From Candidatus Tumulicola sp. (lineage in GTDB: Bacteria > Vulcanimicrobiota > Vulcanimicrobiia > Eremiobacterales > Eremiobacteraceae): a stretch of DNA of 64,000 nucleotides. Positions 1 to 64,000 of the stretch are shown here, piece by piece. The stretch lies in the NCBI GenBank assembly GCA_035601835.1, contig DATNNM010000011.1:124001-188000 (forward strand). The letters are read 5' to 3'. A model generated the notes under the pieces. That model saw only the letters and a list, made by a program, of their open reading frames with translations. It did not search any database and was not told the DNA's origin. The position numbers and the translations under genes are program-made. Position 1 is the stretch's first letter; each line of letters opens with the position of its first letter.

Positions 1-1011
1 AGCACGCTGTACAAAGTCGACATCAAGTACTATGACGACGGCAGCGACGCCGCGACGTCAGCCAAGCTCGTCGAGCGGCTGATCACCCAAGACAACGTGA
101 AATTCATCCTCGCTCCATACGGCTCGGCAGGGACGTTCGCCGCAAGCGTCGTCACGGAGAAGTACGGCGTGCCGATGGTCGATCCAAACGGCGCCGCGGA
201 AAAGATCTTCAGCCGCGGATTCAAGTACACGTTCGCGGTGCTGAGCCCTGCGAGGAAGTACCTGCAGGGCATCCTGGAGATGGCGCTCACCCTGAAACCG
301 AGACCCAACACGGTGGCCGTGCTCGCGGCAAACGACCAGTTCTCGCTTGAAGTGGCGGTCGGCATCCGCGACTTCGCCAAGGCTAACGGCATGAATGAAG
401 TCTTCTATTCAGACTATCCGCCCGACACCAAAGACGTCTCAACGTTGATCACGCAGGTGAAAGCCAAGAATCCTGACATCATCCTGGGTTCTGGGCACTT
501 GCAGGACTCGCTGCTCATCATGCGCGCGGCCAAGGAACAAAACGTCAATCCGAAGGTCATCGGGTTTTCGGTCGGGCCGTCGACGCCTGACTTCATAACG
601 AGTCTCGGCAAGGACGCAGACGGCGTGGTGGGCGGCGCGCAGTGGACGACCGTTCTGAAGAGCATCGACCCGCTGTTCGGCAACGCGGGGCGATACACGC
701 GCGCATTCCAGGCGCGCTACCATCATATCCCCGATTACCACAACGCCGAATCGACGGCGGCCTGCGAGGCCTTCCAGTTCGCGCTCAGAGCAGCGGGCGA
801 CGTCGATCCCAAAAAAGTGCGCGACGCGCTGGCCGCGCTCGACGTCCAGACCTTCTACGGTCAGATCAAGTTCGACAGCCGCGGCGTGAACGTGTACAAG
901 CCCATGTACGTGGAACAGATCCAGAACGGCCAGCACGTCACCGTCTGGACGCCGGACGTCGCCAACGCGAAACCGGTGTACCCGCTCCCGACCTGGGCGC
1001 AGCGCCGGTAG
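1..1011 (+). CDS. Branched-chain amino-acid-type ABC transporter substrate-binding protein (5' partial)
   Basis: The reading frame is open from base 1, so the start and signal peptide lie outside the window; 336 codons are visible. The text matches the Leu/Ile/Val-binding family (periplasmic binding fold I, Peripla_BP_6): an early APYGSAGT loop, YSDYPPDTKDVSTLI in the middle and KPMYVEQIQNG near the end. It would capture the substrate outside the membrane and deliver it to the permeases encoded next (livH, livM). The true substrate could be an amino acid, amide, urea or aromatic acid; sequence alone does not decide. It heads an operon with livHMGF and is followed after 133 bp by the first canonical livH start. 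Confidence 0.9.
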   Translation, partial: STLYKVDIKYYDDGSDAATSAKLVERLITQDNVKFILAPYGSAGTFAASVVTEKYGVPMVDPNGAAEKIFSRGFKYTFAVLSPARKYLQGILEMALTLKPRPNTVAVLAANDQFSLEVAVGIRDFAKANGMNEVFYSDYPPDTKDVSTLITQVKAKNPDIILGSGHLQDSLLIMRAAKEQNVNPKVIGFSVGPSTPDFITSLGKDADGVVGGAQWTTVLKSIDPLFGNAGRYTRAFQARYHHIPDYHNAESTAACEAFQFALRAAGDVDPKKVRDALAALDVQTFYGQIKFDSRGVNVYKPMYVEQIQNGQHVTVWTPDVANAKPVYPLPTWAQRR

Positions 1012-1144
1012 ACCCTCTACGCTCCAGCTTCAGGTCCTCGTCAACGGGCTGCTGATCGGCGGCATTTATGCCGCCGCAGCGCTCGGTTTTTCGCTGGTCT
1101 GGGGCGTCACCAACATCATCAACATCGCGCACGGCGCGTTCATC

Positions 1145-1885
1145 ATGCTCGGCGCCTACGTGACGTACTGGCTCTTCGTCGGGCCCCTGCATCTGGATCC
1201 GTTCCTGTCGATTCCGCTCGCGATGGGAGTCGTGTTCGTGATCGCCTACGTCTTGCAGCGCTACGTCGTCAATCTGGTTATCCGCGCACCGATCCTTGCG
1301 ACGTTTCTGCTCACCTTCGGCCTGGCGATCCTCATCACGAATCTCGCGCTGCTCTTCTGGTCATCCGACATCCGCTCCGTGACTACGGCGTATTCCGGAG
1401 GGAACTTCGAAGTCGCCGGGCTCGTGGTCCCATGGGTGAAGCTGATCACGCTTGGGCTCGCGGCGCTCCTGACGCTGGGCCTCAGCTTGTTCATGGCCAA
1501 GAGCAAGATCGGGCGCGCGATCCGGGCGACGAGCATGGACATCGACGCGGCGCGTCTGAGCGGTGTCAACGTCGCTCGCATCTACGCGCTGACGTTCGCC
1601 ATCGGCGGAGCGCTCGCGGCGGCTGCCGGATCGCTTGCCAGCGTCTCATACGCGATCACACCGACGATGGGCGACTCCTTTCTCGTGCGCTCCTTTGTCG
1701 TCAGCGTGCTGGGCGGGCTCGGTAACGTCACGGGGGCTCTTGTGGGCGGAATCGTCTACGGGATCATCGAGTCGTTCGGCGCGCTGGTGTTCGGTGAAGG
1801 CTACAAGGACGTGGTCGCACTCGTCGTCTTGCTGCTCGTGATCTTGTTCCGTCCGTACGGACTCATCGGCAGGGCGACGGTATGA
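1145..1885 (+). CDS. livH: Branched-chain amino acid ABC transporter permease LivH (start unresolved)
   Basis: Inner-membrane permease of the HAAT family (BPD_transp_2), with repeated hydrophobic helices and the family signature around LGGLGNVTGALVGGIVYG near the C terminus. It pairs with LivM to form the membrane channel. ATG 1145 is the first ATG, GTG or TTG after the frame's upstream stop at 887, but family-like sequence clearly continues upstream to about 1022 (LVNGLLIGGIYAAAALGF, then WGVTNIINIAHGAF), which is the usual first helix. The protein either starts at a rare codon (ACG 1019, CTG 1049 or CTG 1052) or carries a sequence error. The stop overlaps livM by 4 bp. Confidence 0.88.
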   Translation: MLGAYVTYWLFVGPLHLDPFLSIPLAMGVVFVIAYVLQRYVVNLVIRAPILATFLLTFGLAILITNLALLFWSSDIRSVTTAYSGGNFEVAGLVVPWVKLITLGLAALLTLGLSLFMAKSKIGRAIRATSMDIDAARLSGVNVARIYALTFAIGGALAAAAGSLASVSYAITPTMGDSFLVRSFVVSVLGGLGNVTGALVGGIVYGIIESFGALVFGEGYKDVVALVVLLLVILFRPYGLIGRATV

Positions 1886-2841
1886 GAGCCGGCCGGGTCG
1901 TGACCACCGCAGTAGTGCTCGCGGCGCTCGCAGTCGCGGCTTTTCTGCCGAATCATTTGAACGGCAACTACGTCCACATCCTCACCTTGTTCTTCACCAT
2001 GGCCATCCTTGCGCAGGCGTGGAACTTCATCGGCGGCTTTGCCGGGTACGTGAGCTTCGGGAACGTCACGTTCTTCGGCACGGGCGCCTACGCGTGCGCG
2101 TACGCGATGAACGAATTTCACTGGCCGTTCTTCGTCGCACTCGCGTTTGCCATACTCGTCGGAGGAGCCCTTGCGCTGGTCGTCGGCGCGCCGATTTTGC
2201 GTCTGCGCGGGCACTACTTCGCCATCGCAACGCTGGGCTTGGGCATAGGCACGCAGGCGCTGGTCGCACAAGTCCCGGCTTTCGGCCAGGGCAGCGGCAT
2301 GACGCTGCCGCTCAACAGCGATTTCCATTTCTTCTATTGGACGATGCTCGCGATTCTCGCTGCCGGCATCATCGTGACATATCTGGTGGCCAATTCGCGC
2401 TTCGGCTTTGCGCTTGCGGCGATCAGGGAGAACGAAGAAGCGGCTGCGGCGCTGGGCATCAACACGGCAGTCGCCAAGGTCGCGGCGTGGGGCGTTTCGG
2501 GGGCGCTGACCGGCGCCGCCGGCGCCACGTTCGCGTATTGGACGAGTTTCATCGATCCGTCGACGGTGTTCGATCTCAATTTCAACGTGCAGATGATCAT
2601 CATGACGATCATCGGAGGGGCGGGCACGGTCGCCGGGCCGACCATCGGCGCGGCGATCCTCTACACCATCTCCGAATATCTGGGAAGTCAATCGATCTCG
2701 CCATGGCACGCCGTGGCGCTCGGTGCGATCATCGTGTTCGTCGTCATCGTGCTGCCGCGCGGCATCATGCCGTATCTCACCGGGCGGCGCATGTGGAACG
2801 CGCGCGCCATCGGAGATCAGCTCAGAGCGAGCCGGATATGA
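1882..2841 (+). CDS. livM: Branched-chain amino acid ABC transporter permease LivM
   Basis: Second membrane permease of the HAAT importer, 319 aa, with about eight to nine hydrophobic helices. Family landmarks are GGFAGYVSFGNVTFFGTGAY near residue 51, LRLRGHYFAIATLGLG near 105 and MIIMTIIGGAGTVAGPTIGA near 235. The ATG lies inside the livH stop (ATGA overlap), so the two are translationally coupled. Length is normal for LivM proteins that lack an extra N-terminal extension. The stop overlaps the livG start by 4 bp. Confidence 0.93.
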   Translation: MRAGRVVTTAVVLAALAVAAFLPNHLNGNYVHILTLFFTMAILAQAWNFIGGFAGYVSFGNVTFFGTGAYACAYAMNEFHWPFFVALAFAILVGGALALVVGAPILRLRGHYFAIATLGLGIGTQALVAQVPAFGQGSGMTLPLNSDFHFFYWTMLAILAAGIIVTYLVANSRFGFALAAIRENEEAAAALGINTAVAKVAAWGVSGALTGAAGATFAYWTSFIDPSTVFDLNFNVQMIIMTIIGGAGTVAGPTIGAAILYTISEYLGSQSISPWHAVALGAIIVFVVIVLPRGIMPYLTGRRMWNARAIGDQLRASRI

Positions 2842-3605
2842 CTGCCGACGTCATCCTCAGCCTACGCGGCGTCAGCAAGCACTTCGGCGGCCTCGTCGCC
2901 GTCGACAACGTCGACCTTGACGTTCAGCGCGGCGCGATCCTCGGGCTCATCGGTCCCAATGGCGCCGGCAAGACGACGCTCATCAGCCTGATCTCGGGCA
3001 CCGAGCGTCCGACGTCAGGTTCGATCGAGCTCGAGGGCGTCGACCTCACGCGCAGCGCGCCTTACGCGATCGCCAGGCTCGGGCTGGCGCGTACGTTCCA
3101 GATCGTCAAACCTTTTCCGAACCTGCTCGTGCGCGAAAACGTCGCGGTGGGTGCGCTGTTCGGCCGCCACGGTTCCCGCCGATCGGCTCGCGCCGCGTTC
3201 GCGGCGGCCGACGAGGTGCTGGAGCGCGTCGGGTTGGCGAGCGAAGCGGGCAAGTTCGCATCGGAACTGACCCTGGCCGGGCGCAAGCGGCTGGAGATCG
3301 CCAAAGCGCTGGCGACCGATCCGCAGATCATCTTGCTAGACGAAGTGATGGCCGGTCTGAACGCGCGCGAAATCGACGACGCCATGACGCTGCTGCGCGG
3401 CATGCATGCGGCGGGAATGACGCTGGTGGTGGTCGAGCACGTCATGAAAGCGATCATGGGCGTCTCGCAGCGCATCGTGGTGATGCACCAAGGTCGCATC
3501 ATCGCGCAAGGCGCTCCGGCGGACGTGGTGGCCGAGCCGAGCGTCATCGAGGCGTACCTGGGCAAGCGCTACGCGGGAGCGCGCACCGATGCTGGCGGTC
3601 GATAA
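2838..3605 (+). CDS. livG: Branched-chain amino acid ABC transporter ATP-binding protein LivG
   Basis: Cytoplasmic ATPase, 255 aa, powering the LivHM channel. Walker A is GPNGAGKTT (about residues 38-46), Walker B is IILLDEVMAGL with glutamate then valine rather than the usual DEP, and the switch histidine sits in VVEHVMK. The ABC signature reads LTLAGRKRLEIAKAL, a weak version of the family's LSYGQQRRLE. The C-terminal tail (ADVVAEPSVIEAYLGKRY) is typical of LivG. ATG 2838 overlaps the livM stop; a longer in-frame extension exists upstream but is the shadow of livM. It overlaps livF by 17 bp. Confidence 0.93.
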   Translation: MTADVILSLRGVSKHFGGLVAVDNVDLDVQRGAILGLIGPNGAGKTTLISLISGTERPTSGSIELEGVDLTRSAPYAIARLGLARTFQIVKPFPNLLVRENVAVGALFGRHGSRRSARAAFAAADEVLERVGLASEAGKFASELTLAGRKRLEIAKALATDPQIILLDEVMAGLNAREIDDAMTLLRGMHAAGMTLVVVEHVMKAIMGVSQRIVVMHQGRIIAQGAPADVVAEPSVIEAYLGKRYAGARTDAGGR

Positions 3606-4293
3606 CCTCGACGCCGGTTACGGCGAGGCGCAAGTGCTGTGGGATGTGGGCCTCGAGGTGCGCTCCGGAGAGATCGTGGCGATTCTTGGCGCCAACGGCG
3701 CAGGCAAGAGCACGCTGCTCGCGGCGATAACCGGACTCGTGCCGGTGCGGCGCGGCTCGGTGACCTTCGATGGCGAGAACATCACAGGCTGGAGCCCGGA
3801 GCGCATCGTCGCGCGCGGGATCGGACACGTTCCTCAAGGGCGGCGCCTCTTCGGCGGTTTGAGCGTGCTCGACAATCTCCTGATGGGAGCGTTTCATCGC
3901 TCCGACTCGAGCGGTGTGCGCGAAGATCTCGAACGCGTCCTTGCGCTATTTCCTCGCCTGAGCGAAAGGCGCGGCCAGTTGGCCGGCAGGCTGTCGGGCG
4001 GCGAGCAGCAGATGTGCGCGATCGGGCGCGGCTTGATGGGCAAGCCCAAGCTGCTTGTCGTCGACGAGCTCTCGCTCGGGTTGGCGCCGATCGTGGTCGA
4101 GCAATTGCTCGAGGTCTTGGCGTCGCTGCGAAAGCAGGGCACGACCTTGCTCATCGTGGAGCAAGACGTGCTGGTGGCGCTTGAAACAGCCGATCGTGCC
4201 TACGTGCTGGAAACCGGACGAGTGACGCTTTCGGGGCCCGCTGCTGAGATCGCAGCCGACCCGCACGTGAAGACGGCGTACCTCGGGATTTGA
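3589..4293 (+). CDS. livF: Branched-chain amino acid ABC transporter ATP-binding protein LivF
   Basis: Second ATPase of the importer, 234 aa, the normal LivF length. It has Walker A GANGAGKST (about 34-42), Q-loop GHVPQGRRLF, signature LSGGEQQM, Walker B LLVVDELSLGLAP and the switch in VEQDV. It ends with the LivF tail PHVKTAYLG. LivF and LivG form the nucleotide-binding heterodimer. It is the last gene of the operon, and the IclR regulator begins 72 bp downstream on its own candidate promoter. Confidence 0.94.
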   Translation: MLAVDNLDAGYGEAQVLWDVGLEVRSGEIVAILGANGAGKSTLLAAITGLVPVRRGSVTFDGENITGWSPERIVARGIGHVPQGRRLFGGLSVLDNLLMGAFHRSDSSGVREDLERVLALFPRLSERRGQLAGRLSGGEQQMCAIGRGLMGKPKLLVVDELSLGLAPIVVEQLLEVLASLRKQGTTLLIVEQDVLVALETADRAYVLETGRVTLSGPAAEIAADPHVKTAYLGI

Positions 4294-4327
4294 CCGCGCT
4301 CCGACCGCGGGACGGCATCACAATTTC

Positions 4328-4357
4328 TTGACAGGTTTTCCGTTCTGGTGCTAGGCT
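4328..4357 (+). promoter_or_regulatory. Candidate sigma-70 promoter for the IclR gene
   Basis: TTGACA at 4328-4333 is a perfect -35 box, followed after 18 bp by TAGGCT at 4352-4357 (3 of 6 matches to TATAAT). A start about 7 bp later, near 4364, would give an almost leaderless mRNA beginning at ATG 4366. No Shine-Dalgarno is visible before that ATG, which fits leaderless translation. The weak -10 keeps confidence modest. Confidence 0.4.
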
Positions 4358-4365
4358 ATTTCCGC

Positions 4366-5187
4366 ATGTCAAAAGTGGCAGACGGCGCCGAGGTGGGCGC
4401 CCCTCGTGAGCGGCCGGGCGTTCAGTCCGTGGAAAGAACCCTCGACATTCTCGAATCGCTGGTCGAGTTCGGGTCCGAAGTAGGGCTGGTCGAGATCAGC
4501 CAAACCGTCGGGCTGCCGCTGGCGACCGTGCACCGGCTTCTGGGCACGTTGATCCGCCGCGGGTATGTGAAGCAGAACCGGCAGAACCGGAAATACTCAC
4601 TTGGTTTCCGCGCACTCCAGATGGGCAACGACATGCGCCAGCGTTTCAGCCTGCGGCTCGAAGCGCGGCCGTTCTTGCAGCGTCTCGTGGAGCGCAGCGG
4701 CGAGAGCGCCAATCTCGCCGTGCTCGACGACGGCGAGGTCGTATACATCGATCAAGCGCAATCCTCGCGCATCCTTCGGATGTTCACGCAGCTCGGCAAC
4801 CGCGTTTCCGCACATTCCACCGGCAGCGGCAAAGCGCTGCTCGCATTCTCCCCGCCGGATACGGTGTTGGGCGTCTTGCGCCGTTATGGCATGACGCCTC
4901 GCACCCCCAACACGATCACGCAACCGGAACGCTTCGCCGCCGAGCTTGGGCGCGTGCGCAAACTCGGGTACGCGCTCGACGATCAGGAGCACGAGGAGGG
5001 CGTGCGCTGCCTCGCCGTTCCGGTGCGCGACGCGTCCGGGCAAGTGGTCGCGAGTCTCTCCATCTCGGGTCCCGTGACACGTTTGGATGACGCGCATGTG
5101 GCGACGTTCACGTCGGAGATCCTCGACTGCGGCGCGAAATTGTCGGCCCGCTTGGGCTTTGCCGGCGAGCCCATAGCCGTGCCATAA
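4366..5187 (+). CDS. IclR-family transcriptional regulator
   Basis: 273-aa regulator with an N-terminal winged helix (SVERTLDILESLVEF, then GLPLATVHRLLGTLIRRGYV) and a C-terminal IclR effector domain (AHSTGSGKALLAF, DDQEHEEGVRCLAVPV, ASLSISGP). It binds DNA as a dimer and senses a small ligand through the GAF-like C-terminal half. Placed directly after livF, it may control the importer or a linked catabolic route (inference). A GTG at 4348 would add six residues, but the TTGACA-based promoter ends near 4364, which favours ATG 4366. Confidence 0.92.
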   Translation: MSKVADGAEVGAPRERPGVQSVERTLDILESLVEFGSEVGLVEISQTVGLPLATVHRLLGTLIRRGYVKQNRQNRKYSLGFRALQMGNDMRQRFSLRLEARPFLQRLVERSGESANLAVLDDGEVVYIDQAQSSRILRMFTQLGNRVSAHSTGSGKALLAFSPPDTVLGVLRRYGMTPRTPNTITQPERFAAELGRVRKLGYALDDQEHEEGVRCLAVPVRDASGQVVASLSISGPVTRLDDAHVATFTSEILDCGAKLSARLGFAGEPIAVP

Positions 5188-5199
5188 GGAACGCCGCCA

Positions 5200-6615
5200 T
5201 TGCCACCTGACCCGCATGAGGGGGAGAGCGCGCAAGCCGGTATGCTCGTCCTCGACATCGAGGCGGCCGCCCGGATCGTGAGGCTTTTCTCCGAGGAGCC
5301 CCTGCATCCGCTGCGCGTCGAGCACATCGCCATCCGCGCAGGGGTCACGCGCGCCGACGCGATCTCACTGCTCAAAGCGCTCGAGCGCTTGGGCGTGGTC
5401 GAGCGCAAAGGACCGGAGGGCGACATCGGCGTCAGCTACACCCTGCGCCTGGCCGACGGCTTCTTGGATATCCTCGAACGCTTGTCGCGTTACTTCACCG
5501 AGCAGGTCGAAAGCGTGGCTATCAGCCCCGAGCGGGCCTTGATCTCCAGCGGCGAGGCTGAAGCCGAGCTGGCGACGTTACGAGCGCTGCGCGCGCGCGT
5601 CGCCAGCCTGGAATCCGCCAAAACGCTGCTGCAGCGCAAGAATCTCGAGCTGTCATTTCTGTACAACACCAGCATGTTGCTCGCGGGCTCCATCGAACCC
5701 ATGACGGTCGCGCAAACGGTGATCGATGCCATCGCGTCCGTCGCTCGCCCAAAGGTGAAGCGCTTTTTCGTGGCGATGGCCGACAAGGGCGTGCTCTCGT
5801 TCTACGGCGGTCACGGGATTGATCGCCTTGGGGGCGATGAATTCTTGCGCCACAAACGCGAGATCATCGAATCGAGCGTGGAACATTGCGCCCTGCTCTC
5901 CCTGCCGGCGCAGATGGAAGGGGGTAAGCGCACGCCGGCCTTCGCGGTGCTGCCGCTGACGAGCGGCGAGGGAGATCCTGCGGCGGGCTGCATCGTTTTG
6001 TCTGAGATCAGCGACGAAGGTCTGGGCGGCGACGACCTGCGCGTGCTCATGCAAGTCGCCGAAATCGCGGGCCGCAGTCTCAAGGGCGCGGCGCTGTTCA
6101 CGCAAAGCATTTCGCTCGGCTCCACGGATGAATTGACCGGCGCGTTCAATCGGCGCTACCTGTTCCGCCGGCTCGGCGAAGAGATGACGCGCGCGCGCAA
6201 CGCGGGCCGGCCGCTCGGCGTCATCGTTTTGGACGTCGATTACTTCAAGAACGTGAACGATGAGGGCGGCCACGCCGAGGGCGACCGGGTGCTGAAGGCG
6301 ATCACGCGCGCGATCAGCGGCGCCACGCGCGGCATCGACCTCGTGGCCCGCCTCGGCGGCGATGAGTTCGCCGTCATCCTGCCGAGCACGCCGTCGGGCG
6401 CAGCCATGAAAATAGCCGAGCGGATGCGCAGCGCCGTGGAGAAACTGCGCCTTTCCTCGGCGGGCGGTAAGCCGATCGCGGTGACGATCTCATGCGGCAT
6501 CGCGTCGTTGACCGAGAGCGTGCAGACGCCGGCGCAACTCCTAGCGTCCGCGGACCATTATCTGCTCGAGGCGAAACGCGCCGGCCGCAACCGGACGATC
6601 GCGATGCCCGACTGA
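5200..6615 (+). CDS. Winged-helix / GAF-like / GGDEF diguanylate cyclase
   Basis: 471 aa in three parts: an IclR/MarR-like winged helix at about residues 15-85 (IRAGVTRADAISLLKALERLG), a coiled coil at 115-150 leading into a GAF-like sensor at 150-300, and a GGDEF domain at 305-465. The cyclase site RLGGDEFAVIL is intact (386-390), and an RGID I-site sits exactly five residues before it (377-380), so the enzyme should make c-di-GMP from two GTP and be product-inhibited. A DNA-binding head on a soluble cyclase is unusual. It starts at TTG 5200 (in-frame ATG 5242 is the alternative), 12 bp after the IclR gene. The stop overlaps the next ATG. Confidence 0.88.
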   Translation: MPPDPHEGESAQAGMLVLDIEAAARIVRLFSEEPLHPLRVEHIAIRAGVTRADAISLLKALERLGVVERKGPEGDIGVSYTLRLADGFLDILERLSRYFTEQVESVAISPERALISSGEAEAELATLRALRARVASLESAKTLLQRKNLELSFLYNTSMLLAGSIEPMTVAQTVIDAIASVARPKVKRFFVAMADKGVLSFYGGHGIDRLGGDEFLRHKREIIESSVEHCALLSLPAQMEGGKRTPAFAVLPLTSGEGDPAAGCIVLSEISDEGLGGDDLRVLMQVAEIAGRSLKGAALFTQSISLGSTDELTGAFNRRYLFRRLGEEMTRARNAGRPLGVIVLDVDYFKNVNDEGGHAEGDRVLKAITRAISGATRGIDLVARLGGDEFAVILPSTPSGAAMKIAERMRSAVEKLRLSSAGGKPIAVTISCGIASLTESVQTPAQLLASADHYLLEAKRAGRNRTIAMPD

Positions 6616-7094
6616 TGGCGACCGTCGTGCGTCCTGCGCGGGCATCGGATCGCGCCTTCATCGATAGCTTGGGTGAATTAAGCGCGGCGGCGAGCTTTTC
6701 GATCCTGCGGCCCGCAGCGTCTGGGGTGCCTGCTGAGTCGTTCCGCCGTCTCGCCGCATTTTGCTTCGAGCAACCCGGCACGGTGACGCTCGTCGCCGAA
6801 CACGAGGGCCGCCAGGCCGGCTTCCTCATCCTGCTGACCTCCGTGCCCGACGAAGTGACGCGCCGCGAGCAAGCCTTCGTCGCTTACATGGCGGTCGAAG
6901 AAGGCGCGCGCCGGCGCGGGGTCGGGCGCGAGCTGCTCCGCGCCGCTGAGAACGAGGCCAGGGCGAGGGCTTTGCCGCACTTGAGTCTCATGGTGACGGC
7001 ATCGAACCATCGCGCGAGGACGCTGTATGGCGGCGCGGGGTTTGTCGAAGAACGGGTGCAGATGACCAAACCGATGCAAGAAGGCGCCGGATAA
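6615..7094 (+). CDS. GNAT-family N-acetyltransferase
   Basis: 159-aa acetyltransferase. The acetyl-CoA pyrophosphate loop is RRRGVGRELLRAAE (motif A), preceded by the strand VAYMAVEEGAR, with a C-terminal NHRARTLYGGAGFVEE motif typical of the fold. The ATG overlaps the GGDEF gene's stop (ATGA), and its stop overlaps the next gene's start, so it is translated within the same operon. The acceptor substrate cannot be told from sequence. An earlier in-frame start inside the GGDEF gene is a shadow. Confidence 0.88.
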   Translation: MATVVRPARASDRAFIDSLGELSAAASFSILRPAASGVPAESFRRLAAFCFEQPGTVTLVAEHEGRQAGFLILLTSVPDEVTRREQAFVAYMAVEEGARRRGVGRELLRAAENEARARALPHLSLMVTASNHRARTLYGGAGFVEERVQMTKPMQEGAG

Positions 7095-8197
7095 TGCCCG
7101 CCACGCCGATCTCATCCGGGATCAATTGGCGCCATGTCGGCCGCGTGGCGCTGCTGGTCGCGCTTGTCGCAGCTGTTGCCTACGTGCTGACGCTCATCCC
7201 GAGAACCGTCGAGGTGTTCGTGCTTGCGACGCTGATCGCGTACGGCATGAGCCCGGTGGTCCGATGGATGTCACGGCGGATCCCCCGGCCGGCTGCGATC
7301 GCCGCCACCTACACCCTTTTCTTGCTGCTCGCCGCGATCGGCTTCATCATCATCGTTCCGAACACCGTCGAACAGCTGCAGTCGGTCTTTGCGCGCGGCG
7401 CGACCTACATGCCCAACGCTCAGCGCTTCATAGACCAAACAGCGGTCGGTCTGCGGACCCGTTTCGGCGAGCACATCTTGCCGGCCCAAGTGCAGGGGAT
7501 CGAAGCCCAGGTGATCGGCAAACTTTCGTCGATGTTCACCGTCGCGTTGTCCGGCGTCGGATCGGTCATCGTCAACGTGGCGAACGGCATCTTCGTCGGC
7601 GTGATGGCGGTCGTGTTGTCGTACTTCCTGTTGGCGCACGTCGACGACATCCGCTCTTCATTTTATAGCCTCTTCCACGAGCGCGCGCAAAAGGCTGCGC
7701 GCTTCTTCGCGCAGGAAGTCGGGCGCGTGGTCGGCGGCTACATACTTGGTCAGGCGATCCTGTCGACGTTTTGCGCCGTGGCGACCTTTTTGATCCTGCT
7801 CGGCCTGACGCCGGATTACGCGCTGCTCCTCGGCGTTCTCACCGGCGTGCTCTACGCCGTTCCCTATCTTGGCGTTCTGATCGCGATCGTCATCGGCGGG
7901 CTGCTCGGTCTGCTGACATCGTGGAAAGTCGCGTTGTTGATCGTCGTCGTGATCTTCGTCGTCACGAAGATCGCCGACTTCCTCGTGCCCAAGGTCATGG
8001 GCGAGAGCGTAGGCATCTCCCCGATGGCCATCATCTTCGCGCTGTTCGCCGGCGGTGAGCTCTTTGGTCTGTGGGGGCTGATCTTGGCGATTCCGGGCGC
8101 CGCGTTGTTCAAAGTCGTCTGGACGCTGTGGATCCACCCGTGGCTGACCGGCAAGCCGGCGCCGATCTCCGACGAGGAACTCGAAGCCGTCTCTTAA
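7094..8197 (+). CDS. AI-2E family transporter (PF01594)
   Basis: 367-aa polytopic membrane protein with about eight helices. The family signatures are present: an N-terminal pair of helices (EVFVLATLIAYGMSPVV), a polar segment at about 100-160, then GVMAVVLSYFLL and VGGYILGQAILSTFCAV. Members act as small-molecule exporters or Na+/H+ antiporters; few are characterised, and the autoinducer-2 name should not be read as function. It starts one base into the GNAT stop (TAATG) and is followed 16 bp later by a small membrane protein. Confidence 0.9.
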   Translation: MPATPISSGINWRHVGRVALLVALVAAVAYVLTLIPRTVEVFVLATLIAYGMSPVVRWMSRRIPRPAAIAATYTLFLLLAAIGFIIIVPNTVEQLQSVFARGATYMPNAQRFIDQTAVGLRTRFGEHILPAQVQGIEAQVIGKLSSMFTVALSGVGSVIVNVANGIFVGVMAVVLSYFLLAHVDDIRSSFYSLFHERAQKAARFFAQEVGRVVGGYILGQAILSTFCAVATFLILLGLTPDYALLLGVLTGVLYAVPYLGVLIAIVIGGLLGLLTSWKVALLIVVVIFVVTKIADFLVPKVMGESVGISPMAIIFALFAGGELFGLWGLILAIPGAALFKVVWTLWIHPWLTGKPAPISDEELEAVS

Positions 8198-8213
8198 AGG
8201 CAAGGAGTTCTCC

Positions 8214-8618
8214 ATGAAGACATCGGTCGCACCCGCCCGTGTGTGGTTGGCGGGGTCCATCGCGCTGGTCCTAGCCGCGGCTGCCAATCTGGGGGTGCGG
8301 GCCCTCGCTCTGGCGTTGCTTCCGGGCGCCGGGACCTTCCTACCGCTCGAGGCGTCAGCGGTGACCACGGGCACGGTCATCGGGGTTGTGGGGGCTACGG
8401 TGGTGCGCGTCGCCCTGGCGGGCTCACCGGCAGGCGGCATCTGGTTCTTGCGCATCGCCCTCGTGGCGCTGGTCGTGTCGTGGCTTCCCGACATCGCGCT
8501 GCTCGTGTGGCCCATGTATAAAGGCGCGACGCTCGCGAACGTCGGAACGCTCATGGCGATGCACGCGGTCGCAGCGGCGGTCTGCATACTCGTGCTGGCG
8601 AAGCCCTTCGGCAAATAA
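8214..8618 (+). CDS. Small four-helix membrane protein (DUF6069-like)
   Basis: 134 aa with four hydrophobic helices (about 10-35, 45-67, 76-98, 107-128) and short polar loops; the layout and the phrase GGIWFLRIALVALVVSWLPD resemble DUF6069 proteins. No catalytic residues stand out. A Shine-Dalgarno AAGGAG sits just before ATG 8214. It is the last gene of the plus-strand run and faces argS, whose stop is 2 bp away. Function unknown. Confidence 0.72.
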   Translation: MKTSVAPARVWLAGSIALVLAAAANLGVRALALALLPGAGTFLPLEASAVTTGTVIGVVGATVVRVALAGSPAGGIWFLRIALVALVVSWLPDIALLVWPMYKGATLANVGTLMAMHAVAAAVCILVLAKPFGK

Positions 8619-8620
8619 GC

Positions 8621-10306
8621 CTACATCTTTTCGGGCGCCAAGACGCCTAAGAGGTCCAGCGCTGAGGCGATGATGGTCCTGGTCGCGATGCATAGCGAGA
8701 GGCGAGCGCTCGTGAGCGCCTCGTCGTCGCTCAACACGATGCATTCCGTGTAGAAGCCATGGAAGTCCGTCGCGACGTCGCGCGCGTACTCCGCCAGCCG
8801 ATGCGGTGCGCGTGCCTTGGCGGCGTCGACCACCGTCCGCGGAAAATCGGCCAGCCGGCGGACGAGCGCGAGTTCCGACGGTTGCGCGAGTTTCGCGATG
8901 TCGCGCGAGGCTTGCGCGCGTTCGAGCAGCGCTTCCCGCCCGGTCTCTGCGGCTTTGCGCAGGATCGAGGCGATGCGCGCGTGTCCGTACTGAACGTAGT
9001 AGACGGGATTGTCCGCCGACTGCGCGACGGCGAGCCCAAGGTCGAACACGAGCGGTGATTCCAGCGCGCGCATGCAGAAGAAGAAGCGGGCAGCGTCGAC
9101 GCCGACTTCATCCAGCACCTCGCGCAGCGTGACGATGTTGCCCGCGCGTTTGCTCATGGCGACGACCTCGCCGGCGCGCTTGAGCGTGACCTGCTGTGCA
9201 GTGAGCACCTCGAGGCTGCCGGGCGCGCCGAGGGCCGACACGATGGCGTTCAGACGCGTGATGTAACCGTGATGGTCGGGACCCCAGATGTCGATGAGGC
9301 GTTTGTTGCCGCGTGCGAGCTTGTCGCGATGATATGCCGCATCCGAGGCGATGTACGTCGGCCGTCCGTCGCTTCGCCGAAGCACGCGGTCCTTGTCGTC
9401 CCCGAACTGCGTCGAGCGCAACCAGAGCGCGCCCTCTTGCTCGTAGGTCACGCCCCGGCGCTTCAAATCCTCGAGCACGTCGTCCACCGCGCCAGACTCG
9501 TGCAGCGACGCTTCCGAGAACCAGCGATCGAAGCGGACCCGGAAATACTCCAGGTCCGCGCGCTGTTGGTCGACGATCGTGTCGCGTCCGAACGTCCGAA
9601 GCGTCCGGCGACGCTCTTCGATCGGCGCATGCAGCCATTTGTCGCCGTCGCGGGCGCGCAATCGTTCCGCGGCGTCGACGAGATAGTCGCCCTGGTATCC
9701 GTCCTCCGGCAGCGGCGTCGGAACTCCGCACAGCGTCGCGTAACGAGCGAAAAGCGTGTCGGCCAAGAGATCGAGCTGCGTTCCGGCATCGTTGACGTAC
9801 GTCTCGGTCGAGACGGTCGCGCCGCCGAAGCGCAGGCACGCCGCGAGCGTCGCGCCGATGGAGCTCGAGCGGCCCTGAACCACGTTGAGCGGGCCGGTCG
9901 GATTTGCAGACACGAACTCGAGGAGAATCGGACCGTCGCTCTTCAACGCATCCGACTTCCCGTATGCCGCGCCGAGCGCGACGATCTCTGCGACCACGTC
10001 GCCCCAGAACGCCGGTGCCATCCGCAGGTTGATGAAGCCAGGCGCCTTGACGTCGATCGTGGCGACGCCGGTGAGGCCCTTAACGCCCGACGCGATGACG
10101 CTTTGCGCTACCTCGAGCGGGTTGCGCTTCCAAAGCTTCCCGGCCGCCAGCGCGGCGGCGGTGGCGAAGTCTCCGTGCGCGGGATCGCGCGCGGGCGAGA
10201 GCGCTACCGTCGGCGTGCTGCCGGGATCCGCTCCAACGGTCGCCTCGAGCCGGCGCTGCAACGCGCGCTCGACCGCCGTCAAAGCTTCACGGTAGCGGGT
10301 CGTCAT
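8621..10306 (-). CDS. argS: Arginyl-tRNA synthetase
   Basis: 561-aa class I synthetase that charges tRNA-Arg. The N-terminal ArgRS domain (1-90) is followed by the catalytic core with FVSANPTGPL (131-140), YVNDAGTQ (170-177) and WGPDHHGYI (341-349), the KMSKS-type loop MSKRAGN (384-390), and a C-terminal DALR anticodon-binding domain. The position normally holding the HIGH motif reads LNVVQGR (140-146) instead of a form such as LHVGHGR, so both active-site histidines are replaced. It starts at ATG 10306, next to an ATCAATTGAT palindrome. Length is normal. It is followed only by the convergent operon. Confidence 0.96.
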   Translation of the reverse strand: MTTRYREALTAVERALQRRLEATVGADPGSTPTVALSPARDPAHGDFATAAALAAGKLWKRNPLEVAQSVIASGVKGLTGVATIDVKAPGFINLRMAPAFWGDVVAEIVALGAAYGKSDALKSDGPILLEFVSANPTGPLNVVQGRSSSIGATLAACLRFGGATVSTETYVNDAGTQLDLLADTLFARYATLCGVPTPLPEDGYQGDYLVDAAERLRARDGDKWLHAPIEERRRTLRTFGRDTIVDQQRADLEYFRVRFDRWFSEASLHESGAVDDVLEDLKRRGVTYEQEGALWLRSTQFGDDKDRVLRRSDGRPTYIASDAAYHRDKLARGNKRLIDIWGPDHHGYITRLNAIVSALGAPGSLEVLTAQQVTLKRAGEVVAMSKRAGNIVTLREVLDEVGVDAARFFFCMRALESPLVFDLGLAVAQSADNPVYYVQYGHARIASILRKAAETGREALLERAQASRDIAKLAQPSELALVRRLADFPRTVVDAAKARAPHRLAEYARDVATDFHGFYTECIVLSDDEALTSARLSLCIATRTIIASALDLLGVLAPEKM

Positions 10307-10350
10307 ATCAATTGATTGGATGAAGCGTCGCGGCGCGCCTGTAACTGAAA

Positions 10351-10376
10351 TGTAGTGTTCCGAGCGAAGCTCGGAG
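10351..10376 (+). repeat. Dispersed palindromic repeat, copy 1 (TCCGAGC type)
   Basis: Head TGTAGTGTTCCGAGCGA, with stem TCCGAGC / GCTCGGA around a GAA loop. It lies between the argS start and the rlmH stop. The first 17 bases are identical to those of the copy at 53761. Confidence 0.75.
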
Positions 10377-10379
10377 ACG

Positions 10380-10826
10380 TCACCGGTGATACGGCTCGCC
10401 GCGATTGATCTTGATCGCGCGATAGAGCTGCTCGAAAACGAGCAGTCGCGTCATCTCATGCAAAAACGTCAGCGGAGAGAGCGACCAGCGGAAGTCGACT
10501 ATTTTGAGAACCAAGTCGTGAAGTCCAGCCGGCCCCCCGATGACGAGCGCAAGGCGCCGGTTGCCTGCGCGCTCGACCGCCGCGAGTCTGCCGGCGACTC
10601 CGAGCGAATCAAGCAGCGTGCCTTCGCGATCGAGCGCCCACACGACGCTGCCGGCTGCAACCCGCGCGAGCAGCGCGCGCCCTTCGCTCTCGAGGTCGTT
10701 CGGTTGCGCCTTCACCTCGATCACATTGACCGAGATGTACGGCGCAAGACGCCTGCGGTACATGGCGCAGCCATCGCGCAGGTAGCTCTCGCGCATCTTG
10801 TCGACCGCGATCACGTCCAGATTCAT
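10380..10826 (-). CDS. rlmH: 23S rRNA (pseudouridine1915-N3)-methyltransferase RlmH
   Basis: 148-aa SPOUT methyltransferase that methylates m3-pseudouridine 1915 in helix 69 of 23S rRNA using SAM. The trefoil-knot motifs are visible: VIGGPAGLHD (about 95-104), where the family usually has IGGAxG, LSPLTFLHEMTRLLVFEQLYRA, and the C-terminal GEPYHR that closes the active site. ATG 10826 overlaps the dprA stop by 4 bp. A longer in-frame ORF reaching 11141 is a dprA shadow. Confidence 0.95.
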   Translation of the reverse strand: MNLDVIAVDKMRESYLRDGCAMYRRRLAPYISVNVIEVKAQPNDLESEGRALLARVAAGSVVWALDREGTLLDSLGVAGRLAAVERAGNRRLALVIGGPAGLHDLVLKIVDFRWSLSPLTFLHEMTRLLVFEQLYRAIKINRGEPYHR

Positions 10827-11962
10827 CTCGCAGCCGCCTTCGACGCGGCACCACCGCGCACCAGCGCGTAGTTCCCGCCCGGCTTGCGTTCGACGATGCC
10901 TTGCAGCTCCAGCAGCGTCAACCGGGCCGCGACGTCCGCAGCAGGAGCCCCCATGCGAGCGCTGAGCTCGTCGATGCCCGTGCCGCCATCGAGCAGCTTC
11001 AGCAGATCGCGATCCTCCTTGGGTCCGCTCGGCGCGCTCGGTGAATGCAAACCGAGCGGTTCCCAGTTCAAAAGCGCGGCGACGTCCGCGGCACCGGTGA
11101 CCAATGCCACGCCGTCGGCGATGAGGGCGTTGGTGCCGCAACTCGTCGGGCGTGTCACATCGCCGGGGACGGCGTATACCGCGCGGCCGAGTTCATCGGC
11201 AAGACGCGCCGTGATGAGCGCGCCGCTGCGATTGCTTGCCTCGACGACCACCGTGGCGTCGGCCAGCGCCGCGACCACGCGGTTGCGCATCGGAAATTGA
11301 TGCGCGCGAGCGGTCATGCTCGGAGGAAATTCCGAGAGCACGGTGCCGCCTGCGTCGACGATCTCTTCGGCGAGCAGCGCATGGTATGGCGGATACAGCG
11401 CACAGACGCCCGACCCGAGCACCGCAACGGTGGGCGCGTTCGCCTCGATCGCGCCGCGATGCGCAGCCGCATCGATGCCGCGCGCGAGGCCCGAAACGAC
11501 CGTCGCGCCGAACGCCGCGAAATCGGAAGCCATGGCGGTCGCGACCAAGCGCCCGTACGACGTCGCCGCGCGGCTGCCGACGATGGCGACGCAGCGGCGT
11601 TCCAACGCGCCGAGATCGCCCCGACAATACAGCACCAGTGGGCGGTCGCACAGGTCGCGCAGCTTCGTGGGATAAGCCGCGTCAGAATGCAACACGATAC
11701 GCGCCTTGGCTTTTCTGGCTTCGTCGAGAGCCCCAGCCGCCGCCGCCTCATCCACTTGCGCAAGCCGCGTCAGCGCGTCAAACGAGAGCGCTTCGGCGCC
11801 GTCCGGCGGCGCGCCCTCATGGGTGCGGATGTGGTCGACGATCGCGCGCGGCGAACCGAGCGCCCGCAGCCACGAAGCAAGCGGCCGGGGCGCCCAGGCG
11901 CCGGCACCGGCGACCGCCAGCAGGTAGCCGAGCTCGAGGTCGTCCATCGCTGCTAGCATCAC
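10823..11962 (-). CDS. dprA: DNA-processing protein DprA (Smf)
   Basis: 379 aa. DprA protects incoming single-stranded DNA and loads RecA during natural transformation. The Rossmann-like core contains CVAIVGSRAATSYG (about 124-137), VSGLARGIDAAAHRGA, GSGVCALYPP and FPMRNRVVAALADATVVVEA, and a C-terminal winged helix (LLDGGTGIDELSARMGA) completes the classic order. The start is ambiguous: GTG 11962, ATG 11959 or ATG 11947 all precede MDDLELGYLL. Together with comM at 21849 it suggests a DNA-uptake capacity, although neither gene alone proves competence. Confidence 0.95.
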   Translation of the reverse strand: MMLAAMDDLELGYLLAVAGAGAWAPRPLASWLRALGSPRAIVDHIRTHEGAPPDGAEALSFDALTRLAQVDEAAAAGALDEARKAKARIVLHSDAAYPTKLRDLCDRPLVLYCRGDLGALERRCVAIVGSRAATSYGRLVATAMASDFAAFGATVVSGLARGIDAAAHRGAIEANAPTVAVLGSGVCALYPPYHALLAEEIVDAGGTVLSEFPPSMTARAHQFPMRNRVVAALADATVVVEASNRSGALITARLADELGRAVYAVPGDVTRPTSCGTNALIADGVALVTGAADVAALLNWEPLGLHSPSAPSGPKEDRDLLKLLDGGTGIDELSARMGAPAADVAARLTLLELQGIVERKPGGNYALVRGGAASKAAAR

Positions 11963-11989
11963 GCATCCAAGCGCGGTCGTTAAGTCCTC

Positions 11990-12703
11990 TCAAGCGGAAT
12001 CGAGAAGCGCAAGCACTTGCTTTAGATTCGTCAGGCGCGGGGCGCGATCGAAATCCGCGAAGCGTTCATCGCGATCGAGCAGTGCCGCTCGCAAGCCGGC
12101 TGCAAGCGCGCCCTCGACGTCGTGTTCCGGAGAATCGCCGACGTGAAGCGCGTGTTGCGCGGCCGAACCGGCGCGCCGCAGCGCCTCATGGAAGATCTGC
12201 GGGTGCGGTTTCTCAAACCCGAGATGCGCCGAATCCAAAACGAAATCGAATGCATCGCGCAGCTGGACGGAGCGCAGCACCTCCTCGAGATCGCCCGTCC
12301 AATTCGATATCACGCCGAGCATGATGCCGCGCGCGCGCAGCGCGAGAAGCAGCGGCCGGACTTCGTCGTAGACGCGCCACCCAAGGCGTTCGAGGAAGCG
12401 CCGGTACACCGCTTCAGCGCGGGCGGCGTCCGCCGGATCGACCGCGCATGCGGACAACAGCACGCGATTGTATTCGATCCAAAACTGATCGACCAATTCG
12501 ATGGAAAAGCGTTGCGCGGCGGCCTCGGGATGGCGCGGACCGAGCAAGACGTTGGCGCGCGCGATGCCGCCGGCGAGTCGATTTTGGTCGATATCGATGC
12601 CCAAATCGGTACAAGCCTGCAAAAAGTTGGTCTTTTGGTCGGGCTCCATGCAAAGGAGCGTGTAGCCTGCGTCGAAAAAGACTGCGCGTACATCCTGGGC
12701 CAT
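11990..12703 (-). CDS. HAD-superfamily hydrolase
   Basis: 237-aa haloacid-dehalogenase-fold phosphatase. Motif I is FFDAGYTL (nucleophile Asp about residue 11), motif II is GVISNWTG, motif III is the lysine in GFEKPHPQIF, and motif IV is HVGDSPEHDVEGA. The helical cap between motifs I and II identifies subclass I, close to HDHD3/YjjG-like enzymes. Motif I lacks the second acidic residue (DAGYT rather than DxD), which is common in this subgroup. The substrate is unknown. It is divergent from the DUF5679 gene. Confidence 0.88.
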   Translation of the reverse strand: MAQDVRAVFFDAGYTLLCMEPDQKTNFLQACTDLGIDIDQNRLAGGIARANVLLGPRHPEAAAQRFSIELVDQFWIEYNRVLLSACAVDPADAARAEAVYRRFLERLGWRVYDEVRPLLLALRARGIMLGVISNWTGDLEEVLRSVQLRDAFDFVLDSAHLGFEKPHPQIFHEALRRAGSAAQHALHVGDSPEHDVEGALAAGLRAALLDRDERFADFDRAPRLTNLKQVLALLDSA

Positions 12704-12776
12704 TGGCGGGGCCTTCGAACTTCAGCCGGGTGGTCCTTCGCACGTGGCGAAGCGTCCGCCCACTAAGGGAGACCAA

Positions 12777-12923
12777 ATGCCTGAAGCGTATTGCGTGAAA
12801 TGCAAAGCCAAGAGAGAGATCAAGAACCCACAGCAGATCACCATGAAGAACGGCCGTCCTGCGGTGCAGGGCGAGTGTCCGGTGTGCTCGACCAAGCTGT
12901 TCAAGATAGGGGCATCCGCATAA
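12777..12923 (+). CDS. Small zinc-ribbon protein (DUF5679-like)
   Basis: 48 codons starting at ATG 12777, after a strong Shine-Dalgarno AAGGGAG (12765-12771). Two CxxC pairs, CVKC (residues 6-9) and CPVC (35-38), flank a strand-rich centre (KNPQQITMKNGRPAVQGE), as in DUF5679 zinc ribbons that are often annotated in actinobacteria and Chloroflexi. It probably binds one zinc and may be a nucleic-acid or ribosome-associated factor; that role is inference. It sits just upstream of nrdR. Confidence 0.82.
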   Translation: MPEAYCVKCKAKREIKNPQQITMKNGRPAVQGECPVCSTKLFKIGASA

Positions 12924-12973
12924 CCTTTCTTCGCCGAGCCGGGACCGCCGGCTCGCAGCGGCGGTGCTGATCC

Positions 12974-13426
12974 ATGTTGTGTCCGGCCTGCCGCAGCGGC
13001 GACACGAGAGTCGTCGATAGCCGCGATGACGAAAGCGCAGTCCGCCGGCGGCGCGAATGCCAAGCATGTCGCCACCGCTTCACCACCTACGAGCGCATCG
13101 AAGCAGCACGGCTATTCATCGTCAAGAAAGATGGCCGTCGCGAGCCTTATAGTCGCGACAAAGTGCTCTCCGGGCTGCGCAAGGCATGCGAGAAACGTCC
13201 GATATCCGATTCCGTCATGCAGGAAGTCGCCGACACCGTCGAGCGCGAGCTTTACGCTCGCGGCGAAAGCGAAGTAGCGTCCAGCGCGGTCGGCGAGCTG
13301 GTCATGCGGGCGCTGCGCACGCTCGACGAGATCGCCTACATCCGTTTCGCCTCGGTGTATCGATCCTTCACCGACATCAGTTCGTTTCAAGAAGAGCTCG
13401 CGCAGCTGCAGAAAAAGAACAAGTGA
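12974..13426 (+). CDS. nrdR: Transcriptional repressor NrdR
   Basis: 150-aa repressor of ribonucleotide reductase genes. It has an N-terminal zinc ribbon (CPAC at 3-6, then CQAC around 31) and an ATP-cone domain ([20 protein letters not shown]) that reads the ATP/dATP state. Its normal targets are nrd promoters with NrdR boxes, and none were seen here. The stop overlaps the dut GTG, so nrdR and dut form a nucleotide-metabolism pair. Confidence 0.96.
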
Positions 13427-13884
13427 ACCAAGAGGTCCGCATCGCGATCACCGTGCTGCCGGAGGGCGATGGCCTGCCGCTGCCCGCGTACATGAGCGCC
13501 GACGCGGCCGGCTGCGACCTGTTCGCGGCGGTCGACGATCAACTGATGCTGCAGCCCGGCGAACGCGCGTTGGTCTCCGCCGGATTCTCGATGGCCATAC
13601 CCTCAGGCTATGAAGCGCAGGTCCGCCCGCGCAGCGGGCTGGCCCTGAAACACGGCGTCACGATCTTGAACTCACCGGGGACGATCGACGCCGATTATCG
13701 CGGACCCGTCAGCGTGATCCTGGTCAATCTCGGCGACACGCCGTTTTTGATCCGCCGCGGCGATCGCATCGCGCAGATGATCGTCGCGCGCGTGACGCGC
13801 GCTTCGTTTGCGAGCGTGGCCGAACTCGACGTCACCGGCCGCGGCGCCGGCGGATTCGGCTCGACCGACAAGAACGCGAGCTGA
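13423..13884 (+). CDS. dut: Deoxyuridine 5'-triphosphate nucleotidohydrolase (dUTPase)
   Basis: 153-aa trimeric dUTPase that hydrolyses dUTP to dUMP and pyrophosphate, keeping uracil out of DNA. All five motifs are present: [35 protein letters not shown] with the catalytic Asp, [11 protein letters not shown], and [11 protein letters not shown] at the C terminus. GTG 13423 overlaps the nrdR stop (GTGA). Longer in-frame starts upstream lie within nrdR and are shadows. Confidence 0.96.
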
Positions 13885-13889
13885 CGTTC

Positions 13890-14918
13890 GTGCGGGCGCT
13901 GGTCGTCGGGGCAGGGGCTGTCGGCCAGTACCTCGCCGCGCGCCTGCGCACAGGCGACCACGACGTGGTGCTGCTGGGGCGGGCTGCAACTACAGCCACG
14001 CTGCAAAAAGCCGGCGTGACGCTGCGCGCGGACGGGCGCACGCAAGCGGTAGCGGTGAGCGGTACGTCGGATCTTGCCGACCCGATCCTACGCGACCCGT
14101 TCGAACTCGTCATCCCGGCGGTGAAGTCGTATGCGACCCTCGGGGCGATCGATTCGATCAAAGCCTTGCCGGCGTGCTCGGAAGCCTCGCTGCTCGTGGT
14201 CCAAAACGGCTTAGGAAATGAAGAGCTTTGCGCGAGCGCGTTCGGGGCCGATCGCGTCGTCGCGGCGGCGCTGACCACCGCCGTCGACCGCTTCGGCGAA
14301 TCCGGCGTCATCGCATCAGCCAAAGGCGGGCTCACGATCGCGCCCGTCGGGCAACTGGCGCACAATTGGCTCATCGCCGCCTTCGAAACGACCGGCATGA
14401 AAGTCGCCGCCGCCGCCGATTGGCGCGCCTTGAAGTGGTCTAAACTGTGCATCAACTTGATGGCGAACGCCGTGTGCGCGATCCTCGACTGGACCCCGGA
14501 GCAGGTGTATGGCAACCGCGGCTCGTTCGGGATCGAACGGCGCTGCCTGCTCGAAGCCATCGCTGCGATGGAAGCGCTGAATCTTTCACCTGTCGGTCTG
14601 ATCGATTTTCCCGTGCCGCTCTTGATAGGCGCGGTGCGCGCGCTGCCTTCCGCCGTGTTGCGACCCGTGCTCGCCGGTCGCGTCGTCGGCGGTCGCGGCG
14701 GCAAGCTTCCGTCATTGCTGATGGATCTGCGCGCTCACCGCTCGCAGCTCGAGGTGGAAGCGCTCAACGGCGCGGTCGCGCAACGCGCGTCCGCGGCCGG
14801 CGTCGCCGCGCCTGCGAACGCGGCGGTGACTCGCATCCTGCGCAGCATCGCCGCGAACGAAATCGACTGGGACCTCTACCGAGGTAAGCCCGAAGCGCTC
14901 GCAGCTGCGATCTCCTGA
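13890..14918 (+). CDS. Ketopantoate reductase family protein (PanE/ApbA)
   Basis: 342-aa NADPH-dependent 2-ketopantoate 2-reductase family member, which would reduce ketopantoate to pantoate in CoA synthesis. The N-terminal Rossmann motif is VVGAGAVGQYLAARL, the mid-protein segment is VVQNGLGNEE, and the catalytic lysine region is WRALKWSKLCINLMANAVCA. Some members act on other 2-oxo acids, and no pan genes are adjacent, so the specificity is open. It starts at GTG 13890, 5 bp after dut. Confidence 0.85.
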   Translation: MRALVVGAGAVGQYLAARLRTGDHDVVLLGRAATTATLQKAGVTLRADGRTQAVAVSGTSDLADPILRDPFELVIPAVKSYATLGAIDSIKALPACSEASLLVVQNGLGNEELCASAFGADRVVAAALTTAVDRFGESGVIASAKGGLTIAPVGQLAHNWLIAAFETTGMKVAAAADWRALKWSKLCINLMANAVCAILDWTPEQVYGNRGSFGIERRCLLEAIAAMEALNLSPVGLIDFPVPLLIGAVRALPSAVLRPVLAGRVVGGRGGKLPSLLMDLRAHRSQLEVEALNGAVAQRASAAGVAAPANAAVTRILRSIAANEIDWDLYRGKPEALAAAIS

Positions 14919-14919
14919 T

Positions 14920-15711
14920 CTACGACGCCTGGGCTGCGGCGGCGGAAGGGCAGCGGTCGGATAACGCGCATTCGTCGCACTGCGGCTTCACACGGCACGG
15001 ACCGAGCGCTGCGAACAGCGCCAGAACGGCCTCGACCGCGTAGGGATCTCGCCCAAGCTGCTGCGCGATCGCGCCGATCGCGAGCTGCGCCGCTTCCGGT
15101 TCCTTGGCCGCGTCGATCACGTTGAGCCGTTCGAGCACGCGCCGCGCGCCCGGATGCGCGAAGGCCGTGAAGAACCCCCAGCGCTTGAGCGTCTGTCGAG
15201 TCGCTATAGCGCCCATCCGGGAAAAATCGGCGCACAGAATCTGGGCGAGCCCGGGCCACCCGAGCTCGGGCTGATCGCCTACGGCGTACCTCGCCAGCCG
15301 AGCGAGATACGTGCCATCGCCGGCGGCAAGCTCGCGCCACCGGCGCGCGTTGTCCACGCATACCCGCAGCTTGGTTTCGTTTCGAATGATAGGCTGCGCG
15401 AGCATCTGCCTGATCTTAGCGTCGTCGAATGCGGCCACAGCCGCCGGGTCAAAGCCGCAAAACGCCGACTCGAGCGCGGCGCGTTTCGACTCGACGATGG
15501 CCCACTGCATCCCCTGCGCGAATACCACCAGACACAGGCGGCCAAAAGCCACCGCATCGTCGGCGGGCGCGTCGTGATCGGCGACGTAACGGCGCACGCG
15601 AGCTGCGACCTCCTCGGAGCCGAGCGTCGTGTCAACGGCCGCATCGACGGCGCGCATGAGCGAGGCGGCGCGCTTGACGGACGCGCGCTTCAGAATCCCG
15701 GTGTGTTTCAT
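14920..15711 (-). CDS. Tag-like HhH DNA glycosylase with a C-terminal cysteine cluster
   Basis: 263 aa. The segment AFCGFDPAAVAAFDDAKIRQ, then PIIRNETKLRVCVDNARRW, aligns by eye with DNA-3-methyladenine glycosylase I (Tag), and LKRWGFF matches the Tag region after the helix-hairpin-helix. Unlike classical Tag, the C terminus has CRVKPQCDECALSDRCP, four cysteines in a C-x5-C-x2-C-x5-C pattern close to the iron-sulphur loop of endonuclease III/MutY (C-x6-C-x2-C-x5-C). It would excise a damaged base; the lesion is unknown. ATG 15711 has a well-placed AGAGG. The frame stays open upstream to 16062 (separate entry). Confidence 0.72.
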   Translation of the reverse strand: MKHTGILKRASVKRAASLMRAVDAAVDTTLGSEEVAARVRRYVADHDAPADDAVAFGRLCLVVFAQGMQWAIVESKRAALESAFCGFDPAAVAAFDDAKIRQMLAQPIIRNETKLRVCVDNARRWRELAAGDGTYLARLARYAVGDQPELGWPGLAQILCADFSRMGAIATRQTLKRWGFFTAFAHPGARRVLERLNVIDAAKEPEAAQLAIGAIAQQLGRDPYAVEAVLALFAALGPCRVKPQCDECALSDRCPSAAAAQAS

Positions 15712-16062
15712 GGTTCGATCCTCTGGCCAAACCCAGCGCGCTCGAGCAAGATAACGGCGGCAAGCCCACAGCCCATCGCGCGAAAGTCGCGCTGCGCGCG
15801 CTGAACGATAGCGCCACAGCGCGCCGTTGCCAGCGGCTAGCGCGATCACGCGCTTCGCGAAGATTTTCACCTCTGTGGAACCGCCGGCGACGATGGCTCG
15901 AAGGCCGCAGGGCGCCACGGCCGCATCCGCGATCCTCACGCCTGCATCAGACGACGCCGAAGCGAGCGCACGCGAAGCGACCCGTCGTCGCGCGCCAAGC
16001 AAGAGCGGCCGCAGCCGCGCAGTGTCGAGCGCTACGAACCAGAGCTGCTCCACGCATCGCAA
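15712..16062 (-). other. In-frame open region upstream of the Tag-like gene; possible decayed Y1/RAYT-like transposase domain
   Basis: 117 codons in frame with the downstream glycosylase, beginning at TTG 16062. The codon third positions look coding. By eye the order LWFVALDTARLRPLLL, GVRIADAAVAPCGLRAIV, ALWRYRS, LWACRRYLARA, WPED resembles REP-associated tyrosine (HUH) transposases, but the HxH metal motif is absent (PCGLRAI where PDHVHL would be). It may be an N-terminal extension of the glycosylase, a separate small gene or a remnant. The strong Shine-Dalgarno before 15711 argues that the glycosylase itself starts there. Confidence 0.3.
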
Positions 16063-16185
16063 TTATCACGCGCAATGCCGCGTCTGACTAGGGCAAAGGT
16101 CGGTCCGATGTTCAGCCGGAAACATTCCGCAGCGAGCGCCGTGATCGTTCGCTGCTGTCGCTGTTGCGAAAAGAGGGAGATACAC

Positions 16186-16668
16186 ATGCCACAAGCACCT
16201 GCGCAAGTACCTACGATGGTTTCCGATCCGCAGACGGATCCAACGGAACACCCGGCCGTCATGGACGTCAATCAGGCGCACAGCGATAACTTGTCGAAGA
16301 CCGAGACGGTTTGCAAGGACATCGCGGACCTGACCGGTGCGCCGCTTGCGCTGCTGCTCGCAATCGTCCTTCAACTATGCTGGGTCGCGGTCGGGATCAT
16401 CACGCACTGGGACCCCTTTCCCTTTCTCTTCCTGTTGACATGCTCGAATATTCTGCAGCTCATCCTCATCTTCGTGATCGCCGTGTCGCAAAAGCGATCG
16501 AGCCAGCACGATGAGCTTCGCGCCGAATCGGACCACGATTCGATAGCGCGGCTGCTCCATCATCAGGAGGTGCAGGAAGAGATCCTGATGCGCCTAGCCG
16601 AGCGTACGCAGACCGACGTCTCTGACATCAAGAAGTCGGTGCAAAACCTGATGCAGATGGCGGCCTAG
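16186..16668 (+). CDS. DUF1003-like membrane protein
   Basis: 160 aa. Two hydrophobic helices (about 55-75 and 83-107) are separated by WDPFPFLFLLTCSN, matching the DUF1003 signature of a short loop with DPxPF between two helices. A long polar C-terminal helix (LLHHQEVQEEILMRLAER) probably forms a coiled coil in the cytoplasm. ATG 16186 is chosen because AGAGGGAGA lies 7 bp upstream; the ORF is open to 16075, but that part has no such signal. Convergent with the amino-acid importer, whose stop is 4 bp away. Function unknown. Confidence 0.75.
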   Translation: MPQAPAQVPTMVSDPQTDPTEHPAVMDVNQAHSDNLSKTETVCKDIADLTGAPLALLLAIVLQLCWVAVGIITHWDPFPFLFLLTCSNILQLILIFVIAVSQKRSSQHDELRAESDHDSIARLLHHQEVQEEILMRLAERTQTDVSDIKKSVQNLMQMAA

Positions 16669-16671
16669 GTC

Positions 16672-17349
16672 TTAGTAGGTACGCCTCGCCAGGCGCCGCT
16701 CCAGCCCGCGGGCCGCGAGCGCCATCGAGAAATTGGTGACGAAATACACTAGGCCGATGAGCGTGAACGTCTCCATGGGGTTGAGGTACTTCGCGAAGAT
16801 GATGGTGCCGGAGCCGGTGATCTCCTGCACGCCCAAGCCCCACGCGTACGACGTGTCCTTGACGACCGTGATGAACTGACCGACCAGAGGCGGAATCACT
16901 TTGCGCAGACCTTGCGGTAAAATGACATAGCGCAAGGTCTGCAGGTACGTAAAACCCTGAGCGGCTGACGCTTCCCATTGCGATCGGCCAACCCCGTTCA
17001 GCCCAGCGCGCACGATCTCTGCCATCACGGCGGCCGTGTAGAGCGACATGCCGGCAATGGCCGCCGGCACGGGATGCAGGTGACTCCAAAAACGCGCCGC
17101 GAGCATGATCAACAGCATCGGCAGGTTGCGGAAGAGCTCGATATAGAACCCCGCCAGGATTCCCACGATGCGCAAGGCCGGATTGCCGCGCGCGTTCTCG
17201 CCGGCGAAGCGCGCGACGCCCAGCACCAGGCCGCCCGCCAACGACAGCGCGATCGTCCACACCGCGATCTGCAGCGTCACCTCGAAGCCCCACCATAAGA
17301 AGCGCAGGTTGGCGGGATCGAACAGAACGGTGAAGCCGCGCAGCGTCAC
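16672..17349 (-). CDS. Polar amino acid ABC transporter permease (GltK/HisM type)
   Basis: 225-aa permease of the 3-TM/HisMQ subfamily. It has the EAA loop around EASAAQGFTYLQTLRYVILPQ, which contacts the ATPase, and five hydrophobic segments. GTG 17349 overlaps the stop of the partner permease (GTGA); the open frame continuing upstream to 17622 is a shadow of that gene. With the next three genes it forms a complete importer, transcribed gltL, gltI, gltJ, gltK. Confidence 0.9.
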   Translation of the reverse strand: MTLRGFTVLFDPANLRFLWWGFEVTLQIAVWTIALSLAGGLVLGVARFAGENARGNPALRIVGILAGFYIELFRNLPMLLIMLAARFWSHLHPVPAAIAGMSLYTAAVMAEIVRAGLNGVGRSQWEASAAQGFTYLQTLRYVILPQGLRKVIPPLVGQFITVVKDTSYAWGLGVQEITGSGTIIFAKYLNPMETFTLIGLVYFVTNFSMALAARGLERRLARRTY

Positions 17350-18023
17350 GCGACCCGTCCGATGTCCAGGGCGGCGCCGGTACGCCGCTCCAGCCAGCGC
17401 GCCATTGTCGCAAGCGGCAGCGTGATGATGAGATAGAGCGCGCCCACGGTGACATACGCGACCCCGTACAGCAAGGTCTCGGAGGACCACGTGTCGGCCT
17501 GATAGACGAGATCGGCGCCGGCGATCAACGAGAGGATCTGCGTGTTCTTGATCAGATTCACGCACTGATTGGTGTACGGCGGCAGGATGACGCGGAACGC
17601 CTGAGGCAGGACGACGTGCCACATCGCCGCGGCAAACCCAAAGCCTTGCGCGTAGGCCGCTTCGAGCTGCCCGCGAGCGACCGACTGGATCCCGGCGCGC
17701 ACGACCTCCGCGATGAACGCCCCGGTGTAGATCGACAGGCTGACGACCCCGACCGCGAGCACCGGGAGCACGATGTGGACGCGCGGCAGGCCGTAATAGA
17801 GGAAGAACGCCTGCAGCAGCAGCGGCGTGTTGCGGATGCCCTCGACGTAGACGCGGTTCAGCGCGCGCAAGAAGCCGGACGGCGCCACGCCCAGCAAGCC
17901 GAAGACGAATCCGAGGATCGTGGAAAAAACGAGGGCTAGGGCCGCTACGAAGAGCGTGTGCCCCAGCCCGAGTGCGAAGATGCGCCAGTCGGCGAAGAGT
18001 TGCGACCAGGCGTCGAGCGTCAC
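17346..18023 (-). CDS. Polar amino acid ABC transporter permease (GltJ/HisQ type)
   Basis: 225-aa permease paralogous to its neighbour. Family landmarks are VEGIRNTPLLLQAFFLYYGL, the segment SIYTGAFIAEVVRAGIQSV, and the EAA loop EAAYAQGFGFAAAMWHVVLPQ. Together the two permeases form the heterodimeric channel for a glutamate, aspartate, glutamine or basic amino acid system. It starts 7 bp after the binding-protein gene ends. Confidence 0.92.
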   Translation of the reverse strand: MTLDAWSQLFADWRIFALGLGHTLFVAALALVFSTILGFVFGLLGVAPSGFLRALNRVYVEGIRNTPLLLQAFFLYYGLPRVHIVLPVLAVGVVSLSIYTGAFIAEVVRAGIQSVARGQLEAAYAQGFGFAAAMWHVVLPQAFRVILPPYTNQCVNLIKNTQILSLIAGADLVYQADTWSSETLLYGVAYVTVGALYLIITLPLATMARWLERRTGAALDIGRVA

Positions 18024-18030
18024 GGAAGGC

Positions 18031-18843
18031 CTAGTGCGCCTGGTTCTCCCTGTAGATACCCCACTTCTGTTGGAGCTTCTTCAAGGCGCCGGACTTCTGC
18101 ATGTCGGTGATGACGCCGGCTACGAAGTCGCGCAGGTCGTCGCTGCCCTTCTTGGTGGCGGCGCCGTAGTCTTCATTGCTGTAGCGATCAGGTAGAATGA
18201 CCGTCTTGGGATCCTGCATCTCATAGAATCGGAGGATTGAGCCGTCCGTTGAGAACGCTTGCACCCGGCCGGCCTCAAGCGCGGCGAGGATCTCAGGATA
18301 CGATTCGAACGCCGCCGCATCGAAGGTGACCCCTAAATCCTTAGCTCTGTCGGCCAAACGCTGCGCCGTGTCGGCTCCTTTGATGAAGCCGATCGTCTTG
18401 CCGTTCAGGTCCTTGAGCCCTTTGATGCCGGAATCCCTGAGCACCAGCAGCGCGATGCCGCTCGTGTAGTAGGGTGGGCTGAAGTCGACCACTTTCTTGC
18501 GCGCGTCCGTGATCGTGAAGGTCGCCGTGATCACGTCGAGCTCGCCGCTATCGAGCATGGCTTGGCGCGTTTTGGCGGTCACGATGGTGAAGTTGATCTT
18601 GTTCGGGTCGCCGAGCAAACGTTTAGCGATCTCGTGCGCGATGTCGATCTCGTAGCCTTCGAACTGGTTGGTCTGCGGGTTCTTGTAGCCGAACGCGAGG
18701 ACGTCAGCCTTGACGCCGACGTTGAGCGTGCCGCGCGACTTGATGTCGGGGATGACGTTCGCACCGGCGCGCGCGACCCCGCCGATGAACACGGCGAGCG
18801 CGGCGAACGCCGCCATGCCGAAGAAGCCGAATCGCTTGAGCAT
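18031..18843 (-). CDS. Amino acid ABC transporter substrate-binding protein (SBP family 3)
   Basis: 270 aa with a signal peptide (positive MLKRFGF, hydrophobic core, cleavage near GVARAGA). The mature part is a type II periplasmic fold: GTLNVGVKADVLAFGYKN, the family-3 signature FEGYEIDIAHEIAKRLLG, then VVDFSPPYYTSGIALLV. It resembles glutamate/aspartate/glutamine binders (GltI, GlnH, PEB1a); the exact ligand is not predictable. A TAGGAGGAGG ribosome site precedes ATG 18843, which suggests high expression relative to the membrane subunits. Confidence 0.92.
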   Translation of the reverse strand: MLKRFGFFGMAAFAALAVFIGGVARAGANVIPDIKSRGTLNVGVKADVLAFGYKNPQTNQFEGYEIDIAHEIAKRLLGDPNKINFTIVTAKTRQAMLDSGELDVITATFTITDARKKVVDFSPPYYTSGIALLVLRDSGIKGLKDLNGKTIGFIKGADTAQRLADRAKDLGVTFDAAAFESYPEILAALEAGRVQAFSTDGSILRFYEMQDPKTVILPDRYSNEDYGAATKKGSDDLRDFVAGVITDMQKSGALKKLQQKWGIYRENQAH

Positions 18844-18872
18844 AGAGCCTCCTCCTAAAGTGGTGCAAGCAC

Positions 18873-19601
18873 CTAGTGTTTGAGAATTTTGCCGAGGAAC
18901 GCGCGTGCCCGTTCGGAGCGAGGATGCGCGAAGAACTCCGCCGGCGGTTGATCCTCGAGGATCTCGCCGGCGTCGATGAACACGATGCGGTCCGCGACCG
19001 CCGAAGCGAATCCCATCTCATGGGTGACGACCATCATCGTGATGTTCTCCTGCGCGACGCTCGTCATCACGTCGAGCACCTCCTGGATCATCTCCGGATC
19101 TAGCGCCGACGTGGGTTCGTCGAAGAGCATGATCTTCGGCCGCATGGCGAGCGCGCGTGCGATGGCCACGCGTTGCTGCTGCCCGCCGGACAGCTCCGCG
19201 GGGTATGCGCCGGCCTTGTCGGAGAGACCGACGCGCTCGAGATAGGTGCGGGCATGATCTCGAGCTTCGCCCGCCGGAACGCGCTGCACGAGGATCGGCG
19301 CCATGCTGACGTTTTCGAGCACGGTTTTGTGCGGGTAGAGATTGAACGATTGGAAGACCATGCCGATGTGCTGGCGCAGCGCAGGCAGGTCGACCTTGCC
19401 ATTGTTCAAGCCCACGCCATCGACCATCAACCTCCCCGAATCCAATTTTTCGAGCCCGTTGACGCAGCGGATCAGCGTGGACTTGCCCGAGCCCGACGGC
19501 CCGCATACGACGACGCGCTGACCTGCGTCGACGCGCAGCGTCACGTCGCGCAAAACGTGATTCTGCCCGAACCATTTATTGGCGCTCTCGAACTGGATCA
19601 A
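18873..19601 (-). CDS. Polar amino acid ABC transporter ATP-binding protein (GltL/GlnQ type)
   Basis: 242 aa if it starts at TTG 19601 (LIQFESANKWFG), the normal length for this family. Walker A is GPSGSGKST, Q-loop is GMVFQSFNLYPH, signature is LSGGQQQRVAIARAL, Walker B is IMLFDEPTSALDPE and the switch is VVTHEMGFA. The frame continues upstream to ATG 19706, but that extra stretch is unlike the family and includes one of the dispersed palindromes (19656-19681), so the shorter form is preferred. Confidence 0.9.
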   Translation of the reverse strand: MIQFESANKWFGQNHVLRDVTLRVDAGQRVVVCGPSGSGKSTLIRCVNGLEKLDSGRLMVDGVGLNNGKVDLPALRQHIGMVFQSFNLYPHKTVLENVSMAPILVQRVPAGEARDHARTYLERVGLSDKAGAYPAELSGGQQQRVAIARALAMRPKIMLFDEPTSALDPEMIQEVLDVMTSVAQENITMMVVTHEMGFASAVADRIVFIDAGEILEDQPPAEFFAHPRSERARAFLGKILKH

Positions 19602-19655
19602 GGCTGGCGGGATTCGGACGCTCGCAAGAACGCTCCTGGGTTGCCTGCCAGGCGC

Positions 19656-19681
19656 TTGTAGTGCCGGGGCTTTAGCCCCGG
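19656..19681 (+). repeat. Dispersed palindromic repeat, copy 2 (CCGGGGCTTTAGCCCCGG type)
   Basis: 26 bp: head TTGTAGTG followed by the perfect hairpin CCGGGGCT-TT-AGCCCCGG. It is identical base for base to the copies at 29151 (inverted) and 36171. It lies in the divergent gap between the amino-acid ATPase gene and the DsbA-like gene. Confidence 0.9.
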
Positions 19682-19728
19682 TGTGTCTTGGCAGGTTCGA
19701 AGGCATGCGCTAAGGCAAGAGGCCGAGC

Positions 19729-20385
19729 ATGACGACCGTGCGGCTCACCTATTATCTCGACGTTCTGTCTTCATGGTGTTTGGTCGCCGAACCCGCGCTT
19801 GCACGCCTGCGCCAAGAGTGCGGCGAGCGGCTCGCCTACGATTGGCGCATCGCAATCCTTTTCGAGAAGCAAGCGATGGGCTATTCGCGCGAGACCTGCG
19901 ACTGGTATTACTCGCGCACCGCGTCGATCTCCGGCACGAAGCTCAACGCCGCGTGGCGCGAAAGCGTCGCCGACACGACCGTGCCGGCCAATCTTGCGGC
20001 TGAAGCGGCGCGCACGCTCGGGGTCAGCGACGATCGCGTACGTCTCGCGCTCGCACGAGCGGCGATGAACGACGGCAAGAAACTGGCGCGACGCGATGTC
20101 GCGACCGAAATCGCCGCACGCGCCGGTGGGCTGGATCCAGCGGCGCTGGAGCGCGCGATGGACGATCCCGCGACGATGGCGCGCATCGATGACGCGACCG
20201 CCGAATTTAAGGCGCTCGGCGGCACGATCCGACCGACGTTTGTGCTGCGCAACGACATCGACGATTTGGCGGTTCTATCCGGTTTGTACCGCTACGAGTC
20301 CCTTTCGGCATGCTTTCAGGAGATGTGGCACGCTGCTGACGGTGTCGCGCGCTTCAACGCCGCCCACCCCGCGCCGGCGGACTAG
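19729..20385 (+). CDS. DsbA-family thioredoxin-fold protein
   Basis: 218 aa with the DsbA/2-hydroxychromene-2-carboxylate isomerase/FrnE-type fold: YYLDVLSSWCLVAEPALARL at the N terminus, a helical insertion, then the cis-proline strand GGTIRPTFVLRN near residue 165. The usual CxxC is reduced to SSWC, so a single cysteine remains; the protein may be a glutathione- or mycothiol-linked isomerase or transferase rather than a disulphide oxidase. No signal peptide is visible, so it is probably cytosolic. Confidence 0.8.
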   Translation: MTTVRLTYYLDVLSSWCLVAEPALARLRQECGERLAYDWRIAILFEKQAMGYSRETCDWYYSRTASISGTKLNAAWRESVADTTVPANLAAEAARTLGVSDDRVRLALARAAMNDGKKLARRDVATEIAARAGGLDPAALERAMDDPATMARIDDATAEFKALGGTIRPTFVLRNDIDDLAVLSGLYRYESLSACFQEMWHAADGVARFNAAHPAPAD

Positions 20386-20478
20386 AGCGCGCTAGGAGGG
20401 TACGACCCCCGTCATCCGAATGCGGCCACGGGCGCTTCTCGCACGGAGCTGCGCTCGCTTAGCCGTTTGGAGGGGACC

Positions 20479-20883
20479 ATGAGCACTGCGCGCTTGTTGA
20501 TCGCTATGATCGTTGCTTTCATACTCATGGCGGGGTTGGGAACGCTGATCCACGCCTTCTTACTGGCATCGGACTATAATACCGTTGCGACGCTTTATCG
20601 GCCGGCGGCCAGCACGTTGTTCCCGTTGATATTTCTCGCGTATGCGGCCTACGCGATCGCGTTCGTGTGGATCTACTCGAAGGGCGTCGAAGATAAGCCG
20701 CCGGTCATGCAAGGCCTGACCTTTGGATTTCTCGCGTGGCTCCTCGCCAAATTGCCGCCGTTCGTGATAGTGTACGCGGTGCAGCCGATGCCCTCGATCT
20801 TGCTGCTCAAGCAGCTCGGCTATGAGCTCATCGCGGCGCTCATCCTCGGCACGGTGGTTTCGATGATCGTCCGCAAAACGTGA
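20479..20883 (+). CDS. Four-helix membrane protein of unknown function
   Basis: 134 aa with four hydrophobic helices (about 4-28, 42-66, 80-102, 107-130). It starts at ATG 20479 behind GGAGGGG; the TTG at 20467 is part of that ribosome site. Helix 1 begins LLIAMIVAFILMAGLGTLIH with a polar histidine, and the layout resembles uncharacterised DUF-type membrane proteins of similar size. The stop TGA lies 18 bp before the ATG of the lipoprotein gene. No function is proposed. Confidence 0.72.
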   Translation: MSTARLLIAMIVAFILMAGLGTLIHAFLLASDYNTVATLYRPAASTLFPLIFLAYAAYAIAFVWIYSKGVEDKPPVMQGLTFGFLAWLLAKLPPFVIVYAVQPMPSILLLKQLGYELIAALILGTVVSMIVRKT

Positions 20884-20900
20884 CGCTGAAGGGACATAAC

Positions 20901-21845
20901 ATGATGAGACGTGGCACGGTTCTATTCGCGGCGATTGCATTGCTTTTGGTCGCCTGTAATGGCGCCGGCACGGCGCCGTTCTTCGGACCGCCGCCCAACG
21001 CCGGCTTCTACATCATGGATGGTACGAACTCGCGCGTCATTCGCATCAGCGACTTGACCGGCGCAGGCTTTGTCGTTTACGGTTCATTCGGTTCCGGCGT
21101 TGGGAATTTTAACGACGTGAGCGGCATTGTGGTGGGACCCGACAACAAGATCTATGTCGACGATACGGACAATAATCGCATCGTGCGGATGAACGATATG
21201 TCCGGCAGCGGGTGGACCACGTTCGGTTCGCTTGGCGCCGGCACGAACCAGTTCAGCCTCGGCGAAGGCATCGTTCTTGACGCGAGCAACCGCATCTACG
21301 TCGCCGATGGCAGCAATGATCGCGTCGTGCGCTTCAACGACATGACGGGAACGGGTTGGACGGCCTTCGGCACGGCCGGTGCGGGTACCAATCAGTTCGG
21401 ATTCCCGCGCGGCCTTGCGCTGGATGCGAGCACCCGCATTTACATCACCGATGAAGGCAACGGGCGCATTGTGCGCATCGACGACATGACCGGCACGAAT
21501 TGGACGACCTATGGCACGTCGGGCAGCGGCGTTGCTAATTTCAATTTTCCGACCGGCTTGGCCGTGGATGGGTCCGGGAGAATCTACGTCGCCGACGACA
21601 ACAACCATCGCATCGTGCGCATCGATAACATGAGCGGTGCGAATTGGACGGCGTACGGCACCCAGGGTGCGGGCGTCGGGAACTTCAGCTTCCCGGGGAA
21701 GGTCAACCTCGACGCCTCCGGACGCATCTACGTGACGGATGAGGGCAACAACCGCATCGTGCGCATCGACGACATGAGCGGCACGAACTGGACGACATAT
21801 GCGCTGCCGGGTGGCGGATCGCCCGTCGACTTCGCGATCCACTAG
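20901..21845 (+). CDS. NHL-repeat lipoprotein
   Basis: 314 aa exported lipoprotein: MMRRG, a hydrophobic core and the lipobox LLVAC with lipidation cysteine near residue 18. The rest is a beta-propeller of 48-residue NHL repeats, each ending RIYVADxxNxRIVRI and containing WTxYGTxGxG. Five full copies and one partial copy are present. NHL propellers bind proteins or ligands and sometimes act as lyases; no catalytic residues are evident. ATG 20901 is preferred over GTG 20880, which would sit inside the previous gene's end. Convergent with comM. Confidence 0.85.
   Translation: MMRRGTVLFAAIALLLVACNGAGTAPFFGPPPNAGFYIMDGTNSRVIRISDLTGAGFVVYGSFGSGVGNFNDVSGIVVGPDNKIYVDDTDNNRIVRMNDMSGSGWTTFGSLGAGTNQFSLGEGIVLDASNRIYVADGSNDRVVRFNDMTGTGWTAFGTAGAGTNQFGFPRGLALDASTRIYITDEGNGRIVRIDDMTGTNWTTYGTSGSGVANFNFPTGLAVDGSGRIYVADDNNHRIVRIDNMSGANWTAYGTQGAGVGNFSFPGKVNLDASGRIYVTDEGNNRIVRIDDMSGTNWTTYALPGGGSPVDFAIH
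21033..21842 (+). repeat. Tandem 144-bp coding repeats (NHL units)
   Basis: Units begin at 21033, 21177, 21321, 21465 and 21609, with a partial unit from 21753, all in phase with the 48-aa NHL motif. DNA similarity between neighbouring units is high (for example AACCGCATCTACGTCGCCGA-like stretches), suggesting recent internal duplication or gene conversion. Confidence 0.85.
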
Positions 21846-21848
21846 CCG

Positions 21849-23384
21849 TCAGCTCGCCCACAGCGAGCGATCCAAACTTCGATAGCCGATCGCCTCGGCC
21901 AAGTGCGCCGGGGCGATCGCGTCCGCGCCGGCGAGGTCCGCGATCGTCCGGGCGACGCGTAAGATGCGATCGTGCGCGCGCGCCGACAAGTGCAATTTGG
22001 TGACGGCTGCCGCGAGCAGTCCGCGGCATCGATCCTCGAGCGCGCAATACTGGCGTAGCGACTTGGCTGGCATCGCCGCGTTGCAGCCCGCGCTGCCGAG
22101 CCGCTCGCGCTGGCGCCGGCGCGCCGCTTCGACACGCGCCCGTACCGCACCCGAGGGCTCCGCAGGCGTACGGCGCGCCATGTCTTCATACGGCAGACGC
22201 GGCACCTCAACGTGGATATCGACGCGATCGAGTAACGGTCCCGAAAGCTTCGAGAGATAACGCGCGATCGCGTGCGGCGAACACGAACAGCCGCGCAACT
22301 TGTCGCCGCTGTAGCCGCAGGGGCACGGGTTGAGGCTGGCGACGAGCATGAATTTCGCGGGATACGTCACCGTGCCGGCGGTGCGGCACACGGTGACCGT
22401 CGCATCTTCAAGCGGTTGGCGCAATACCTCGAGCGCGGAACGCGGGAACTCCGGCAACTCGTCTAAGAACAGCACCCCGCAGTGGGCCAGGGAGACTTCA
22501 CCGGGCCGCGGCAACGAACCGCCGCCGACCAGCGCGGTGGCGCTCACCGTATGATGTGGCGCCCGAAATGGGCGCGAGGTCACCAAGCGCGATTTGTTGC
22601 GCAGCAAACCGCTCACGCTGTAGAGCTTGGTTACTTCGAGCGCCTCGGCAGCGGTGAGCGAAGGCATGATCGACGGGATGCGCCGCGCCAGCATCGTCTT
22701 GCCGCTTCCCGGTGCGCCCACGAACAACAAGTTGTGGCCGCCCGCCGCCGCCACTTCCATCGCACGTTTGGCTCGCTCTTGACCGCGCACGTCCTCGAGG
22801 TCTTCAGAGTAATGAGTAGGCTCGACGGCGAGCTCTTCTCGGCTCCCAGTCGACGCGATTCCTAACGTGCTCCGGCCGAGCACCACGTCAACGGCCTGCG
22901 GAAGCGTGCGCACTGGAAACAGCGTGAGTCCATCCACGAGCGCCGCTTCCGCTACATTATCAGCGGGCAGGATCAATTTCGTAAAGCCGGCGCGCTTGGC
23001 GCCGATCGCGATGGGAAGCACGCCCCCAACCGCTTTCACCGCTCCGTCGAGCGCAAGCTCACCGATAGCGATGACGCCTCGCAGATTCTTCGCGTCGATC
23101 TGGCCATCCATCGCCAAGATCGCCAAGGCTAAAGGCACGTCGAACGCGGCGCCCTCTTTGCGGATATCGGCCGGCGCCAGGTTGACGACGACCTTGTAGG
23201 TCGGGAAGAGATAGCCGCACGAGCGCACAGCGGCGTTGACGCGCTCCTTCGACTCTTGAATGGAGCGGTCTGCAAGCCCGACGATGTGGATGCTGATGTC
23301 GGTCGTGGGCACGCCGACGACTTCCACGCGCACCACATAGGCGTCGATGCCGCGCAGCGCCGCCGAGTATCCAATGGCCAACAT
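21849..23384 (-). CDS. comM: YifB/ComM-family Mg-chelatase-like AAA+ ATPase
   Basis: 511 aa. The start ATG 23384 gives MLAIGYSAALRGIDAYVV, the usual beginning of the family; the frame open to 23633 overlaps the divergent gene and is not used. The N-terminal LonC-like domain (IVGLADRSIQESKERV) is followed by a Mg-chelatase AAA+ module with Walker A GAPGSGKTML and Walker B LFLDELPEF, and a C-terminal Mg_chelatase_C region. ComM is a branch-migration helicase extending recombination during natural transformation, which fits with dprA at 10823. Confidence 0.94.
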   Translation of the reverse strand: MLAIGYSAALRGIDAYVVRVEVVGVPTTDISIHIVGLADRSIQESKERVNAAVRSCGYLFPTYKVVVNLAPADIRKEGAAFDVPLALAILAMDGQIDAKNLRGVIAIGELALDGAVKAVGGVLPIAIGAKRAGFTKLILPADNVAEAALVDGLTLFPVRTLPQAVDVVLGRSTLGIASTGSREELAVEPTHYSEDLEDVRGQERAKRAMEVAAAGGHNLLFVGAPGSGKTMLARRIPSIMPSLTAAEALEVTKLYSVSGLLRNKSRLVTSRPFRAPHHTVSATALVGGGSLPRPGEVSLAHCGVLFLDELPEFPRSALEVLRQPLEDATVTVCRTAGTVTYPAKFMLVASLNPCPCGYSGDKLRGCSCSPHAIARYLSKLSGPLLDRVDIHVEVPRLPYEDMARRTPAEPSGAVRARVEAARRRQRERLGSAGCNAAMPAKSLRQYCALEDRCRGLLAAAVTKLHLSARAHDRILRVARTIADLAGADAIAPAHLAEAIGYRSLDRSLWAS

Positions 23385-23532
23385 ATCCCCTATGTCACGC
23401 AGTGGAGCTAAGCCGTAAATGTCCCGCAACCGTCCCAGAATTGTGTTCGCGCGTCGCAAGGGCGAGACGGGCGTCGGACGTGGGTGAGTTACAATAAGAC
23501 CGGGGTGTAAGACGGCTTTTGAGGTTCTAACG

Positions 23533-25032
23533 ATGACTCTAAGACAGGCCATTGCCGGCCTCGCGGTTTTTCTCGTCGGCTCCTCGCTATTGAGTTTGCC
23601 AGCGCTCGCCGCGCCGAAGGTTTTCAGCGTCACCCTGACGCCGAGTGTGGCGGCCTACACCGGGCCTTGCCCAGTCACGATCAAATTCACCGGCGGGATC
23701 TCAGGCAAAGCCGGTTTGAAACCGACCTATCAATTCGCTCGCGTCGTGGGCGGCTCGCCCTCAATGACGCCCTGGACGGTCGGCACGATCCCACTGTCGC
23801 CGGCACTGCTGACGGTCACCGACTCGATCACCGTCACAGCCGCGCAGGCCGGCATCGAGACCGAGGCTTTGCGAGTTCTGCAAGGTCCGGTGAGCGCGAG
23901 CGTCAAGGTCTCGGTCACCTGCGTCAATCCCACGCCGACGCCTACACCCACACCAAAGCTCTCGATTGTCAGCCCGTCCACGATTTTCAAACCCAACGCC
24001 ACACCCACGCCAAAACCCGGCAGCGCTACTATCGCCAACATCAGCGCGCTCCCGGCGCCGTTGCAGCCGCCGATCAACTTAGCCCAAGTGCTACCTGGTC
24101 CGGATCCGAAGGTGCCGCCGCCGGCGTGCGCGTCGCATGGCGGTAGCGCGGGCTCGTTCGCGTGCTACATCGCCTTGCCGGCCGGCAAGCTCGTGCTGGT
24201 GTGGGACTATCCGTTCCCGGCGCACATCGACGGGTACAACGTCTACACGGCGGACACAGGCGTCTCCGGCGCCACCGCCATTCATATGCTCGGCGCCATC
24301 AAGCCGGTCGCCACGCAGCATGATCCGAGCGTTCACCTGATCGTGCTTGATCAACCCAGAGCAGGTGCTTGCTTCGCGGTCACAGCCTTCCATGGGAATG
24401 ACGAATCAAACCGCAGCGTACGCCTGTGCATCGGCGAAGGCGGCATCGGTAAGACGATGTCGTTCAATCCGGATACCATCGGCACGATGGTGGTCGACTA
24501 CTTCTACATCACCTATATAGAAGTGTGGAAGCAATCAAACCAAAACGGAAACGTGCGAGACCTGCTGAGCCTCAGCGTCGGCTTCACGCACATCGCCGAC
24601 ATGTTTCGCGATAATGCGCACACGGATATATCGGGCTACATGAACAGCCTGTTCCGAGGCTACGTGCACTTCAACACCGGCGCCCTCACCGGGCGGACCA
24701 TAGCCAAAGCACAACTGCACTTGGTGGCGGGCGCGACGCAAGGAATCGGCGGAGGAACCACATGTCTGTCATCGTACGGGCCCGCGAATCAGGTCTGGTA
24801 TCCGGGCGGGAGAGTCGCGCGCACGGCCTCGTATGGAGGTTCGCGCATCCAAGGCCCAGACATACAGCTCGACGTCACGCCGATCGTGCAGTCGTGGGCG
24901 AATTCACCTGCGGCGAACAAAGGCATCGTCTTGGACGGCGATCAGCCGGAGGTGATCTATCAGATGGTGATCCTATCGAGCACGTGCCTGACACAGTTCT
25001 CTTCAGAAACACTCGACGTCACATACTACTAG
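23533..25032 (+). CDS. Large secreted protein with Thr-Pro linker and C-terminal DNRLRE-like domain
   Basis: 499 aa with an N-terminal signal sequence (LAVFLVGSSLLSLPALAAPK, cleavage near 28). After an Ig-like region, a TPTPTPTPK linker appears at about 137-145, with a second TPTPKP about 20 residues later. Next comes a fibronectin-like part (LVWDYPFPAHIDGYNVY), and the C-terminal 170 residues (YVHFNTGALTGRTIAKAQLHL, ITPIVQSW-like DVTPIVQSWANSP) follow the DNRLRE/CBM96 pattern, a beta-sandwich often appended to extracellular proteins. Probable cell-surface or extracellular structural/binding protein. The ribosome site GAGGT precedes ATG 23533. The 148-bp gap to comM shows no clear signal. Confidence 0.7.
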   Translation: MTLRQAIAGLAVFLVGSSLLSLPALAAPKVFSVTLTPSVAAYTGPCPVTIKFTGGISGKAGLKPTYQFARVVGGSPSMTPWTVGTIPLSPALLTVTDSITVTAAQAGIETEALRVLQGPVSASVKVSVTCVNPTPTPTPTPKLSIVSPSTIFKPNATPTPKPGSATIANISALPAPLQPPINLAQVLPGPDPKVPPPACASHGGSAGSFACYIALPAGKLVLVWDYPFPAHIDGYNVYTADTGVSGATAIHMLGAIKPVATQHDPSVHLIVLDQPRAGACFAVTAFHGNDESNRSVRLCIGEGGIGKTMSFNPDTIGTMVVDYFYITYIEVWKQSNQNGNVRDLLSLSVGFTHIADMFRDNAHTDISGYMNSLFRGYVHFNTGALTGRTIAKAQLHLVAGATQGIGGGTTCLSSYGPANQVWYPGGRVARTASYGGSRIQGPDIQLDVTPIVQSWANSPAANKGIVLDGDQPEVIYQMVILSSTCLTQFSSETLDVTYY

Positions 25033-25146
25033 CCGGTATCGAAATTCGTCCATCGGGCGGGGAAAAGCGCTCGGCAATCTCGTAAGAAACGGCCTCTTGA
25101 AACCGCTCGCGGGCCCCTTGAGCCAGGCTTAAGGATGGGGAAAATT

Positions 25147-25189
25147 CTATCCACATATCCACACAAATGCGGCGAAACCGTGTGGATAG
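25147..25189. promoter_or_regulatory. Cluster of TATCCACA boxes forming a 9-bp inverted repeat
   Basis: CTATCCACA (25147-25155), ATATCCACAC (25155-25164) and the inverted GTGTGGATAG (25180-25189) lie in the 239-bp gap before the sugar importer. TATCCACAC / GTGTGGATA is a perfect inverted repeat with a 15-nt spacer. Each box matches the DnaA box TTATCCACA at 8 of 9 positions, but the site could equally be an operator or an mRNA hairpin for the importer. The rest of the gap 25033-25271 shows only the ribosome site. Confidence 0.5.
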
Positions 25190-25271
25190 GAGCGAGGACC
25201 TTCCACTCGAACATGCATGCGATGCAGGCGTTCGTACCAGCAAGTGAAACGACGCTTCCCAGGAGGAAACT

Positions 25272-26225
25272 TTGAAAAATCGGCCGTTCTCGATGATTGT
25301 CGGCGCCGCGATCGCGGCTTCTCTGACGCTTTCGGCGTGCACGCAAAGTTCCAACAACGCGAGCAGCACGGCGGGACCCGCCGGCGGCAAGACGATTGGC
25401 GTGTCGCTGCTCGATCTCGAAGCGCAGTTCTATCAGGCGATGGAACAAGGCATGAAGGATGAAGCCGGCAAGTACGGTTATGCGATCTCCTTCACCGATG
25501 CGAACCACGATCAAGCGAAACAGACGTCACAGGTCGAGGACTTCATCAGCAAGCACGTGGACGCGATCGTGCTGTCGCCGGCCGATTCGAAAGCCGTGGG
25601 CCCGGCGATCGTCGAGGCCAATACCGCAAAAGTCCCCGTGTTCACCGCGGACATCGCGAGCACGGCCAGCAAGGGCGACGTGATCAGCCACATCGCCTCC
25701 GACAACGTTCAGGGCGGCAAGGTCGCAGCCGATCTGCTCGGCAAAGCGCTCAACGGCCAAGGCACGATCGCCATCATCGACGAGCCGGAAGTGACCTCCG
25801 TCCAAGATCGCGTGAAGGGCTTCAAGGACGAGCTCAAGGCCAAATATCCAAACGTCACGATCGTGGCGGATCAGCCCGCCGGCGGAGAACGCGCCAAGGC
25901 GGCATCTGTGATGGACAATCTGCAGCAGCGCTTTCCAAATCTCTCGGGCGTGTTCGGCATCAACGACGACTCCGCGCTCGGCGCTCTCGCTTCGATCAAA
26001 TCCACCGGTAAGGTCGGCAAGATCAAGATCGTGGGATACGACGCCAACCCCGAAGCCAAGAAAGCGATCGACGCCGGCCAGATGGTCGGCGACCCGGAGC
26101 AGCACCCCGATCTCATCGGTAAGCTGACCATCGACGCCATCCACGACTACTTCTCCGGCAAGGTGCCGCCCAAGCGAGTGCCGGTGCAGGTCGGTTCGTA
26201 CACCGGAAAGCAGCCGACCCACTAA
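25272..26225 (+). CDS. Sugar ABC transporter substrate-binding lipoprotein (RbsB-like)
   Basis: 317 aa starting at TTG 25272 behind a near-perfect AGGAGGAAAC. It has a lipoprotein signal with lipobox LTLSAC (Cys about 23), then a type I periplasmic fold of the ribose/galactose family (Peripla_BP_4): IGVSLLDLEAQFYQAMEQGM, DAIVLSPADSKAVGPAI, SGVFGINDDSALGAL, KIVGYDANPEAKKAI. It delivers a pentose, hexose or inositol-type sugar to the RbsC-type permease. First gene of a complete importer operon. Confidence 0.92.
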   Translation: MKNRPFSMIVGAAIAASLTLSACTQSSNNASSTAGPAGGKTIGVSLLDLEAQFYQAMEQGMKDEAGKYGYAISFTDANHDQAKQTSQVEDFISKHVDAIVLSPADSKAVGPAIVEANTAKVPVFTADIASTASKGDVISHIASDNVQGGKVAADLLGKALNGQGTIAIIDEPEVTSVQDRVKGFKDELKAKYPNVTIVADQPAGGERAKAASVMDNLQQRFPNLSGVFGINDDSALGALASIKSTGKVGKIKIVGYDANPEAKKAIDAGQMVGDPEQHPDLIGKLTIDAIHDYFSGKVPPKRVPVQVGSYTGKQPTH

Positions 26226-26232
26226 CAACCGT

Positions 26233-27756
26233 ATGCCGCCCGCTGACGCTCCCGCCGAATCGCCCTATATGACGATGCGCGGCATCGCCAAATCCTATCC
26301 CGGCGTGCGCGCGCTCGACGGCGTCGACTTCGACGTCCGGTGCGGCGAGGTGCATGCGCTGGTCGGCGAAAACGGCGCCGGCAAATCGACGCTGGTGAAA
26401 ATCCTCGCCGGCGCGGTACACCCGGATGGCGGTTCGATCGAGGTCGAGGGCAAGCCGGTCATCATCGCGTCTCCCAAACACTCGCAAGCGCTCGGCATCG
26501 CGGTCATCCATCAGGAATTCAATCTCGTGCCGCAGCTATCCGCAGCCGAGAACGTGATGCTCGGACGCGAGCCGACGCGCGGTCCGGCGATCGATTGGAA
26601 AGAGCTCTACAAGCAGGCCGCGGGGCTGTTCGCTCGGCTCGGCGTGGACGTGCCGCTGCTCGCGCTCGTGCGCACGTTGTCGGTGGCCCAGCAGCAGATG
26701 ATCGAGATCGCCAAGGCCTTATCGGTGAAGGCGCGCGTGATCTTCATGGACGAGCCGTCGGCCGCGCTGTCCGGGCGCGAGGTCGAGCACCTCTTCGAGA
26801 TCATCCGCACGCTCACGAAACAAGGCGTCGGGATCGTGTACATCTCGCACCGGCTCGATGAGGTCTTCGCGATCGCCGACCGCATCACGGTGTTCCGTGA
26901 CGGGCGGCTGGTGGGCACCGACGACGCCAAGAACCTCACGCAAGACGCCGTCATCAAGCTGATGGTCGGGCGGACCTTAGAGGCGCACTTTCCAACGCTG
27001 CCGCTGGAACCGGACCGCACCGGTGTGCCGTTGCTCTCGGTGCGCAATCTCACGACGGCCGGCCGCATGCATGACGTGAGTCTGGATGTTCATCAGGGCG
27101 AGATCCTCGGCATCGCCGGATTGGTGGGCGCGGGCCGCACATCGCTGCTGCGGGCCATTTGCGGCGCGGATTCCTTCGATTCCGGCTCGCTGCTTTGGAA
27201 AGGAGCAGCGTTGCATCCACGCAGCCCGCACGACGCGATCGCGGCGGGCCTCGCGCTCGTCACGGAAGATCGCAAGACCCAGGGCCTGGTGCTGGGCATG
27301 ACGATCCGAGAAAACGTCACGCTGCCGCATCTCGCGGAGTTCACGCACCACGGCGTCGTGAGCCGCCTCGAGGAGACCGCCGCCGTCTCAAGACTAGCAG
27401 CCGAGCTGCGCATCCGTGCCCCATCCATCGAACAGATCGTGCGCGCCCTGTCCGGCGGTAATCAACAAAAAGTCGTGCTGGCGAAATGGCTGCTCGAACG
27501 CGCCGAGCTCATCTGCTTCGACGAGCCGACGCGCGGCATCGACGTCGGCGCAAAAGCAGAGATCTACGACCTCATGGTCGGTTTGGCCAAAGCCGGCACC
27601 GGGATCATCATGGTGTCATCCGAGCTGCCCGAGGTCTTGGGCATGTCGATGCGCGTGGTCGTGATGCGCGGAGGAGGCGTGGTGGCGGAGTTCAAGCGCG
27701 GGGAAGCGACGCAAGACGCCGTCGCGCGTTTCATGACCGGGGCGGCGGCCGCTTAG
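26233..27756 (+). CDS. Sugar ABC transporter ATP-binding protein (RbsA-like)
   Basis: 507 aa with two fused ATPase domains, as in RbsA/MglA/XylG. The first has Walker A GENGAGKST (about 50-58), signature region LSVAQQQMIEIAKAL and Walker B VIFMDEPSAALS. The second has a degenerate Walker A LVGAGRTSLLRAI, signature LSGGNQQKVVLAKWL, and LICFDEPTRGIDVGAK. The second site's lysine is replaced by arginine, which is normal for this family. Starts 8 bp after the binding protein and is followed 2 bp later by the permease. Confidence 0.94.
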   Translation: MPPADAPAESPYMTMRGIAKSYPGVRALDGVDFDVRCGEVHALVGENGAGKSTLVKILAGAVHPDGGSIEVEGKPVIIASPKHSQALGIAVIHQEFNLVPQLSAAENVMLGREPTRGPAIDWKELYKQAAGLFARLGVDVPLLALVRTLSVAQQQMIEIAKALSVKARVIFMDEPSAALSGREVEHLFEIIRTLTKQGVGIVYISHRLDEVFAIADRITVFRDGRLVGTDDAKNLTQDAVIKLMVGRTLEAHFPTLPLEPDRTGVPLLSVRNLTTAGRMHDVSLDVHQGEILGIAGLVGAGRTSLLRAICGADSFDSGSLLWKGAALHPRSPHDAIAAGLALVTEDRKTQGLVLGMTIRENVTLPHLAEFTHHGVVSRLEETAAVSRLAAELRIRAPSIEQIVRALSGGNQQKVVLAKWLLERAELICFDEPTRGIDVGAKAEIYDLMVGLAKAGTGIIMVSSELPEVLGMSMRVVVMRGGGVVAEFKRGEATQDAVARFMTGAAAA

Positions 27757-27757
27757 C

Positions 27758-28801
27758 GTGGCGAATCTGCAAGCCAAGGCTACGGCAGAAACCCAAGCAG
27801 CCGCCGCTGAGACGGCCAAGAAACGTCGCCGCTCGGCCCTGCGCACCGCAGGTCTTGTCGCAGGCTTAGTCGTGCTGTTAGGGGTCCTCAACGGCCTTAC
27901 CCACGGCGATTTCCTCGCGCCGGGCAACGTCGTCAACGTGCTGCGCCAGATCTCGGTCAACGCGATTCTCGCCGCCGGGCAAACCTTTGTGATCATAACC
28001 GCCGGCATCGACCTCTCAGTCGGGTCGCTCATCGCGCTGACCGGCGTGCTCATGGCCGGGACGCTGTCGGGTCAGCCGTCGCCAATCTTCGGGCTGTTCC
28101 TGGCTATCGCCGTCGGACTGGGTGTGGGCGGTATCGCCGGCGCAATCAACGGCGTGCCGGTTGTGAAACTGGGCTTAGCCCCTTTCATCACGACGCTATC
28201 GATGATGCTCATGGCGCGCGGCCTAGCGTTTCTCTATACCGGCGGACGGCCGATCGAGATCAACAACGACATGTTCAACTTCGCCGGAGCCGGGCTGATC
28301 AGCGTCGGCCACATCTTCGGCATTCCCGGCATCCCTGTGCCGGTCATCATCATGCTCGCCATCATCCTCGCTGGCCACTTCGTACTTACGCAGACACGCT
28401 TCGGGCGTTACGTATTCGCGATCGGCGGCAACGAAGAGGCGGCGCGCCTGTCCGGCATCAACGTGGGCGGCGTGAAGGTCGGCGTCTTCATAATCTCCGG
28501 CGCTCTCGCCGGACTGGCCAGCCTCCTGCTGGCGGCACGCTTGAACTCCGGCATCCCCCAATCTGGCGAGGGATACGAGCTCCAGTGCATCGCAGCCGTC
28601 GTTGTGGGCGGAACGTCCCTTTTCGGCGGCCGCGGGTCGATGGGTGGAACGTTCGTAGGCGCGCTGCTCATCGGAGTGCTGTACAATCTGATGAATCTTC
28701 TGAATGTCCAATCGTACGCGCAGGAAGTCGTCCTCGGCGCGGTAATCTTGAGCGCCTTGCTGCTCGACGCAGTCCGCAGGCGTTTTTTCGCCCCAAGGTA
28801 A
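27758..28801 (+). CDS. Sugar ABC transporter permease (RbsC-like)
   Basis: 347-aa permease of the ribose/xylose/galactoside family (BPD_transp_2). It has a polar N-terminal tail rich in Ala and Lys, then about nine helices with the signatures FVIITAGIDLSVGSLIALTG and FGRYVFAIGGNEEAARLSGI. One permease type forms the homodimeric channel. GTG 27758 starts 2 bp after rbsA. Operon order is binding protein, ATPase, permease, then a small unknown gene. Confidence 0.93.
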   Translation: MANLQAKATAETQAAAAETAKKRRRSALRTAGLVAGLVVLLGVLNGLTHGDFLAPGNVVNVLRQISVNAILAAGQTFVIITAGIDLSVGSLIALTGVLMAGTLSGQPSPIFGLFLAIAVGLGVGGIAGAINGVPVVKLGLAPFITTLSMMLMARGLAFLYTGGRPIEINNDMFNFAGAGLISVGHIFGIPGIPVPVIIMLAIILAGHFVLTQTRFGRYVFAIGGNEEAARLSGINVGGVKVGVFIISGALAGLASLLLAARLNSGIPQSGEGYELQCIAAVVVGGTSLFGGRGSMGGTFVGALLIGVLYNLMNLLNVQSYAQEVVLGAVILSALLLDAVRRRFFAPR

Positions 28802-28806
28802 GGAGC

Positions 28807-29145
28807 ATGCCCGAGGACATCTGGGAACGACTCGGTCCGATGGTCGCACTTTGGAAAAAATTCACGATGGCGGATGACGCCGAGCGGCTGTCGGCTGTCG
28901 AGCACTCGCTGACTCCTGAATTGCAGCGCTTCGTCAAAGAGTTCGACGAAACACGACTCGACGTCAACACATACATCGCTGCGCTGGAGAAGAAGTACGG
29001 GGTGTTCGAAACCGGCGACATCGGAGCCGACGCGACGCCCGATCCCAAGGACGCGCAGCGTCACGGCGGATTGCTAGCGTTGCGTCAGGCGTGCGAGGAC
29101 GCTAAGGCCGAGCTCGAGGACCGGGAACTCACGGGCGAAGCGTAG
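28807..29145 (+). CDS. Hypothetical protein, 112 aa
   Basis: Starts at ATG 28807, 5 bp after the permease, with the ribosome site AAGGAG lying across the permease stop codon. The protein is acidic, soluble and mainly helical (WERLGPMVALWKKFTMADD, LQRFVKEFDETRLDVNTYI), with a C-terminal acidic helix AEDKAELEDRE-like. No family is recognised. Its position suggests co-expression with the sugar importer, but nothing in the sequence links it to transport. The copy of the dispersed palindrome begins 6 bp after its stop. Confidence 0.7.
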   Translation: MPEDIWERLGPMVALWKKFTMADDAERLSAVEHSLTPELQRFVKEFDETRLDVNTYIAALEKKYGVFETGDIGADATPDPKDAQRHGGLLALRQACEDAKAELEDRELTGEA

Positions 29146-29150
29146 GTCTT

Positions 29151-29176
29151 CCGGGGCTAAAGCCCCGGCACTACAA
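29151..29176 (-). repeat. Dispersed palindromic repeat, copy 3 (CCGGGGCTAAAGCCCCGG type)
   Basis: Exact reverse complement of the 26-bp copies at 19656 and 36171. On the minus strand its TTGTAG supplies the last codon (TTG) and the stop (TAG at 29173-29171) of the following minus-strand gene. Confidence 0.9.
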
Positions 29177-29857
29177 GTTGAACGTGCTTGGCGGGATCGC
29201 GACGTTGATCTTCGTGTTCTTGTACACGTTGTGGACCGCCAACGTGCCTTCGCCTACGTACATCGTGATGTCCGTCGGCAAGCCGCTCGCGCCGAGCACG
29301 ATCGTCTCTTTCGTGATGTTCTGAAACGTAGCCGGATCTGCGGGCACGAGCGTGATCGTCCACTTGTCACCATCTGGGACCGCGTCGATCGACTTGAATT
29401 TCGCGTTGTGGATCTTGTCAAGGTACGCCCCGAAGTTGGCCTCGGCGATGGTGATGCCGCGGAGCGAGGTCGCCCTGCCGTCGTGGATGTTCAAGGTCAG
29501 GTGTATGAACGAGACGATGCCGCCTTGATGCCCGGTCACGCGATCGCCGCCGTGCCAGACCGCCGCGCCGCCGCGTCCGGCGCCGCCGACGATGTTCATG
29601 CGCGTGTCGAACGGCTTTGAAAACCAGAACTCATAGGTGCGATCCTGCACGTTACGGTCTTGAACTTCGTGCGCGTCGAGCGTGCACGAGTACGTCTTGA
29701 GCGCGTTCCAGGCCGTCTCGAACTTTGCGAGCGCGCGCTGCGCGGGCGAAAGCGGCGGCGGAGGCATCGCGCCGCTCGTAGGCGCCGCGAGCGCCATCAA
29801 AGCCGCTGCGATGAGTCCGCTTACGCCGCCCGCGCCGATGGCTGCATGTCTGTTCAT
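29171..29857 (-). CDS. Secreted LolA-like / outer-membrane lipoprotein-sorting-like protein
   Basis: 228 aa with an N-terminal signal (GLIAAALMALAAPTSG) followed by a Pro-rich stretch. The mature part (ALAKFETAWNALKTYSCTLDAHEV, TYEFWFSKPFDTRMNIVGG, GLPTDITMYVG) follows the half-barrel pattern of LolA/LolB/DUF1571 lipid-binding proteins: a concave beta sheet with an early helix. It probably binds a hydrophobic ligand outside the membrane. The final Leu codon and the stop come from the palindromic repeat. ATG 29857 overlaps the Usp gene's stop. Confidence 0.6.
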   Translation of the reverse strand: MNRHAAIGAGGVSGLIAAALMALAAPTSGAMPPPPLSPAQRALAKFETAWNALKTYSCTLDAHEVQDRNVQDRTYEFWFSKPFDTRMNIVGGAGRGGAAVWHGGDRVTGHQGGIVSFIHLTLNIHDGRATSLRGITIAEANFGAYLDKIHNAKFKSIDAVPDGDKWTITLVPADPATFQNITKETIVLGASGLPTDITMYVGEGTLAVHNVYKNTKINVAIPPSTFNL

Positions 29858-30483
29858 TTTTTCCTTCTGCCTAGCTGCACGGTGAAATCTGCGGGGCCTA
29901 CGCTGAGCATGCTCTCCGAATCGATACTGGACACACCGATGAGCACGTCGGTCTGCGTGTGCGTGGTGACGAATTCGATGGTTTTCGCGAGCGGCGCCCC
30001 CGTGTAGCCGTGTTCGCGGTACGTACCCATAACGATAAGGCTCGCGTTTTCCTCTCGCGCGGCCCCGATGATGGCGGGGCCGGCCTGCCGGTCTCGGATG
30101 GTGCGCGTTTGGATGTCCACGTTGACTTTGCGCCCGATCTCCTCCGCGGCGGTCAGCACCTCGAGCGCGGTGCGCTCGGCTTGCGGCAACTCGGCCTCGA
30201 TCGGCAGCGTGTAGGGCACCTCGATGACGTAAATCGCCAGGACCTGCGCGTGCTGCCGCGCCGCCATGCGCGCCGCCAGTGCCATCAGCACTTCGGACTG
30301 GATGTCCGCCGAAAAGACCACGAGCACTTTGCCCGAGATCTCGGTCGCGTGCTCGGACGCCGATGCGGCGATCATCGTCGTGCGCGACGACGGCGCATGA
30401 AGCATCCAGTACATGCTCGATGCGACGGCGCCGATGATCAACAGGCCGATCACGATGCCGGCCGGCTCGAACGCGGGGTTCAA
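29854..30483 (-). CDS. Membrane-anchored universal stress protein (UspA family)
   Basis: 209 aa with one N-terminal helix (IVIGLLIIGAVASSMYWML) followed by a Usp domain: GKVLVVFSADIQSEVLMALAA at its start, then IVMGTYREHGYTGAPLAKT, the second half of the ATP-binding motif G-2x-G-9x-G(S/T) in altered form. Anchoring of a Usp domain by a leader helix is uncommon. It overlaps the upstream small membrane gene and the downstream LolA-like gene by 4 bp each. Confidence 0.82.
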   Translation of the reverse strand: MNPAFEPAGIVIGLLIIGAVASSMYWMLHAPSSRTTMIAASASEHATEISGKVLVVFSADIQSEVLMALAARMAARQHAQVLAIYVIEVPYTLPIEAELPQAERTALEVLTAAEEIGRKVNVDIQTRTIRDRQAGPAIIGAAREENASLIVMGTYREHGYTGAPLAKTIEFVTTHTQTDVLIGVSSIDSESMLSVGPADFTVQLGRRKK

Positions 30484-30701
30484 GCGCGCTGGGCGGCCCG
30501 CGCGGCGCGCAAGTAGATCAAACCGCGCCAGATGCCGGCTGCGGCGATGACCGCGGCGACGCCGTATGCCGCAAATGTCTGCGGCGAGGGCGGCGCTTCA
30601 AGCGCGAGTCGCACGAAGGCGATCGTCGCAAGCGCGGCGATTATGAACGACGACGCCACCTTGAAGCGAAGGTACTTCGGATTGTTCAAGGCTTGAGGCA
30701 T
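30480..30701 (-). CDS. Small two-helix membrane protein
   Basis: 73 aa with two hydrophobic helices (about 15-32 and 43-62) and an Arg-rich C-terminal tail (RAARAAQRA) on the cytoplasmic side by the positive-inside rule. It overlaps the Usp gene by 4 bp and lies 22 bp after the kinase gene, so it belongs to the same operon. No family is recognised. Confidence 0.65.
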   Translation of the reverse strand: MPQALNNPKYLRFKVASSFIIAALATIAFVRLALEAPPSPQTFAAYGVAAVIAAAGIWRGLIYLRAARAAQRA

Positions 30702-30723
30702 TCGGATGCGTCGAGCCTCAGGC

Positions 30724-31725
30724 CTACAATGGCTTGCGCAGAAGCTTGAGCGCCGCGAGGTAGCGCGCCTTTGCCCCGCGCCCGCCTCCGCCCAGGCCCT
30801 GCCGCCTGCCCTCGACCATCAAGTCGAGGGCTCGCGCCACGCGCAGGCGCTCTGCCGGCTCGCCGCGTTCTCGCCCCGCCGGGCGCTCGTCGGGTGCGCT
30901 GCGTGTCGCGTGCCGGATCGAGCGCAATTGGGCGATGATGGTGGCGGCGTCGTGCGGACGCTTTGCCGGATCGGTTTGAAGGAGCCGCATCACGACTTGG
31001 TCCAGAGCTTCGGGCACGCGCGGATTGATCTCCCGTGGACGTCGCGGAGGCTGGCTGACCCGCAGTCGCATGACCTCGGCCAGATCCGCAGTAGGGCTGG
31101 CGAACGGCAAGACGCCGCACAGCAGCTCGTACATCAGCACGCCGACCGAGTAGAGATCGCTCGAGCGGTCGCCGGGCTTCCCAAGGAAGCGCTCAGGCGG
31201 GAGGTACGCGATCGTCCCGATGATCTCGCCGCTCTGCTCGAGGTTGGTCACGTCCGAAAGGCGCCGGGCCAGCCCGAAATCCATCACCTTCAGCGTGCCG
31301 TCGTCTGCGAGGATGACGTTGCCGGGCTTGAGATCGCGATGCACCACGTCTCGTTCGTGCGCGTATTGCAGCGCCGTGAGTATTTGAATCGCGAGGTCGA
31401 TCGTTCCGTGGATGCCGAGCGCGGTCCGGTCGAGTTGGCGCACGGTGCGGCCACGCACGTACTCCAAGATGATGTACGAGAATTCTCGATCGACGCCGAC
31501 GTCGTACACGCTCACGATGTTCGGATGGTTGAGCCGCGCCATGGATTGCGCCTCGACCAAGAAACGCCGGTTGACCTCATCCGATTGCTCGGTGAGCAGC
31601 TTGATCGCCACCTCTCGTTCCAGCACGTGATCCATGCCGCGGAACACTTCACCCATGCCGCCGCCGCCGACCCGCTCGATGATGCGGTAACGGTTGGCGA
31701 GGACCGTGTTGGCGGGAACACTCAT
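30724..31725 (-). CDS. Ser/Thr protein kinase (PknB-type, soluble)
   Basis: 333 aa Hanks-type kinase: glycine loop GGGGMGEVFRG (about 20-30), lysine in REVAIKLL, catalytic HRDLKPGN, DFG in VMDFGLAR, and PPERF in place of APE. No membrane helix or PASTA domains; after the kinase domain (about residue 280) comes a basic Arg-rich tail ending in LKLLRKPL. It would phosphorylate cytosolic targets. It is coupled (4-bp overlap) to yraN and lies downstream of rnhB and rbgA, an unusual place for a kinase. Confidence 0.93.
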   Translation of the reverse strand: MSVPANTVLANRYRIIERVGGGGMGEVFRGMDHVLEREVAIKLLTEQSDEVNRRFLVEAQSMARLNHPNIVSVYDVGVDREFSYIILEYVRGRTVRQLDRTALGIHGTIDLAIQILTALQYAHERDVVHRDLKPGNVILADDGTLKVMDFGLARRLSDVTNLEQSGEIIGTIAYLPPERFLGKPGDRSSDLYSVGVLMYELLCGVLPFASPTADLAEVMRLRVSQPPRRPREINPRVPEALDQVVMRLLQTDPAKRPHDAATIIAQLRSIRHATRSAPDERPAGRERGEPAERLRVARALDLMVEGRRQGLGGGGRGAKARYLAALKLLRKPL

Positions 31726-32105
31726 GCCGGCGGCGCCTCGAATGCCGCTTTCAAATGCGTGATATCCGTCGTGCGCGCGGTCTTCATGATGCTGATCACG
31801 TCGAAGCGGATGCGATGGAACACCTGGCCGCAGTATGCGAGATACGACTGCGCGGCCCGTCGGATGCGCGCTTGTTTGAGCGCGGTCACGGCCTCGATCG
31901 GCGCGCCGCGGGCCAGAGTGCGCCGCATCTTCACCTCGAGGAATACCAACGTGCTGCCGTCGAGCGCGACCAGGTCGATCTCGCCGCCGCGGCAGCGAAA
32001 ATTATGCTCGAGCACGTGATACCCGCGCTCACGCAGAAAAGCGGCGGCGATTCGCTCGGCGGCGCCGCCGGCGGCCGCCAAGCCCGCTCGGGGCCGTCGC
32101 TTCAC
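31722..32105 (-). CDS. yraN: YraN family (UPF0102) endonuclease-like protein
   Basis: 127 aa. The nuclease-fold signature is intact: RIAAAFLRERGYHVLEHN, then GGEIDLVALDG and LVFLEVKMR, giving the E-D-ExK metal site of the Holliday-junction-resolvase/restriction fold. Its role is unknown, possibly in recombination or repair. It regularly sits next to rnhB, as here (4-bp overlap). Confidence 0.93.
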   Translation of the reverse strand: MKRRPRAGLAAAGGAAERIAAAFLRERGYHVLEHNFRCRGGEIDLVALDGSTLVFLEVKMRRTLARGAPIEAVTALKQARIRRAAQSYLAYCGQVFHRIRFDVISIMKTARTTDITHLKAAFEAPPA

Positions 32106-32761
32106 GGGGCGCCGCGGTCGAAGACGAAATCGAACGGGGGCGCGATGACGGGCGCAAAGCTGCGCCGGTGGTGCGCGCAGGGACCGAGTCGAGCCAACAC
32201 GTGCAGGTGCTCGAGCGTGGCGTAGCCCTTGTGCTGCGCAAAGCCGTATTCCGGGAATAGCGCATCAAGCAGCGCCATGTGCGCGTCGCGCGCCACTTTG
32301 GCGACGATGCTCGCTGCCGCGATCGCCGCTGATTTGGCGTCGCCGTCGATGATGGACTCTTGCGGGTAAGGACAACCTGGGATCGAGACCGCGTCGACGA
32401 ACACGCGGCAGGGCGGCACGCTCAAGCCCGCGAGAGCTCGTGCCATGGCGAGTCTCGATGCTTGCAAGATGTTGATGCGATCGATCTCTTCCACGTCGGC
32501 CCAGCCGAGCGAGACGCATACCGCCTGCGAGCGGATGACCGCTTCCAGCTCCTGACGGCGCAGCATCGTCACGACCTTGCTGTCGTTGAGATGCTCGAGC
32601 TCGAGCGGCTTATCGATGACGACCGCGCAGGCGACGACGGGTCCTGCGAGCGGACCGCGGCCGACTTCATCAACGCCGCACACGTAGTGGGCGCCGCTCT
32701 CCCACGCCGCGCGCTCGAAAGCGTGCAGCCGTTTGAGGCGCCGGCGCTCCCTGGGCTTCAC
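32102..32761 (-). CDS. rnhB: Ribonuclease HII
   Basis: 219 aa. RNase HII cuts RNA in RNA-DNA hybrids and initiates removal of single ribonucleotides from DNA. The metal-binding motif CGVDEVGRGPLAGPVV sits at about 24-39, the DSKV motif at about 59, and AASIVAKVARDAHM near 150, with the conserved KGYAT close to the end. ATG 32761 overlaps rbgA by 4 bp. Normal length and all expected acidic residues are present. Confidence 0.95.
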   Translation of the reverse strand: MKPRERRRLKRLHAFERAAWESGAHYVCGVDEVGRGPLAGPVVACAVVIDKPLELEHLNDSKVVTMLRRQELEAVIRSQAVCVSLGWADVEEIDRINILQASRLAMARALAGLSVPPCRVFVDAVSIPGCPYPQESIIDGDAKSAAIAAASIVAKVARDAHMALLDALFPEYGFAQHKGYATLEHLHVLARLGPCAHHRRSFAPVIAPPFDFVFDRGAP

Positions 32762-33573
32762 GCTTTTTCCACGACCGGGCGTTCAAAGGTCACGTGCAAC
32801 AGAGCTCCCGCGCGAAACGTTGCGAGCAGCTTGCGCGCCGCTGCTGGGCGGTCGAGTTCGCCGCCTTTACGCAGCATCCCGTGCGCGCGGGCAAACGCAT
32901 CGAGTTCGAAGCGATCTGCCTGGACCAACCCTTGCGTGCGCACCCAAGCGGCCAGGCGTTCGACGACGTCTTCGGGATCGTAGGCCGTTTCCGGCAAACA
33001 CCCGCACGCGGCGAGTTGCCACGCGGCGTCCGGACTCGCTATGCGCGGCGGCAGCACGCCCGGAGTGTCAAGCACTTCGACGCCGTCGCTGACGGGCAGC
33101 CAGCGGACATGACGTGTGACGCCCGCGCGATCCTGCACGACCGCGCGCTTGCGGCGGCCAAGCGCGTTGATGACGGACGACTTGCCGGTGTTCGGAGCGC
33201 CGATCACGGCGACCCGCAGCCGCCCGGCGCGGCGCGGCCGGCTGATGATCGCGTCACGCAGACCGTGCAGTGATGACGCTCGAGTGCCGACGCCGGCGAA
33301 GACGGATCGGCCGGACTGGCGCAGCGTTGAAAGCCACAGGCCGGTGACGCGCGGATCTGCGAGGTCTTCGCGATTGAGCAAGATGAGCGACGGCTTACGG
33401 CCGAGCTTTGGATGCAGATGGGCGACGGCGGTCGCGGCAGGCAGCCGCGCATCTCGTACCTCGACCACGACGTCGATGACCGCCGCGATCTCGTCGATGG
33501 CGCGCATCCCCGCGGCCATGTGGCCGGGGAACCATGACGCGTGCGCTTTGGGCTTAGCGGATCCGGCCGACAC
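32758..33573 (-). CDS. rbgA: Ribosome biogenesis GTPase RbgA/YlqF
   Basis: 271 aa circularly permuted GTPase needed for late 50S assembly. The motif order is G4 LLNREDLAD (about 58-66), G1 GAPNTGKSSVINAL (126-139) and G3 DTPGVLPPR, as expected for a permuted domain, preceded by WFPGHMAAGMRAI typical of YlqF. The C-terminal helical RNA-binding region is intact. It overlaps lepB by 20 bp and rnhB by 4 bp. Confidence 0.94.
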   Translation of the reverse strand: MSAGSAKPKAHASWFPGHMAAGMRAIDEIAAVIDVVVEVRDARLPAATAVAHLHPKLGRKPSLILLNREDLADPRVTGLWLSTLRQSGRSVFAGVGTRASSLHGLRDAIISRPRRAGRLRVAVIGAPNTGKSSVINALGRRKRAVVQDRAGVTRHVRWLPVSDGVEVLDTPGVLPPRIASPDAAWQLAACGCLPETAYDPEDVVERLAAWVRTQGLVQADRFELDAFARAHGMLRKGGELDRPAAARKLLATFRAGALLHVTFERPVVEKA

Positions 33574-34141
33574 GATTCAGCGGCCACACGACAAAGTCGG
33601 CGCGACCGGTGATCGCGCTGCGCGGGACTGGACCAAAGGCGCGGGAATCGTCCGACTCACCGCGGTTGTCGCCCAACACGAAGTAGGAATCCGTGGGTAC
33701 CACGATCTCCGTGAAGTTGGCCCGGTCGCGCAAGCTCACGTATGCTTCGGCGAGCGGCTCTGAGTTCACGAGCACCTGGCCGCCGACGATGGCGACCGCA
33801 TCGCCGGGCACTCCGATGACGCGCTTGACGTACGACTCTTTGCCGTCGCCTGCACCGTGGACGAACGCGACGACCTCGCCGCGGGCCAGCTGGTGCAAGC
33901 GGACGTGGATCGCGGGGACGCTGAAATCGAACGCCAGCGTGTCGATGAGCACGTGGTCGCCGGCGAGCAGTTGGGGCTCCATTGAGTGACCCGTCACCTG
34001 CGGCGCGCGGAAGAAGAACAGGAGCGCCAACAGGCACAACGCGGCGAGTTCGAGAGCTAGTTTCCCCGCGGCTTTCGCGATCCGCTTGAAGCGGTCGAGT
34101 CTGCCGGCGCGGGGACCTTCGAGCGCGCTTTCCAACGCCAC
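33554..34141 (-). CDS. lepB: Signal peptidase I (copy A)
   Basis: 195 aa. Catalytic serine in TGHSMEPQLL, catalytic lysine in SYVKRVIGVPGD, and the C-terminal box LGDNRGESDDSRAFGPV. One membrane helix (about 27-46) anchors it with the active site outside. It removes signal peptides from exported preproteins. It is the first gene of the minus-strand rbgA-rnhB-yraN operon and a paralogue of the copy at 36613. Note the Leu-rich ALCLLALLFFFRAP helix. Confidence 0.94.
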   Translation of the reverse strand: MALESALEGPRAGRLDRFKRIAKAAGKLALELAALCLLALLFFFRAPQVTGHSMEPQLLAGDHVLIDTLAFDFSVPAIHVRLHQLARGEVVAFVHGAGDGKESYVKRVIGVPGDAVAIVGGQVLVNSEPLAEAYVSLRDRANFTEIVVPTDSYFVLGDNRGESDDSRAFGPVPRSAITGRADFVVWPLNRVGRIR

Positions 34142-34204
34142 GGACTCACTGGTTCAGGAAACAGGCGAGTGCGCCCTCCCCACAGTATAAGGCGCATCCC
34201 ATCT

Positions 34205-35413
34205 ATGAAAAGCATCTTCGCAGAGCGAGGTTTCCGTTTCTATTTCGCCGGCCAAGCGTTGAGCTTCGTCGGCGACGGCTTGCGCACGCTCGCCATTCCG
34301 CTCCTCGTCTTCAAACTCACCGGATCCGCGCTGTCGCTCGGCATCACTTACGCGCTTGAATTCCTGCCGTTCGCGCTGTTCGGGCTCGTCGGCGGCTCTC
34401 TCGCGGACCGGCTGGACAGACGCCGGCTGATGATCGGATGCGACTTCGTGCGCTTCGCGATCATAGGACTTTTCGCGCTCGCATACTGGCGAGGATTTCT
34501 CTCGCTGACCATGCTCTACGCGGGCATCGTGCTCGTCTCAGCTACCGCGGCTGTGTTCATGGGCGGGCAAGCCTCGAGCATCCCATATCTCCTCGGCAAA
34601 CAGCGCGCGAGCCAAGCGATCGCCGCGCTCATCGCGGCGGAACAGACGTCGAACCTCGTCACGCCGCCCCTTGGTGGCCTGCTGTTCTCGCTGGGTGGGC
34701 CGCTGCCCGCGTTGGTGGTCAACGCGTTCACGTATCTCACGTCGCAGATATCGATCGCGCTCGTGCCCACCATGGGGCCGGAATTTCCGGGCGGGCTGCC
34801 GACGCTGAAGGAACTGGTCGCGGACATCCGCGAGAGTTTTCGCTTCCTGACCGCGGACGTCGCCATGCGGACGGTCTCGCTCATGAGCCTTGGGCTGAAC
34901 ATGTTCGGCATGATGGCCACGGCCGTGTTCATCGCCTTTCTCAAGCGCGAATTCCGTGCGAGCGACGCGCAGGTGGGGTTGAGTTTCGGCATCATCGCGG
35001 TCGGTTCGTTGTTCGGCTCGGTGCTTGCCGGGTCGGTCGGCCGCAGCTGGCCCTACGGCCTGTCGCTGTGCATCGCGTACACCATCGACGGCTTGATCTT
35101 CATGCCCGTGATCTGGGCGCACGATCTTTGGGTGGTCATCGGATTCTGGTCGCTCGCGAGCATCGCCGCATCTTTTGAAGTGACGCAGATCCTAGGCTGG
35201 CGCATGCGCGTCATCCCCGAAGACAAGGTCGGCCGCGTCTTCGGAGTCGCCCGCCTCATCGCCCTCATCGGTGTGGTGCCCGGCACGATCGGCGGCGGCT
35301 ACTTAGCGGACCACTTCGGCGTGCGCGTGCCGATCGTGGTGTCCGCGGTCGGCTACCTCCTGCTGGCTTCGGTGGCCTTTGCAGTGCCGGCACTGCGCAA
35401 CGACAAACGTTAG
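34205..35413 (+). CDS. Major facilitator superfamily transporter (EntS/MFS_3-like)
   Basis: 402 aa with about 12 membrane helices; the opening GFRFYFAGQALSFVGDGL and loop GGSLADRLDRRRLMIGCDF are the MFS_3 signature (EntS-like exporters). The cargo is not predictable. ATG 34205 is preferred; the frame reaches GTG 34169 but the preceding 12 residues are not family-like. With the methyltransferase gene it forms a plus-strand pair inserted between two blocks of minus-strand housekeeping genes. Confidence 0.88.
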   Translation: MKSIFAERGFRFYFAGQALSFVGDGLRTLAIPLLVFKLTGSALSLGITYALEFLPFALFGLVGGSLADRLDRRRLMIGCDFVRFAIIGLFALAYWRGFLSLTMLYAGIVLVSATAAVFMGGQASSIPYLLGKQRASQAIAALIAAEQTSNLVTPPLGGLLFSLGGPLPALVVNAFTYLTSQISIALVPTMGPEFPGGLPTLKELVADIRESFRFLTADVAMRTVSLMSLGLNMFGMMATAVFIAFLKREFRASDAQVGLSFGIIAVGSLFGSVLAGSVGRSWPYGLSLCIAYTIDGLIFMPVIWAHDLWVVIGFWSLASIAASFEVTQILGWRMRVIPEDKVGRVFGVARLIALIGVVPGTIGGGYLADHFGVRVPIVVSAVGYLLLASVAFAVPALRNDKR

Positions 35414-35423
35414 GCTGCAAAGC

Positions 35424-36176
35424 ATGCGCAGGCATGAGATCAAGAACCTCGAGTTTTGGGAGCGCACCAGCGCCGATTACCAGGCCAAACACGCGTCGCA
35501 GCTCAACGACAAGGCGCAATGCTGGGGCGTGTGGGCCATCCCGGAATCCGACCTGCACGTGCTGGGCGACGTGCGCGATAAAGACGTGCTCGAATTTGGG
35601 TGCGGCGCGGCGCAGTGGTCTATCTTTCTCGCGGTCGCCGGCGCTCGGCCCACGGGTCTTGACTTTTCGCAGACGCAGTTGGATCACGCGCGCCGGCTCA
35701 TGCGCGAGCGCGGTGTTGAGTTTCCGCTGCTGCTCGCAAGTGCCGAGGCTGTGCCGCTGCCGGACGCGAGTTTCGACATCGTGTTCTGCGATCACGGCGC
35801 GATGTCGTTCGCCGATCCGGAGCGGACCGTGCCGGAGGCCGCGCGCTTGTTGCGGCCCGGCGGGCTCTTCGCATTCAACATGACGAGCCCGCTCATGGAG
35901 CTGTGTTGGGATGACGAGGACGACGTCGTGCGCGAACGCCTGATGCGTACCTATTTCGGCATGCGCGGCGGCGAGGACGATGAGACGATCGTCTTCCAAC
36001 GCCCGTATGGCGAATGGATCCGGCTATTCCGAGCAGCCGGCTTGGAGGTCGAGGCTCTGATCGAACTCCGACCGCCGGAAAACGCGCAGTCGACGTACCG
36101 CGACTACGTGGACGTCGACTGGGCTCGCCGCTGGCCCGCGGAGAACATATGGAAACTCCGCAAACCAGCTTTGTAG
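35424..36176 (+). CDS. Class I SAM-dependent methyltransferase
   Basis: 250 aa. Motif I is VLEFGCGAAQWSIFLA (about 53-68), motif II is the acidic GLDFSQTQLDHARRL, and the methyltransferase_11 pattern continues with PLPDASFDIVFCDHGAMSF and EAARLLRPGGLFAFN. Substrate unknown. ATG 35424 starts 11 bp after the MFS gene. The last Leu codon (TTG) and stop (TAG, 36174-36176) lie within a copy of the dispersed palindrome. Confidence 0.9.
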   Translation: MRRHEIKNLEFWERTSADYQAKHASQLNDKAQCWGVWAIPESDLHVLGDVRDKDVLEFGCGAAQWSIFLAVAGARPTGLDFSQTQLDHARRLMRERGVEFPLLLASAEAVPLPDASFDIVFCDHGAMSFADPERTVPEAARLLRPGGLFAFNMTSPLMELCWDDEDDVVRERLMRTYFGMRGGEDDETIVFQRPYGEWIRLFRAAGLEVEALIELRPPENAQSTYRDYVDVDWARRWPAENIWKLRKPAL

Positions 36177-36196
36177 TGCCGGGGCTTTAGCCCCGG
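36171..36196 (+). repeat. Dispersed palindromic repeat, copy 4 (CCGGGGCTTTAGCCCCGG type)
   Basis: Third exact copy of the 26-bp element. Its TTGTAG provides the methyltransferase gene's last codon and stop; the hairpin follows at once and ends 6 bp before the stop of the convergent gene. Confidence 0.9.
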
Positions 36197-36201
36197 GGCG
36201 C

Positions 36202-36546
36202 TTACAATCTTTTCAGCGGATAACCGTGTGGGTCAAGGATGTAGATCTTGTCCGCATGGCGCGCGCCAAGCACCTTCTGATCGTAGACGACTTTGACGCG
36301 CATGCCGTTGTGCAGCGACGTCATCTGATACGTCGTCTTGCCGTCGTCCGAGAATAGCTTGTTGAACTTCGGCAGGATGAGGAAACTGAGCTCCTTGCCC
36401 GTTGCGTCCACGACTTTGATGTTGTTGATGGACACGTGGCTTACCCGGCCGACCCAATTTGCCGACTTGGCTTGCGCCGGCGCGGGCGCGAACAAGCCGC
36501 ACGACAGCACGGCGGCGATTGCGGCGATGATGATAAGAGAACGCAT
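36202..36546 (-). CDS. Small exported protein of unknown function
   Basis: 114 aa from ATG 36546, behind the ribosome site GGGAGG. It has a clear signal peptide (IIIAAIAAVLSCGLFAPAPAQA, cleavage near 26; the internal SCG could also allow lipidation). The mature part (NWVGRVSHVSINNIKVVDA, KELSFLILPKFNKLF) looks like a small beta-barrel, reminiscent of DUF5666-type OB folds, but no family is certain. It sits between the methyltransferase gene and lepB copy B. Confidence 0.68.
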   Translation of the reverse strand: MRSLIIIAAIAAVLSCGLFAPAPAQAKSANWVGRVSHVSINNIKVVDATGKELSFLILPKFNKLFSDDGKTTYQMTSLHNGMRVKVVYDQKVLGARHADKIYILDPHGYPLKRL

Positions 36547-36566
36547 GAATAGACCTCCCAAGCGAA

Positions 36567-36584
36567 GCCGGACGAGAGTCCGGC
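36567..36584. repeat. Palindrome related to the dispersed family (GCCGGAC type)
   Basis: GCCGGAC-GAGA-GTCCGGC, a 7-bp perfect stem between two minus-strand genes. It lacks the CTTTAG centre but matches the family in stem length, position and trailing CACC; membership is tentative. Confidence 0.5.
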
Positions 36585-36612
36585 ACCCAATCTTAAGTAT
36601 GCCCGCTGCGCT

Positions 36613-37305
36613 TTAGCGCAAAACCTTGACGTGCTTGGGCGGCCAGAACACGAAGAAGGCGTGCCCCACGAATTGTTCGCGCCGCAGGAAGCCCCAAAGG
36701 TGACCGTCGTCCGAATCGTTGCGGTTGTCGCCCAGCATCAAGTAGTAGCCCTTGGGCACGCGATCCGGGGCCTGCCAGTCCGACCTTGGTGGGACCTGGG
36801 CGCGAGAACCATCCAGCGGCACGCCCTCTACATAGATGGCGTAGTTTTTGATCTCAAGCTCGTAATCAGGGCGCTGGCCCGGCGGGATGTACGGCTCGTC
36901 GAGTTTCGCGTCGTTGCGATAGACCACGCCTTTGCTGATGCGAAAACGGTCGCCCGGCTGCGCCATCACGCGCTTGATGAAGTCGGTGGTGCCAAGCGCG
37001 GGCGGGGGCGCGAAGACCGCGATCTGCCCGTCCTGCGGGTCGCCAAAACGATACTGGATCTCATTGGCCAGGAGCACGTCGTTGATATCGAGCGTCGGTT
37101 CCATCGAGCCCGATGGGATCCAAAACGTGCGGATGACGAACTGCATGAGCACGAGCGCCACGATGCCCGCCACGATGAATGCGTCGAGATATTCCCTGAT
37201 GACGTTGCGGTGCTTCAGGTCGGGAACCGTCAACGGGCGCACGCCGATGATGACGCGCGCCACGACTAAGACGCCGATGATGATGAAGAGGGCGCCGGGA
37301 CTCAT
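36613..37305 (-). CDS. lepB: Signal peptidase I (copy B)
   Basis: 230 aa. Catalytic serine in WIPSGSMEPTL (about 68), catalytic lysine in DFIKRVMAQPGD, and LGDNRNDSDDGHLWGF near the end. Two N-terminal hydrophobic helices (about 4-22 and 42-60) rather than the single one of copy A. It follows rplS after 9 bp, the standard trmD-rplS-lepB order. The two copies are clearly different in sequence, so the duplication is not recent. Confidence 0.95.
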   Translation of the reverse strand: MSPGALFIIIGVLVVARVIIGVRPLTVPDLKHRNVIREYLDAFIVAGIVALVLMQFVIRTFWIPSGSMEPTLDINDVLLANEIQYRFGDPQDGQIAVFAPPPALGTTDFIKRVMAQPGDRFRISKGVVYRNDAKLDEPYIPPGQRPDYELEIKNYAIYVEGVPLDGSRAQVPPRSDWQAPDRVPKGYYLMLGDNRNDSDDGHLWGFLRREQFVGHAFFVFWPPKHVKVLR

Positions 37306-37314
37306 CGAAAGGCG

Positions 37315-37659
37315 CTACTTCTTTTCCTTGATGCGGGTCGCTTTGTTGCCGATGCGCTCTTGCAAGTAGAAGAGCTTGGCGCGACGGACTTGCCCCTGTC
37401 GCACGACTTCGATCTTCTCGACGCGCGGCGAGTGGACGAGGAACGAGCGCTCGACACCGACGCCGTGGGCGATGCGCCGCACGGTGAAGGTGGACGCTGG
37501 ACCGCCGTGACGGCGCTCGACGACGACGCCTTCGAAGACCTGGATGCGCTCCTTGTTGCCTTCCGTCACGCGCGAATGGACTTTGACCGTGTCGCCGGAC
37601 GAGAACTCGACGGAGCGCTTCTTGGCGTGGCCGGGGCCGATAAGTTTGGCAAGATCCAT
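37315..37659 (-). CDS. rplS: 50S ribosomal protein L19
   Basis: 114 aa. Signatures are [20 protein letters not shown] (about 20), VQVFEGVVV-like [28 protein letters not shown] and [18 protein letters not shown]19 lies at the 30S-50S interface. ATG 37659 is only 27 bp after the T-tract of an intrinsic terminator, and the ribosome site GGAAAG lies in the loop of a small CGTAG/CTACG hairpin, which points to regulated expression (see leader entry). Confidence 0.96.
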
Positions 37660-37752
37660 GATGACGTAGCTTTCCTACGGGTCGCTAAAAAAGCGCCGGC
37701 CTCGCGTTTTCAAGGCCCGGCGCCATGGCGCCCAAATGCCGAAATTGGAACG
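37660..37752 (-). promoter_or_regulatory. Candidate rplS (L19) attenuator leader
   Basis: On the minus strand, reading from a likely start near 37752: first a GGCGCCATGGCGCC palindrome (37719-37732), then the intrinsic terminator (37723-37687), then CGTAG-GAAAG-CTACG (37679-37665) holding the ribosome site, then ATG. The palindrome and the 5' arm of the terminator share bases 37719-37723, so only one can form. That is the layout of an antiterminator/terminator switch, as in autoregulated ribosomal-protein leaders. The ligand, perhaps L19 itself, is inference. Confidence 0.5.
37687..37723 (-). terminator. Intrinsic terminator between trmD and rplS
   Basis: On the minus strand the arms GCGCCGGGCCT and AGGCCGGCGC form a 10-bp stem with one bulged C and a 10-nt loop, followed directly by TTTTTT (37692-37687). 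It is the clearest terminator in the window and stands between the rplS promoter and the rplS start. Confidence 0.82.
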
Positions 37753-37758
37753 TCTAGA

Positions 37759-37788
37759 AGTATAGCACAAGGCAAGCCGGCAAGGCAA
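37759..37788 (-). promoter_or_regulatory. Candidate promoter for rplS
   Basis: Minus strand: TTGCCT (37788-37783), 18-bp spacer, TATACT (37764-37759) with an extended -10 TGC immediately before it. It lies 15 bp beyond the trmD stop and upstream of the terminator, so its transcript must read through the terminator to express rplS. Confidence 0.6.
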
Positions 37789-37802
37789 TTGCAGAGGCGG
37801 AC

Positions 37803-38510
37803 TCAACCCTGCGTCCGTTCGCTCCTGTCGCCGGGGGCCAGGTCTGGGCGCCGCTTGGCGGTGCGGCTTTTGGCCTGCTCGCGACGCCATTGCGCGATCC
37901 GAGCGTGGTCGCCCGTCAGCAGTATCTCCGGCACGGCGACGTTGCGAAAAGTCGCAGGGCGCGTGTAGTGCGGCCAATCGAGCCCGCCTGCGGCGAACGA
38001 CTCGTCCGACGCGCTCTCGGACGCGATCGCGCCGGGAAGCAGGCGCACGACAGCGTCGACGAACGCGAGCGCCGGGATCTCGCCGCCGGTGAGCACGAAG
38101 TCGCCAAGCGACATCTCCGTCGCCGCGATGAGGTCGAAGAAGCGGTCGTCGATGCCTTCGTAGTGCCCGCAGACGAAGATGAGGCGCGACTGCGTGGAGA
38201 GAGCGGCTGCGAGCGCGTGATCGAAACGTCTTCCCGCTGGTGAGGGCACGATGATCCGGCAATTCGCGGGCATAGCGAGCTGCGCGCCGAGCAGGTGTTC
38301 CATCGCCGCCATCAGCGGCCCCAGGCGCATCACCATGCCCGGTCCGCCGCCGTACGGCGCGTCGTCAGCGCGCTCGCCCTTGGGGACGAACTCCCATAGG
38401 TCATGAAGCGCGATGCTGACGAGGCCTTTCGATTGCGCGCGTCCTAGAATGCTGCCGGAGATGATCGGTTCGAAAAACGGACGAAAAAGCGTGAGGATGT
38501 CGATTTGCAT
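37803..38510 (-). CDS. trmD: tRNA (guanine37-N1)-methyltransferase TrmD
   Basis: 235 aa SPOUT enzyme methylating G37 of tRNAs reading CNN codons, preventing +1 frameshifts. It begins MQIDILTLFRPFFEPI, has YGGGPGMVMR near 50, and the trefoil-knot signature FVCGHYEGIDDRFF, then LGDFVLTGGEIPAL. The Arg-rich C-terminal tail replaces the usual helical end. ATG 38510 is the family start; the frame is open to 38894, but that is a shadow of the TPR gene. No rpsP or rimM precedes it. Confidence 0.96.
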   Translation of the reverse strand: MQIDILTLFRPFFEPIISGSILGRAQSKGLVSIALHDLWEFVPKGERADDAPYGGGPGMVMRLGPLMAAMEHLLGAQLAMPANCRIIVPSPAGRRFDHALAAALSTQSRLIFVCGHYEGIDDRFFDLIAATEMSLGDFVLTGGEIPALAFVDAVVRLLPGAIASESASDESFAAGGLDWPHYTRPATFRNVAVPEILLTGDHARIAQWRREQAKSRTAKRRPDLAPGDRSERTQG

Positions 38511-38567
38511 CGGACGGTTGCAATTGTGGAATCCACGCGGCCCGACCTGCGCGAACCGGTGCCGCGC

Positions 38568-39023
38568 ATGAGCAAGGGTTCGACGTTCGAACACGCGCTG
38601 CGCGCGTTCGGCAGAGCGCGATTCGAGGAGGCGATCGTGCTGTTCACGCAGGCGGCGGACGAAGACGATAGGGCGGCCGACGCGGTTTCGAAGCGCGGCG
38701 TCTGCAGGCTGCGTCTTGGCGACCGGGGTGCGGCCGCGCGCGATTTCAACGCGGCCCTCCAAATCGACCCTCGCTGCGTCGCCGCGCTCACCAATCTGGG
38801 AAACCTCGCGCTTGAGGCTGACCAAACCGACGTGGCGCGCGCGCGCTTCGAGGCTGCGCTCCTCATCGACGAGACGTACGCGCCTGCCCATCATAACTAC
38901 GCCGTGCTCTTGCGCCGCGAGGGCAAGTTCGCCGAGAGCGTGCGCGAGCTGCGCCTTGCCGCGAAATACGAAAACCGCGGCAAGCTGACGTTCTTGGAGT
39001 GGTTATCGGGGAAGCGGCGATAG
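38568..39023 (+). CDS. Tetratricopeptide-repeat protein
   Basis: 151 aa built of TPR units: FEHALRAFGRARFEEAIVLF, AVSKRGVCRLRLGDRGAAAR, AALTNLGNLALEADQTDVAR, and APAHHNYAVLLRREGKFAES. At least three full helical pairs fit the TPR pattern, giving a protein-binding scaffold. ATG 38568 is chosen; TTG 38505 in the same frame would overlap the trmD start and add residues unlike TPRs. Divergent from trmD. A palindrome follows the stop at once. Partner unknown. Confidence 0.78.
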   Translation: MSKGSTFEHALRAFGRARFEEAIVLFTQAADEDDRAADAVSKRGVCRLRLGDRGAAARDFNAALQIDPRCVAALTNLGNLALEADQTDVARARFEAALLIDETYAPAHHNYAVLLRREGKFAESVRELRLAAKYENRGKLTFLEWLSGKRR

Positions 39024-39051
39024 CCAGACTAAAGTCTGGCATACCACATTA
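39023..39051 (-). repeat. Dispersed palindromic repeat (GCCAGACTAAAGTCTGGC type)
   Basis: GCCAGACT-AA-AGTCTGGC (39023-39040) followed by ATACCACATTA. Read on the minus strand, the head AATGTGGTATGCC parallels the TGTAGTGCC head of the 26-bp class. It separates two convergent genes and overlaps both stop codons. Confidence 0.75.
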
Positions 39052-39534
39052 TTTCTTGGCGGGTTCGACCACCTCGACGACTTCAGCGTCCGTGATCTCC
39101 TCAAGGTATTCGAAAAGCTGCGGCAGCGTGATGCGTTCCAAAGCGGTGCGTTTCGGCGTCTTGCCGCCCTCGCCCTCATCGCGCAGGTAATAGCGCACAT
39201 CGAAGTCGGCAGCCTCCTCGGTATAGAGCGCCACCGCGAAATTCTTGGCCGGACTGTCATCATACACGCGCATGGCATACGGGTTGACGACTTCGATCGA
39301 ATGCGACGGGTTGTCTCCGTCAAAAATGGTGATGATCACTTCGCTCGAGCCGGTGACCTCGACTTCGCTCACCAAAAATGAGTTCTTCACGGAGTACAGT
39401 TGGCGCGCGCGGCGGTGGCGCGCCGACATCTCATAAAAGACGTGGTGATGCGCGAACCGGGAGAGGATCTTCTTGAGCGTCGCGATCGAGGCGACCGCCT
39501 CTTCGCGCTGGCTCTTCGTGTAGTAGATCTTCAA
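39049..39534 (-). CDS. Hypothetical protein, 161 aa
   Basis: No recognised family. An N-terminal basic helix (SQREEAVASIATLKKILSRF) is followed by a beta-rich region (SFLVSEVEVTGSSEVIITI, HSIEVVNPYAMRVYDD), an acidic stretch, and a C-terminal helix with ITDAEVVEVVEPAKK. No signal peptide or membrane helix, so probably cytosolic. Good codon bias supports a real gene. It is divergent from the TatA-like gene across a gap that holds a palindromic repeat. Confidence 0.7.
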   Translation of the reverse strand: MKIYYTKSQREEAVASIATLKKILSRFAHHHVFYEMSARHRRARQLYSVKNSFLVSEVEVTGSSEVIITIFDGDNPSHSIEVVNPYAMRVYDDSPAKNFAVALYTEEAADFDVRYYLRDEGEGGKTPKRTALERITLPQLFEYLEEITDAEVVEVVEPAKK

Positions 39535-39563
39535 GCGAGAGTGGCGTTCCTGAAAAGCCGCAC

Positions 39564-39583
39564 GCAGGACCTAAAGGTCCTGC
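39564..39583. repeat. Dispersed palindromic repeat (GCAGGACCTAAAGGTCCTGC type)
   Basis: GCAGGACCT-AA-AGGTCCTGC, a perfect 9-bp stem with the family's constant CTAAAG centre, in the divergent gap 39535-39627 before the TatA/B-like gene. Confidence 0.8.
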
Positions 39584-39627
39584 TCCACACGCGGCGTACT
39601 AAGATTTGCCCGGCAACCGGCAAAACC

Positions 39628-39918
39628 ATGCTCAGCCCTTCCGATACCATCATCATCTTCGTGGCAGCGCTGCTGCTTTTCGGCCCCGAACACTTGCCGC
39701 GCATCGCCAAGCAGTTGGGCGAAGCCATGCGTCACGTCCAGAACACCACCCATGCCTTCATGCAGGAGATGGACCGCGCTGCCGTCGCCGCCGAGATCAA
39801 GACGGCGCCCGCGGTCATACCCGAGCAGCTGCCCGACACGGCGACGCCGGCGCCGGGAGAAGACGCGTCCGGTCCGGCAGGCTCGTCGCGGGAAACCGGA
39901 CCGTCAGGTACGGCTTAG
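39628..39918 (+). CDS. TatA/TatB-like Sec-independent translocase component
   Basis: 96 aa: a short N-terminal hydrophobic helix (TIIIFVAALLLFGPEHLPRI) with the FGPxxLP hinge, then an amphipathic helix (AKQLGEAMRHVQNTTHAF) and a Pro/Ala-rich acidic tail. This is the TatA/B plan for twin-arginine export; a Glu in the hinge (FGPEHLP) fits TatB-like or TatA-like members alike. No tatC is adjacent. ATG 39628 is the family start; the frame is open further upstream across the palindrome. Confidence 0.85.
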   Translation: MLSPSDTIIIFVAALLLFGPEHLPRIAKQLGEAMRHVQNTTHAFMQEMDRAAVAAEIKTAPAVIPEQLPDTATPAPGEDASGPAGSSRETGPSGTA

Positions 39919-39919
39919 A

Positions 39920-40567
39920 TCAGGAAGAAGACTTGCCATAGAAACGGCGCCACAGCGCGATGACTTTGGTCACGTAGTTGATCGTTTCGTCGTACGGAGG
40001 CACGCCGTTATAGCGATCCACAGCCCCCGTGCCGGCGTTGTACGCCGCGATCGCGAACTCATATTGACGCTGCGGATCCAACCCGGCGTAGTGCTCCAGA
40101 TTGCCCTTGAGCGTGAGCACCGTTCCATGGATGTTCTGGCTGATGTCGCTGGTGTCGCCGACGCCATCCGCCGCGGCCGTGCTGGGCATCAGCTGCCCAA
40201 GCCCCAAGGCTCCCGCGGAACTGCGCGCGGTCCGGTCGAAGGCGCTTTCCGTTGCCACGATGGCCACGACCAAGCGCGGGTCTATGCCCGCTGAACGGGC
40301 CTCGCTGACGATGGCGTAGACGATCTGCTGGGCCTCAGCCTCGTCGATCCCCGGATTGAAATAGCGGATCGCCTGGACGTAGATGCGCATCGCATAGGCT
40401 GAACTCACGTGGAAGTGCATCGCGGTTCTGCCCGTTGACGCGATTGCGTCCGAGCCGCCGGCCGCCACGCTGCGATGATACAGCGTAACATCGTCGTCGG
40501 CGCGCGCCGGCGCCAAGCCGCAGAGAAGGGCAGCCGAGCAAAGCACGATGGCCGCGACCCGGTTCAT
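39920..40567 (-). CDS. Lytic transglycosylase (SLT domain)
   Basis: 215 aa with signal peptide (AAIVLCSAALLCGLAPARA). The SLT domain has the catalytic Glu in VATESAFDRTARSSAGALG, then GLGQLMPSTAA, and the AYNAGTGAV motif near 190, as in Slt70/MltE-type enzymes that cleave peptidoglycan to 1,6-anhydro-muropeptides. It faces the TatA/B-like gene, with stops 1 bp apart. Confidence 0.92.
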   Translation of the reverse strand: MNRVAAIVLCSAALLCGLAPARADDDVTLYHRSVAAGGSDAIASTGRTAMHFHVSSAYAMRIYVQAIRYFNPGIDEAEAQQIVYAIVSEARSAGIDPRLVVAIVATESAFDRTARSSAGALGLGQLMPSTAAADGVGDTSDISQNIHGTVLTLKGNLEHYAGLDPQRQYEFAIAAYNAGTGAVDRYNGVPPYDETINYVTKVIALWRRFYGKSSS

Positions 40568-40591
40568 AAGAGAATTATCGGTTTTTGGCGC

Positions 40592-40622
40592 GGTAAAATG
40601 AAATGGCCGCCCACAGGCGGCC
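40592..40622 (-). terminator. Probable intrinsic terminator after the YtxH-like gene
   Basis: Minus strand: GGCCGCC-TGTG-GGCGGCC (40622-40605), a perfect 7-bp stem, followed by ATTTCATTTTACC. The T tract is interrupted, so termination may be moderate. It lies 15 bp after the stop at 40638 and before the transglycosylase start. Confidence 0.62.
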
Positions 40623-40637
40623 GATCCGGGACCCGCG

Positions 40638-40862
40638 TTACAACTTGATCTGGGTGCGCAGATCCGAGATCTTATCCTCGAAGAACTTTGAGACCGACGT
40701 CCGGATCTGGCTCTTCTGGTCGTCTTCGAGCCGGCTGTATATCAAATAACCTGCGGCGCCGACAACCGCACCGATGAGACCGGCAAGCAGCGTAGCTTTG
40801 AGTTCGCCGCCCTCGCCGCCGGGCCGGTCGGCGCCTCCGGCGCCGTTGGGAGAAGCATCCAT
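40638..40862 (-). CDS. YtxH-like single-helix membrane protein
   Basis: 74 aa from ATG 40862: a Gly-rich polar N terminus (NGAGGADRPGGEGGELK), one helix (TLLAGLIGAVVGAAGYLIYS) with the GxxxGAxxGYLI pattern of YtxH/gas-vesicle-like proteins, then an amphipathic helix (DDQKSQIRTSVSKFFEDKI). Such proteins are stress-associated and uncharacterised. The frame is open to TTG 40913, but no ribosome site precedes that codon. Confidence 0.72.
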   Translation of the reverse strand: MDASPNGAGGADRPGGEGGELKATLLAGLIGAVVGAAGYLIYSRLEDDQKSQIRTSVSKFFEDKISDLRTQIKL

Positions 40863-40905
40863 ACCCCCGAGTTCGCCGAATTTGTGGCAACGGACCTTCA
40901 CACCA

Positions 40906-40930
40906 TGTAGCAACGGAGCTTAGCTCCGTT
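40906..40930 (+). repeat. Dispersed palindromic repeat (AACGGAGCTTAGCTCCGTT type)
   Basis: Head TGTAGC, then AACGGAGCT-T-AGCTCCGTT (40912-40930), a 9-bp stem with a shortened CTTAG centre, in the divergent gap between the YtxH-like gene and the phosphatase gene. The rest of that gap (40931-41036) shows no convincing promoter. Confidence 0.7.
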
Positions 40931-41036
40931 TAGCCTTACCGCCAGCCGGGGTAAACCAAGACCAGTGACCCATCCGCCCTCAGAAAAGGCGTAAAACCGC
41001 ACGAGGGTTGCTCTCTTCCGATACTAGAGCGTTGCA

Positions 41037-43454
41037 GTGAAGGATCGATCCGCGTTGCGGGTGCTTTCAGCACGCCAACGGGCGTGGCTGCTGGCGACCC
41101 TTGCGCTCATGACCGTGCTCGCCGTGGTAGCGGACTACTACGCACCCGCGGATTGGAAACTTCGGCCGCTATCCTTCATCTTAGTCATCGCACTGACCGG
41201 TGTGGCCGGCCTGCGCGTGGGAATCATCGCGGCCCTGCTCATGGCGGTCGCCTTCACCGAAGCGGAGCGACGCGGCGGACTCGGGTTGCCGACCTCGGCG
41301 GATCTCTTCACCATGGCGATCCTCTTCTTCACGCTGAGCGCTGCCGTGATTCTGGTCCGCATCATCCGCACGAGCGCCGCGCGAGCATCCGCGACCGCGG
41401 TACAATTGAAGGACGCCCAACGCGAGAACGTCCGCCTCAAGGATTTCGCCGACACGCAGGAGGCGCTCGCCGAGACGCACGCGCGTTACGTCGGCATCGG
41501 CGAGTCGATCCCGTTTGGAACGTGGCAAACCGACGCCGCCGGCAAGACGACGTTCATCAGCGAATCATTCAAAAAGCTCATCGGCATCGAGACGATCGAC
41601 GAGTTCCGAGGCCTCGGCTGGCTCAGTCGCCTGAGTCCGGACGACGCGAAGCGCCTAGAGGCGTCGTGGAAGAAGCGCGATACGGCGGAGGGCATCTGGG
41701 AGGAAGAATTTCGCGTGCGCGCCGTGGACAACCAGGTGTACACCATCCTCGCGCGCGGCGTGCGGATCGCGGGGCCGGACGGCGCCTCCCGAGGTTGGGT
41801 CGGCATGAACCTCGACATCAGCGAACGCAAGCGCGCAGAAGAGCAGTTGACGTTCCTGGCCGACTTGAGCGCCACTCTGTCGACGTCACTTGATTCAGCG
41901 GCGACGCTCGAGCGCGTCGCCGACCTCATCGTGCCTCGCTACGCCGACTGGTGCACGATCGACGTCCTTCAAGACGATGGCAGCGTCGAGACGATGGTCA
42001 TCCGCCACAACAATCCTGCGCACCTGGATCTAGCGCGCCGCTTCGGCGAAGAGTTCCCGCTCGATCCCAACAGCCCGCAGGGTCCCAACGAGGTGATTCG
42101 TACCGGGCAGCCTCAACTCTACGGGGAGATCACCGACGAAGAATTGGGCGTGCTGCCCGACCCCCGTGCGCGTGAAATGCTGCGCTCGTTGAACATGACC
42201 TCGGTCATGATCGTGCCTCTCTTGGCGCGCGGTCGAACGCTTGGAGCGCTGACGTTCATCGCCGCGGAGTCGCGCAAGCGTTATGGCTCCGAGGACCTGA
42301 AGTTCGCGCTCCTCATCGCCCGGCGCGTCGCGCTGGCGTACGACAACGCTCTTCTGTACGAACGCCAGCATCGGGTCGCGGATACGCTGCAGCGCGTATC
42401 CTTGCCGGCGACGCTGCCGCTAATACCCGGCGTTGCCATCAACGCGTACTACATCCCAGGCATGACCGAGGCGGAGATCGGCGGCGATTGGTACGACGCG
42501 TTCCAGTTCCCGGATGGCCGCGTGGGCTTGTCCATCGGAGACGTCGCCGGCAAAGGGTTAGAGGCCGCTGCCGCGATGGGATCGGTGCGCCAAGCCGTGC
42601 GCGGCGCGGCCTTCGAGGACGCGACGCCATCGCGCGTGCTCGAGCGCGTCAATCGCCTGCTGCTCCACGACAAGCCGGAGATGGTGACGGCGGTCTACGC
42701 GGTTTTCGATCCCATCGATTCGTCGCTCACCTGGGCGGTCGCCGGTCACCCGCCGCCGATGCTGGCGGACGCAGAGGGCGGCGTGCGCCCGCTAGCCCTG
42801 TCCTCGCCCCCGCTCGGTGTCTTTCACGAGGCGCGCTTCCCGGAACAACGCGTGGTCCTGTCACCGGGCGCGCTGCTGGTGTTCTACACCGATGGCCTGA
42901 TCGAGCAGGATCGCGACGTGCTCGCGGGCGAGAAGCAGCTCAGAGAAGCGATCGCGCTTGAGCTGGGGACCGACTCGCGAAACCCCGCCCAGGCGATCTG
43001 CTCGCGCATCGTAGGCACCACCGCGCGCGACGACATCGCCATTCTCACGCTGGCTTTGGCGGCCAAACCCCTCACCGAGCTCGACCTCGTGCTGGAGGCC
43101 CTCCCGATCAACAGCCGGACGTTGAGAGAGGCGCTGCGCCGGCTCTACGTCGCAGCCGGTCTCGATGAAGATCGCGCGTATTCGCTTCAGGTCGCATCCG
43201 GCGAAGCGATCATGAACGTAATCGAACATGCCTATGGAGTGCGTCAAGGAAACGTTCACGTGCGCGGTTTCGTGCGAGACGGCTCCGTCGTCGTCGAGGT
43301 CGAGGACTCTGGCCACTGGCGCAGGCAACGAGAAGATGCGCGCGGCCGCGGACTGATGCTCATGCGAGCCCTCGTGGACAAAGTGGAGCTCAACAACTCG
43401 GACAAAGGCACGATGGTGCGCCTCACGCACGCTATCGCCGGCCCTGCGGCATGA
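41037..43454 (+). CDS. Membrane PAS-GAF PP2C phosphatase with RsbW-like kinase domain
   Basis: 805 aa, five parts: three N-terminal membrane helices (about 15-112), PAS (145-270, ending WVGMNLDISERKRAEEQ), GAF (275-440), a SpoIIE/RsbU PP2C domain (455-660; EIGGDWYDAFQF, SIGDVAGKGLEAA, FYTDGLIE, DDIAILTL metal residues) and a C-terminal HATPase of the RsbW/SpoIIAB type (EAIMNVIEHAYG, VEDSG, RGLMLMRAL). It combines phosphatase and anti-sigma-type kinase of a partner switch in one protein, and its likely target, the STAS antagonist, is encoded next (4-bp overlap). Starts at GTG 41037. Confidence 0.92.
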   Translation: MKDRSALRVLSARQRAWLLATLALMTVLAVVADYYAPADWKLRPLSFILVIALTGVAGLRVGIIAALLMAVAFTEAERRGGLGLPTSADLFTMAILFFTLSAAVILVRIIRTSAARASATAVQLKDAQRENVRLKDFADTQEALAETHARYVGIGESIPFGTWQTDAAGKTTFISESFKKLIGIETIDEFRGLGWLSRLSPDDAKRLEASWKKRDTAEGIWEEEFRVRAVDNQVYTILARGVRIAGPDGASRGWVGMNLDISERKRAEEQLTFLADLSATLSTSLDSAATLERVADLIVPRYADWCTIDVLQDDGSVETMVIRHNNPAHLDLARRFGEEFPLDPNSPQGPNEVIRTGQPQLYGEITDEELGVLPDPRAREMLRSLNMTSVMIVPLLARGRTLGALTFIAAESRKRYGSEDLKFALLIARRVALAYDNALLYERQHRVADTLQRVSLPATLPLIPGVAINAYYIPGMTEAEIGGDWYDAFQFPDGRVGLSIGDVAGKGLEAAAAMGSVRQAVRGAAFEDATPSRVLERVNRLLLHDKPEMVTAVYAVFDPIDSSLTWAVAGHPPPMLADAEGGVRPLALSSPPLGVFHEARFPEQRVVLSPGALLVFYTDGLIEQDRDVLAGEKQLREAIALELGTDSRNPAQAICSRIVGTTARDDIAILTLALAAKPLTELDLVLEALPINSRTLREALRRLYVAAGLDEDRAYSLQVASGEAIMNVIEHAYGVRQGNVHVRGFVRDGSVVVEVEDSGHWRRQREDARGRGLMLMRALVDKVELNNSDKGTMVRLTHAIAGPAA

Positions 43455-43807
43455 GCCATCAAGCTCGATTCGGCATGGCGCAGCGCGCCGGCGTCAACGT
43501 CGTCGAGGTCGCGGGAGAGATCGACCTGGTCAACGTCGCCGAATTCCGGACGTATTTGGAGCGGGCCGCCGCCGCCGACCGCGGCGGCATCATCGTCGAT
43601 TTCGCCCAGGTCACGTACTTCGATAGCCGGACGGTGGCCGCTTTGGCGGACTTCGCCAAGCGCATGCTCACGAACCGCCAACGGCTCTCGCTGGTCGCAC
43701 CGGAAGGCAGCCGCGCCGAGAGGATCTTGAGCATCGCCGGGCTTGGTCTTGTTATTGAGATGCACGCGACGGTCGACGAGGCGCTGGAGGCCGCGCGCGA
43801 AGCCTGA
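43451..43807 (+). CDS. STAS-domain anti-sigma factor antagonist (RsbV/SpoIIAA-like)
   Basis: 118 aa STAS protein: NVVEVAGEIDLVNVAEFRTYL at the start, then VDFAQVTYFDSRTVAALADFA with a phosphorylatable Ser in YFDS (about residue 58). Dephosphorylated antagonist would bind the HATPase domain of the upstream protein or a separate anti-sigma factor and free a sigma factor. It overlaps the phosphatase gene (ATGA) and, tail to tail, overlaps prp by 56 bp. Confidence 0.92.
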   Translation: MSHQARFGMAQRAGVNVVEVAGEIDLVNVAEFRTYLERAAAADRGGIIVDFAQVTYFDSRTVAALADFAKRMLTNRQRLSLVAPEGSRAERILSIAGLGLVIEMHATVDEALEAAREA

Positions 43808-44144
43808 GCGAGGCGACTTTCAGGTGGCCTGGATGGGAACGGGCGATCGCGCGCAGTCCGTCGACCACGCTTTCGAGGATCGCTTGCGCGCGGGCGTCTC
43901 CGCGCAGCAGGTCCAATCGGTACTCCCCGTCCGCATCGTCCAGGACCCGTACGTCCGCTCCGGCGCGCTGCTTCAGCCCGTTGGCCGCCGACAGCACAAG
44001 GGCGCTGACCGCCGAGCACACGATATCTTTTCCAGAAAGCCCGAACCCGGCATGACCGGTGACGCGCAGGCCGACAACGCGACCCGCGTGCCGCTCGATC
44101 GATACTGCGAGGTTCGGCTTATGACGAGAGGGAGATTTTTTCAA
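43752..44144 (-). CDS. prp: Ribosomal-processing cysteine protease Prp (YsxB)
   Basis: 130 aa. The catalytic pair is present: His in VTGHAGFG and Cys in DIVCSAVSALVLSAANGL, in the order and spacing of Prp (PF04327). Prp trims the N-terminal extension of L27 in bacteria that carry one. TTG 44144 is the only start that keeps the first strand; it overlaps rplU by 26 bp. The C-terminal tail (RLRARPPAPRRPSRASQ) is long and basic and runs into the convergent STAS gene. rpmA (L27) is not found next to it. Confidence 0.86.
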   Translation of the reverse strand: MKKSPSRHKPNLAVSIERHAGRVVGLRVTGHAGFGLSGKDIVCSAVSALVLSAANGLKQRAGADVRVLDDADGEYRLDLLRGDARAQAILESVVDGLRAIARSHPGHLKVASLRLRARPPAPRRPSRASQ

Positions 44145-44436
44145 TCCGCAGCTCGGTGATCGGCTGCCGGTGCCCGTAGCGTTTGCGGATGCGCTTTTTG
44201 GGCTTATAGTGGAAGACCATGATCTTGCGGTCTTTCCCCTGCCGGACGACCCGAGCGGTCACGCTGGCTTTGCTCACCAGGGGCGTGCCGAGGCGCAGCG
44301 CTTTGCCGTCATGCGCGAGCAGCACCCGGTCAAAGACGACTTTTGCGTCCGCGTCGCCGGCGACCCGGTCGAGGCGAATGACCTCGCCCTCGCGCACCAA
44401 GATCTGTCGGCCGTTGGCTTCGATGACGGCGTACAT
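44119..44436 (-). CDS. rplU: 50S ribosomal protein L21
   Basis: 105 aa, normal length. Begins MYAVIEANGRQILVREGEVI, has VFDRVLLAHDGKALRLGTPL and the C-terminal KPKKRIRKRYGHRQPITELRI. L21 binds 23S rRNA near L20. Starts at ATG 44436 downstream of the TTGACG-TACGAT promoter. Usually the operon is rplU-prp-rpmA-obgE; here only rplU-prp remains before a convergent gene. Confidence 0.96.
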   Translation of the reverse strand: MYAVIEANGRQILVREGEVIRLDRVAGDADAKVVFDRVLLAHDGKALRLGTPLVSKASVTARVVRQGKDRKIMVFHYKPKKRIRKRYGHRQPITELRIEKISLSS

Positions 44437-44482
44437 GCTGTGAGTGACTACCTTCCAATTGAGACGGAAGCGAGAAGCGAGA

Positions 44483-44512
44483 ATCGTACCACGCGGCCTC
44501 TGCGGACGTCAA
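44483..44512 (-). promoter_or_regulatory. Candidate promoter for rplU
   Basis: Minus strand: TTGACG (44512-44507), 18-bp spacer, TACGAT (44488-44483). Predicted start near 44476 gives a 40-nt leader to ATG 44436. Confidence 0.6.
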
Positions 44513-44548
44513 ACTTCTCTGTCCCGCAATTGAAGTCCCGCAAAAGTA

Positions 44549-44577
44549 TTTACATTTGATGTTAAATGCCCTAATAT
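44549..44577 (+). promoter_or_regulatory. Strong candidate sigma-70 promoter for speH-speE-gcvT
   Basis: TTTACA (44549-44554), 17-bp spacer, TAATAT (44572-44577), each 5 of 6 to consensus. The AT-rich stretch around it stands out in this GC-rich region. Predicted start near 44584, giving a leader of about 80 nt before speH. Confidence 0.75.
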
Positions 44578-44583
44578 TCAAAC

Positions 44584-44662
44584 TTGGTACGTGGATTAGC
44601 CACGTGGCATCCGTCAATGGAGGTGGGATCTCCTCACTCGCAAGCTCGTGGGGGGCGGTTTA
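44584..44662 (+). promoter_or_regulatory. Structured speH leader, candidate translational switch
   Basis: Three elements: ACGTGG-ATTAG-CCACGT (44589-44605); GGAG (44619-44622) pairing with CTCC (44630-44633); and CTCCTCAC (44630-44637) fully complementary, with two G-U pairs, to GTGGGGGG (44648-44655), which contains the only Shine-Dalgarno-like sequence before TTG 44663. The second and third pairings exclude each other, so the leader can hide or expose the ribosome site. GCCACGTGGC (44599-44608) is also a 10-bp palindrome. It does not match a riboswitch class I know. Confidence 0.45.
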
Positions 44663-45100
44663 TTGAAGGCACTTGGGACGCACATCATCGTCGAACTGTC
44701 GGATTGTAATCCAGCGATCCTGAGCGACGTCGACCAAGTCCAAAAGATACTCGTTCAAGCGGCAAGAGAGGCAAAAGCCGAAGTTCTGCAGACCACGTTT
44801 CACCGCTTCAACCCGCAAGGGGTGAGCGGTGTCGTCGTTATTGCGGAATCGCACCTTTCCATCCACACGTGGCCCGAATATGGCTACGCCGCCATGGACA
44901 TCTACACGTGCGGAGAGACCACCGATCCTTGGCGGGCCTGCCGCTACGCGGCGACCGAGTTCCAAGCCAAGCAGATGCTCACCACGGAAGTGCGCCGGGG
45001 GATGACCGACGAAGCCGGTGTGTACGGTCACAGCGTCGGCCGTAAGACGACCGGAGTGGAGCCAGTTGCCAAAAACCGAAAACTTTCAGTGGTACGTTGA
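44663..45100 (+). CDS. speH: S-adenosylmethionine decarboxylase proenzyme
   Basis: 145 aa. Makes decarboxylated SAM, the aminopropyl donor. Starting at TTG 44663 (LKALGTHIIVEL), residue numbers coincide with the Thermotoga enzyme: Ser55, Ser63 (pyruvoyl residue after self-cleavage between Glu62 and Ser63 in AESHLS), His68 and Cys83 (YTCG). This agreement decides the start against GTG 44648. The C-terminal tail past residue 120 is longer than usual and overlaps speE by 35 bp. Confidence 0.95.
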   Translation: MKALGTHIIVELSDCNPAILSDVDQVQKILVQAAREAKAEVLQTTFHRFNPQGVSGVVVIAESHLSIHTWPEYGYAAMDIYTCGETTDPWRACRYAATEFQAKQMLTTEVRRGMTDEAGVYGHSVGRKTTGVEPVAKNRKLSVVR

Positions 45101-45950
45101 GCAAGTCGCGCCCGGAGAGATACACGCTCACGCCCTAACCGAAACCCTCGTCTCCGGCAAGTCGATCTATCAGACCTACGCGGTCGTACAAAGCTCCCTC
45201 TTCGGAAAAATGCTCGTGCTGGACGGCGACACCCAAAGCGCCGCCCTGGACGAGTTCATCTATCACGAGGCGCTCGTGCACCCGGCGTGCGCGCACGCGG
45301 GCGCGCCCAAGCGCGCTCTGATACTCGGCGGCGGCGAGGGTGCGAGTCTGCGCGAGCTGTTGCGCGTGCCTTCGATGGCTGAAGTCACGATGGTCGACAT
45401 CGACGGCGAAGTGGTCGAAGCATGTCGCCGGCACTTGCCGGAATGGAGCGCCGGTGCGTTTGAAGATCCTCGCGCCGAGTTGATTATCGGCGACGCCAGA
45501 GCCTACGTCGAAGGATCGAGCGGGAAATTCGACGTCATCATCGGAGACTTGACCGAGCCGCTGCAGGACTCACCGTCCTATGGTCTGCACACGCCGGCGT
45601 TCTACGAGCAGCTCCGCAAGCGCATCGCGCCGGGTGGAGCGTACGCGTTGCAAACCTCGATGGCCGGCCCGCACAATTTCTCACTGCATGCGCGCATGAT
45701 CGCGACGCTGCGCGGTGTGTTCGGCTCGGTCTTGCCCTACTCAGTCTACATGCCCGCATTCGATACCGAGTGGGGGTTGGCGCTGTGCAGCGAAGCAAGC
45801 CGCCCACAAGCGGAGGCGGCCGGCGCAGCGGATCGGCACGCGAAAGCGTGCGGCGGACTGCGCTTCTACGACGCCGAGTCGCACCGCGGCATGTTCAACC
45901 TGCCGCGTTACTTGCGCGACGCATACGCGACTGCTCGTCCGCTGACATGA
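45066..45950 (+). CDS. speE: Polyamine aminopropyltransferase (spermidine synthase)
   Basis: 294 aa. Transfers the aminopropyl group from decarboxylated SAM to putrescine or a related amine. Motifs are QTYAVVQSSLFGKMLVLDGD at about 37-56, LILGGGEGASLREL, TMVDIDGEVVEACRRH and IIGDLTEP, where the family often has DSTDP; GDLTEPLQD is seen in thermospermine- and agmatine-type members, so the acceptor is open. TTG 45066 follows a GGAG. Coupled to speH and, through ATGA, to gcvT. Confidence 0.92.
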   Translation: MPKTENFQWYVEQVAPGEIHAHALTETLVSGKSIYQTYAVVQSSLFGKMLVLDGDTQSAALDEFIYHEALVHPACAHAGAPKRALILGGGEGASLRELLRVPSMAEVTMVDIDGEVVEACRRHLPEWSAGAFEDPRAELIIGDARAYVEGSSGKFDVIIGDLTEPLQDSPSYGLHTPAFYEQLRKRIAPGGAYALQTSMAGPHNFSLHARMIATLRGVFGSVLPYSVYMPAFDTEWGLALCSEASRPQAEAAGAADRHAKACGGLRFYDAESHRGMFNLPRYLRDAYATARPLT

Positions 45951-47056
45951 CGACGGCAGAAGCGGCGGCGCGCACCGCGCTGTTCGCGACCCACGAACGG
46001 CTCGGCGCGAAGATGTCCCCCTTCGGGGGATTTCTCATGCCTATCCAATATGCGGGCATTCTCGAAGAGCACCGCGCTGTGCGCACGGCAGCCGGCATAT
46101 TCGATCTCTCGCACATGGGCCAGTTCGTGCTCGAGGGCGAGGCGGTGGACTCGTGGCTCGACGGCCTTACCAGCAACGCCGTGCCCTCGATGAAGCCGAA
46201 TCAAGCGCGCTATAACATCTTCACCAACGAGCGCGGCGGGGCGCACGACGACACCATCATCTACCGCCTGGACGGCCGCTGGTTGGTCGTGGTCAACGCT
46301 GCCAACAGTCCGAAGATGTGGGCCTGGTTGAGCGGGCGCAAACCGGCCGGAATCCGCTTGAAGGACCGCACGTCCGAATCGGCGCTCATCGCCATCCAAG
46401 GTCCTAAGTCGCTGGAGCTGCTGCAACCCGTGGCCGACATCGAGCTGGGCGCCATCAAGTATTACTTTGCGGGCGAGGGCAGCGTGTGCGGCGTCAAGGC
46501 CGTGATGGCTCGCACCGGCTACACCGGCGAAGACGGTTTTGAGCTCTTCGTCGCTGCAGAAGCAGCGGAGCGTCTATGGAATGGGCTGATGCGCGAAGGG
46601 CCAAGAGTCGGCTTGCAGCCGGCGGGACTGGGCGCGCGCGACGTGTTGCGGCTCGAGGCGGGCATGCCGTTGTACGGCCACGAGCTGGAGGAGTACATCA
46701 CGCCGCTGCAAGCCGGCCTCGACTGGTGCGTCAAGCTCGAAAAGCCCGCGTTCGTGGGCAAAGACGCGCTCGCCGAGCAGAAACGGGAAGGCGGCTACGA
46801 CCGCATCGCCGGCTTGGTCATGGAAGGTCGCGCTCCGGCGCGCGCGGGCTATAAAGTGTTCCATGATGGCCGGCCTGCGGGGGAGATCCGAAGCGGCTCG
46901 CCCGCGCCCGCGCTAGGCGGCAAGAACATCGCGACGGCTCTCGTGCCGGCCCGGGCCGCTGCAGTCGGCACGCGTTTGGAAGTGGAGATCCGCGGCCAAC
47001 GCCACGCCGGAACCGTTGTGCCGCTGCCGTTCTACAAACGCGACCGAGCCGGCTAG
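45947..47056 (+). CDS. gcvT: Glycine cleavage system T protein (aminomethyltransferase)
   Basis: 369 aa. Moves the aminomethyl carbon of glycine from lipoyl-GcvH to tetrahydrofolate, releasing ammonia. Signatures: HERLGAKMSPFGGFLMPIQY at the N terminus, FDLSHMGQFVLEG, ARTGYTGEDGFELF and RLEAGMPLYGHEL. ATG 45947 overlaps the speE stop; longer in-frame text upstream is shadow. It is cut off from gcvH-gcvPA-gcvPB by an opposing phosphoesterase gene. Confidence 0.95.
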   Translation: MTTAEAAARTALFATHERLGAKMSPFGGFLMPIQYAGILEEHRAVRTAAGIFDLSHMGQFVLEGEAVDSWLDGLTSNAVPSMKPNQARYNIFTNERGGAHDDTIIYRLDGRWLVVVNAANSPKMWAWLSGRKPAGIRLKDRTSESALIAIQGPKSLELLQPVADIELGAIKYYFAGEGSVCGVKAVMARTGYTGEDGFELFVAAEAAERLWNGLMREGPRVGLQPAGLGARDVLRLEAGMPLYGHELEEYITPLQAGLDWCVKLEKPAFVGKDALAEQKREGGYDRIAGLVMEGRAPARAGYKVFHDGRPAGEIRSGSPAPALGGKNIATALVPARAAAVGTRLEVEIRGQRHAGTVVPLPFYKRDRAG

Positions 47057-47077
47057 AGCAGACCGTTCAACGCTTCT

Positions 47078-48817
47078 TCAGATGCGACCGCCCGGCAGCG
47101 CGAGCGGTGCGCGCGGCGCCTGCGAGAAATCGAAGTCCGCGCGCAGGTCGCCCAGCGTCGGAACGCTCTCGCGTACGACCGGACGAGGGTCAGGCCGCCC
47201 GTCGGTTTTGGGGTCAAGACGCGCGCCGGCCAGGTAGTCGTCTTCGATGAATTTGACGTAAGCGTCAAAGCTCAGCGTCTGATGGTCGATGTAGCCCTTT
47301 TTAGCATACGGGCTGATCACGAGACCGGGCACGCGAAGGCCGTAGCCGTTTTCATCCACTCGCGGCGGAACGACATGGTCGTAAAACCCGCCCCAGTCGT
47401 CCCAGGTCAGGAAGATCGCGGTGCTGTTCCAGTCCGGGCCCAGCATAACCGTGTTGATAAGACTTGTCACGTAGGCTTGTCCGGTGCTCACCAACGCCGG
47501 CGGGTGCTCGCTATACGGTTGCGCCGGACATATCCAGACAACGGCCGGCAGCGTGCCGTTCTTGGCAGAAGTGAAGAAGTTCGCGAGCGGTTGGATGTTG
47601 CCGAGTTCGCCGTCGGCGCTGACCGTATCGAAGTGTGGCAGCGGATTCCAAATGCTAGGCGTGCGGGCGTTCTGGTTGCGTTGCGGTCCGTTCAAGGAAC
47701 CGTCTGCGGTGTCCGGCTCCAAGCCGGGCATGACGTAATACGCCCAGCTCACGCGGCTCTTATGCAGCAAATACGTGAGGTCGGTCCAGGGATAGTCCGG
47801 CGGCACACGCGCCCCGAAATCCATCGGAAGGGCCGGGTCGTCCAACGCGCTGGTGCAGCTGCTTGGATCGCCGGCCCGCGTGCAAGCTGCCGACCACTCA
47901 GATACTAAGAAGAGATGCGAAGGCAGACTCCACGAGGAGTTGGGCTCGAACATGCGATCCTGAAGCACGAAGTTGTCCGCGTACGCCCAGTAGTTGGGTA
48001 TCTCATTGCGGTTGTGATAGCCCATGACGTCACGGCCGCCGCCGCAGCGTGGGTGGGGCGGCCGGCAAAACCGTCCGGCGGTCTCCGCGTCAGCGATGAA
48101 GCCGTCCATTTTTCCACCGTCGATATCTTTTGTGGCGTCGCGCGCTCCGTGCGGTCCGCCTAGGTTGCGGTCGTTGGTGTCATGGAATGGCTTCAGGCAC
48201 TCGTTGGTTTTCGGGTCAGGCACGCACACGCTCGGCACGCCACCGCTCATGGGAATCCCGTCCACGCCGGGATACGTGCCGAAGTAGGCATCGAAGGAAC
48301 GGTTCTCTTGCATGATGATGATGATGTGCTTGATCTTGTGAATGCCGCCGTCTCCGACGGCGACCGGCGCGCCGCTGTTGACGGTCACGATATGTTTCAC
48401 GGCGTCGTAGTTCACGACCGCTCCGAGCGATTCGGCGATGAATCGCAACGGCACGAGCGTGCGGCCGGCGACGACGAACGGGGCGTAGAAGAGAGACACC
48501 GTCCTGCCGTTGACCGTGGTGTCGTGCGAGCCGACGACGAGGTGCACGAGTGTGCCGTTGGCGCTGGTCGCGTTGATAGCCCCGTTGCTGTTGTTGTACA
48601 CGACGGTCGCGCCGAAGTTTTCGAACACGCCGCGCAGCGGCACGAAGATGCGAGCGCCGCGCTCGATGGGCGGCTGATCGAATTGCACCAAACGACCATT
48701 GACATAGACCGCCGCGGTTTGCGCCGAGGCGCTCTTCGGCATCGCCGAAAGAGCTGTCAAGGCTACGAGCGCGAGGGTGGCGATGGCGACCGGAGACGAC
48801 GCAAAGAACGCGTTCAT
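47078..48817 (-). CDS. Secreted phosphoesterase with N-terminal copper-amine-oxidase-N stalk domain
   Basis: 579 aa. Signal peptide ([20 protein letters not shown]), then a copper amine oxidase N-terminal-like domain (about 36-147; [40 protein letters not shown]), then a PF04185 phosphoesterase of the phospholipase C/acid phosphatase type with [20 protein letters not shown] (164-183) and [17 protein letters not shown]. The stalk domain is a wall-associated module common in Firmicutes and Armatimonadota-like lineages. ATG 48817 has GGAG 9 bp upstream. It lies opposite to, and splits, the gcv genes. Substrate: phospholipid or phosphate ester. Confidence 0.88.
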
Positions 48818-48873
48818 GATATCAAGCTCCATTCGTGCGGCTCTTGACACGGCCCCGGACAGGCGTTTGACCA

Positions 48874-48894
48874 CCGCAAGGCGCTTCCTTGCGG
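48874..48894. promoter_or_regulatory. 8-bp hairpin in the divergent gap before gcvH
   Basis: CCGCAAGG-CGCTT-CCTTGCGG, a perfect stem with no T tract on either side, in the 160-bp divergent gap. It would sit in the gcvH leader. The glycine-riboswitch signature was looked for and not seen. Confidence 0.4.
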
Positions 48895-48977
48895 GAGTCC
48901 GCCGCCGATGGAGGAACTGGTTTGAGGAGAATTCTAGTCGACGATTTGACGGTTTCCGGCCCGGCAAGGAGGACGCG

Positions 48978-49367
48978 TTGGCGAATCTGCCCACCGACAG
49001 GGCGTACACCAAGGAGCACGAGTGGATCAAGGTCGAGGGCAAACTCGCGACGGTCGGCATCACCGACTATGCGCAGTCCTCGCTCGGCGACATCGTGTAT
49101 GTCGAGATGCCGAAACCCGGCGCCGCGCTCGAGCAGTCCAAACCGATGGGCGTGGTCGAGTCGGTGAAAGCCGTTTCTGATATCTACGCGCCGATATCCG
49201 GTAAGGCCGTCGAAGTCAATGGCGACGTCGAAAACGATCCGGCGATCGTCAACACCGATCCGTACGGCGCCGGCTGGCTCGTGAAGATCGAACTCTCGAA
49301 CGCCGCCGAGGCGAAGAGTTTGCTTGACGCCGCAGCCTACCAGCTAGTCATCGACGCGCTGAAGTAA
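48978..49367 (+). CDS. gcvH: Glycine cleavage system H protein
   Basis: 129 aa lipoyl carrier. [20 protein letters not shown] starts the fold and the lipoylation lysine lies in [16 protein letters not shown] (about residue 64). TTG 48978 follows AAGGAGG by 5 bp; the frame is open upstream to 48777, but that has no such signal. It shuttles the aminomethyl group between GcvP and GcvT and heads the gcvH-PA-PB-Nudix run. Confidence 0.96.
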
Positions 49368-49377
49368 GTTAGTCACG

Positions 49378-50724
49378 ATGTACACGCCGCACACGCCGGA
49401 CGAGATCCGGGCCATGCTCCAGGTCATCGGCGTGCCGTCATTGGAGGCGCTGTCCGACCCGCCAAAGGGACTGGCGATCCGCGGCAAGCTTGACGTCGCG
49501 CCGGCGCTGGTCGAATCCGAAGCGTATGCGCACGTCCGCGCGATGGCGGACGAGAACACCCACGCGCGCAGCATTTCATTCCTCGGCGCCGGCGCCTACC
49601 GGCACTACCAACCGCCGGCAGTGCCGTGGTTTGCGTTCCGCTCTGAATTCCTGACCTCGTACACGCCGTATCAAGCGGAGGCGAGTCAGGGCAGTTTGCA
49701 AGCCATCTTCGAGTGGCAATCGTACATCTGTCTGCTTACCGGCATGGATGTGAGCAACGCGTCCGTCTACGACGGCGCCACCGCGCTGGTCGAGAGCGTC
49801 GTCATGGCGGTGAACGCAACCGAGCGCAAGCGCGTAGCCGTGAGCCGCGCCGTGCATCCGCTGTACCGCCGCGTGCTGGCGACCTATTGCGAGGGGATGG
49901 AGATCGAGGTTCTCGAGGTCCCCGTGCGCGCCGACGGCTTGACCGATCTTTCGGGGTTGCACGCCGACGTGGCCGCGGTGATCGTGCAGAGCCCCAACTT
50001 TTTCGGCTGCATCGACGATGTCGCCGGCGCCGCGGCCGTGGCCCACAAATCCGGCGCGCTGCTGGTGCAGGTGGTGGCCGAAGCGCTGTCGCTTGCGGTG
50101 CTCAAGACCCCGCGCGAACTGGGCGCCGACATCGCCGTGGGCGACGCGCAATCGTTCGGCTTACCGGTCGGATACGGCGGTCCATACGTCGGCTTCGTGG
50201 CGGCGACCAAAGAACACGTGCGCCGCATGCCGGGCAGGCTGGTGGGTGAGACGCACGACGTCGACGGCCGCCGCGCCTATGTGTTGACGCTGCAAGGTCG
50301 CGAGCAGCACATCCGCAGGGAGCTTGCAAGTTCGAATATCTGCACGAATCAAGCGCTGTGCGCGCTCATCGCAACCGTGTATCTCGCAACCGTCGGAAGC
50401 AAGGGCTTGCGCGCCATCGCCGGCGTCAACTTGAAGAACGCGCGCGAGCTGGCTGCCGCGATCGGACGCGTGCCCGGTTTCGCGCTCGCCCATGACTCCG
50501 CGTTCTTCAACGAGTTCGTGGTCCGAACGCCCGTAGTGGCGGAAGAACTCGCTCGCGCGCTGGAGCGCCGCGGCATCCTCGCCGGCTTGCCCCTCGCGCG
50601 CTTCTATCCGGACATGGAGCGCGCGCTGCTCGTGTGCGCCACCGAACTGACCACGCCGGCCGACGTCGCCGGCCTCACCGCCGCGCTGCTGGAGGAGACC
50701 GCGCATGCCGTCGCTGCTGTTTGA
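49378..50724 (+). CDS. gcvPA: Glycine dehydrogenase (decarboxylating) subunit 1
   Basis: 448 aa N-terminal half of split GcvP. Signatures: SFLGAGAYRHYQPPAVPWFA (about 64), FLTSYTPYQAEASQGSLQAI, and LPVGYGGPYVGFVA. It decarboxylates glycine together with subunit 2, which holds the PLP lysine. Two-subunit GcvP is typical of Firmicutes, Thermotogae, many Chloroflexi and archaea. It overlaps gcvPB by 20 bp. Confidence 0.96.
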   Translation: MYTPHTPDEIRAMLQVIGVPSLEALSDPPKGLAIRGKLDVAPALVESEAYAHVRAMADENTHARSISFLGAGAYRHYQPPAVPWFAFRSEFLTSYTPYQAEASQGSLQAIFEWQSYICLLTGMDVSNASVYDGATALVESVVMAVNATERKRVAVSRAVHPLYRRVLATYCEGMEIEVLEVPVRADGLTDLSGLHADVAAVIVQSPNFFGCIDDVAGAAAVAHKSGALLVQVVAEALSLAVLKTPRELGADIAVGDAQSFGLPVGYGGPYVGFVAATKEHVRRMPGRLVGETHDVDGRRAYVLTLQGREQHIRRELASSNICTNQALCALIATVYLATVGSKGLRAIAGVNLKNARELAAAIGRVPGFALAHDSAFFNEFVVRTPVVAEELARALERRGILAGLPLARFYPDMERALLVCATELTTPADVAGLTAALLEETAHAVAAV

Positions 50725-52174
50725 ACGCGGCGCCGCAGGCCGCGGCAGCGAGTTCGTGCGCGATCCCGGGCCGCCCAGCACGTATCTGGACGCGAAGTCT
50801 CTGCGCGCCGAGCTGCCCCTGCCCGACCTCACCGAGCTCGAAGTCGCGCGTCACTTCACGGAGCTATCCCATCGAAATTTCAACGTCGATTTGAACTTCT
50901 ATCCGCTCGGCTCGTGCACGATGAAGTACAATCCGAAGTTGAACGAAGCGGTCTCAGGCTTGCGCGGCTTCACCGATCTCCATCCGTTCGCGCCTGACTC
51001 GGGGGCGCAGGGCGCGCTGCGCCTGCTCTGGCACATGGAGCGCACGCTGTCGAGCCTCTTCGACATGACGGCGTTCTCGCTGATGCCGGCCGCAGGCGCG
51101 CATGGCGAGATCACGGCCATGCTCATGGCCAAGAAATACTTCAAGGAGCGCGGCGAGCGCGAACGCGTGACGTGCTTCGTGCCCGATACGGCGCACGGTA
51201 CCAACCCCGCAAGCGCCGCGATGGTCGGATATCGCGTCGTCAGCATCCCCTCCAATGCGCGCGGCCACACCGATCTCGCGGCGCTGCGCGCGAAACTCGA
51301 CGGCTCGGTCGCGGTGTGCATGATGACCAACCCCAACACGCTGGGGCTTTTTGAGGACGACATCGTCGAGATGACGCAAGCGGTGCACAAAGCAGGCGGC
51401 CTCATGTACTATGATGGCGCCAACGCGAATGCCATCGTCGGGCTATGCCGTCCGGGCGAGATGGGCTTCGATCTCATGCACCTCAATCTGCACAAGACGT
51501 TTTCGGTGCCGCACGGCGGCGGCGGGCCGGGTTCGGGGCCGGTAGGAGCGAGCGCCGCGCTGGCGCCGTATCTTCCTGCGCCCGCCGTGGCAAAAGACAA
51601 ATCCGGAACGTTCTCGTGGAACGCCGCTCTGCCGCGCAGCATCGGGCCCGTGCGCATGTTCCCCGCGCATTTTCTCGCGATCGTGCGCGCCTACGCGTAC
51701 ATCATCGTGCACGGCGAAGAGGGCTTGCGCACCAACAGCCGGTTGGCGGTGCTCAACGCGAACTATCTGCGCGCGAAGATCCGCGAGTTTCTCACCGTGC
51801 CGTACGAAGACTACTGCCGGCATGAGTTCGTGTGTTCGGCGGAAGAGCTCAAGAAAGCGACCGGCGTGCGCGCCTTGGATCTGGCCAAAGGCTTGCTGGA
51901 TGCCGGCGTGCATGCCCCCACCATGTACTGGCCGCACGTCGTTCCGGAATGTCTGATGATCGAGCCGACGGAAACGGAGACGAAGGCTACGCTCGACGCA
52001 TTCGTCGAGCTGCTGCGCGGCTTGGTCGAACAGTCGCACCGAGATCCGGAATCGGTCAAAGCTCTCCCGCTGCACACGCCGGTGCGCCGAGTCGATGAAG
52101 CACAGGTAGGGCGCCTTGCGAACAAGGCGGTGGGTTTGCGCTGGACGCCGCCCTCCGGCGGTGTGTCCTCGTAA
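50705..52174 (+). CDS. gcvPB: Glycine dehydrogenase (decarboxylating) subunit 2
   Basis: 489 aa C-terminal half of split GcvP. Early FYPLGSCTMKYNPK, then the PLP-binding lysine in LNLHKTFSVPHGGGGPG (about residue 266), and a C-terminal GLDAGVHAPTMYWP-type LLDAGVHAPTMYWP. Together with GcvPA, GcvH and GcvT it splits glycine to CO2, NH3 and methylene-THF. GcvL is not in the window. Confidence 0.96.
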   Translation: MPSLLFERGAAGRGSEFVRDPGPPSTYLDAKSLRAELPLPDLTELEVARHFTELSHRNFNVDLNFYPLGSCTMKYNPKLNEAVSGLRGFTDLHPFAPDSGAQGALRLLWHMERTLSSLFDMTAFSLMPAAGAHGEITAMLMAKKYFKERGERERVTCFVPDTAHGTNPASAAMVGYRVVSIPSNARGHTDLAALRAKLDGSVAVCMMTNPNTLGLFEDDIVEMTQAVHKAGGLMYYDGANANAIVGLCRPGEMGFDLMHLNLHKTFSVPHGGGGPGSGPVGASAALAPYLPAPAVAKDKSGTFSWNAALPRSIGPVRMFPAHFLAIVRAYAYIIVHGEEGLRTNSRLAVLNANYLRAKIREFLTVPYEDYCRHEFVCSAEELKKATGVRALDLAKGLLDAGVHAPTMYWPHVVPECLMIEPTETETKATLDAFVELLRGLVEQSHRDPESVKALPLHTPVRRVDEAQVGRLANKAVGLRWTPPSGGVSS

Positions 52175-52175
52175 G

Positions 52176-52640
52176 GTGGCGCAACGGCGCCGTCCTGTTC
52201 GCATCAAGCACGAGCGCTCCGCGGGCGGTTTCGTGCTCAAGCATGACGATAAAGGCTATCATGGTCTTGTGATCGGCCGCAGCACGCCGCGCATCTGGTC
52301 GCTTCCCAAAGGGCATGTGGAACCGAATGAAGCGGTCGAGTCGACCGCCACGCGTGAGGTGCTCGAAGAGACGGGCATCGAAGCGACGATCATCGAGAAG
52401 CTCGCCGACATCAAGTATTGGTTCTACAGCAGCCGGCTCAAACACAGCAAAGTCGTCCATTTCTACTTGATGCGATTCGTCGGCGGCTCGCTGGCGCCGC
52501 AAGTCGGAGAGGTCGACGAAGTGAGCTGGCTGCCGCTGGAAGAGATGCACAGCCGCATGACGCACTTGAACGAACGTCGTCTGGTCGCGCTCGTGCAGGG
52601 GATCGTGCAGGAGAAGTCAGCCGCCGCCCTCGGCTTTTAG
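52176..52640 (+). CDS. Nudix hydrolase
   Basis: 154 aa starting at GTG 52176, directly after the gcvPB stop. The Nudix box is complete: GHVEPNEAVESTATREVLEE then TGI (G-x5-E-x7-REUxEExGU). The sequence ERSAGGFVLKHDD and WSLPKGHVE resembles diadenosine-polyphosphate or nucleotide-sugar-type Nudix enzymes. The exact nucleotide substrate is unknown. Confidence 0.9.
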   Translation: MAQRRRPVRIKHERSAGGFVLKHDDKGYHGLVIGRSTPRIWSLPKGHVEPNEAVESTATREVLEETGIEATIIEKLADIKYWFYSSRLKHSKVVHFYLMRFVGGSLAPQVGEVDEVSWLPLEEMHSRMTHLNERRLVALVQGIVQEKSAAALGF

Positions 52641-52683
52641 TTACGAGGGTTCCGCGGCGCCTGAACCGTAAATGGTCCACTGA

Positions 52684-53751
52684 TTGAAGCACTCCATCCT
52701 CACCTCGGCCTGCGGCGCGATGGCGCTGACGTTGACGTTAGCGGTCCTGCCCTTGGGCTGCGCGAAGCCGGCGGCGACGCCTACGACCGTCACGCCCGCC
52801 AGGCCCACTCCCAAACCGACGCCGACCACAGCCGACCCGCTCAACGGCGCGATCGTGCCATTGGCCAGCGTGAAACATCGCGTTGCCGCCGTCATGATCG
52901 ATAACTATCCGATCGATGCGCGACCGCAAAGCGGTCTCTTCGACGCCGACGTCGTCTACGAAGTAGAGGCCGAAGGCGGCATCACTCGTTACATGGCGCT
53001 GTACCTGGCAGGCAATCCCAAGAAGGTCGGCCCGGTGCGCAGCGCGCGCACCTATTTCGTCGATCTCGCGCGCCCATACGATCCCTTTTTCGCCCATGGC
53101 GGTCAGAACAACGACACGATCGATAAGCTCAAGAACCTTCGGGCGGGCGGTTTTGCCGATATGGACGAAATCCTCGGCACCGCGCAGGCGTTCTGGCGCG
53201 ATGACGCTCGCGACATGCCGCACAACCTCTACACCTCGGTCGAGCGCATGCGCAAAACGGCTCCGACCTACGGCATGAAAGACCAGAAATACACGCAGCG
53301 GCAATTCGATTTCGAGCCACCCGATCCGCGCCCGCCGGACGCGGCCCCGCTCAACATCCCGCCCGTCGTGGTGTCCTTCTGGAACGATTACAACGTCTTG
53401 TTCGTCTACGATGGCACAGGCTACCAGCGCTACATCGACGGCAACGTGCAAGTCGACCGCGACGACGCGCGGCCTTATAGCGTGGCCGATATCGTCGCCG
53501 TATGGATGCCCGCGCAAGTGCTCGACTCGCTCGGCGATCTTGCGATGAACGTGTACGGCACGTTTCCGGCGCTGCTCATCCGCGACGGACGCGCAGAAAC
53601 GGGCATGTGGGTGGCGCCGGGTCCCACAGTCGTGCCGAGCTTGCTCGGTGACGATGAAAAGCCGCTCTACTTCAAGCCCGGTCAGATCTACATCGAGGTC
53701 TTACCGCAGGGCAGCCGCGTCGTCAGCGGGAAATCCGTCTGGTCGCATTAG
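52684..53751 (+). CDS. DUF3048 lipoprotein (YerB-like)
   Basis: 355 aa starting at TTG 52684. Lipobox VLPLGCAKP (Cys about 26), a TP-rich linker, then DUF3048: VAAVMIDNYPIDARPQSGLF, VYEVEAEGGITRYMALYL, GPVRSARTYFVDLARPYDPF, followed by its C-terminal domain (YSVADIVAVWMPAQVLDS). YerB-type proteins are surface lipoproteins of unknown function, seen in Firmicutes and Chloroflexi. No strong ribosome site. A palindromic repeat begins 9 bp after the stop. Confidence 0.88.
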   Translation: MKHSILTSACGAMALTLTLAVLPLGCAKPAATPTTVTPARPTPKPTPTTADPLNGAIVPLASVKHRVAAVMIDNYPIDARPQSGLFDADVVYEVEAEGGITRYMALYLAGNPKKVGPVRSARTYFVDLARPYDPFFAHGGQNNDTIDKLKNLRAGGFADMDEILGTAQAFWRDDARDMPHNLYTSVERMRKTAPTYGMKDQKYTQRQFDFEPPDPRPPDAAPLNIPPVVVSFWNDYNVLFVYDGTGYQRYIDGNVQVDRDDARPYSVADIVAVWMPAQVLDSLGDLAMNVYGTFPALLIRDGRAETGMWVAPGPTVVPSLLGDDEKPLYFKPGQIYIEVLPQGSRVVSGKSVWSH

Positions 53752-53760
53752 CGAAGCTAA

Positions 53761-53795
53761 TGTAGTGTTCCGAGCGAGCGAAGCGAGCTCGGAGA
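53761..53795 (+). repeat. Dispersed palindromic repeat, second TCCGAGC-type copy
   Basis: TGTAGTGTTCCGAGCGA followed by GCGAAGCGAGCTCGGAGA. Stem TCCGAGC / GCTCGGA as in the copy at 10351, but with a longer loop (11 nt against 3), so loop length is the part that changes between these two. Confidence 0.75.
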
Positions 53796-53834
53796 ACCCA
53801 AAGAAGGGGGTCCAACGCCATAGCCCTTGAGGCC

Positions 53835-54599
53835 GTGAACGCCTCGACCGAGGCCGACCGCAATCGTTTGCTGGTCAAGCTCGACGTCTTCGACGGACCC
53901 CTCGACCTCCTGCTCCACCTCGTTCTGGAACAAGACCTCGACATCACGAAGGTCAGCCTCGCCGCGGTCTGCGAGCAATACCTGGCCTACTTGGCGATGA
54001 TGGAGGGCCTCGATCTCGACATCGCCAGCGAGTACCTGGTGATCGCCGCCACCCTGCTCTTCATCAAGTCGAAAAAACTGCTGCCGCCGCCTCCGCCGCC
54101 GTTCAGCGACGCGCTCGAGGACGAGGCCTTGTGGGCGGAAGAATCGCTGCGCCAGCGCCTCATCGCGTATCAACATTACAAGAATCTCGGCGGCCGCTTC
54201 CGCCAGCTGCTCGACGCCAACGCCGCGTTTTACGGAAGGCCGCAGCAGGCCGTCGAGGGCCTCGTACAGCACTACCGGCTCGATTCGGGGACGCTCGGCA
54301 TCGCGTTCGCTCGCGCACTCGCGAACGCGGAGGCGCGCCCGACGGTGGTCAAGCGCGAAACGTATTCGATGGTCGTGAAGATGAACTACGTGCTGCGCCA
54401 GATCCGCGAGCGCGCGAGCGCGCTGTTTTCGGAACTGGTCGAGGGTTGCCGGCGGATGGAGGTCGTCGTGACCTTCCTGGCCGTGCTCGAACTCATCAAA
54501 GCGCGCAAGGTCGTGTGCAAGCAGCGCAAGCCGTTCGAAGACATCGCGCTCGCTCCCGCGCCGAAGGGCGAAGTGGATCACCTTGCCCACTCTGCGTAG
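53835..54599 (+). CDS. scpA: Segregation and condensation protein A
   Basis: 254 aa kleisin subunit of the SMC-ScpAB condensin. N-terminal SMC-neck-binding part: VFDGPLDLLLHLVLEQDLDI (about 17-36), EYLVIAATLLFIKSKKLLPP in the middle, and the C-terminal winged helix VVVTFLAVLELIKARKVVCK. It bridges the Smc dimer and recruits ScpB. Starts at GTG 53835. Overlaps scpB by 17 bp. Confidence 0.94.
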   Translation: MNASTEADRNRLLVKLDVFDGPLDLLLHLVLEQDLDITKVSLAAVCEQYLAYLAMMEGLDLDIASEYLVIAATLLFIKSKKLLPPPPPPFSDALEDEALWAEESLRQRLIAYQHYKNLGGRFRQLLDANAAFYGRPQQAVEGLVQHYRLDSGTLGIAFARALANAEARPTVVKRETYSMVVKMNYVLRQIRERASALFSELVEGCRRMEVVVTFLAVLELIKARKVVCKQRKPFEDIALAPAPKGEVDHLAHSA

Positions 54600-55257
54600 C
54601 CGCGTCGAGGCGATTCTCTTCGTGGCTGACAAGCCGGTCGCGCTCGAGGCGCTGTGCGAAGTGACCGGCGCGAACGCGGCGGAGGTGCGCAAAGCCGTGC
54701 GCGAGATCGAAGGATCGCTCGGCGACCGCGGCATCGTGCTGCGCGAAGTGGCCGGCGGCTGGCGCTTCGCCTCCCACCCGGAGTGCCGCGAGGACGTCGA
54801 CCGCTATCTGCTGCCGCCCAAGACGCACATGTCGCAGCAATCGCTCGAAACGCTGTCGATCGTCGCGTATCTGCAGCCGGTGACCAAAGCGGAGATCGAA
54901 AGTCTGCGCGGCGTCAACGTCGACGGGGTCATGGAGACGCTCGAAGAGCGCCGGCTCATCCGCGAGTTTGGGCGCAAGGATACGGTCGGTCGCCCGATCA
55001 TCTACGGCACGACCGACTTGTTCCTCGAGGCATTCGGTTTCCGATCGCTCGAGGATTTGCCGCCGTTACCGGAGGGGGCGCCGCGCCGCGCGGGTGGAGA
55101 GCTGCTCCAATTCCCGAACAAGCCCGAGCGCGAAAGCTCGCTCGATCAGATCAAGGAATCGGTCGAAGGCCACGAAGACGACATCGAGCCGCGCTCCGAA
55201 TCACGACTGGAGCAAAGCGTCGCACAGGAGCTCAAAGAAGCGCTCGAGAGCACGTAG
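54583..55257 (+). CDS. scpB: Segregation and condensation protein B
   Basis: 224 aa. Two winged helices: RSRVEAILFVADKPVALEAL and LSIVAYLQPVTKAEIESLRG, with RLIREFGRKDTVGRPIIYGT marking the conserved ScpB end, then an acidic tail. Dimer that binds ScpA. Starts at TTG 54583. Confidence 0.94.
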   Translation: MPTLRSRVEAILFVADKPVALEALCEVTGANAAEVRKAVREIEGSLGDRGIVLREVAGGWRFASHPECREDVDRYLLPPKTHMSQQSLETLSIVAYLQPVTKAEIESLRGVNVDGVMETLEERRLIREFGRKDTVGRPIIYGTTDLFLEAFGFRSLEDLPPLPEGAPRRAGGELLQFPNKPERESSLDQIKESVEGHEDDIEPRSESRLEQSVAQELKEALEST

Positions 55258-55266
55258 ACCAAGACC

Positions 55267-56064
55267 TTGACCGCTCCCCACTACGTCTCCGATTTCGACA
55301 CGCTGTGCGACGAATACGTCCGCTTCCGCCGGCCGTACTCGCCCGAGCTGTTCGATGCGATCGCGCAGGTCGCAGGCGGGCCGCGCGGTCGCCGCGCGCT
55401 CGACGTCGCGTGCGGGAGCGGTCTCTCCAGCGTGGGTTTGTCGGAGCGCGGGTGGGCCGTCACCGGCGTGGACATCGCGCCGAGCATGCTGGCAGCGGCT
55501 CGCAGCGCCGCGCCGGACGGGCGCGCCGCTTTCTACACGGCGAGCGCCGAAGCGTTGCCGTTCGCGGACGGCGCGTTCGCGCTGCTCGTCTGCGGCCAAG
55601 CCTTCCATTGGTTCGAACCTGAGCGCGCGCTGGCCGAATTCGCGCGCGTGCTGGCGCCCGGCGGCGCTCTGGCCATATTCTGGAAGTATGCAAAAGACAA
55701 TCCATTCGGGCGCGCCGTCGCGGGGCTCATGTCGGAATGGACGGGTCAGAAGAAAGCGCCGCTCGACGTGCATACCGCCGAGCGCATGGCGCCCTTCTGG
55801 GCGGTCACCGCGCGCGCCGGCGAAAAACGCGCCGGCGCGATGTTCGTGGGCGGCGAACGCAGGAGCCTCGATTTTCCGTTGCGCTACAGCGTTGATTCGT
55901 ACATCGGCTATCACGCCTCGCGTGAGAACCTGCGCCTCGCCATGGGGCCGCGCCGCGAAGCGTTCTTGGAAGCGGCGCGAGCGGTGGTCGCGCGCCTTGC
56001 GCCACCCAGCGGTGAGTTTGAGATCGATCACCAGCAGGTGATCTACTTGGCGCACAAGCCGTAG
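55267..56064 (+). CDS. Class I SAM-dependent methyltransferase
   Basis: 265 aa. Motif I LDVACGSGLSSVGLSERG (about 45-62), motif II VTGVDIAPSMLAAA, then ALPFADGAFALLVCGQAFHW and LAPGGALAIF: methyltransferase_11 pattern, close to trans-aconitate- or ubiquinone-type small-molecule enzymes. The substrate is unknown. Starts at TTG 55267. Confidence 0.85.
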   Translation: MTAPHYVSDFDTLCDEYVRFRRPYSPELFDAIAQVAGGPRGRRALDVACGSGLSSVGLSERGWAVTGVDIAPSMLAAARSAAPDGRAAFYTASAEALPFADGAFALLVCGQAFHWFEPERALAEFARVLAPGGALAIFWKYAKDNPFGRAVAGLMSEWTGQKKAPLDVHTAERMAPFWAVTARAGEKRAGAMFVGGERRSLDFPLRYSVDSYIGYHASRENLRLAMGPRREAFLEAARAVVARLAPPSGEFEIDHQQVIYLAHKP

Positions 56065-56069
56065 AGCGT

Positions 56070-56933
56070 ATGCGTTTCGGCGTTCACGTCGGCATCGGCG
56101 GCGGTTTCGAAAAGACGATCGCGGAAGCGCGGGCCGCCCGCTGCGAATGCATTCAGATCTTCGCCGGCAACCCGCGCGGTTTCCGGCGTACCCCGTACAA
56201 TGCCCAGGCATGGGACAAGTTCCGGGCGCTGCGCGAGCGCTACGACATCGCGCCGACCGTCATCCACAGCGCGTATCTGGTGAATCTCGTCACGGCTGCG
56301 CAGGAGCTTCACCGGATCAGCGTCCTGATGGTCGCCAACGATCTCGAGGTGGCCGCTCGCGGCGGCATCGAGTACGTCAACACCCACCTCGGCAGCTACG
56401 GTGAAGAAAGCCGCGCGAAAGGCTTCACGCGCGTGTGCAAGACGATCGCCAAATTGGTGCGCGCCGCAAAACCCGGACCGATGCTCCTGCTCGAGAACGC
56501 CGCCGGCGCCGGCAACCTGTGCGGCGGCACGCTCGATGAGCTTGGCGCCATTCTGAAGGAAGTGCCGAGCGAGCGGGTCGGCGTGTGCCTCGACACCGCG
56601 CACGCCTGGGCCGCCGGCTACGACATCTCCGGCGAGACCGGCGTGGCCGAGTTCATGCGCGCGATCGAGCGTCACATCGGTTTCCAGCGCGTGCGCGTGC
56701 TGCACCTCAACGATACCGAAGTGGACCTCGGGGCTAAACGCGACCGCCATTGGCACGTCGGCAAAGGCAAGATCGGCACGCGCGGCATGCGCTCGCTGCT
56801 GAAGCGCCCGGAACTGGAACACGTCGCGGTCATCTGCGAAACGCCAAAAACTCCTGAGCTCGACCGCGCCAACGTGCGCGCTGCGCGCACGCTTGCGGGG
56901 CCGGCCGTTCGTCCCGTAGGCCTGAGGCGCTGA
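56070..56933 (+). CDS. nfo: Endonuclease IV (AP endonuclease)
   Basis: 287 aa TIM barrel using three zinc ions. MRFGVHVGIGGGFEKTIAEA at the start, ENAAGAGNLCGGTLDELGAI, GVCLDTAHAWAAGYDI, and HLNDTEVDLGAKRDRHWHVG near 220. It cuts the DNA backbone 5' of abasic sites and complements the Tag-like glycosylase at 14920 in base-excision repair. Confidence 0.95.
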   Translation: MRFGVHVGIGGGFEKTIAEARAARCECIQIFAGNPRGFRRTPYNAQAWDKFRALRERYDIAPTVIHSAYLVNLVTAAQELHRISVLMVANDLEVAARGGIEYVNTHLGSYGEESRAKGFTRVCKTIAKLVRAAKPGPMLLLENAAGAGNLCGGTLDELGAILKEVPSERVGVCLDTAHAWAAGYDISGETGVAEFMRAIERHIGFQRVRVLHLNDTEVDLGAKRDRHWHVGKGKIGTRGMRSLLKRPELEHVAVICETPKTPELDRANVRAARTLAGPAVRPVGLRR

Positions 56934-56982
56934 TCCCGGAAAAACCGAAACACTCGCTTCAACCACAAAGTAAGAACGGACG

Positions 56983-57891
56983 ATGATTGTGCGGCGACCT
57001 GCGGTTCTTTTGGCAACGTTCTGTTCGCTGGCGTGGATGCTCGCGAGCGCCGCTGAGGCGTTCGCTCGCGCGGGCGGCGGCGGGCACTACGGCGGCGGCG
57101 GCAGTCACGGCGGCGGTGGGTACGGCGGCGGCGGAGGAGGAGGTCTCTTCAGCCTGTGGCCCCTGCTCTTCTTGGGGCATGGCACGGGCGCGTGGGCCAT
57201 CATCGCGCTCATCGTCCTCTACTACATATATAACCGTTCGCGCAGCGCGCAAGGAGATGGCGGGTCGCAGCAAGCCCAAACCGTGACGCCGGAGTTCATG
57301 AACGCGCCTTCGCGCGTGGTCGACGAGCAAGCGATCGCGGCCGGCATCGCTGCGATCCAACAGCGCGACCCCAACTTCAACCTCCAGGCATTTCTCGATC
57401 GAGCGCAGACGGCGTTTTTCAAAATACAGCAAGCTTGGGCGGCGCGCAATCAAGATCTCGCGCGCGACGTCATGAGCGACGCCCTCTACGAACGTCACAA
57501 GATGCAGACCGATCAGCTCATCGCGAATCATCAGGTCGACGTGCTCGAGAACATCGTCATCGGGCACGCGAAGATCACCGGCGTGACGCCGGCCGCGCCC
57601 TACGATTCGATCTGCGTCGCCTTCACCGCGAGCATGGCCGACTACACGATCGACGAGAACACGAAGAAGGTCGTCGATGGCGAACGCGTGCCGACGACCT
57701 TTACCGAGTTCTGGACTTTCATCAGGCGGGCCGACGCCAAGAGTGCCGCCGGGTCGACCACGCTTGCGTCGACGTGCCCTTCGTGCGGCGCGCCGCTCAA
57801 GCTGACGAACGGCCGCTGTGACTATTGCAGCGCGCCGGTGCGCACCTCATCGTCTGAGTGGGTCGTCGATCAAATAGAGCAGGCCTTCTAG
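56983..57891 (+). CDS. Tim44-like domain protein with Gly-rich stretch and zinc ribbon
   Basis: 302 aa. N-terminal helix (signal or anchor), a glycine/histidine-rich segment of GGGG runs, a membrane helix (GAWAIIALIVLYYIYN) at about 67-82, then a Tim44-like domain (LDRAQTAFFKIQQAWAARN, CVAFTASMADYTIDENT), and at the C terminus a zinc ribbon CPSCGAPL, CDYCSAPV. The Tim44-like fold is used for membrane or protein docking; specific partner unknown. Confidence 0.85.
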   Translation: MIVRRPAVLLATFCSLAWMLASAAEAFARAGGGGHYGGGGSHGGGGYGGGGGGGLFSLWPLLFLGHGTGAWAIIALIVLYYIYNRSRSAQGDGGSQQAQTVTPEFMNAPSRVVDEQAIAAGIAAIQQRDPNFNLQAFLDRAQTAFFKIQQAWAARNQDLARDVMSDALYERHKMQTDQLIANHQVDVLENIVIGHAKITGVTPAAPYDSICVAFTASMADYTIDENTKKVVDGERVPTTFTEFWTFIRRADAKSAAGSTTLASTCPSCGAPLKLTNGRCDYCSAPVRTSSSEWVVDQIEQAF

Positions 57892-57892
57892 C

Positions 57893-59437
57893 TCACTTCT
57901 CCAAGATCAATCGCCCGCCAGGGTAATCCAAAAACGTCGCGCTGAAGCGCGAGAGCACGCCGCCTCCCAAGATGCCGTCAGTGCTCTTGCTCTGCGTGAA
58001 CGCGCCGGTGGGGTTCAACAGCACCTCCGTATAGACGTCGGCGAGAGAAAAGTTTCCCAACGCCAAGCGATTCACCGTGGTCGTGCGGATGGCGAAATGG
58101 CCGCCGGCGCCGCGCGCCGATCCGACGTCCTCGCGCAAGGTCGGCGGGTCGATGCTCGAGCTTGCCGGACCCAGATCGCGAAAATGCGCGTTGGCGAAAT
58201 CCTCGTACAAGATGAGGCCGGTGTCGCTTCCGGTATCGACCGACAGCGTCACGGGGTCGTTGTCGCCGAGCACGGCCTTGATGCGGGGAACGCGCTCGGC
58301 GAGATCGAGCGGCAAGACGACCCCGGTGCCCGAGTACGTGAACGTCTCCGGCGCGATGAGATGGAGCTGACCGCGCGAATAGCTCACCCGCAGCACGACT
58401 CGCGAGAGCACGTCGAACCCAAGGATGCCGTCGATGCCGGCGCGATCGATCTGCCCGGGCAGTTGCAGCGGAACGGCCTGGAGCACGAAGCTGTGGAACT
58501 GGATGCCGGCCACGCTGAGCGTGTCGGCACGCGCGATTTTTCCGTTCAGCATCCCGGCGGCGGCCACGCGCGAACTCCCGCCGGTCGGCAGACCCAGGCG
58601 ATTGGCGGCGGCCAGATCGATCAGCGATGACGAACTCCCCGAATCGACGAGGAACTTGACCGGGTGATCGTTGATCGCGCCCTGCACCACGATGAGTCCA
58701 TGCGGCGCGTCGAAGTTCACGGCGACGTCGCTCTTGCCGGCGGGAAAATCGGGTTTGCGGATCTGCGGCACGCTGAAATCGGACGCGAGCTGCACGCGAA
58801 ATTCGACTTTGTCGACGGTCGTCGTCACGTTCTGATCGCGATCCGACTCGACGATGCGCACCGGCAGCGTGATTCGGCCGAACGTCTGGTAGGCGGCATA
58901 GTGGACCGCGTGGTCGCCGATCTCTACCGCATCGAGCAACGCAGTCGCCGCGTCGAGGTAGAAGATCGCCGGCGTGCGGCCGAATTGCGTCTTGAGCCTA
59001 TAGGCGGTGCGACCGTCCATGGACGCCGTGCCGTCCACGCTCCAGGTGATGCCCGAGTCGAAGAGCACGGCATTGTAACCGAGGAGCAGCGAGGCTAGGG
59101 AATGACGGCGCTGCAGCGGGCCGGTCTGCACGTCGCCGTTCTCGTCCTGCACCCACTCGACGTTGCCGTCGCTGCCGCGCGCGCGCTGCGCGAGTGATAG
59201 GGTCAAGATCGTGCGGTAGCGGCCGTCTTTGTCCGCCAGCGTCACGTATTGCGCGTCGACGCCACGCTGGGAGATCGTGCCGCTCCACGTCGCGCCGGCA
59301 AACGGCAACGCGCCAATCGCTCGATGATGGCGCGCAAGCAGGTCGGCGACACCGGGCTGAGGCGATGAGCCGGTGGCGGCGCCGGCAAATGCGAGCAAGA
59401 AGCCCGCCGCCGTTGCGCCAATCCATGGCCCAATCAT
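57893..59437 (-). CDS. Exported protein with two aspartyl-protease (retropepsin-like) domains
   Basis: 514 aa from ATG 59437 (GAAGGTGG ribosome site). Signal peptide (WIGATAAGFLLAFAGAATG), then a region resembling LolA-like domains, then two Asp-protease-like modules: FLVDSGSSSSLIDLAAANRL (about 262-281) and LSVDTGSDTGLILYEDFANA (about 400-419), each with D-S/T-G in VDSG or VDTG. Single-chain tandem retropepsin folds could form an intramolecular pseudodimer like pepsin. Starts back to back with the GNAT gene (shared CATG). Confidence 0.83.
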   Translation of the reverse strand: MIGPWIGATAAGFLLAFAGAATGSSPQPGVADLLARHHRAIGALPFAGATWSGTISQRGVDAQYVTLADKDGRYRTILTLSLAQRARGSDGNVEWVQDENGDVQTGPLQRRHSLASLLLGYNAVLFDSGITWSVDGTASMDGRTAYRLKTQFGRTPAIFYLDAATALLDAVEIGDHAVHYAAYQTFGRITLPVRIVESDRDQNVTTTVDKVEFRVQLASDFSVPQIRKPDFPAGKSDVAVNFDAPHGLIVVQGAINDHPVKFLVDSGSSSSLIDLAAANRLGLPTGGSSRVAAAGMLNGKIARADTLSVAGIQFHSFVLQAVPLQLPGQIDRAGIDGILGFDVLSRVVLRVSYSRGQLHLIAPETFTYSGTGVVLPLDLAERVPRIKAVLGDNDPVTLSVDTGSDTGLILYEDFANAHFRDLGPASSSIDPPTLREDVGSARGAGGHFAIRTTTVNRLALGNFSLADVYTEVLLNPTGAFTQSKSTDGILGGGVLSRFSATFLDYPGGRLILEK

Positions 59438-59996
59438 GCGACCACCTTCGCCGCGGAAAGCCGCACCGACCTGGCTTGTCGGCAAAATGATCCGGCTGCG
59501 GCCGCTCGAGCCCGGCGACGTGCGCATGCTGCAGCGCTGGGTGAACACGTCGCCCGCGCGGGATTTCATATTCACTCGCTTGCCGCTCAGCCGCGAACAG
59601 GAGCAGGAGTGGCTCGCGCGCGCAGCCAGCGATCCGAAAACGCCGACGTACATCATCCAAACGCTGCGCGGCAAGGACATCGGCGTCACCGGGCTCGTGA
59701 TCGACGGCGCGCGCGCAACGCTCGGCATCAGCATCTTCGAGCGGAGCTATTGGAATAAAGGTTGTGGAACCGACGCGGTTCGGACGCTGATCGACGGAGC
59801 GTTTCGAGCGCTGCCGCTGGTGCGCATCGAACTGACCGTGCTCGTCGACAATGCGCGCGCCATTGCTTGCTACGAACGCGCTGGGTTCGCGCGTGAAGGC
59901 GTGTTGCGCCGTCTCGTGTACCGCGATGGGAAACCGACCGATATGCTCCTCATGAGCGCGCTGCACGAGGAATGGCTCGCGCGTGCCGGTCGCTAG
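59436..59996 (+). CDS. GNAT acetyltransferase, RimJ/RimL type
   Basis: 186 aa from ATG 59436, or 169 from ATG 59487. The conserved N-terminal WLVGKMIRLRPLEPGDV includes residues before ATG 59487, which favours ATG 59436; that ATG overlaps the divergent gene's ATG in CATG. The acetyl-CoA loop is the SYWNKGCGTDAVRTLIDGAF region and ARAIACYERAGFAREG follows. Acetyltransf_3 family, possibly modifying a protein N terminus, an antibiotic or a polyamine. Overlaps the next GNAT gene by 14 bp. Confidence 0.86.
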   Translation: MRPPSPRKAAPTWLVGKMIRLRPLEPGDVRMLQRWVNTSPARDFIFTRLPLSREQEQEWLARAASDPKTPTYIIQTLRGKDIGVTGLVIDGARATLGISIFERSYWNKGCGTDAVRTLIDGAFRALPLVRIELTVLVDNARAIACYERAGFAREGVLRRLVYRDGKPTDMLLMSALHEEWLARAGR

Positions 59997-60516
59997 ACTT
60001 GTTCCCTTCACGCGCCGGCACGTCGATGCCCTCACGGACGGGTTCAATTCAGGCGCGGCGGCCGCGACGACGTTTTGGCGTATGCCGGTTTCGTATGCGC
60101 GGGCCGCGGGGCGCTTCGAACTGCAAGGCCGGCTGCGCCCGAAACCGCACCGCTTTGCGATTCTTGACGCCGGCCGTTTCGTCGGACTGTGCGCGCTGTT
60201 CCCGGCGACCTACAGCGGCCGCACGCTGGTGATCGCGATCTTCGATCCGAAAGCGCGCGGCAAAGGCATCGGCACCTATGCGGTGCAGACGCTATGCGAT
60301 TTCGGGTTCCGCAAACTGAAAACGCACCGGATCGAGCTCGGCGTCTATACCCATAACCATCGAGCCATCGCGGTGTACGAGAAGTGCGGCTTCAAGCGCG
60401 AGGCGCTGCTGCGCCGCGATGTCTACAACGACGGCGTGTGGCAGAATTCTCTGTGGATGTCATTGCTGAGAGACGAATGGAGCGCCCGAAATGTAGCGCC
60501 CCGAGCGAAAACGTAG
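59983..60516 (+). CDS. GNAT acetyltransferase, RimJ/RimL type (second)
   Basis: 177 aa starting at GTG 59983. ILDAGRFVGLCALFPATYSG, ARGKGIGTYAVQTLCDFGF (acetyl-CoA loop), NHRAIAVYEKCGFKREALLR. It is a diverged paralogue of its neighbour. The last residues (NVAPRAKT) and the stop codon TAG (60514-60516) are encoded by the palindromic repeat region, so its C terminus was extended or trimmed by the repeat. Confidence 0.86.
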   Translation: MPVARLVPFTRRHVDALTDGFNSGAAAATTFWRMPVSYARAAGRFELQGRLRPKPHRFAILDAGRFVGLCALFPATYSGRTLVIAIFDPKARGKGIGTYAVQTLCDFGFRKLKTHRIELGVYTHNHRAIAVYEKCGFKREALLRRDVYNDGVWQNSLWMSLLRDEWSARNVAPRAKT

Positions 60517-60537
60517 CCACGGACCTTTAGGTCCGTG
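60491..60537 (+). repeat. Dispersed palindromic repeat, composite copy next to tRNA-Sec
   Basis: A fragment ATGTAGCGCCCCGAGCG (60491-60507), then ACGTAGC leading into CACGGACCT-TT-AGGTCCGTG (60518-60537), a perfect 9-bp stem with the CTTTAG centre. The TAG at 60514-60516 stops the GNAT gene, and the hairpin ends at the base before the tRNA's CCA. Confidence 0.85.
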
Positions 60538-60631
60538 TGGCGGGAGAAGATAGGAATCGAACCTACCAGTCCCCTTACGAAGACCAACTGGTTTTGAAGA
60601 CCAGCAGGGGCACCAGCCCCATACTTCTCCC
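60538..60631 (-). tRNA. selC: tRNA-Sec (anticodon UCA)
   Basis: 94 nt including an encoded CCA (60538-60540). Minus strand begins GGGAGAAG, which pairs with CTTCTCCC at the 3' side: an 8-bp acceptor stem, as selenocysteine tRNAs have, not the usual 7. The D arm is GGGGC-TGGT-GCCCC, the anticodon arm GCTGGT-CTTCAAA-ACCAGT with anticodon TCA, a long variable arm (TGGTC paired to GACTG), and a T arm TAGG-TTCGATT-CCTA. The pattern CTTCAAA..CCAGTTGG matches E. coli selC closely. The integrase gene ends 21 bp from its 5' end. Confidence 0.95.
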
Positions 60632-60652
60632 ATGAACGATTTTGATCTTATT

Positions 60653-61876
60653 CTATAAGGCTTTACGGGAGTCGCCTGTAAGATTGGATCCGGCCGGCTC
60701 ATCAGTTTGCAAACGGTTTGCAAACGAAGTCTCACGAGCCGCCGCGAATGCCTGATCCAACTGTTTCGCCGCCCGTTCCTGCAAATCAGGCGATATTGAC
60801 GTGTATGTGTCCATCGTAATCTTGGTCGAACTATGTCCCAATCGTTCAGACACGGTTTTTGGGTGCTGGCCGTACTTAGCGGACCAGCTTGCATGCGCAT
60901 GGCGGAGGTCGTGGAACCGAACTCGCGGGAGTTTATGTCGCCGTATTGCGTCCATGAATACGGTAGTGAACGTTGCGGGAGCCCATGGCTTGCCGTCCAG
61001 GCGACAACATATGAGGTCACCGTCGTGATATGATGGGCCGAGCCGCAACCGCACTTCGTTCTGTTTTATTCGGTGGCGCCGCAAGCATTCAACCGCAAAG
61101 GCGGGCATGGCAACAGTTCGCGTCCCCTTTGCTGATTTTGGATCCTTGAATCTGAGATTACCTTTCACTTGGGCGAGGGATCTGCAAACTAGCAGTGTTC
61201 CACGCCCCAGATCGACATCGGTCCATCGAAGAGCGAGAATCTCGCCGCGACGCATGCCGGTCGCAACTGCCAATACGACAGGAACCAACAATCTCGAGTT
61301 CTCCAAAGCGTCAATTAATCGAACGGCCGCCGATTCATCCAGGACCCGCGGCTCATAACGCGTGACCCGGGGTGGCCTGACTCTCTCAGCTGGATTGGCG
61401 GCGATTAGGTTCCAGCGCACTGCCTGCGCCAGAGCCTGGCGGAGAACACGATGATGATGAACGACCGTCTGGGGCGATAATCCGCCGCGTCCATCGTGCC
61501 GGCCGTTCTCGATCCATCCATTGTACGCCGCTTGAATATCTTGCGGCTGAAGCCTTGAGAGTCGATGGCCCCCTAGAACAGGAACCAGGGCTCGCTCAAC
61601 AATATCCCTGTATCGCCACAGGGTTGTCGGCGATACCCGATGAGTGATCTCCTCGTTGAGCCAGCGAATAAGATGCTCCCTCACCGATGTTCTACCCGCC
61701 TCCACGAGTCCACCGCCATTTGCCGCAACCAGCATCTTGCCAAGTTCACGCTCCGCATCCCGCTTGGTCCCGTGAATCGTAACCCATTTTTGACGTCGTT
61801 TGCCGTCTGGACGCTGACCGTTGTCGACAACAACCGCCCAGCGGCCTTTACCGCGTCTTCGAATATGCCCTTTCAT
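60653..61876 (-). CDS. Tyrosine recombinase / phage-type integrase
   Basis: 407 aa. N-terminal arm-binding domain (GHIRRRGKGRWAVVVDNGQR), core-binding SAM-like domain (about 64-170), and the catalytic domain with Arg209 (TGMRRGE), His322/Arg325 (FHDLRHAHAS), His348 (ERLGHSS) and nucleophile Tyr358 (MDTYTSI). It is expected to integrate and excise the element starting here at an att site in or near tRNA-Sec. Starts at ATG 61876, overlapping the XRE gene by 4 bp. Codon use is less GC-biased than the chromosome to the left. Confidence 0.96.
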   Translation of the reverse strand: MKGHIRRRGKGRWAVVVDNGQRPDGKRRQKWVTIHGTKRDAERELGKMLVAANGGGLVEAGRTSVREHLIRWLNEEITHRVSPTTLWRYRDIVERALVPVLGGHRLSRLQPQDIQAAYNGWIENGRHDGRGGLSPQTVVHHHRVLRQALAQAVRWNLIAANPAERVRPPRVTRYEPRVLDESAAVRLIDALENSRLLVPVVLAVATGMRRGEILALRWTDVDLGRGTLLVCRSLAQVKGNLRFKDPKSAKGTRTVAMPAFAVECLRRHRIKQNEVRLRLGPSYHDGDLICCRLDGKPWAPATFTTVFMDAIRRHKLPRVRFHDLRHAHASWSAKYGQHPKTVSERLGHSSTKITMDTYTSISPDLQERAAKQLDQAFAAARETSFANRLQTDEPAGSNLTGDSRKAL

Positions 61877-62697
61877 TGTTTTGTCCTTTCGCTTTGCGTC
61901 GAGATAGTTGGGTCAAGTTGCATTACCCGGGTCAGGTCACCGGCCGCTTTGTAAAACACTCGTCGCGTCGCTGCGAAACAGGGAGCACAGTTGCTTTCCA
62001 CCCAGAACTGTACTGCTTCAGCGGACATGGCGATGCGTGCGGCGCGCGGCAACCGCCAATTCCCCAGAATCCTTTCGGCAGATCGAAGTCCTATAGGCGC
62101 GCGCAGCATTTCGATGTCCGATTCCGTCTCTTCGAAAAGGGCATCGAATTCCACGCACGCTTTGGACACTAAGTTGGGCGCCAGCTCGAAGAACACGTCG
62201 CCACGCCTTGGGAAACAGCCTAATGCCAAGTGCACTACTGCGGATACAGGTCGAGGTACCAAGTATGTTTGTGAGTCGTGATCAACCCCGACATATCTGG
62301 TAGTAGCGATGAGCTCCATTGTTCGCCGGTGGCCGAGGAGGTAGAAGGGCTTGCCCAGCCCGCGTCGTGGCGAGACTCGTTCCGGATTGTCTTCAAATGC
62401 CCACATGAGGCCCAGGGAGTAAACAGGCCGAAGCATGCGCATGACATGATTAAGGTAGCCCGCCTCAACCAGGGCCATTGTTCGTGGAATACCGAGTGCC
62501 GCCGCGATCTTTCGAACTACGCTAGGCGTCGGGAAGACTTCGCCGCGCAGGTACTTGTTCACCTGAGCGATGCTGTCGTGGTGTAGCTCGGTAGCAAGTC
62601 TGCTCTTCGAAATGCCAAATGCCGATCGAGCAGCATCGATCCAACCCCCAAATCGGTGACGCTCGCCTAAGTCAAGCAACGCAGAATGTCGTGGCAT
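61873..62697 (-). CDS. HTH (XRE-type) regulator of the integrative element
   Basis: 274 aa from ATG 62697 (AAAGGG 6 bp upstream). N-terminal helix-turn-helix with SKSRLATELHHDSIAQVNKY, then TPSVVRKIAAALGI, like lambda-repressor-type folds; the remainder has no known domain and includes LMWAFEDNPERVSPRRGLG. It is likely the element's repressor or immunity gene, transcribed with the integrase and divergent from the excisionase-like gene. The frame is open to 62760, but that part is unlike the family. Confidence 0.78.
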   Translation of the reverse strand: MPRHSALLDLGERHRFGGWIDAARSAFGISKSRLATELHHDSIAQVNKYLRGEVFPTPSVVRKIAAALGIPRTMALVEAGYLNHVMRMLRPVYSLGLMWAFEDNPERVSPRRGLGKPFYLLGHRRTMELIATTRYVGVDHDSQTYLVPRPVSAVVHLALGCFPRRGDVFFELAPNLVSKACVEFDALFEETESDIEMLRAPIGLRSAERILGNWRLPRAARIAMSAEAVQFWVESNCAPCFAATRRVFYKAAGDLTRVMQLDPTISTQSERTKQ

Positions 62698-62836
62698 TTC
62701 AAGCCCTTTCAGTCGGACAGTGGGTTGTGCTGGGGTAATAATAACGGAATATAGATTCACTCTTTATCACAACATAGCTCACTGGTACCATATGCTAAGG
62801 GCTAATGCTCTCCAGTACTGAAGGGTAAGCTTAACT

Positions 62837-62869
62837 CCAGGATACGGGCCGTAAGCAACGGAATCCTGG
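62837..62869 (+). promoter_or_regulatory. Nested hairpin in the excisionase leader of the element
   Basis: Outer arms CCAGGAT (62837-62843) and ATCCTGG (62863-62869) enclose CCGT-AAGCA-ACGG; 26 bp before the excisionase ATG. It lies in the divergent control region 62698-62894, an AT-richer stretch where operators of the XRE regulator are expected. No promoter there is clear enough to list. Confidence 0.45.
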
Positions 62870-62894
62870 TGAACACGACTACAAGGAAGGCAAA

Positions 62895-63188
62895 ATGCCG
62901 GGACGTCGCGCGAACACGAGCTCCAAGTCTACTTTTTCCGAAGCTCCCGACGTGCTTAACGTGCCGATGATGGCGGGCTTGCTCGGTATCTCGGTTGGCT
63001 CTGCATACGCAGCTGTGGCGCGAGGTAGCATACCGGGTGTTGTTCGCATTGGCAGGCGGATTATCGCGTCAAAATCGGCCATTCGTAGCTGGCTGGATGG
63101 CGGCACTGTGGGAGTTGAGGAGTCTTCGAGCACCAAGAGAGCTCCGACAGATCACAACTCTCGCAGGCGGAGAGAGCGCAGACGATGA
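62895..63188 (+). CDS. Excisionase/MerR-type HTH_17 DNA-binding protein
   Basis: 97 aa with a single wHTH: NVPMMAGLLGISVGSAYAAV, GVVRIGRRIIASKSAIRSWL. This is the HTH_17 helix-turn-helix used by Xis and element activators. A ribosome site AAGGAAGG precedes ATG 62895. The Arg-rich tail (SRRRRERRR) is DNA-binding. It likely works with the integrase in excision or activates the following gene (ATGA overlap). Confidence 0.85.
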   Translation: MPGRRANTSSKSTFSEAPDVLNVPMMAGLLGISVGSAYAAVARGSIPGVVRIGRRIIASKSAIRSWLDGGTVGVEESSSTKRAPTDHNSRRRRERRR

Positions 63189-64000
63189 GGGGGCTAACCG
63201 AAGCTCTGCGATGGCACTCCAACAATCATGGCAGAAGTCCGAAGAGGGATCGCTCCGGCCCGCTAAATCCCGTAACCTACAAGCGCAGGTCAAGTCGAGC
63301 CAAACCGGAGATCGCGATCATCGAAAGCGCGATTCTGCCAAAACTGCTGTTGCTCGACGATGACGCGATTCGCGTATATGTTACACTGGTCCGATTCGCC
63401 AATCGGTGGACCGGTCTTGCCTATCCCGGAATGAAACTGCTGCGTCGACAGCTAGGATTCGTTCCTTTCCATACGGACTCGTACACGGGCGTCACTAGGC
63501 TAAATCTTACGCGAAAGCAGTGGGCCAGGCGCAGGGCGCAAATCGACCGGGCGCACCAACGTATTCAAGCCTCTCTCGACACCCTGGCGGGCGCCGGACT
63601 CATCGAGCAAACATATCGCTCGAATTCCAATGGCCCGTACAAGGCTTATCTGATAATGGGCGCGGATGGGAAGCCGCGTAAGCTCAGCACCCTGCAGCAA
63701 GCTGATTCATTTTTCATCGTTCCGCGGGAAGTGATATCCTCCGGCGCGTTCGGCATTTGGGCTAGAGTCAGCGAGTGCCTCGAGTTCGTGGCCGGAGCGG
63801 CTCTTCGGTTACTCTTGTTGATGATGAGAGACTCCAACCCTCTACGTTTCGGTGGCATTTCGCCCCAGCGCTTAACCGTCCAGAACCGTGCGATCAGAAT
63901 TCGAGACGGAACCTGGCTGCGAGAATTAGGCGTGAATCATTATGAATTCTGGTGTGCTATGCGGTCCATTATTCAACGCCAATTTCTGAGGGCCCGCGAT
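63185..64000 (+). CDS. Probable replication or helix-turn-helix protein of the element (3' partial)
   Basis: Frame open for 272 codons to the window end, with no stop. It starts at ATG 63185, overlapping the excisionase-like gene's stop. The text ILPKLLLLDDDAIRVYVTLV, NRWTGLAYPGMKLLRRQLGF, then ASLDTLAGAGLIEQTYRSNS resembles the winged-helix N terminus of plasmid or phage replication initiators and primosomal proteins, which begin with a hydrophobic helix-turn-helix and a GLAYPG-type loop. Function inferred from that pattern and the operon only. Confidence 0.6.
   Translation, partial: MRGLTEALRWHSNNHGRSPKRDRSGPLNPVTYKRRSSRAKPEIAIIESAILPKLLLLDDDAIRVYVTLVRFANRWTGLAYPGMKLLRRQLGFVPFHTDSYTGVTRLNLTRKQWARRRAQIDRAHQRIQASLDTLAGAGLIEQTYRSNSNGPYKAYLIMGADGKPRKLSTLQQADSFFIVPREVISSGAFGIWARVSECLEFVAGAALRLLLLMMRDSNPLRFGGISPQRLTVQNRAIRIRDGTWLRELGVNHYEFWCAMRSIIQRQFLRARD

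Follow-up and report, generated by a model that had tools for sequence, protein, structure and literature searches.

A conserved leader element with a distant, start-less Shine–Dalgarno sequence precedes speH in Candidatus Eremiobacterota

S-adenosylmethionine (SAM) decarboxylase, the product of speH, catalyzes the step by which SAM is committed to spermidine synthesis. Polyamine-responsive leader peptides, in which a ribosome is engaged upstream of a polyamine gene, are represented by speFL of Escherichia coli and by the upstream open reading frame (uORF) of eukaryotic AdoMetDC. Control by a ligand-binding RNA is represented by the spermidine riboswitch, a variant of SAM-I with a four-stem architecture that works by transcription termination and has been described from 13 examples, in Gram-positives only (PMC10853860). 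This SAM-I variant is the sole accepted bacterial spermidine riboswitch found in a literature search, which returned no paper connecting Eremiobacterota with riboswitches. At the level of translation, the mRNAs of the E. coli polyamine modulon, such as those for OppA, RMF, CpxR, and RpoE, have obscure or distant Shine–Dalgarno (SD) sequences; the genes concerned are diverse, share no common motif, and are stimulated by polyamines (PMC4191411). Where 5′ UTRs are structured, ribosome standby sites offer an upstream region that the ribosome may engage before reaching the start (PMC3936740).

The speH leader of Candidatus Eremiobacterota resembles each of these systems in part. Like the spermidine riboswitch (PMC10853860), which heads polyamine-biosynthesis genes including that for SAM decarboxylase, it precedes a gene of spermidine synthesis, where feedback would be expected, but it belongs to another phylum, has neither a SAM-I match nor a terminator, and carries a core anchored to the start codon. 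With the E. coli modulon it has in common a distant SD, local structure, a link to polyamine physiology, and a putative control at the level of translation (PMC4191411). Unlike that modulon, the Eremiobacterota leaders possess one invariant motif, precede one polyamine-synthesis gene, and have an extra proximal SD; they also lack the reading frame of polyamine-responsive leader peptides, to which a uORF in Methylomirabilota, described below, is similar. To our knowledge, described standby sites are structural features, and none consists of a perfect SD that is conserved yet has no start codon behind it.

The leader was recognized in a stretch of 64,000 nucleotides, referred to here as the window, which belongs to the same phylum as the 125 speH loci with upstream DNA that were gathered for comparison via speH itself. 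The features of the locus are as follows:

44549 to 44577, + strand: sigma-70-type promoter, TTTACA (44549–44554), 17 nt spacer, TAATAT (44572–44577)
44585 to 44609, + strand: 5′ hairpin TACGTGG/CCACGTG predicted by folding, found in the window's family with variable sequence and not universal in the phylum
44619 to 44629, + strand: invariant core GGAGGTGGGAT, containing GGAGGTG, all 7 nt of which are complementary to the tail of 16S rRNA
44630 to 44637, + strand: pyrimidine tract CTCCTCAC, with 44619–44622 (helix H1) and 44648–44655 (helix H2) as alternative potential pairing partners
44648 to 44655, + strand: GTGGGGGG, which contains the proximal SD of speH and is the potential 8-bp pairing partner of the tract
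44663 to 45100, + strand: speH, S-adenosylmethionine decarboxylase, TTG start (PF02675, E 1.8e-44)
45018 to 45950, + strand: speE-like spermidine synthase open frame (PF01564 and PF17284), downstream of speH in the same direction

The TTG at 44663 is confirmed as the speH start by the aligned N-termini of relatives, and the true start of the spermidine synthase probably lies somewhere within its frame. Transcription would begin near 44584, leaving a leader of about 78 nt, close to the 80 or so that the original prediction placed behind a strong promoter. No terminator-like site was found at 43800–45500. The neighboring rplU (L21; 44119–44436, − strand) diverges from speH and has a promoter-like site at 44512–44483. 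Elsewhere in the window, a selenocysteine tRNA (RF01852, 77.1 bits) is encoded at 60542–60631 on the − strand, which makes the production of selenoproteins by this organism probable.

The most conserved part of the leader is a 15-nt core, GGAGGUGGGAUCUCC (44619–44633), which precedes speH in 122 of the 125 loci, spanning about 15 family groups of Eremiobacterota, with the proviso that these and the following counts refer to sequences that are not all independent. Wherever the DNA upstream of speH is intact in close relatives, GGAGGT[G/C]GGAT..TCC or a near variant stands before the gene, and nearly all other classes of the phylum have slightly different variants, GGAGGTGAGATTCTCACC, GGAGGTGAAATCTCC, and GGAGGTGGGTTCTCC among others. 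Across 49 diverse leaders of the sister family, 11 nucleotides are invariant, and the invariance extends to the GGGAU that follows GGAGGUG. The core is likewise present in metagenome-assembled genomes labelled Armatimonadetes, Melainabacteria, or Burkholderiales, which match genomes placed in Eremiobacterota. The three exceptions are the speH loci L159, L165, and L169, and in three members of the window's family (L015, L019, and L020) GGAGGUC replaces GGAGGUG. L165 lacks the core although other members of its genus carry it.

The core is also exclusive to speH. When 147 Eremiobacterota genomes were searched with the pattern GGAGGTGGGATN{0,2}TCC, it occurred in approximately 100 places, versus 4 for a reversed control. 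Nine places not beside an annotated speH were inspected; two proved to be speH genes truncated by a contig end and the remaining seven sit inside unrelated reading frames, all others preceding speH. The window's own genome holds one copy, and genuine additional copies were found neither there nor among the 147 genomes. An RNA signal that is absent from Rfam is kept before speH throughout the phylum.

The position of the core is informative as to the level at which it acts. Its distance to the start codon is tight, with a median of 45 nt in the window's family, 42 nt in the sister family, and 43.5 nt in other classes, whereas its median distance from the −35 element (TTTACA) amounts to 73, 193, and 92 nt, respectively, a spread of about threefold. 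The promoter element itself is widely shared: when the 260 nt preceding the core are examined, TTTACA is present in 109 of 122 relatives as against 5 of 375 control windows. Since the core keeps its distance to the start codon rather than to the promoter, the simplest reading is that it acts in translation. The same measurements bear on the idea that GGAG-N-CTCC is an inverted-repeat DNA operator for a transcription factor: the core does form an imperfect dyad, and GGTGAGATTCTCACC in L155 is a perfect palindrome, but the spacing of the half-sites shifts by several bases, and it is the distance to the promoter that varies, not that to the start codon; this explanation is very improbable.

Action in translation accords with the sequence of the core itself. 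The 16S genes of relatives carry the canonical anti-SD tail GGATCACCTCCTT; in the incomplete assembly of the window's own genome the 16S tail was not found. Duplexes computed between core and tail average −13.8 to −14.5 kcal/mol, whereas those of the proximal SD average −8.1 to −10.2 kcal/mol, and the GGAGGUG of the core outpairs the proximal SD of speH in 120 of 122 leaders. An equally strong 16S-complementary site appears in 0.8% of random windows from the same loci; the window has 82 further open frames, some of which are not genes, and none of them has such a site at that distance. ATG, GTG, or TTG was not found 4–13 nt past the GGAGG in any of the 122 Eremiobacterota leaders. Given this strong complementarity and the lack of a start at SD spacing, the core amounts to a strong but start-less SD; one lies about 43 nt upstream of the speH start in the 122 leaders, besides the normal proximal SD.

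A strong SD raises the question of a leader peptide that is translated from it and coupled to speH. Such an arrangement is seen in some Methylomirabilota leaders, which have an upstream SD, an AUG, about 11 codons, and a UGA overlapping the speH start. In Eremiobacterota, however, the three usual start codons are missing from all 122 leaders at the required spacing, and where a near-cognate AUU or AUC follows the core, it falls into the three frames of speH at random (32/24/31) and leads to no conserved stop, so that a leader peptide there is a very remote prospect. In Methylomirabilota, a GGAGGTG-type site lies at a near-fixed distance before speH in 26 of 30 leaders, and supports upstream ribosome engagement as a common theme, although the likeness between the two phyla may be convergent. 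The AUG uORF, located about 45 nt upstream of speH, belongs to a subset (L242, L244, L245, L252–L254, L258, L260, L261, and L263), and its short product (e.g., MNGLEKGGPLD) is encoded behind the upstream SD, with the UGA overlapping the speH start in most; it is likely a leader-peptide or coupling arrangement. A different short element, GGAGC-hairpin-GCUCC UUCGAUUCUAAACUGAAGGGGG, is found in Nitrospirota speH leaders (L112–L117, L123, L132, and L134), whose CUCCUUC could pair with GGAG or with the SD; its conservation is weaker, and it is lost in some.

The original prediction had centered on two mutually exclusive pairings of the pyrimidine tract, one of which would mask the ribosome-binding site. 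Both can form in the window, where the isolated helices have energies of −6.0 kcal/mol for the H1 hairpin and −10.2 kcal/mol for the SD-masking H2, and the SD is paired with a probability of 0.80 and is mostly paired across the leaders of the window's family. Masking to this extent is unremarkable, being within the range of 0.2–0.8 for ten other genes of the window, and its conservation is not supported. Folding of the window leader alone is no more stable than expected by chance (z = −1.43; 19 of 200 shuffles equally stable), and no excess stability appears when 27 nt of coding sequence are included (z = +0.41). Tracts and SDs were also exchanged between leaders, a test run, like those for covariation, on redundant and related sequences: within the window's family, own pairs are no better than swapped ones, since 1725 of 2000 shuffles match or exceed their stability, and outside it they are weaker than swapped ones in 2000 of 2000 shuffles for the sister family and 1995 of 2000 for other classes. 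Selection for mutually exclusive pairings is therefore unsupported by the swap test. The core hairpin GGAG:CUCC shows no covariation either, shuffling its 3′ arm does not make it weaker (mean z −0.31), and its register and loop differ between families, the sequence being kept more strictly than the structure. A masking switch can thus possibly form in the species of the window, yet it is not the conserved feature. Four loci of one family (L151, L152, L170, and L171) have the GGAG of the speH SD within a strong hairpin of its own, GCAAATCACTCC...GGAGATTTGC, a clear SD-masking stem distinct from the core.

A strictly conserved sequence at a set distance from the start codon is also what a trans-acting protein or small RNA would leave behind if it bound the core and blocked or aided ribosomes. 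Against such a factor, there is a single site per genome, and no candidate was found; it is considered improbable. For CsrA, which binds GGA in a hairpin loop, the corresponding loop reads GAA in L143 and GAG in L155, and this candidate was rejected.

Structure under selection is evident in the sister family (f2) and in f3, in which a domain of about 120 nt with helices P0 to P3 lies upstream of the core. Compensatory double changes on tree branches number 6 in P0, 12 in P1, 4 in P2, 4 in the outer part of P3, and 2 in its inner part, compared with 0, 2, 0, 1, and 0 other double changes, respectively. On a thinned alignment, 94.8% of the pairs are canonical, and the covariation score is 0.279, compared with 0.171 for shuffled and at most 0.085 for slid alignments. 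In a G-test with a tree-based null over all column pairs of the sister family, clade structure dominates, so that every pair stayed at E 0.4 or above; the test was superseded by the counting of compensatory changes on tree branches and of structure pairs. This evidence for a conserved fold applies to P0–P3 of the sister family, the core hairpin showing no covariation. A covariance model of the domain yields 86 strong matches, all of them speH leaders and none in the window's family; thus, the two leaders share only the promoter type and the core, and the window's own leader has the short 5′ hairpin of variable sequence in place of P0–P3. With the core conserved before speH alone across the phylum and the sister leader covarying strongly, the prediction of a structured regulatory leader of speH holds.

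This domain bears on the riboswitch interpretation, the idea behind the original prediction. The core, together with P0–P3 in the sister family, would be an aptamer for spermidine, SAM, decarboxylated SAM, or putrescine, and on binding of the ligand the CUCC tract would change partners, from GGAG to the SD or back. In favor, the multi-helix covarying domain adjoins the core with long conserved unpaired stretches, the element is tied exclusively to a polyamine gene, the window can form either pairing and H2 is the stronger of the two, and natural spermidine riboswitches are known in other bacteria (PMC10853860). However, the tract and SD do not co-evolve and, outside the window's family, are less complementary than swapped pairs. 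P0–P3 is confined to the sister family and f3, so that in the window's family and in other classes an aptamer would need to fit into about 15 nt. Rfam families are unmatched as well: at gathering and permissive thresholds, the leaders of the window and its relatives gave chance matches only, with no hit to SAM-I, other SAM, SAH, or preQ1 models, in agreement with the earlier impression that no such pattern is present. A riboswitch is regarded as rather unlikely.

The explanation favored here, tentatively and at somewhat less than an even chance, is that the leader acts in cis to control translation by means of a strong SD lying far upstream, most likely in response to the cell's polyamine or SAM state. 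The E. coli polyamine modulon provides a precedent for an influence of polyamines on distant SDs (PMC4191411). Its working part would be the core GGAGGUGRGAUYYUCC, a very strong SD about 43 nt before the start that has no start codon of its own, and the pyrimidine tract that follows would be able to cover it. Building on its conservation, its exclusivity to speH, its anchoring to the start codon, its excess of 16S complementarity, and the covarying domain of the sister family, we infer that 30S subunits dock at the core and from there reach the proximal SD, which is weaker, and the start codon, a TTG in this class; alternatively, they may be held unproductively at the core. Whichever the direction of the effect, opening and closing of the core would set the translation of speH, as would folding of the adjacent P0–P3 in the sister family, and the cellular polyamine (or SAM) state would be the signal. 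Polyamine or SAM feedback on spermidine synthesis through the leader is plausible in this analysis. It should be noted that several observations sit uneasily with the distant-SD explanation: pairing with 16S rRNA alone leaves the invariant GGGAU unexplained, the core is absent at three loci and altered to GGAGGUC in three others, its hairpin lacks covariation, and the organism's own 16S tail was not recovered. A bolder proposal, which is judged unlikely, is that ribosome engagement itself senses the need for spermidine, the start-less SD capturing 30S subunits or handing them over depending on polyamines, and that this is common to Eremiobacterota and Methylomirabilota, perhaps by descent.

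For RNA-based control of bacterial polyamine synthesis, one riboswitch class is accepted, and it is limited to some Gram-positives. The speH leader provides an independent, phylum-wide, and gene-exclusive motif ahead of the committed step of spermidine synthesis, accompanied in part of the phylum by a covarying domain new to Rfam. What is conserved most in it is a sequence for ribosome binding that lies upstream and lacks a start codon. It therefore offers a clear case for asking whether distant SDs serve as decoys or as standby sites, and a leader of about 80 nt makes the translational metering of spermidine in bacteria directly testable. In Eremiobacterota, this leader probably helps to set the amount of SAM decarboxylase.
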